Virus record (IMG/VR): IMGVR_UViG_3300033388_000956
Location: 3,259 to 23,619 of that record
Source: a virus
Length of the DNA stretch: 20,361 bases
Reading direction: 5' to 3' (one strand)
The number at the start of each line of letters is the position of its first letter. Position 1 is the first letter of the stretch. Positions 1-20,361 of this stretch are shown in pieces. Both the position numbers and the translations under genes were made by a program. The notes beneath the pieces are model-generated. The model had not been told where the DNA came from, searched no databases, and saw nothing but the letters and a program-made list of their open reading frames with translations.

Positions 1-290
1 ATGCGCTATTATGTCAGCAAGAAAACGCGGCTATTACTCGCACAGTTAATTGGATTCCGCGAATAGGCAGCAATACTATTTCATCTTCTAGCTGGTCTAG
101 TGAAGATTCAAGCGCGACAATCGCTAGCGAATCAAACACAAGCTACAAGGCATCGGCCAGATTATCGGGAAGCATAGGCACGTATCTAATCACTAATAAA
201 GTCGTACTTAGTAACGGTGATACAATGGAATATCAATTTAAGCTACAGATTAAAGACAACTCTCAAGACTGGACAACGGACTATCAATGA
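1..290 (+). CDS. Phage fibre-tail adaptor-like protein, 3' end only
   Basis: The reading frame is open from position 3 to the TGA at 288-290 (95 residues), so the start lies outside the window. It has a VNWIPRIGSNTISSSSW stretch (residues 15-31), then beta-rich sequence with TYLITNKVVLSNGDTMEYQF (about 60-79). From memory this is the pattern of small phage fibre-tail adaptor proteins: an xDW...RLGxDTIxxSxW opening, then a TY.V.N.V....G....R strand pair. Such proteins are thought to link fibres to the tail in podo- and siphoviruses. The stop overlaps the start of the next gene (ATGA). Lying just left of terminase is a usual place for it. The family call rests on pattern memory only. Confidence 0.5.
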   Translation, partial: ALLCQQENAAITRTVNWIPRIGSNTISSSSWSSEDSSATIASESNTSYKASARLSGSIGTYLITNKVVLSNGDTMEYQFKLQIKDNSQDWTTDYQ

Positions 291-484
291 ACGCTAAACA
301 AAACATTGATCTAACTCAACTGCCCGAAACTAAACTCCCGATGGGGGAATTAACTCACTGCTTCAATGAAGATGGTCACGCTATAGCATTTGAAGAAAAA
401 GACAGCTTAATGCTGGTAATGCACAGGAACGAAAACGTATTTAAAAAGCGCGTAAACAAAGACAAATTTAAAGAAGATTTATAA
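287..484 (+). CDS. Small hypothetical protein (65 aa)
   Basis: This 65-residue protein starts at an ATG that overlaps the previous stop (ATGA), so translation is probably coupled. It is charged, with a basic C-terminal tail (FKKRVNKDKFKEDL), and has no membrane segment or signal peptide. The ribosome site is weak, which fits coupling. I do not recognise a family. Its place between the adaptor and the terminase genes suggests a minor phage protein. Confidence 0.6.
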   Translation: MNAKQNIDLTQLPETKLPMGELTHCFNEDGHAIAFEEKDSLMLVMHRNENVFKKRVNKDKFKEDL

Positions 485-486
485 TC

Positions 487-594
487 GTGGATAAAATAAA
501 GAATATGAAGCATGGTGAAGATTACGTTAAGCTATTCTATTGTACTATTAAATTTGCTCTAGGCAATGCGAGACGAGAATCTAAAGTAGGATGA
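487..594 (+). CDS. Possible tiny protein (35 aa, GTG start)
   Basis: A GTG two bases after the previous stop opens a 35-codon frame ending at TGA 592-594, just before the small terminase gene. The product begins MDKIKNMKHGEDYVKLFYC and ends ARRESKVG. It fills almost the whole gap between neighbours, which supports it in such a compact genome. Against it are its length, the GTG start and only a weak purine run (AAGAAG) about 12 bases upstream. An ATG at codon 7 is an alternative start. No family is recognised. Confidence 0.3.
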   Translation: MDKIKNMKHGEDYVKLFYCTIKFALGNARRESKVG

Positions 595-601
595 GGTAGA
601 A

Positions 602-967
602 ATGGCTAATTTAACTGGTAAGAAGTTTGGCGGCAGACAAAAAGGCACTAAAAACAAGCGATCACAAGACTTTGAGGAAAAGTACGAGAAGTTTGCTATT
701 AAGTATGCCGACCCTGTAGAGGTTTTATTCTCTATGGTGGCAGATGAGGTTGCAGAATTGCCTATAAGAAGGGCTGCCGCTTCTGATTTGCTGCAATATA
801 GATTTAACAAGCTAAAGGCAGTAGAACACAGCGGGGAGATAGACACAGGCAATGCAAACGAGCTCACAGAAGATCAAATTATCGCCCGCCTTGCAGAAAT
901 TGCAGACGGAGAGGCATCTATTAGAAAATCTGCTAAAGATAAAACAAGCAAGAAAGAACTTCACTAA
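602..967 (+). CDS. Probable terminase small subunit
   Basis: The 121-residue product starts with a basic segment (GRQKGTKNKRSQDFEEKY), followed by helix-forming sequence and a charged, lysine-rich C-terminus. The GRxKGxxNK opening is typical of many phage small terminase subunits, which recognise viral DNA and hand it to the large subunit. The next gene is an unmistakable large terminase, which is the usual partner. A GAGG at 593-596 sits well spaced before the ATG at 602. The 3' end overlaps the start of the large subunit by up to 116 bases in another frame. The identification rests on position and the N-terminal pattern. Confidence 0.7.
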   Translation: MANLTGKKFGGRQKGTKNKRSQDFEEKYEKFAIKYADPVEVLFSMVADEVAELPIRRAAASDLLQYRFNKLKAVEHSGEIDTGNANELTEDQIIARLAEIADGEASIRKSAKDKTSKKELH

Positions 968-2405
968 ATACTGTGAGTTTGTAGAACCAGAAGAGCCACC
1001 ACAAGATCACCACAAGATTCTATGTGATGCGCTAGATAAGGTTATAGATGGCGAGATAAGAAACTTAATGGTATTCATGCCAGCAGGTTCAGCTAAGTCT
1101 ACTTATGCAAGCGTACGTTTTCCTAATTACTATCTAGGCAGAATGGGCAAGAAGTCAATTATCTGCTCATCATACTCAGGTGATCTAGCAACTTCGTTTG
1201 GCAGAAAGATCAGAAACAACTTAGACCGACAACCTAATAAAACCCTGTTCCCTGCTTTAACCCTGTCAGAAGATCAGAAAGCCCGTGGTCAATGGGAAAC
1301 ACAAGAGGGCGGTCAATACTTTGCTGTGGGTGTTGGTGGTGGTATTACAGGCCGTAGAGCAGACTTAGGTATTATTGACGACCCTGTTAAAGGCAGAAAG
1401 GAAGCGGATAGCGCAACGATTAAAGAAGATACTTGGAATTGGTACAACACTGATTACTTAACACGCCTAAAGCCTAACGCGGCCCAGGTGATAATACAGA
1501 CCAGATGGGTAGACGATGATCTAAGCGGTAGATTATTGCCAGAAGGGTGGGCGGGTGAGTCGGGTATCTTTACAGGTAAAGATGGAAAGCAATGGCATGT
1601 GATATCTTTGCAAGCCGAGGCAGAAGAAGGCAAAAACGACCCGCTAGGTAGAAAAGCAGGGGAATGGTTGTGGCCTGAGTGGTTCACTCCTGAGTATTGG
1701 GAAGAAACCAAACGCACAGCAATGAATGCGGATATTAGAAACTGGTCTGCTTTATATCAACAATGCCCTAGCCCTGAAACAGGCACATACTTTAAGCGTG
1801 AATGGTTTAAGCGTTTCGATGAAGGCAAAGAGCCTAAACACTTGACTAAATTTGGTGCGGCTGATTACGCGGTAACAGAAGGCGGGGGTGATTTCACTGA
1901 GCAGGGTGTGGCTGGTTTATGTCCTGATAGTGATTTATATATTATTGACTGGATAAGCTGTCAAAGTGAATCTGATGTATGGGTTGAGGATTTAATTGAC
2001 TTACATGATAAGCATGAATTGATTATGTTTAGTGCTGAGAAAGGCCAGATTAGACGTGCTATAGCCCCTTGGTTAAGACGCAGACAAGACCAGCGGAAGA
2101 AGTGGTTCGATATTGAGGAAATGCCCCATATAGGCGATAAGAGTGCTAATGCACGTAGTTTCCAAGCAATGGCTAAAGTAGGCAAGGTTTATATACCCAA
2201 ATGCGAGTGGGGCGATAAGTTGATGAATCAGCTATTAAAATTTCCCGCAGGCGCATTTGATGACAAGGTAGATGTTTGTGGATTGATGGGCAGATTGATA
2301 GATAAGATATATGATGGTGTTATCCCTGATAAGCCTGATAAGAATAGAGATAGTTGGGATAGAGCCTTTGAACGTGAAGAAGAAGATGATGGATGGCGCA
2401 CTTAA
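852..2405 (+). CDS. terL: Terminase large subunit (ATPase and nuclease)
   Basis: This is the DNA-packaging motor that pumps the genome into the prohead through the portal and cuts it. The Walker A-like loop is MPAGSAKST (residues 76-84), Walker B is LGIIDD (172-177), and QTRW (216-219) resembles the coupling motif. The C-terminal RNase H-like nuclease shows D338 in GAADYA, E396 in SAEKG, and the acidic cluster FDDKVD (469-474), placed like the catalytic metal-binding acids of the family. The length of 517 residues is normal. Family-like sequence begins near ARKNFTKYCEF (33-43), and the only in-frame starts upstream are ATG 852, TTG 891 and 900, and CTG 930. I keep ATG 852, which has GGGGAG 12-13 bases before it. 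Some overlap with the small subunit gene is therefore unavoidable. Confidence 0.95.
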   Translation: MQTSSQKIKLSPALQKLQTERHLLENLLKIKQARKNFTKYCEFVEPEEPPQDHHKILCDALDKVIDGEIRNLMVFMPAGSAKSTYASVRFPNYYLGRMGKKSIICSSYSGDLATSFGRKIRNNLDRQPNKTLFPALTLSEDQKARGQWETQEGGQYFAVGVGGGITGRRADLGIIDDPVKGRKEADSATIKEDTWNWYNTDYLTRLKPNAAQVIIQTRWVDDDLSGRLLPEGWAGESGIFTGKDGKQWHVISLQAEAEEGKNDPLGRKAGEWLWPEWFTPEYWEETKRTAMNADIRNWSALYQQCPSPETGTYFKREWFKRFDEGKEPKHLTKFGAADYAVTEGGGDFTEQGVAGLCPDSDLYIIDWISCQSESDVWVEDLIDLHDKHELIMFSAEKGQIRRAIAPWLRRRQDQRKKWFDIEEMPHIGDKSANARSFQAMAKVGKVYIPKCEWGDKLMNQLLKFPAGAFDDKVDVCGLMGRLIDKIYDGVIPDKPDKNRDSWDRAFEREEEDDGWRT

Positions 2406-2412
2406 CTATCTA

Positions 2413-2423
2413 TGATATAATCA
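2413..2423 (+). promoter_or_regulatory. Extended -10 promoter candidate before portal
   Basis: The sequence TGATATAATCA contains TGATATAAT, an exact extended -10 (TGnTATAAT, the sigma70 type that can work without a good -35). It lies 8 bases after the terL stop and 43 bases before the portal start. No good -35 sits 16-18 bases upstream. The same 11-mer occurs in the gap before the cupin gene, also followed by a small stem-loop. Promoter activity is inferred. Confidence 0.5.
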
Positions 2424-2443
2424 ATTAGAATACAATAAACTTA

Positions 2444-2459
2444 TTGTCGTCGAGGACAA
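2444..2459 (+). promoter_or_regulatory. Leader stem-loop over the portal ribosome site
   Basis: TTGTC (2444-2448) can pair with GACAA (2455-2459) around a six-base loop. The likely ribosome-binding GAGG (2452-2455) lies in the loop and first stem base, 10 bases from the portal ATG, so the hairpin could affect portal translation. It matches, in position and mostly in sequence, the stem-loop before the cupin gene. The first pair changes from T-A here to A-T there. Confidence 0.4.
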
Positions 2460-2465
2460 CAAGCA

Positions 2466-4316
2466 ATGCCTAAAAAGGCCGATAAGACCGAAGATTTACA
2501 TAATCTCTTAGTTTCACACTTTGAAGATTTCATTTCATCCACACAGACAAATAGAGAGCTGTGTGAGCGCGACCGTGATTATAATGATCATATTCAGTGG
2601 ACATCATCAGAATTAGCTGAGTTAAAAAAGCGTAAACAACAACCATCAATAAATAACGTAATCCGTAAGAAGATGAACTTTCTACGCGGTTATGAGCGTA
2701 AGATTCGCACAGACCCTAAAGCATATCCTAGAACACCAAATCATGAAGATGATGCAGAAGCGGCTACAGATGCCCTTCGTTACATTGCGGATAATACTGA
2801 ATTCGATGTAGCACGTTCTAGTTTTTGGGATAACTATATAATTGAGGGAACAGGCGCGGTTGAAGTATTAGTCAGCAAAGACAAAAAGCGTGAGATTCAA
2901 ACACAGCATATCCAATGGGATAGATTATATTGGGATGTTCATTCTAGAAATAATGATTTCAGTGATGCAAGTTATACAGGCATTGTTATCTGGGATGACG
3001 TAGAAAACGTAAAAGCTAATTTCCCAGACTCAGAGGATGTTATAGATAACGCAATGGATAGCTCAAGTAGTGAGTCAGAGACATTTGAAGATAAACCTAC
3101 TACTAAGTGGTCAGATCATAAGCGTAAGCGCGTAAGAATATGTCAAGAGTATTTTAAGCATAAGGGTGAATGGCATTTAGCCTTCTTTACTAAATCAGGC
3201 TTCTTAGTTGAGCCAATGAAAGCCCCTTGGTTAGATGAAGATGGTAAGCCTGAGAATGGCATGATTATGCAGTCTGCTTATGTTGATCGTAACGGTAATC
3301 GTTATGGTGAGCCTCGTTTTATGATCGAGATTCAAGACGGTATTAATCATCGTGAGTCTAAGATGGTGCATTTAGTCTCACAACGTCAAACATTTGGTAA
3401 TAATCGTGCCTTCCCTGAAGGCGTAGCTAAACAGAAGCGCGAATTAGCCAAGCCTGATGGTCATATAGAGTTAGCTGGAAATGCTGAGATGGGGCGTGAT
3501 TTTGGCGTATTGCCCACAGGTGATATGGCTCAAGGTCAATTCCAACTATTACAAGAAGCAAAACAATCAGCATTAGATAATGGCTCAAGCCAATTCCAAG
3601 GCGCAGCAGGTGGCGATGGTCAGTCAGGCCGCGCTATTATTGCTATGCAAAACGGTCAACAGATAGAGATTAATCCATTAGTTGATGGTAAGAGACAGTT
3701 TGAAAAGCGTGTATACAATGCTTGGTGGAATCGTGTTAGACAATTCTGGACTGATGAAAGATGGATACGGGTAACTGATAACGAGCAGAATCAAAAGTTT
3801 GTAGGTTTAAATAAGCCTGTAACAGTAGCAGAAGCAATTGAAGAAGAGGGCGGAGTTGTAGCCCCTGCATTTGCACAAGACCCACGATTACAAGCGGTAT
3901 CAAGAGTTGATAATCAGCCTGCTGAAATAGAAGTAGATATTATCATTGAAGATGCACCTGATGTTGTAACAATCCAACAAGAAGAGTTTAGAAACCTTAT
4001 TGATCTCGCAGGTGTTGGGATTATGTTTGATAAGGCCGATTATATTAAAGCTTCTAATCTACGCAATAAAGCGGATATGCTTAAAACTATTGAAGGCGCT
4101 AGCGAAGCCGAGCAACAAGCGGCACAAGCACAGGCAGCAGCAGCACAGAAACAAGCTGAGAGCTTCGCACAATTACAAGCCGAAGCCGTTGCAGCAGCAG
4201 CAGAGAAAGACGGTGCAAGCGCATTAAATCAGCAGGCTCAAGCGCGTAAGAATGAGCAAGAAGCTATTCAAACAGGCATCGAGAATGAACAATTAGAGCA
4301 AGGCATTAAATTATAG
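2466..4316 (+). CDS. Portal protein, P22-like
   Basis: This forms the dodecameric ring at one head vertex through which DNA enters and leaves, and on which terminase and the tail assemble. The N-terminal sequence CERDRDYNDHIQWTSSEL (residues 33-50), then LKKRKQQPSINNVIRKKMNF, matches the P22-type portal family pattern (a [ER]RD..Y..G.QW box followed by ...N.I...). The 616-residue length fits, allowing for a long C-terminus. Residues from about 545 onward are alanine-, glutamine- and glutamate-rich and look like a long helix or coiled coil, as in the P22 portal barrel. It sits between large terminase and scaffold as expected. It probably has its own promoter and leader hairpin just upstream. 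Confidence 0.9.
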   Translation: MPKKADKTEDLHNLLVSHFEDFISSTQTNRELCERDRDYNDHIQWTSSELAELKKRKQQPSINNVIRKKMNFLRGYERKIRTDPKAYPRTPNHEDDAEAATDALRYIADNTEFDVARSSFWDNYIIEGTGAVEVLVSKDKKREIQTQHIQWDRLYWDVHSRNNDFSDASYTGIVIWDDVENVKANFPDSEDVIDNAMDSSSSESETFEDKPTTKWSDHKRKRVRICQEYFKHKGEWHLAFFTKSGFLVEPMKAPWLDEDGKPENGMIMQSAYVDRNGNRYGEPRFMIEIQDGINHRESKMVHLVSQRQTFGNNRAFPEGVAKQKRELAKPDGHIELAGNAEMGRDFGVLPTGDMAQGQFQLLQEAKQSALDNGSSQFQGAAGGDGQSGRAIIAMQNGQQIEINPLVDGKRQFEKRVYNAWWNRVRQFWTDERWIRVTDNEQNQKFVGLNKPVTVAEAIEEEGGVVAPAFAQDPRLQAVSRVDNQPAEIEVDIIIEDAPDVVTIQQEEFRNLIDLAGVGIMFDKADYIKASNLRNKADMLKTIEGASEAEQQAAQAQAAAAQKQAESFAQLQAEAVAAAAEKDGASALNQQAQARKNEQEAIQTGIENEQLEQGIKL

Positions 4317-4325
4317 AATTACTGC

Positions 4326-4346
4326 ATGTAACTTTATGGGTTACAT
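4326..4346 (+). repeat. Stem-loop after the portal gene
   Basis: ATGTAAC (4326-4332) and GTTACAT (4340-4346) form a perfect 7-bp stem with a seven-base loop, nine bases after the portal stop. No T-run follows, so it is not a textbook intrinsic terminator. It could be an RNA processing or stability element between portal and scaffold messages. Confidence 0.45.
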
Positions 4347-4357
4347 CTTAACGGTAT

Positions 4358-4415
4358 GAGCCGCCATCATAGCAATTTTGGGCGTTATTAGAGCCGCCAT
4401 CTATAAAGGGCGTTA
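4358..4415 (+). repeat. Tandem imperfect repeat in the scaffold leader
   Basis: Two copies of a bipartite unit lie side by side: GAGCCGCCAT (4358-4367) with GGGCGTTA (4380-4387), then GAGCCGCCAT (4391-4400) with GGGCGTTA (4408-4415). The spacers differ, at 12 and 7 bases. CGCC and GGCG within each unit could form a short 4-bp stem. The second copy leads straight into the AGGAGAG ribosome site of the scaffold gene. Function is unknown. Confidence 0.55.
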
Positions 4416-4426
4416 GGAGAGAGAAA

Positions 4427-5179
4427 ATGAGTGAAGAAGATCAAACACCTTTGAGTGAAGTGTTTAGCGATAGTTCAGAAGCGAATGATGTAATCGTTGA
4501 CGATGTTGAGGAAACCACAGCTACGGCTGAACCCGAACAAGTTGAAGATGAACCAAAAGCAGAAGAAACGGTTGAAGAAGTAGCAGCGCCAACGGCTGAA
4601 ACGGTAGATAACACAAAAGAGGCGAATGCGTTTAAAGCAATGGCTTTAGATGAACGAACCAAAAGACAGGCGTTAGAGTCGCAATTAGCATCATTACAAA
4701 AGCCAGTGGAAACACCTGATGCTTTTGTTAATCCTGATGAAGCTATTGCACATGGTGACAATACAATAAGGCATGAGTTTAATGAGCGTTTCTTGAATAT
4801 GTCAGAATCACAGGCACGAAGTCGGCACGATGATTTCGATTCTATGAATGATGTATTTTTTAATGAAATGGCTGCAACAAACCCTGACTTAATAAATCAA
4901 GCCAACAAAGCCCCTGACCCTTACGAGTTTGTTTATCAACAAGCAAAGACACATAACGAGTTTAAAGGCGTTAATAGTGTTGATGATTTACGCAGTAAGA
5001 TCGAAGTTGAAATAAGAGCCAAGCTTGAAGCTGAATATGCTGATAAGGCAAACGTAGCGACAGAGAAGGCAATTAGCAACGCTTTACCACAGTCACTCTC
5101 TAATACAACTGCAAAAGGTGGCAATACCCAACCCGAATGGGAAGGCGCTATGCCGTTAAATAAAATATTTGGTAGTTAA
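4427..5179 (+). CDS. Probable capsid scaffold protein
   Basis: The 250-residue protein lies between portal and major capsid, the normal place for a scaffold. Residues 1-65 are extremely acidic and low in complexity (runs of E, D, A, T and V), followed by helix-rich charged sequence and a short C-terminal PLNKIFGS. Scaffold proteins guide coat assembly and leave before or during packaging. They share composition more than sequence, so the call depends mainly on position, acidity and predicted helix. An AGGAGAG ribosome site (4415-4421) precedes the ATG. The 110-base leader is the longest untranslated stretch inside the head block and carries the stem-loop and tandem repeat described separately. 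Confidence 0.75.
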   Translation: MSEEDQTPLSEVFSDSSEANDVIVDDVEETTATAEPEQVEDEPKAEETVEEVAAPTAETVDNTKEANAFKAMALDERTKRQALESQLASLQKPVETPDAFVNPDEAIAHGDNTIRHEFNERFLNMSESQARSRHDDFDSMNDVFFNEMAATNPDLINQANKAPDPYEFVYQQAKTHNEFKGVNSVDDLRSKIEVEIRAKLEAEYADKANVATEKAISNALPQSLSNTTAKGGNTQPEWEGAMPLNKIFGS

Positions 5180-5199
5180 ATCTACCGTGGAGAAATAAA

Positions 5200-6294
5200 A
5201 TGGCTAACACAGCTATTGCTACGGCAAATAGAGCAAAGGCATGGGACGATAGCGTATTCCTAGAATACACCCGCGAAAACCAATTCGCACCGTACATGGG
5301 TACGACTGAAAACTCAGCTATCCAAGTTAATGAGGATTTAACCAAGAAGCCAGCAGATGCAATTACATTCAGCTTAGTAGGCCGTATGTCAGGCGCTAAT
5401 GTTGGTACAGGCACGTTAGAAGGTAATGAGGAAGCGGTTGACGATTACGGTCATCAAGTTACTGTTTCGGTTATTCGTAACGCATTTGTAATTAACAACT
5501 TTGAAGATCAAGTATCAGCTTTTGATATTAAAAACGCGGGTCGTACTCAATTAAAGAATTGGGCTATGGACTTATTGCGTGATGATATCTTAGATGCTTG
5601 CCATTATGGTGTTGCTAATTATGAAGACGCAAGCGCCGCTAACCATGACACATGGGCGGCGGCGAATCTTGACCGCGTAATGTATGTTGGTACTACTAAC
5701 GCTGGCGACCACACGACTCATCTTGGTACATTGACGGGCGGCACAGATACTTTATCTGCTACGGTTGTTAGTTTGGCAAGACGTAAGGCTCGCACAGCTA
5801 ATCCTAAGATGAAGCCTATTCGTGTAAATGGCTCCGAGGAATGGTTTGTAATGTTCTGCGATCCTTATGCGTTCCGTGATCTTAAAGCTGATAGCACTAT
5901 TCAAAATGCTCAACGTGATGCACTAGCTAGAGGTCAGAATAATCCTCTATTCCGTGCTGGTGACATTATTTGGGATGGTGTTATTTGTCGTGAAGTGCCT
6001 GAAATTGCTGAATACATTGATACAGCAACTACAGGTAAATGGGGCGCAGGCGCAACGGCTGACAGCTTAAAAACTGGCGGTGCTTCTAGTGTACGTTGTG
6101 GTGTAAGCTTCTTAATGGGCGCTCAAGCAGTTGGTGTTGCATACGGTAAGCGTATGAAAACAACTACTGATACGCGTGAGTATGGTTTCCTTAAAGGCTT
6201 CGGCTGTGAGGAATTCCGAGGTACTGAGAAGCTAATCTTCAATGGTGCGGATCACGGTATTGTAACTGTTTACACAGCATCAGCGGTAGACTAA
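5200..6294 (+). CDS. Major capsid protein, N4-gp56/DUF4043 type
   Basis: This is the coat protein of the icosahedral head. The 364-residue product carries DAITFSLVGRMSG (residues 53-65) and GTLEGNEEAVDDYGHQV (71-87). From memory this is the signature of the N4-gp56/DUF4043 capsid family, an HK97-fold coat found in many podoviruses. A GGAG ribosome site (5189-5192) lies well placed before the ATG. By hand count 13 of 20 arginine codons are CGT, whereas in terL AGA is the commonest (about 17 of 32), consistent with selection for high expression. A hairpin follows the stop. Confidence 0.9.
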   Translation: MANTAIATANRAKAWDDSVFLEYTRENQFAPYMGTTENSAIQVNEDLTKKPADAITFSLVGRMSGANVGTGTLEGNEEAVDDYGHQVTVSVIRNAFVINNFEDQVSAFDIKNAGRTQLKNWAMDLLRDDILDACHYGVANYEDASAANHDTWAAANLDRVMYVGTTNAGDHTTHLGTLTGGTDTLSATVVSLARRKARTANPKMKPIRVNGSEEWFVMFCDPYAFRDLKADSTIQNAQRDALARGQNNPLFRAGDIIWDGVICREVPEIAEYIDTATTGKWGAGATADSLKTGGASSVRCGVSFLMGAQAVGVAYGKRMKTTTDTREYGFLKGFGCEEFRGTEKLIFNGADHGIVTVYTASAVD

Positions 6295-6302
6295 CCCATA
6301 AC

Positions 6303-6322
6303 GGGAGGGCTTAGGCTCTCCC
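6303..6322 (+). terminator. Hairpin after the major capsid gene
   Basis: Bases 6303-6310 (GGGAGGGC) pair with 6315-6322 (GCTCTCCC) around a TTAG loop. This is an 8-bp stem with one G-T pair, nine bases after the coat stop. Only a short TTT follows, so at best it is a leaky terminator, or it protects the 3' end of the coat message. The next gene's ATG comes 18 bases later. Confidence 0.5.
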
Positions 6323-6340
6323 ACATTTGAGGATAAGAAA

Positions 6341-6808
6341 ATGGCAGAAACTAATACAGATCAGTACGGTTCAAGCAAGGTACAGATAGGTTCTGGCGGC
6401 TCAACTTTAAAAGCGCTTTACGGCACTATTGAGATTGGCGCAGCAGCATCTATTAACGATACGATTAATCTATTTACTATGCCGGCGGGATTTACTCCGT
6501 TATTTGGACGTATGGTAGGTGATGATCTTGACACTGGCACAGAGGCGCTAGAAATTGATATTGGAATTGGCGGAGATACGACTAAGTATCTTAATTCTGG
6601 TGTTATCACTGGCGCCACGATTGCAAATGAAAAAATCACAGTAGGTATATCTATCCCTTTGCAAGAGGAATTGATGACGGTTAAACCAACTGAAGTTACT
6701 AGCGATACAGACGTTATTGCAACTTACACAGCAGCGGCAAACGCTGGCGGTACAGGTACGTTAACTGTATGGATGGTTGGTATAATGCTTGACCCTCGCG
6801 TAGTTTAG
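6341..6808 (+). CDS. Probable capsid decoration or cement protein
   Basis: The 155-residue protein is predicted to be almost all beta strand, rich in G, T, I and A. It begins with a flexible GSSKVQIGSGGS linker and then has a core with INDTINLFTMPAGFTPLFGRMVGDD. No signal peptide or membrane segment is seen. Small beta-rich proteins directly after N4-gp56-type coat genes are common and are often found in virions, where they stabilise or decorate the head. That role is inferred from position and composition. A GAGGA ribosome site at 6330-6334 precedes the ATG. The gene is bracketed by strong hairpins on both sides, which may set its dosage relative to the coat gene. Confidence 0.6.
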   Translation: MAETNTDQYGSSKVQIGSGGSTLKALYGTIEIGAAASINDTINLFTMPAGFTPLFGRMVGDDLDTGTEALEIDIGIGGDTTKYLNSGVITGATIANEKITVGISIPLQEELMTVKPTEVTSDTDVIATYTAAANAGGTGTLTVWMVGIMLDPRVV

Positions 6809-6816
6809 TCTTAATA

Positions 6817-6838
6817 GGGGTAGGCCTCGGCTTGCCCC
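6817..6838 (+). terminator. Hairpin after the decoration gene
   Basis: Bases 6817-6825 (GGGGTAGGC) pair with 6830-6838 (GCTTGCCCC) around a four-base loop, giving a 9-bp stem with two G-T pairs. It starts eight bases after the stop and ends before the next ribosome site. No T-run follows. With the hairpin at 6303-6322 it flanks the decoration gene, suggesting partial termination or mRNA processing. Confidence 0.5.
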
Positions 6839-6852
6839 GCATAGGAATTAAA

Positions 6853-7137
6853 ATGAAATTTATATACACAGCAGTAAATGACATGGCTAAATCCATTACT
6901 AAATACGATATTAGTTTTGATGACGGCAAAGAAGTAGAAGTATCAAATTTAGCAATAGCGGATAAACTAAAGAAAAACACTTTATTCTCTATATGCGTAG
7001 AAACAGTTAATACAGATTTAGAAGATGCACGAGCTAAGTACGAAGCATTATCAGGCAATAAGCCAAATATGCTTAAAAAGCTAGCAACAATCCTAAAAGA
7101 TATTGAAGGGTTAGAGAATGAGCAAAACAAAGACTGA
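6853..7137 (+). CDS. Hypothetical protein in the head-tail block (94 aa)
   Basis: The frame is open from a TTG at 6832, but that lies inside the hairpin. ATG 6853, with AGGAA at 6843-6847, is the better start and gives 94 residues. The sequence opens with beta-like MKFIYTAVNDMAKSITKYD and ends in a charged helix (LKKLATILKDIEGLENEQNKD). No membrane segment or family is recognised. Its place between decoration and adaptor genes suggests a small head-completion or chaperone role, which is inference. The 3' end overlaps the next gene by 20 bases. Confidence 0.65.
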   Translation: MKFIYTAVNDMAKSITKYDISFDDGKEVEVSNLAIADKLKKNTLFSICVETVNTDLEDARAKYEALSGNKPNMLKKLATILKDIEGLENEQNKD

Positions 7138-7468
7138 GTGTGGGCTGCAAGCTTTACAATCGTTAAAGGCTGTAGATGGTGACGCAACGCCTGAAACTAA
7201 CGATACAGCGATTATAGAGGAGGCTTACGATCAAGTTAAAGCCACTCTATACAATCGGCATTTAGTTAGCTGGGAAGATACAGCCGTACCTGATGACGTT
7301 ATTATACCTTTGGTATATTTGATGGCCGAGGCTCGTTTAACTACGTTTAGCCCGCCTATGGATGTACAGCAGTTTATTATGGCTAAAGCGGCTAATGCGG
7401 TTGAAGATATAACAGAGGCTTTATCGCTTGATTATGTTTATGAGTCTATTCCATCGGAATCATTTTAA
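7118..7468 (+). CDS. Probable head-tail adaptor
   Basis: The 116-residue product looks mostly helical. A segment AIIEEAYDQVKATLYNRHLVSW (split across about residues 31-52) is followed by DDVIIPLVYLMAEARLT and a helix ending VEDITEAL. This resembles small adaptor proteins that plug under the portal, the position of gp4 in P22, though P22 gp4 is longer (166 residues). It sits directly before a gp10-like stopper, which fits a connector role. It starts inside the previous gene and ends at the base before the next ATG, so translation is likely coupled. The family assignment is inferred from length, helix pattern and order. Confidence 0.55.
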   Translation: MSKTKTECGLQALQSLKAVDGDATPETNDTAIIEEAYDQVKATLYNRHLVSWEDTAVPDDVIIPLVYLMAEARLTTFSPPMDVQQFIMAKAANAVEDITEALSLDYVYESIPSESF

Positions 7469-8989
7469 ATGCGTATACCTGTAACTACTTCGTTAGGTAT
7501 TGATAATTTCAGTGGTGGAGTCGTCAATGTGTCATCGAGTTCAGTCACTAATGCTATTTTTAATAAGTATGCAGACGGTCGGTTTTTTGCAACTCAAAGA
7601 CCATCTATAAATATATTCCAAGATGCTAGCGCAGACGTGGCTAAGGTTAAAGGGCGCGGGATTTATTATTGGGATGCTGTTAGCGCTATTTACATAGTTA
7701 ATGATGATACAGTTTACAAAAACACCTACGCGGCCGCTTTAGGTGTAACAATGACTAGCGGCACTGACAAGGTGTATATTCATGAGATAGGTGATTATTT
7801 AATCATATTAGATCCTGAGAATAATGAAGGGTGGTATATCTCATCAAGCGCATCGACTACATTAGTTAGTATTTCATCAGTTAATTTCCCCCCAAATCAA
7901 ACTCCCGCCTTAACAATAACTAAAGGCGGTTGTGTATTAAATGGCGCTTTATATGTTGGCGCTACTAATGGGGAATTGTTTAATAGTGCGGTAGAAGACC
8001 CTACAACATGGGGCGCGTTAGACTTTATCAGTGCTGAGTTAAAGCCTGATAACTCTGTTTATGTATCGGCTCATGCTAATCATATAGCTATTTTTGGTGT
8101 GCGTACCATTGAGTTTTTTTACGACGATGCAAACCCTACAGCTAGTCCGTTAAATGTTAGAACAGATATAGCACACAATGTAGGAACGGTTGATTTTAAT
8201 ACTATTTGGGAAAGTTCAGATAATACATTTTTTGTTAATCTTAATCCTAGCGGTGATTTTAATATAAGCGTATTAAATAACTTTCAGTTACAAAAGATAA
8301 GCACCCCAGATATAGACACGTTCATAACGTCTTCTGTTATTACTGATGGTCTTAGTTTAATGGCTCAAGGCTTTTCTACAGCAGGTCGTACTTTTTACGT
8401 CTTAACGACCTATTATGAAGACGGCTCAAGCGTAGTTGTACCTAAGTCTAGCCTAGTTTTCGATGCTTCGACCAATGTATGGGGATTTTGGGAATTAATG
8501 CACACAGGTATTGATGATTTCCCTTTGGTTAACTGGACTAGATCAACCGCCACAAGAGCGGGTGAAGGCATATTATCAAATGGGGATATTATTACTATTT
8601 CTGACGATAAAAACCCACAGGATTCTACATTAGCACAGGTTTACATGGTGACTGATTATGTTGATTTTGACTACATATCAGACACCGGAGCCAGCGGTGA
8701 AAATATACAAATGATTATTATCACTGGCGCTCAGGATATGGGAAGCCGTGAATACAAATACGCGGATAATTTAAAGATAGTCGCTATTCCTGAGTCAACG
8801 GCTCAAAACGTGACAGTGCAATGGTCAGATGAAGGAAATGACAGTTATAATACAGGCCGTTCATTAGACTTAGCCAATCATAATAATAAACTAACTCGTT
8901 TAGGCCGATTTAGGCAAAGAAATCATAAGTTGACTTTCTCAGGTGATGAACAAATTGAGATTGAAGCAATAGAATTAGGGGTTAAGTAG
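7469..8989 (+). CDS. P22 gp10-like tail stopper (packaged DNA stabilization)
   Basis: The 506-residue product is beta-rich with repeated blade-like units, close to the 472 residues of P22 gp10. Points of resemblance are GIYYWDAVSAIYIVND (about 63-78), HANHIAIFGVRTIEFFYD (about 202-219, like P22's WRDFIVCFGSSTIEYF), and the end region LTRLGRFRQRNHKLTFSG (like P22's VGRIRKNVGFKLRV). In P22 gp10 binds beneath gp4, helps seal the DNA in the head and carries the needle. The gene starts immediately after the adaptor stop, and its TAG stop overlaps the GTG start of the following gene by one base. Confidence 0.8.
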   Translation: MRIPVTTSLGIDNFSGGVVNVSSSSVTNAIFNKYADGRFFATQRPSINIFQDASADVAKVKGRGIYYWDAVSAIYIVNDDTVYKNTYAAALGVTMTSGTDKVYIHEIGDYLIILDPENNEGWYISSSASTTLVSISSVNFPPNQTPALTITKGGCVLNGALYVGATNGELFNSAVEDPTTWGALDFISAELKPDNSVYVSAHANHIAIFGVRTIEFFYDDANPTASPLNVRTDIAHNVGTVDFNTIWESSDNTFFVNLNPSGDFNISVLNNFQLQKISTPDIDTFITSSVITDGLSLMAQGFSTAGRTFYVLTTYYEDGSSVVVPKSSLVFDASTNVWGFWELMHTGIDDFPLVNWTRSTATRAGEGILSNGDIITISDDKNPQDSTLAQVYMVTDYVDFDYISDTGASGENIQMIIITGAQDMGSREYKYADNLKIVAIPESTAQNVTVQWSDEGNDSYNTGRSLDLANHNNKLTRLGRFRQRNHKLTFSGDEQIEIEAIELGVK

Positions 8990-10464
8990 TGGCAGATGAT
9001 AATTTACCACCACCACCACGAAGCATTAATATATTTGGCACTCAATGGCGTGATTGGCTTTTTAGATTATATAGGTATGTATTAACCATGAGCAGCGACA
9101 ATGTACCAAGAAGCTATACAAAAGTAACATCAAACACATATAAAACACCTGTACAAAAAGGCCAGCTAACTAAAATTGCCTTATACCCTCGTATTGGTAA
9201 TGAACATGCTGAAAGTTCAAGAGAGATTCAATCAACAGTAACTAGCTCTAATATAGTTGGTCAGATATTTCGAGCATCAAGAGATAACATAACCGCTTTA
9301 ATGCTTACCCTAGAAAGTGGCGAAGGTGTTGTTATTGATGATTTTGACGGGTATGCAAATGATGCGGCATTACAAACCGCTTGGCCGGCCACAGGAGCAG
9401 CAGCTACGCTTGAAACAACTACATATTTAAGCAGCCCTAATTCAATGTCATTACCCACTACAAACAATGGTGATGAATGGCAAACAACAAGCTCACCATT
9501 AAATTACACAGGATATACAGGCGAGTTTGATTGTTATTTCTCGCACGATAGCGCAGCACAGCAGATTTCTGTATTTATTGGTGATGGAACAAACACAAAG
9601 AGCCTTACATTATCGCAAGACGCGGCTAATCAATGGCAGAAGTTTCAGATTAATGAAGCGGCAATGACCGAAGATGGCGGCACTACAAATACTGCGGCAA
9701 TAACTGAGATAGGCTTTAGAGTCATTACTAAGAAGATAGGCGGCACAGTATTTATTGAAGATTTAACGTCAGTGCCTCCTGCTGGTGATTTAGAAGTAAA
9801 GCTATGGGATATGGGCACAACTAAACCTGTATCTACAACCAATTCAATTGATGACGGCACACAATACACAAAGATAGGCGAGGCTTTATCAGCAAGCCAT
9901 ATACTGAGCTTAGATGGTGGCAAACGGCTTTATCACATTGATGTGTTTTTATGTGGTCAAGACAAGTCTATACCGACTAATGAGCTATTGAATATAGATA
10001 ATTATTATCTTATAGAATTAAAATACGTCGATACTGATGTTAAAGTTTACGGCCCTGATTCATCATTTAGCTATGATTATTATGAAAGTGGCTATGCCTT
10101 TACTGCGCCAGATGAAGCAACAGCAATAACAGCAATTGGCACATATAACGATATTATGTTTGGCGTGATGTCAGCTCAAGATATTTACATATTAAATGCA
10201 GGATGGCGGTTTAATGCGGAGCCTAATGGCAACTCACAAATGGCTGTATTTTTAGAAGATACAAACATGAAAGTGATTGATGTTATTATTGATCATGAGC
10301 ATAGCCCTGAACAGAATTTTACAAACGATGTAAGTATTAGGCCGATGTTTCTGCCTAGTGGCGGTAAATTAGAATATTATTATAATGACGATTACTCTGA
10401 CTCAGTTGCAACAGTAAATACAGAATATCAGTTTTTATTTGAAGCAAAGAAAATTCACGGATAA
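8989..10464 (+). CDS. Tail protein with jelly-roll carbohydrate-binding-like module
   Basis: The 491-residue product starts at GTG 8989, sharing one base with the previous TAG. The N-terminus is proline-rich and aromatic (LPPPPRSINIFGTQWRDWL), a plausible virion-attachment segment. Residues about 115-264, from VIDDFDGYANDAALQTAW to GGTVFIEDLTSVP, look like a galactose-binding-type jelly roll as in carbohydrate-binding modules: a DF-G-Y opening, a central strand set and a closing I.ID.. strand. The remainder is beta-rich with many aromatic residues. The simplest role is a tail tip or receptor-binding protein that contacts surface sugars. The gene is followed by a promoter-like leader, so it probably ends a transcription segment. 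Confidence 0.6.
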   Translation: MADDNLPPPPRSINIFGTQWRDWLFRLYRYVLTMSSDNVPRSYTKVTSNTYKTPVQKGQLTKIALYPRIGNEHAESSREIQSTVTSSNIVGQIFRASRDNITALMLTLESGEGVVIDDFDGYANDAALQTAWPATGAAATLETTTYLSSPNSMSLPTTNNGDEWQTTSSPLNYTGYTGEFDCYFSHDSAAQQISVFIGDGTNTKSLTLSQDAANQWQKFQINEAAMTEDGGTTNTAAITEIGFRVITKKIGGTVFIEDLTSVPPAGDLEVKLWDMGTTKPVSTTNSIDDGTQYTKIGEALSASHILSLDGGKRLYHIDVFLCGQDKSIPTNELLNIDNYYLIELKYVDTDVKVYGPDSSFSYDYYESGYAFTAPDEATAITAIGTYNDIMFGVMSAQDIYILNAGWRFNAEPNGNSQMAVFLEDTNMKVIDVIIDHEHSPEQNFTNDVSIRPMFLPSGGKLEYYYNDDYSDSVATVNTEYQFLFEAKKIHG

Positions 10465-10466
10465 CG

Positions 10467-10477
10467 TGATATAATCA
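10467..10477 (+). promoter_or_regulatory. Extended -10 promoter candidate before the cupin gene
   Basis: TGATATAATCA is identical to the element before the portal gene and contains the exact extended -10 TGATATAAT. It starts three bases after the previous stop and lies 37 bases before the next ATG. Here it extends to GTGAT-ATA-ATCAC (10466-10478), a 5-bp inverted repeat. No good -35 is visible at the usual distance. It probably starts a transcript for the cupin and ejection genes. Confidence 0.5.
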
Positions 10478-10484
10478 CAATCTA

Positions 10485-10499
10485 ATGTCGTGATGACAT
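10485..10499 (+). promoter_or_regulatory. Leader stem-loop before the cupin gene
   Basis: ATGTC (10485-10489) pairs with GACAT (10495-10499) around a five-base loop. It corresponds to TTGTC/GACAA before the portal gene, with the first pair flipped. The ribosome site AAGG (10501-10504) follows just outside the stem, 10 bases from the ATG. The conserved pairing despite changed bases suggests the structure matters. Confidence 0.4.
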
Positions 10500-10514
10500 C
10501 AAGGCACATATAGA

Positions 10515-11048
10515 ATGAGCGAAGCAATTCAAATTAATCATGCTTACACCGATGTCCAAATGGGCATCGGTCATTCTTTTTCACCTATAAAGTCTATTCA
10601 AGGCTTTACTGATAACCGTCCTATTAAACAAGATTTAGCCCTTAGAAAGCAGATATGTGATCTAGAAACGGCTGTACTTGGCTTACCTGATTCTTACGAT
10701 GATACAGATACAGAGAATTTACCACTAACGCACCATTTCGCCCCTGATGTTTACGGGCGTGAGATGTTATTGCCTGTAGGCAATGTTGTTGTAGGTAAAT
10801 TACACCGCCATGCTCACTTAAATGTGATCTTAAAGGGCAAAGTAAGGGTTACAACAGAGGAAGGCGTAAAAGAGTACACAGCGCCTTGTATCTTTACATC
10901 ATTTTCAGGTACTAAACGTGCAGTTTATGTGCTTGAAGAAACAATATGGTTAACGGTTCACCCTACAGAACAAACTGATTTAAAAAAGATTGAAGATTAT
11001 GTTATCGCTAAAACATACGATGACTTAAACAGAATAGAGAGTAAATAA
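10515..11048 (+). CDS. Cupin-fold phage protein
   Basis: The 177-residue product has a helical N-terminal part (LALRKQICDLETAVLGLP, 41-58) and a C-terminal beta barrel. The run VVGKLHRHAHLNVILKGKV (92-110) fits cupin motif 1, with H97, H99 and H101 as possible metal ligands. YTAPCIFTSFSGTKRAVYVL and IWLTVHP (H149) fit the second half. I recall similar proteins in many phages, near the tail or ejection genes. Their biochemical role is unknown to me; options are a virion enzyme, a sugar-binding barrel or an assembly factor. The gene has its own promoter-like leader. Confidence 0.75.
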   Translation: MSEAIQINHAYTDVQMGIGHSFSPIKSIQGFTDNRPIKQDLALRKQICDLETAVLGLPDSYDDTDTENLPLTHHFAPDVYGREMLLPVGNVVVGKLHRHAHLNVILKGKVRVTTEEGVKEYTAPCIFTSFSGTKRAVYVLEETIWLTVHPTEQTDLKKIEDYVIAKTYDDLNRIESK

Positions 11049-11049
11049 T

Positions 11050-12672
11050 ATGGTATGGGCAATAGCAGGCGCAACGGTAGTAGCCGCGGGTGTGGGCTTA
11101 GCAGGCGCTAAGTCAGCGGCAGAAACAAGCGCGGCAGGCACACAAGCGGGTATAGCCGAGCAAAGAGAAGCACGACTAGAAGCTAACCGATTAAACCGAC
11201 CTTTTTATGAAGCAGCAGCGGGTACGCCTACTTATGGCATAGATCAAGAAGGTTATGACGCGGCAGTAGCAGCGGATAAAGAATGGCAGTTAGAGCGGGC
11301 AGCGTTAATCCGTAAGCACGGCGCGACTAAAGCCAATGAAATAATGGGAGATAGACCTACTGTAAATAGGGATGATTTCTTAACTGATGAAGTTATTAGT
11401 CGTGAAGGCGGCGCATTGAAGCAATATCAACAAGGAATAGATCAACAGCCAGACGCGCCAACATTAGAGCAATTTCAAGGTGAAGCGGTTGCAGCGCCTA
11501 CTATTAACCAGTTTCAAGGCCAGGCGGTAGAGTCGCAAGCATTAACACCAGCGGCACAAGCGCAACAGTTGCAGCAATTCCAAGGTCAAGCAGCACAAGC
11601 ACCAACATTAAATAGATTAAATGCTCAAGCGGTAAATGCGCCACAGTTGCAGCAATTCCAAGGTCAAGCAGCACAAGCACAAGGTCAAGAAAGATTTGAT
11701 TTTGATGCAAGCAAAGCAATGGATAGCCAAGCCATGCAATTCCAAATGAAAATGGGGGATCAAGCTGCGGCTAGAGCAGCGGGGAAAAACCGTACATTAG
11801 GTTCAGGCGCTCGATTATTAGCGGCTCAAGAGTTTGGTCAAGGTTTAGCTAGTCAATCATTAGGTGATGAATTTAACCGCCAATTAGCAGGCTCACAGGC
11901 ACGAAATCAAGCGGGCTTATCTCAGTATGGTATGGAGGCAGGCGCAGCACAACAGGGCTTAGGATTTAATCAAGCTGGAAATTTAACAAGCCAAGCACAA
12001 TTTGGTTTGGGGTCACAAAATCTTAATCAGCAAATGGCTATTAACAATCAGCAAAACCTAACAGATCAAACACAATTTGGCATGAACCAAGGCCAAGTAA
12101 ATCAGGCTATGGGGATTAACCAGTTACAAGGTAATCAGGCTTTACAGCAATATGGAATGGATGTGGGCGCGGCTAATCAAGCTAATCAGATAGCCGGTCA
12201 ACAGTTTGGACAAGATACACAGAATTTAAACCAGCAAATGACGCTTAATCAATTAGGCAATACGCAAGGCATACAACAGCAAGGTTTAGACCGTCAATAC
12301 TTATCAGATCAGCAAGGACTTAATCAATTAGGTAATCAACAGTTAGTACAGCAATTTGGGCTAGCTAATGACGCTTATAATCAGCGATTAAACCGGCTAG
12401 GTGGCTTGGTTGATTTAGGTGCGGGCGCAGGCTCAAGCATGGGAAATCAGGCAATGGTGGCAGGAACTAACGCTGCAAACACCATGGTGGCTGGCGCTAA
12501 TACACAAGCTGCGGCACAACTAGGTCAATCTAATATATTGAGCGGTGCTATAACGCAATTAGGCGGCTTATACGGACAAAGTCAAACGCCTCCTCCTGCA
12601 ACTACGGCACAGACATACGGCACAGTGCCGAATAGTCAACAAACTAACATGCTTAATGAGCAATGGTCATAA
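11050..12672 (+). CDS. Probable ejection protein 1 (glutamine-rich, membrane-active N-terminus)
   Basis: The 540-residue product opens with a small-residue hydrophobic stretch (WAIAGATVVAAGVGLAGAK, 3-21) like the glycine-zipper segments of phage DNA-transfer proteins. A charged segment follows and then a very long Q-, A-, N- and G-rich region. Two kinds of internal repeats stand out: QFQGQA units at about 140-215, and NQ-rich units with QFG or QYG (about 285-450). P22-like podoviruses encode three such proteins (gp7, gp20, gp16) that leave the virion with the DNA and cross the cell envelope. This is the first of three genes here with that character. A GAGAG at 11037-11041 precedes the ATG. 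A 38-bp exact DNA repeat lies within it. Confidence 0.6.
   Translation: MVWAIAGATVVAAGVGLAGAKSAAETSAAGTQAGIAEQREARLEANRLNRPFYEAAAGTPTYGIDQEGYDAAVAADKEWQLERAALIRKHGATKANEIMGDRPTVNRDDFLTDEVISREGGALKQYQQGIDQQPDAPTLEQFQGEAVAAPTINQFQGQAVESQALTPAAQAQQLQQFQGQAAQAPTLNRLNAQAVNAPQLQQFQGQAAQAQGQERFDFDASKAMDSQAMQFQMKMGDQAAARAAGKNRTLGSGARLLAAQEFGQGLASQSLGDEFNRQLAGSQARNQAGLSQYGMEAGAAQQGLGFNQAGNLTSQAQFGLGSQNLNQQMAINNQQNLTDQTQFGMNQGQVNQAMGINQLQGNQALQQYGMDVGAANQANQIAGQQFGQDTQNLNQQMTLNQLGNTQGIQQQGLDRQYLSDQQGLNQLGNQQLVQQFGLANDAYNQRLNRLGGLVDLGAGAGSSMGNQAMVAGTNAANTMVAGANTQAAAQLGQSNILSGAITQLGGLYGQSQTPPPATTAQTYGTVPNSQQTNMLNEQWS
11565..11680 (+). repeat. 38-bp exact direct repeat in ejection gene 1
   Basis: Bases 11565-11602 and 11643-11680 are identical over 38 bp and are offset by 78 bp (26 codons), so both are in the same reading frame. 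Each encodes QLQQFQGQAAQA. The near-perfect DNA identity means a recent duplication or gene conversion within a repeat-rich stretch. Confidence 0.85.
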
Positions 12673-13750
12673 TATGAGCGCATTAGATACACTACTCGCA
12701 ACACAGCAAGCCCCTAATATTTTGGGTGCTTATAATCAAGGCCAGCAAACAGGCATGACTAATCGGTTAAATCAGATTAAATTGCAACAGGCGCAACGCC
12801 AACAAGCGCAGCAGCCTATGCTAGACGCACAAGCCGCACAAGATAGAGTGGCTACACTAGATTCTAGACAAAGAGCAATGTTTGACGATGCGGTTAAGAA
12901 AGTGGCGGCTAGTATCACAGGCAATGAATCACCCGAAGCGTATAGACAAATACTGCAAGGCTTGCCATTAGACCCTAAAGCAAAACAGGCGCTTGGTCAG
13001 TATAGCCCTGCGGCTATAAGAAGTTTAGCGGGTGATACTAGCGGTCTTACATCAGGTCAAAGAGAGTTTGCAGATTTAACCACTGGATTAAGTAACGAAG
13101 ACAAACAGCAAGCGAGAATGGTTAAGTTAGGATTATCCCCTAGAGCGGTCGGCTCTGCGGTGCAAACAATAGCGGCGCAAGATATCGCGGAGTTAATAGG
13201 CGATACTGAGGCTATTATTAATGAGCGCAAAAAGTTTGGTGAAATGACAGGATCATCAAGAGCTAGAACAATAGACAATGGATTTGAAAAAATAGCTAAA
13301 ATTGATCTAGGAATAAATAATATAGATAGAGCTATAATTGCTGTTCGAGATCAAGGCGCTGATACTGGCGCGATAACTAAATTATTTCCATCTATTAGTG
13401 ATGCAGCGGTTGAATTAGACAATATTATCGGGGCAATGGCGCTTGATGTAATTGGTAGCGTTACTCTTGGTGCTATATCAGCACCGGAATTAAAAATGGC
13501 TAGAGATATAGCGTTACCAGAAGGAATGGAAGGCGAAGCATTAATAGACCACTTAACTAAGCGAAAAGCGGCACAAGTTAAGCTAAGAGGCATTATTAAC
13601 GAGCAGATTCAATTTTTAGATCAAGGCGGCACAGTTGCCGGATACATGAGGATGAAGGAGCGCGAAAAAGGACAGCAGCCTACAGGCAATGCTCAAGGCG
13701 CTACAACACAGCCTCAAGGTTCTAAATACAAAATAATTGAGATTAACTAA
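12656..13750 (+). CDS. Probable ejection protein 2
   Basis: The 364-residue product has an asparagine/glutamine-rich N-terminal helix (NRLNQIKLQQAQRQQAQQ), a soluble helical body, and a Q-, G- and T-rich tail ending in YKIIEIN. No signal peptide or clear membrane helix is present, although residues near IIGAMALDVIGSVTLGAIS (about 258-276) are hydrophobic. Its place between two other ejection-like genes is the main reason for the call. It overlaps the previous gene by 17 bases from ATG 12656. ATG 12674, just after the previous stop, is an equally possible start, and neither has a good ribosome site. Confidence 0.55.
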   Translation: MSNGHNMSALDTLLATQQAPNILGAYNQGQQTGMTNRLNQIKLQQAQRQQAQQPMLDAQAAQDRVATLDSRQRAMFDDAVKKVAASITGNESPEAYRQILQGLPLDPKAKQALGQYSPAAIRSLAGDTSGLTSGQREFADLTTGLSNEDKQQARMVKLGLSPRAVGSAVQTIAAQDIAELIGDTEAIINERKKFGEMTGSSRARTIDNGFEKIAKIDLGINNIDRAIIAVRDQGADTGAITKLFPSISDAAVELDNIIGAMALDVIGSVTLGAISAPELKMARDIALPEGMEGEALIDHLTKRKAAQVKLRGIINEQIQFLDQGGTVAGYMRMKEREKGQQPTGNAQGATTQPQGSKYKIIEIN

Positions 13751-15769
13751 ATGCCTCGTTATAAAGTAACTAACCCAGCTACAGGTCAAGTTGTAACATT
13801 AGAAGGCGCAACACCGCCAACGGATGCTGATTTAGATGAGATATTTTCATCTATGCCGCAACAGTCTAAATATGATATTAATCAACAACAGCCTACAGAT
13901 TTAAGACAATCTTTAGCTAATAACCCAATAACAGCCACAGCAGCAGAAGCAGGTGCAGGTGTTAGTCGTGGGATAGCGCAAACAGCCGATTTCTTTACTA
14001 CTAAGCCTATACGCGCAATACAGCAATTAGCGGGCGTAGCAAAAGAAGATAGACTTACAACCTTAGAGGATACTTTCAGCGGCACGACTCAAGGTAACTT
14101 TATGAATGAAGGCTTAGGCCGTGATGTAGTTAGGGCGGGCAGTGAATTAGTAGCCCCTAGCGCGGTAGGTGGCGCAGTATTAAGAACAGCAGCAAAAGCA
14201 ATGCCTGCGACTTTAGAAATGACCACAGGTCAAGGCGTGATGAAACAACTAGGCGCATCTACTGCGGCACAAGATATTGCGGGCGGTGCTTTATCGGGTG
14301 CGGGTGGTGAATTAGGCGAAGAAGTAGGAGGTGATACAGGAAAGCTAGTAGCATCGTTTTTAACTCCGATGGCAGGGATGGCAGCCGCACCAGTTTTAAC
14401 TAAAGCATTAACTAACCCGAAACAGGCCGTTGGCTTCATAAAAGGAATAATGAACCCACTATCTAAAATGAGTGATGAGGGGGCTAGTATTTTATTGCAA
14501 GAGGCAATGATTCGTGAAGGGTTAAGCCCTGATGATATAATCAAGAAATTAGCGGTATTAGGTAAGGAAGGAATGCCCGCTGATTTAGGCAATAACTTTG
14601 CTCGATTATTAAAGACAGCAGCAAATAGAGTTGATTTAACAGAAGGCAAGGCGGCGCTAGCATTAAAGGCAAGACACGAAGGTCAATCGAATAGAGTTAT
14701 GTCATCATTAGATGATGGGACTGGCTTATCAATGCTAACGCTAGATGATGAATTGCTTAGGCTTGATAATGTAATGAAGCCACAAATAAAAGAATTGTAT
14801 AACGCAACAAGACAGCAAGACATGGAGCTTTCGCCTAAATTAATGCAATTATTCGAAGGTAACGGCTCACTAGGAAAGGCGTTTAAGAAAGCACAAACAA
14901 CTTTGATTGATAGAAGTGATGTGGGTGATGAATTAAAAAATATAGATATTATTGATGCGGTCAAACAAACATTAGACGATCAAATAAATGTAGCCATAAG
15001 AAAGGGCGCAGGCGGCAAAGCTAGAGATTTAATTAGGGCTAAAAATCTTATGGTTAATGAGGCTGATACTGCTATACCCGTTTATAAAGAGGCTAGAAAC
15101 TTATACGGCGGAAAGGTAGCGCTAGAAAATGCCGGTAAAGCAGGCACTAATTTTCTAAAGATGAATAATAGAGATTTAACAGCATTAACAAGCTCAATGG
15201 GTGAGAGTGAAAGGCGTATATTTAAGATGGGCGCTAAACAGGCTATAGTTGATAAACTTGATGACCTGAGAACAAATGCAAATATAGTTGACAGAGTTTT
15301 TGGTAAAAATGGTGACGCTGATAAATTAAGACATTTATTTGATGACGATAAAGCATTTTTAAATTTTAAAGATACTTTAGAAAAAGAGACTCAATTTGTA
15401 TTAACAAGACGCGCAGCACAGGCAAACTCTACAACGGCTAAACAATTATTTGATGATGATAATGCTTTTTCTACCTTAACCAGTATAGCGGGTGATATTG
15501 GCTCTGCTAGTGGAGCTAAGAATATATTTAATAAGATTGTTAGCGGGTTTACTGGTAAAAAATCAGATGCAGCTTATACAAAGGCATTAGAAGATGCTGG
15601 TGATATTTTATTAATAAAAGGTATAGATCCTGATAAAATAAGAAGATTATTAACGCAAGGCTCTCCAATATCAATCCAGAAAAGGATAGAGCAAGCATTA
15701 AATCGTCCAACCTTAAAAATATACACACCTACTGGCGCAACAGTAACAGCATTTGGGGATAACCAATGA
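13751..15769 (+). CDS. Probable ejection protein 3 (large internal virion protein)
   Basis: The 672-residue product begins with MPRYKVTNPATGQVVTLEG, then PTDADLDEIFSSM (about 23-35), an opening I recall from many phage internal virion proteins. Residues about 155-225 are alanine- and glycine-rich and hydrophobic (QDIAGGALSGAGGELG, VASFLTPMAGMAAAPVL) and could insert in a membrane. The rest is long helical sequence, including MPADLGNNFARLLKTAANRV and MGESERRIFKMGAKQAIVDKL, both of which resemble recurring motifs in this type of large phage protein. No peptidoglycan-cutting motif is visible. It follows ejection protein 2 without a gap, and its stop overlaps the next start. Confidence 0.6.
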   Translation: MPRYKVTNPATGQVVTLEGATPPTDADLDEIFSSMPQQSKYDINQQQPTDLRQSLANNPITATAAEAGAGVSRGIAQTADFFTTKPIRAIQQLAGVAKEDRLTTLEDTFSGTTQGNFMNEGLGRDVVRAGSELVAPSAVGGAVLRTAAKAMPATLEMTTGQGVMKQLGASTAAQDIAGGALSGAGGELGEEVGGDTGKLVASFLTPMAGMAAAPVLTKALTNPKQAVGFIKGIMNPLSKMSDEGASILLQEAMIREGLSPDDIIKKLAVLGKEGMPADLGNNFARLLKTAANRVDLTEGKAALALKARHEGQSNRVMSSLDDGTGLSMLTLDDELLRLDNVMKPQIKELYNATRQQDMELSPKLMQLFEGNGSLGKAFKKAQTTLIDRSDVGDELKNIDIIDAVKQTLDDQINVAIRKGAGGKARDLIRAKNLMVNEADTAIPVYKEARNLYGGKVALENAGKAGTNFLKMNNRDLTALTSSMGESERRIFKMGAKQAIVDKLDDLRTNANIVDRVFGKNGDADKLRHLFDDDKAFLNFKDTLEKETQFVLTRRAAQANSTTAKQLFDDDNAFSTLTSIAGDIGSASGAKNIFNKIVSGFTGKKSDAAYTKALEDAGDILLIKGIDPDKIRRLLTQGSPISIQKRIEQALNRPTLKIYTPTGATVTAFGDNQ

Positions 15770-16491
15770 CATCAATAATTACACGCGCAGGCAAAAGTTC
15801 TGCATTAACTCACACAGAGTTAGATAATAACCTTAAAAGCCTAGCTGGGATTGTTACTCCTAAAACAGCGGCTTATACTATTAATGATACAGATCAAGGC
15901 TCGACGATAGAAGTTACCCCGAGCGCAGATATAACCATATCAATTACGGCTATTACGACAATATTAACGGCTATTGATACAGTTAATTTTAAAGTAACGA
16001 TTAAAAACCTAGCTGATTATACTGTCACTATTGACCCATCAGGGTCTGAGGCTTTTGACGATGGCGCAATAACTAAATCCCTTGCTATGGGTCGATCTAT
16101 CACAATCGAAACTAATAACGCGGGTACGGCTTGGAATGTGTTGTCAATGTTTGATGGTCAAACGATTACAGGCACTTATACATCAGCAAGCATAGCAGTG
16201 GGTAGCTCTTTAACAGATGCTGATTCTATAGATATATCGGCACTAGGTACTGATGATATTAGTTTTGGATTTACAGCTAAAGCCTCAGTTACAAATTTAG
16301 TAGTTGCCGCAACAATTGAAATACAAGACCCAAACGGCTTTGTATCTTCGTTTAATTTGGGAGGTACAAGCGGTACTTTTTATGATTTTATCTCACCACC
16401 ATCGACAGGAAAGCTATCAGTTTTAATAGATAATAATCATGGGACAACAGCGCAAGTTATTACAATCAATTGGTGGGCTAAAGCGCGATGA
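15766..16491 (+). CDS. Probable short tail or fibre protein
   Basis: The 241-residue product starts with IITRAGKSSALTHTELDNNL (about 4-23). The motif LTHTELDNNLKSL (14-26) is like the LT..E.D.NF..L segment found at the N-termini of many phage tail fibre and tail collar proteins. The rest is repetitive beta-strand sequence rich in T, S, I and D, and ends VITINWWAKAR. It overlaps the previous gene (ATGA) and is itself overlapped by the next. A virion-surface or fibre-associated role is inferred. Confidence 0.55.
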   Translation: MTSIITRAGKSSALTHTELDNNLKSLAGIVTPKTAAYTINDTDQGSTIEVTPSADITISITAITTILTAIDTVNFKVTIKNLADYTVTIDPSGSEAFDDGAITKSLAMGRSITIETNNAGTAWNVLSMFDGQTITGTYTSASIAVGSSLTDADSIDISALGTDDISFGFTAKASVTNLVVAATIEIQDPNGFVSSFNLGGTSGTFYDFISPPSTGKLSVLIDNNHGTTAQVITINWWAKAR

Positions 16492-16793
16492 ATTGGCGGT
16501 ATTATAAAGTACCACGAGGCTTTAAAAGTGATGGTTGCACTTTATTTACTGATGGAAAAGAATATAAGGAATGCTGTATTATGCACGACCATGCTAGACA
16601 AAATGATACAATAAGCAATAAAGAAGCTGATAGTATGTTTTTTGATTGCATGAAGGCTAAAACAAATATATTTTTAGCCTCGATAGTTTATGTAGCGGTA
16701 AGACTTCAAGGCTTATCTAATTTAAACCCAGTTGGCTTTGCTATGCTGGCATTATTCATCAGTTTAGTTGGTTATCTAATTTATAGAGGTTAA
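16488..16793 (+). CDS. DUF1353/phospholipase A2-like protein with C-terminal membrane helix
   Basis: The 101-residue product reads VPRGFKSDGCTLF (8-20), ECCIMHDHARQ (28-38), EADSMFFDCM (46-55), then IVYVAVRLQG (66-75). The order G[FY].[ST]DG, HD, [KR]EAD..F, [YV]..VRL.G is the pattern I associate with DUF1353 phage proteins. The CCxxHD box is also the catalytic-loop signature of secreted phospholipase A2, with H33 and D34 and an acidic D48 downstream. Residues about 83-98 form a membrane helix. It may be an envelope-acting enzyme or a virion-associated factor. Function is not established, and the PLA2 reading depends on a short motif. It overlaps the previous gene (ATGA). Confidence 0.6.
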   Translation: MNWRYYKVPRGFKSDGCTLFTDGKEYKECCIMHDHARQNDTISNKEADSMFFDCMKAKTNIFLASIVYVAVRLQGLSNLNPVGFAMLALFISLVGYLIYRG

Positions 16794-16797
16794 GAAA

Positions 16798-17301
16798 ATG
16801 AGTACAGGCACAGGCAAGGCGGGAGTAGCAGGCTCTCAACAAACAGACAACCCTAATGCAAAGGTATTGCAAGATTATACTAATGGCGCAGGGCATGTAA
16901 CTGATGGCGTGTCAGGCGTATTGTCAGCACGATTAATGAATGCAGCCGCAGCTATACACCCTGGTGCTGATGTTTCCGGAGCTAATACAAATGGTCGAAC
17001 GTGGACAGAAGCCGAAGGTGTAACAAAGTTATTCATAACTGTAACCGCTACGACAAGTGACATAACAATTAACATCTTTGAAGAGATGTACTGCGATATA
17101 GTAATAGATGCGCCCAATGGCACAGTAGCATCAGCATTACTATCTGCTACTTCTACTGCTGACGCAGTTGGCGAAGGGTTTGTAAAGATACGAGTTCCAT
17201 TCAACACGCGTATATCGGATTTACCAATTAGTACGTCTGCAATCAGACGTATTGATGTGTTACCTACAGTTGAAGCTTTCGTACTAGTGGAGGCGTACTA
17301 A
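16798..17301 (+). CDS. Hypothetical beta-rich virion protein
   Basis: The 167-residue product has a flexible G-, A-, S- and T-rich N-terminus and a beta-rich body (LFITVTATTSDITINIFEE, FVKIRVPFNT). No signal peptide, membrane helix or catalytic motif is visible. It sits between fibre-like genes and probably is a virion or fibre-accessory protein, but no family is recognised. AGAGG (16785-16789) is well placed before the ATG. Its TAA overlaps the next ATG by one base. Confidence 0.6.
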   Translation: MSTGTGKAGVAGSQQTDNPNAKVLQDYTNGAGHVTDGVSGVLSARLMNAAAAIHPGADVSGANTNGRTWTEAEGVTKLFITVTATTSDITINIFEEMYCDIVIDAPNGTVASALLSATSTADAVGEGFVKIRVPFNTRISDLPISTSAIRRIDVLPTVEAFVLVEAY

Positions 17302-18026
17302 TGTCATTTATTCAAACAATGAAAGGTCAAGCAGTTGAAGCGGGTGCTAATATTGTTAATTGGCCTAAAGACGGTATCATAAGTTGGTATTTACCATTGA
17401 ATGATGGTGACGGCACAGTGGCAAAAGACAATATAAGCGAGGTTGATTTAGAGGGTGCTGCGGCTATCAACACAACATCAGGTGCAACGTGTGCATTTGT
17501 TGTTGCTGGATTAACAATTAATGATGAACTTTCAAATGTTCAGATGCCAGAAAATAATAGCTTTGTTTTCTTTATCAAGACAAACGTGCCAGCGAGTGAT
17601 CAAATACTACAAATAGGTGACGCTGTCAGTGACAGAATATCATTATCTTCAATCGCAGGAGTTAAAAACTACTATGAAGATTCAGACGCTACATTTAATG
17701 ATTCTGTATTTACGGCAGGTGTTGATCAAATGTGCATGTGCGTGGTAGATAGGGAGAATGGTACGGTATCATTTTACGGAGGTGTCGATGGTACGTCGCT
17801 TATAAGTGTAGGGGAAGTGTCAAAAACAGGAACGTTTTCACCGTCAACGATACGATTCATTTCTGCACAAAGCACAGTACCACTAACCTATGGTTTAGGT
17901 ATGTTAATTTTTCCTGATGGAATACCAGTCAACTTTGCAGCAATGATGACCCATATTTCTGACGAGCTAACCGCTGATCGAAAATTAAACTGGATGTATA
18001 ACATTGTCGACGATTTCATTTTATGA
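17301..18026 (+). CDS. LamG/concanavalin-like fibre protein (first of two)
   Basis: The 241-residue product has a LamG-like opening DGIISWYLPLNDGDGTVAKDN (split over residues 24-44), i.e. the ..SWYPLNEG.GT..KD pattern of concanavalin-like sandwich domains. It then runs through beta strands to FPDGIPVNFAAMMTHISDEL near the end, which sits where such domains have the closing strand and helix. Such modules usually bind glycans, so adsorption is likely. GTGGAGG (17287-17293) gives a strong ribosome site. The next gene is a probable paralogue and overlaps this one (ATGA). Confidence 0.6.
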   Translation: MSFIQTMKGQAVEAGANIVNWPKDGIISWYLPLNDGDGTVAKDNISEVDLEGAAAINTTSGATCAFVVAGLTINDELSNVQMPENNSFVFFIKTNVPASDQILQIGDAVSDRISLSSIAGVKNYYEDSDATFNDSVFTAGVDQMCMCVVDRENGTVSFYGGVDGTSLISVGEVSKTGTFSPSTIRFISAQSTVPLTYGLGMLIFPDGIPVNFAAMMTHISDELTADRKLNWMYNIVDDFIL

Positions 18027-19009
18027 AAAAAGCTTCTGGAAACGTAACCACAGTGCCGAGTATTAATGACATTAATCCATCGCTTACTCCTTCGCTTGTC
18101 GGTTTCTGGAAATGCAACGAAGGCGGTGGAAGTATTATCAAGGACTATTCAGGCAATGGGTATGACTTAGAAATACAGTGCAAATCCTCAGATTTTACTG
18201 GTGAGCCAACCTGTGGTGGGTGGGCAACAGGGGGCGGCAAATACGAAGAAAATGTAGATTCGTGCTGGAAGAGTTTCCCCGGTTACTGGACTCCATACGC
18301 TGGCATAGGTGCGATGATAGATACTATTGGCACTTTACTAGAAACGGGGTCTAAGTACATTGTTTACGGGTGCGAGCAAATATCTGATTTTGGTGATTTG
18401 TCAGATCAATGGAGTGATTTTGATTGTGGCACTTATTGGGCTGGTGATAACTCTGGTGCTGGCTCAAATTCTTTCCCAGCGCAGTACGGATTTAATTGGG
18501 CTTTAAGTATTACGCAGCACTGGTTTAGAATGGCATGGGACGATGCCGGTGATTACTGCGTTAGTATAATAATCGACAGTGATATTGTATATGTGAATAG
18601 AGCTGACCCTCCTTCCTCCGCAGGGGAGACGCCATTCATCCAAAACGAACCTTATGGAATAGCTGCGGCATTTCTACCCAGCACTGCATTCAAAGGGATT
18701 ATGAGTAAGCTAGAGCCTGAGCATGAGCCGATTGTTAAAACTCTAACAACTTCAACTCATGCAGCGCCAGATGTTGATTCGGCATTAGTTGTTGATACAA
18801 CTCACGCTATTCCTGCAAGTCTATCAACACAAGATAATAAGTTTGGCCTTCGCGGGCAAGATTTAACAGGGGCATCATGGAAGCCCACGTCAGGACTAAA
18901 GAATTTCTTTGTGTGGGCGTTTGATGAAGAACCGCCAATGCTGGATGAGGCTTTAAAGTATTTAGCGCAATACCCTGGAAAAATCCCGCCTTGGTGGATA
19001 GGCCGATGA
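18023..19009 (+). CDS. LamG-like fibre protein, cysteine-rich (second of two)
   Basis: The 328-residue product contains LVGFWKCNEGGGSIIKDYSG (about 26-45), the standard opening of a LamG/concanavalin-like domain (L.G.W.F.EG.G...D.SG). It is tryptophan-rich, and at least seven cysteines occur (for example KCNEG, QCKSS, PTCGG, DSCWK, YGCEQ, FDCGT, DYCVS), which is rare in cytoplasmically assembled phage fibres. The C-terminal part DEEPPMLDEALKYLAQYPGKI resembles the closing segment of its neighbour. It is likely a receptor-binding or fibre module. Start by ATGA overlap with the previous gene. Confidence 0.6.
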   Translation: MKKASGNVTTVPSINDINPSLTPSLVGFWKCNEGGGSIIKDYSGNGYDLEIQCKSSDFTGEPTCGGWATGGGKYEENVDSCWKSFPGYWTPYAGIGAMIDTIGTLLETGSKYIVYGCEQISDFGDLSDQWSDFDCGTYWAGDNSGAGSNSFPAQYGFNWALSITQHWFRMAWDDAGDYCVSIIIDSDIVYVNRADPPSSAGETPFIQNEPYGIAAAFLPSTAFKGIMSKLEPEHEPIVKTLTTSTHAAPDVDSALVVDTTHAIPASLSTQDNKFGLRGQDLTGASWKPTSGLKNFFVWAFDEEPPMLDEALKYLAQYPGKIPPWWIGR

Positions 19010-19074
19010 AAGATTGCGAAAGATACAAATTAAATATTCAAGATGACTATAAGCATGGTAGGTGTGCATTTTAA
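19006..19074 (+). CDS. Possible tiny protein (22 aa) by ATGA coupling
   Basis: The ATG overlaps the previous stop (ATGA), the arrangement used at 287, 15766, 16488, 18023 and 19930. The frame closes after 22 codons (MKDCERYKLNIQDDYKHGRC..). It could be a real leader peptide, or chance. It overlaps the next listed frame. No family is recognised. Confidence 0.2.
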   Translation: MKDCERYKLNIQDDYKHGRCAF

Positions 19075-19204
19075 AGTAAGAAATGCGAGAATTCTTAGAC
19101 CAAAAAAGATTACAGCACAGTTTATTGATTCAGGATCAGCTGCGGCTATGTCTCCTGTATTTGAATTACTGGCTGGTGGCGAGAACAATCAACGGACTAT
19201 GTAA
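19043..19204 (+). CDS. Possible small protein (53 aa)
   Basis: An ATG at 19043 (or 19055) opens a frame that fills most of the otherwise empty gap up to the DUF5675 gene. The product is basic in the first half (HFKVRNARILRPKKITAQFI) and ends SPVFELLAGGENNQRTM. It looks like a short beta-hairpin protein rather than random sequence. No good ribosome site precedes either start, and it overlaps a 22-codon frame, so certainty is low. The remaining bases of the 209-base gap hold only the ribosome site AAAGG (19204-19208) for the following gene. Confidence 0.35.
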   Translation: MTISMVGVHFKVRNARILRPKKITAQFIDSGSAAAMSPVFELLAGGENNQRTM

Positions 19205-19218
19205 AAGGTTAAAAACTT

Positions 19219-19635
19219 ATGAAATCACTAGAACTTAGAAGAATAGCCACAGGTAAACAAGGCACTTTTGGTGCGTTGAAGTTTGATAACACCCCCTTTG
19301 CTGTGACATTAGAAAGGGAGTGGCTAGATAATCAAACGAATATATCTTGTATTCCATCAGGTGAGTATATTTGCAAGCGTGTTTATTCGCCTAAGTTTGG
19401 CAAGACATTCGAGGTTCAAGGCGTAGAATGGCGCTCACATATATTATTCCACAAAGGCAATTTAAACGACGATTCTCACGGGTGTATTTTAGTAGGGGAG
19501 TCATTTGGGTATCTAGGCAAAGATCAAGGCATTATAGATAGCTCTGCTGGATTTAGTGAGTTTATGGCCTTATTAAAAGAAGATTCAGAATTTCGGCTAA
19601 TCATAGTGAATGATTGGCTAACAGATTTATTATAA
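19219..19635 (+). CDS. DUF5675-like protein, possible lysis or cell-wall enzyme
   Basis: The 138-residue product has CIPSGEYICKRV (44-55), ILFHKGNLNDDSHGCILVG (75-93), and ends IIVNDWLTDLL. From memory this is the DUF5675 pattern (IP.G.Y, then I..H.GN....GCILVG). The SHGC box (86-89) and the upstream H78 recall the L,D-transpeptidase active site, where the cysteine is the nucleophile. The neighbour is a holin-like gene, so a role in peptidoglycan cleavage or remodelling is possible, but no activity is known to me. It could instead be a structural fold relic. AAAGG at 19204-19208 is the likely ribosome site. Confidence 0.7.
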   Translation: MKSLELRRIATGKQGTFGALKFDNTPFAVTLEREWLDNQTNISCIPSGEYICKRVYSPKFGKTFEVQGVEWRSHILFHKGNLNDDSHGCILVGESFGYLGKDQGIIDSSAGFSEFMALLKEDSEFRLIIVNDWLTDLL

Positions 19636-19651
19636 TAATAAGGGCTTTAGA

Positions 19652-19933
19652 ATGGAACACGAATCACCTTGTCAAACTCTAACAGATTGTATTCAAGAGA
19701 AGAATGATGCTATGAACGACATAACTGATAGGCTTATAGGTATAGATCATACCCTAGCAGAACTTCACGGCATGAAGCAATCAATGGATACAATAGCTGA
19801 AATTCTAACACTTTGGAATAACGCGAAAGGGTTTACCATCATATTTAAAGCTATTGGTAAAACCGCCATATTTTTAGTCGCTTGCGGTGTTGCGTATAGC
19901 GCATTTGTTCATGGATTAGGGTCAGGAAAATGA
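19652..19933 (+). CDS. Holin-like membrane protein
   Basis: The 93-residue product has a polar, coiled-coil-like N-terminal part (about 15-57) and one C-terminal membrane helix (AIGKTAIFLVACGVAYSAFV, about 67-86), followed by a short tail with lysine. Small proteins with one to three membrane helices next to a lysis enzyme are typical phage holins, which time membrane opening. A single-helix, coiled-coil form is unusual but known among phage lysis genes. AAGGG (19640-19644) is well placed before the ATG. It overlaps the next gene (ATGA at 19930). Other membrane roles are possible. Confidence 0.55.
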   Translation: MEHESPCQTLTDCIQEKNDAMNDITDRLIGIDHTLAELHGMKQSMDTIAEILTLWNNAKGFTIIFKAIGKTAIFLVACGVAYSAFVHGLGSGK

Positions 19934-20292
19934 GATACTTCATTTTGTTTCTATCATTCTCAGCAATGGCTGTAGAGATTGACCCCTCAGTTACAACGAG
20001 CAAAACATTAACATGCTCAATGCCTACACAATACACCGACAACACCCCCTTAAATCAATCCGATATTACAGAGATAAGATTTTACACATCGACTAACCAA
20101 ACAGATTGGTCATTGATGGGTGGTGGTAGCGAATGCCGTTACACTGTAGATACTTCTGCGTTAATAGATGGCTCAACTACTTATTACATGGCTCGTGCCG
20201 TAGCGGGCTTAGAATCAGCTAATTCAAACATCGAGGTCATTACAGCAGTAATCCCAAAGCCACCGATGCCTCCTATTTTGGGTTGGGAGTAA
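19930..20292 (+). CDS. Secreted Fn3-like small protein
   Basis: The 120-residue product begins MRYFILFLSFSAMAVEIDPS, a signal peptide with a likely cut after AMA (residue 14). The mature part is a single beta domain. The run TTYYMARAVAGLESANSN (about 79-96) matches the closing strands of fibronectin type III domains, and the C-terminus is proline-rich (PKPPMPPILGWE). The first mature residues lack a lipobox cysteine, so it is probably periplasmic. It could be a spanin-like or exclusion factor, but no evidence shows this. Coupled to the holin-like gene by ATGA overlap. Confidence 0.6.
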   Translation: MRYFILFLSFSAMAVEIDPSVTTSKTLTCSMPTQYTDNTPLNQSDITEIRFYTSTNQTDWSLMGGGSECRYTVDTSALIDGSTTYYMARAVAGLESANSNIEVITAVIPKPPMPPILGWE

Positions 20293-20332
20293 TACTAGGA
20301 TGGCTAATGGCGAAACTGAGGAGAATAAAACG

Positions 20333-20361
20333 ATGGATGCTAAATATCGTGGGCGTAAGTT
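20333..20361 (+). CDS. Start of a further gene (truncated at window edge)
   Basis: ATG 20333 is preceded by GAGGAG (20318-20323) nine bases away, a strong ribosome site. Nine codons are visible (MDAKYRGRK). An in-frame ATG at 20300 would add 11 residues but has a poor ribosome site. A [ST]YRGR-type opening recalls phage peptidases, and the lysis-like neighbours would fit one, but nine residues cannot identify a family. Confidence 0.55.

Follow-up and report, generated by a model that had tools for sequence, protein, structure and literature searches.

A putative phospholipase A2-type DUF1353 protein with a predicted C-terminal membrane helix in the late genes of a short-tailed phage

Does a small gene among the late genes of a short-tailed phage encode a phospholipase, and if so, at which stage of infection would the enzyme act? 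The question is raised by one reading frame of the window, by which we mean the whole 20,361-nucleotide stretch of viral DNA that was analyzed (IMG/VR record IMGVR_UViG_3300033388_000956, positions 3,259 to 23,619). An earlier note, made from the sequence alone, had read this frame as a membrane-tailed, DUF1353-like protein with a box resembling the catalytic loop of phospholipase A2 (PLA2). The product is a protein of 101 residues, MNWRYYKVPRGFKSDGCTLFTDGKEYKECCIMHDHARQNDTISNKEADSMFFDCMKAKTNIFLASIVYVAVRLQGLSNLNPVGFAMLALFISLVGYLIYRG. A TAA lies 9 nt ahead of the ATG and closes the frame upstream, therefore no signal peptide is hidden there; the protein presents no N-terminal hydrophobic segment and no secretion signal. 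The motifs on which the earlier reading relied are all in place: SDG at residues 14–16, the CCxxHD box as CCIMHD (C29, C30, I, M, H33 and D34), EAD as E46, A47 and D48, and VRLQG at residues 71–75. D48 stands 15 residues past H33. The bare pattern DG..HD..D occurs in 0.13% of shuffles of this protein and its fuller form in 0 of 100,000; within the window, this is the sole frame with the fuller pattern.

Table 1 Features of the PLA2-like gene and of its surroundings, in window coordinates
Feature	Coordinates	Strand	Basis
PLA2-like DUF1353 gene with C-terminal membrane helix (predicted)	16488..16793	+	ORF, ATG start, 101 aa
D15-G16-C17, putative counterpart of the group XIV PLA2 Ca2+-loop DGC	16530..16538	+	Profile alignment onto the DGC of 8k1w
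CCIMHD box (C29, C30, H33, D34)	16572..16589	+	H33/D34 invariant in 25 sequences; C29/C30 invariant in the compact class
D48	16629..16631	+	Invariant in 25 sequences; 15 residues after H33, as in TtaP H70/D85
C54, fourth cysteine kept throughout the compact class	16647..16649	+	Compact-class alignment
C-terminal helix, residues 81–100, predicted transmembrane tail anchor	16728..16787	+	Hydrophobicity and model
Upstream gene, 241 aa	15766..16491	+	ORF; 4-nt overlap (ATGA) with the PLA2-like gene
DUF5675 protein, probable lysis-cassette gene	19219..19635	+	PF18925, E 4.8e-29
Protein of 93 aa with one hydrophobic segment, holin candidate	19652..19933	+	Hydrophobicity

Assignment to DUF1353 is confirmed by Pfam, as the match to PF07087 passes the curated cut-off (27 versus 22.5 bits; E 3.5e-6), with residues 7–71 aligned to positions 18–91 of the profile. 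The protein also matches phrog_6098 (unknown function; E 9.8e-11) and phrog_1158 (labelled "tail assembly chaperone"; E 4.8e-10), and an NCBIfam search returned no match. Searches of viral contigs and genome contigs with the single protein retrieved zero relatives, so relatives were gathered with alignments; those from viral contigs are only 21–38% identical to it. In canonical DUF1353 proteins the N-terminal half is longer, and a P-[RK]-xx-W loop runs from SDGxS to HD; these features are typical of the family but do not define it, and both are shortened here. Because the Pfam score passes despite these shortenings, we describe the window protein as a compact variant of DUF1353. The core SDGC(S/T).F.DG...CCxxHD...AD.....C is common to the window protein, the compact relatives L009 and L042, and bacterial proteins, with identities of about 30–38% between the window protein and compact relatives (the phrog_6098 class). 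The Pfam model picks up the window protein and misses L009, L042 and L047, so that the window protein bridges the canonical and the compact groups.

The residues that would form an active site are retained across this divergence. Loss of the HD pair from homologues was what the earlier note had named as contrary evidence; H33, D34 and D48 are unchanged in all 25 divergent sequences (the window protein and 24 relatives), as are D15 and G16, and the alignment of ten compact proteins shows no change at C17, C29, C30 or C54. We predict from this pattern that H33 is the general base, that D34 is a Ca2+ ligand, and that D48 is the partner of H33 in a His/Asp dyad. A profile built from the 24 relatives, no known PLA2 among them, was run against all PDB sequences, and its top three matches are all PLA2s: 8k1w (E 1.9e-4), 7ygk (0.091) and 1faz/1lwb (0.12). 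In this alignment the SDG-C/A-S segment, the HD pair and the later D superpose on PLA2 residues, and the predicted dyad and Ca2+-binding Asp positions of the window protein align onto those of 8k1w. The compact-class profile gave just two matches in the whole PDB, both PLA2s (8k1w, 0.028; 4aup, 2.6), and with it the cysteines of DGC and C..HD also line up with PLA2. A profile with the short Mannheimia proteins mixed in gave no PDB match, and phmmer of the single window protein against the PDB returned one transport permease membrane helix, discarded as a chance match. The Pfam model of group XIV/prokaryotic PLA2s, PF09056, has no match in the window protein at E<=1, and a compact relative matches it at only E 0.099. 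We therefore do not place the window protein in group XIV; we predict only that it works like a member.

Structure prediction points the same way. In an AlphaFold2 model of the window protein (25 sequences; pLDDT 82.6), one helix (residues 27–39) holds H33/D34 and the next (residues 44–58) holds D48, both with pLDDT near or above 90, an arrangement also found in PLA2. A second fold aligner ranked 4aup, 8k1w, 7ygk and 1faz first, with Z 7.4–6.9 over residues 1–77 of this model, and PLA2s also headed the list (Z 8.2, 7.9 and 7.1) for L042, a compact relative that was modelled separately (pLDDT 70.5). Among helical proteins, a Z of 7–8 can arise from a widespread arrangement of helices, and for the PLA2 three-helix fold it lies below the level that proves kinship. 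After the four group XIV PLA2s, the next unrelated chain followed at Z 4.8, and the rice and bee-venom PLA2s stood further down. Foldseek by itself, with the window model against the PDB, did not list any PLA2 at E<=10. What it ranked highest (prolyl hydroxylase domains and similar) scored low in probability and was discarded, and precedence was given to the second aligner and the profiles. In the viral fold library the matches were DUF1353 phage proteins, parvovirus VP1 proteins and an entomopox PLA2-like protein. Each Z is moderate taken singly; the case for PLA2 rests on two models and two sequence profiles that concur. These profile matches and the two fold comparisons support the PLA2-like reading, and the window protein is likely a PLA2-type lipid esterase.

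The C-terminal membrane helix proposed in the earlier note is also upheld: the Kyte-Doolittle mean is 1.99 over 19 residues (81–99), and the model predicts a separate helix for this segment. In none of about 45 relatives inspected is the catalytic core followed by a hydrophobic helix distinct from it, and L034 scores as hydrophobic only by way of its third core helix. The cellular compact homologues L057, L060, L061 and L063 present the opposite layout, with an N-terminal signal peptide or lipobox. Judged by sequence, the combination of a predicted C-terminal membrane helix with a cysteine-rich compact core in a phage is what is distinctive in the window protein. The four invariant cysteines would suit an oxidising compartment, and would be odd in a cytoplasm-facing domain without export signal.

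The four cellular homologues merit a remark of their own. They are encoded in bacterial genomes, carry SDGCSxFPDG..CCxxHDxxYWxGG with four invariant cysteines, go unrecognised by Pfam, and probably represent an undescribed periplasmic PLA2-like family. On Mariprofundaceae chromosomes (L047:582-884 and L048:5953-6261), compact PLA2-like genes whose products fall in no Pfam family lie directly before waaA-lpxK, the Kdo transferase and lipid A kinase genes, or before mltB-rlpA.

A link between DUF1353 and PLA2 is already published, and on present evidence the window protein is not a new kind of system. TtaP, a DUF1353 protein of Salmonella Typhi, has PLA2 activity in lysates that is abolished by D85A; its dyad is H70/D85, with D71 adjoining the His, and its authors expected PLA2 function for other DUF1353 proteins and noted prophage homologues (PMC11525133). 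Expression of TtaP did not overtly disrupt S. Typhi. Compared through the published text, TtaP and the window protein share the DUF1353 assignment, the HD pair with an Asp at +15 (H70/D71/D85 versus H33/D34/D48) and the lack of a signal sequence. They differ in that TtaP has 125 residues, no reported membrane tail, no cysteine pairs of the group XIV type, and an activity shown by assay and mutant. The islet of TtaP also encodes a muramidase related to prophage muramidases. CJE0229, a member from a Campylobacter prophage, was earlier termed a "putative secreted phospholipase A2" (PMC4004267). Proteins of this type (DUF1353/IPR010767), the namesake of the family, provide the nearest viral folds to the window model; they are free-standing phage proteins and, as far as the relatives inspected show, have no membrane tail. 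The best profile and fold matches, the group XIV PLA2s of S. violaceoruber (1faz/1lwb), Tuber borchii (4aup), Saccharothrix (8k1w) and Sciscionella (7ygk), align with the window protein at the DGC, C..HD and D positions, but are longer and secreted with a signal peptide. The phrog_6098 compact class (L009, L042, Mannheimia phages and exported bacterial proteins) has the same compact core, but its members end without a membrane helix and several cellular ones start with a signal peptide or lipobox. The parvovirus VP1 PLA2 domain has a His/Asp PLA2 fold and is likewise viral, but it is part of a capsid protein of an animal virus and serves endosomal escape. In the literature searched, we found no application of the DUF1353-PLA2 link to phage lysis.

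The stage at which such an enzyme would act must be read from gene order. The window phage is of the short-tailed type; its terminase, portal and capsid relate it to CBW1004C-Prop1 and Pseudanabaena phage Pam1. The upstream gene, whose product has no significant Pfam or PHROG family match, is by its position a probable tail or fibre protein; it is followed by the PLA2-like gene, by three genes that may be fibre-like, and then by the DUF5675 gene. The earlier note had placed the PLA2-like gene before lysis genes. Lysis-like genes do lie downstream, but they are not next to it and start four genes on, from 19219 onward. In G406, a phage related by its capsid protein (MCP), the DUF5675 homologue (L142) is flanked by a 3-helix holin-like protein and an o-spanin-like lipoprotein, an arrangement which argues that the stretch from 19219 onward is probably a lysis cassette. 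By analogy, DUF5675 may be an endolysin or another enzyme acting on peptidoglycan. The DUF5675 protein of the window contains an SHGC box, and the holin candidate after it has no family match. No DUF1353 gene was found in the capsid-related phage records (0 of 22, several of them of 27–47 kb), whereas the same query found 7 of 7 in the positive control; because of this absence, we regard the gene as accessory in the lineage of the window phage. Closer syntenic phages, sought through the neighboring gene 13751–15769, were not found. Elsewhere in the window, the product of 10515–11048 matches short tail fibre/adhesin PHROGs (phrog_12032, 1.6e-40) and recurs in viral contigs without a match to any other window gene.

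In other phages, an endolysin, holin or spanin lies within a few genes of DUF1353 in about half of those examined, a count made by eye from annotations in a set that was not randomly drawn. The order is endolysin-holin-hypothetical-Rz/Rz1-DUF1353 in IME207, DUF1353-holin-lysozyme in NrS-1 and DUF1353-holin in FNU_1P. A holin (L017) or a CHAP gene (L012) directly follows the DUF1353 gene, an M15 peptidase (DMCA) or an endolysin (L009, with a DUF1353-related gene) stands two genes ahead of it, and an amidase (Fnu1), a PGRP (Dulem 31) or an endolysin (Cygsa01) is found near it. The jumbo phages D6, Va1, PCH45, GAP32 and Lu11, and also PhAER-1 and GX15bay, present no lysis neighbor; the jumbo-phage relatives sit among metabolic or unknown genes, with DUF1353 near a PagP-like lipid A acylation gene in D6 and beside thymidylate synthase in Va1. 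Mannheimia relatives directly follow a tail fibre gene, in a P2-like and a Mu-like phage, and in KIRK a tail fibre assembly gene adjoins the DUF1353 gene. We considered whether the window protein might replace spanins that are lacking, and rejected this because IME207 carries the gene beside intact Rz/Rz1. Dulem virus 31 (L004; PP511318.1) is circular, 35.8 kb long and tailed-phage-sized, yet it is filed under Microviridae in GenBank.

The late position, the membrane tail and the lysis neighbors of relatives together suggest action on host membranes at lysis, and we infer a course of events for topology, timing, Ca2+ gating, catalysis and the part played in lysis. A small PLA2-type enzyme with a His33/Asp48 dyad, with Ca2+ held by Asp15 and Asp34, and with a C-terminal membrane helix would be synthesized late, from the part of the structural operon that runs from the fibre to the lysis genes, and its tail would keep it on the inner membrane. 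PLA2s need Ca2+, and free Ca2+ in the cytoplasm is low, because of which we expect little activity from the protein before the holin makes the membrane permeable. It would then cut the sn-2 ester of host phospholipids, and the resulting lysophospholipids and fatty acids would speed envelope breakdown beside the endolysin. Given a PLA2-type enzyme, a late role at the envelope or in lysis is modestly favored. Taken as a whole, a tail-anchored PLA2-type enzyme that helps to break the host envelope late in infection is the best explanation, one that we hold tentatively.

The same enzyme could be carried in the virion, on the tail or among the ejected proteins, and open the outer or inner membrane for the DNA in the manner of parvovirus VP1. 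Its gene has fibre-like neighbors in a short-tailed phage, the viral fold search ranks VP1 PLA2 domains near its top, and the place of the Mannheimia relatives after tail fibre genes fits as well. The product is, however, a free-standing protein with a membrane tail and no structural domain, and its absence from all 22 capsid-related records argues against a core virion part; many relatives, moreover, have lysis neighbors, which favor the lysis side over entry. We consider an entry role quite unlikely. Alternatively, an accessory gene might modify the envelope, altering host lipids in infection or lysogeny (for example in phage exclusion or lipid remodelling) with no role in lysis. The accessory standing of the gene in its lineage agrees with this, as do the surroundings of the jumbo-phage relatives, the adjacency of chromosomal compact homologues to waaA-lpxK or mltB-rlpA, and the lack of overt harm by TtaP to its host. 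The window gene is nonetheless embedded in a late structural block and small phages often have lysis neighbors, so that this explanation, too, is unlikely.

Two further alternatives dispense with catalysis. A PLA2-fold pseudo-enzyme might serve as a lipid-binding membrane adaptor: the loop from the Ca2+ site to the HD helix is shorter than in canonical DUF1353, and without a signal peptide the cysteines may stay reduced. Yet every catalytic and presumed Ca2+ residue is retained, which makes a pseudo-enzyme improbable. The PHROG label and several GenBank records would instead make the protein a tail or tail-fibre assembly chaperone in which the HD box is structural, in line with the phrog_1158 match, the nearby fibre genes and the gene order in KIRK. 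Several genes so labelled are not near tail genes, however, the invariant residues are the PLA2 catalytic set, and TtaP, a member of the family, is a proven PLA2; a chaperone is thus very improbable. The label is widely propagated for DUF1353 (phrog_1158 and GenBank phage records), we found no experimental source for it in the literature searched, and it looks like an annotation error.

Lysis by phages of Gram-negative bacteria is described in terms of holin, endolysin and spanin. That a tail-anchored, holin-gated PLA2 beside endolysin and spanins is a new sort of lysis factor, with phage DUF1353 proteins forming a lysis-phase phospholipase class, is at this point doubtful. DUF1353 genes of phages are annotated as "tail assembly chaperone" or "hypothetical" despite their PLA2 active-site residues. 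Phage DUF1353 is also a likely source of the phospholipase of the typhoid toxin islet, which holds a phage-type muramidase as well. As DUF1353 is widespread in phages, with an intact PLA2 active site and often beside lysis genes, lysis may commonly include an enzymatic attack on phospholipids as a further arm.
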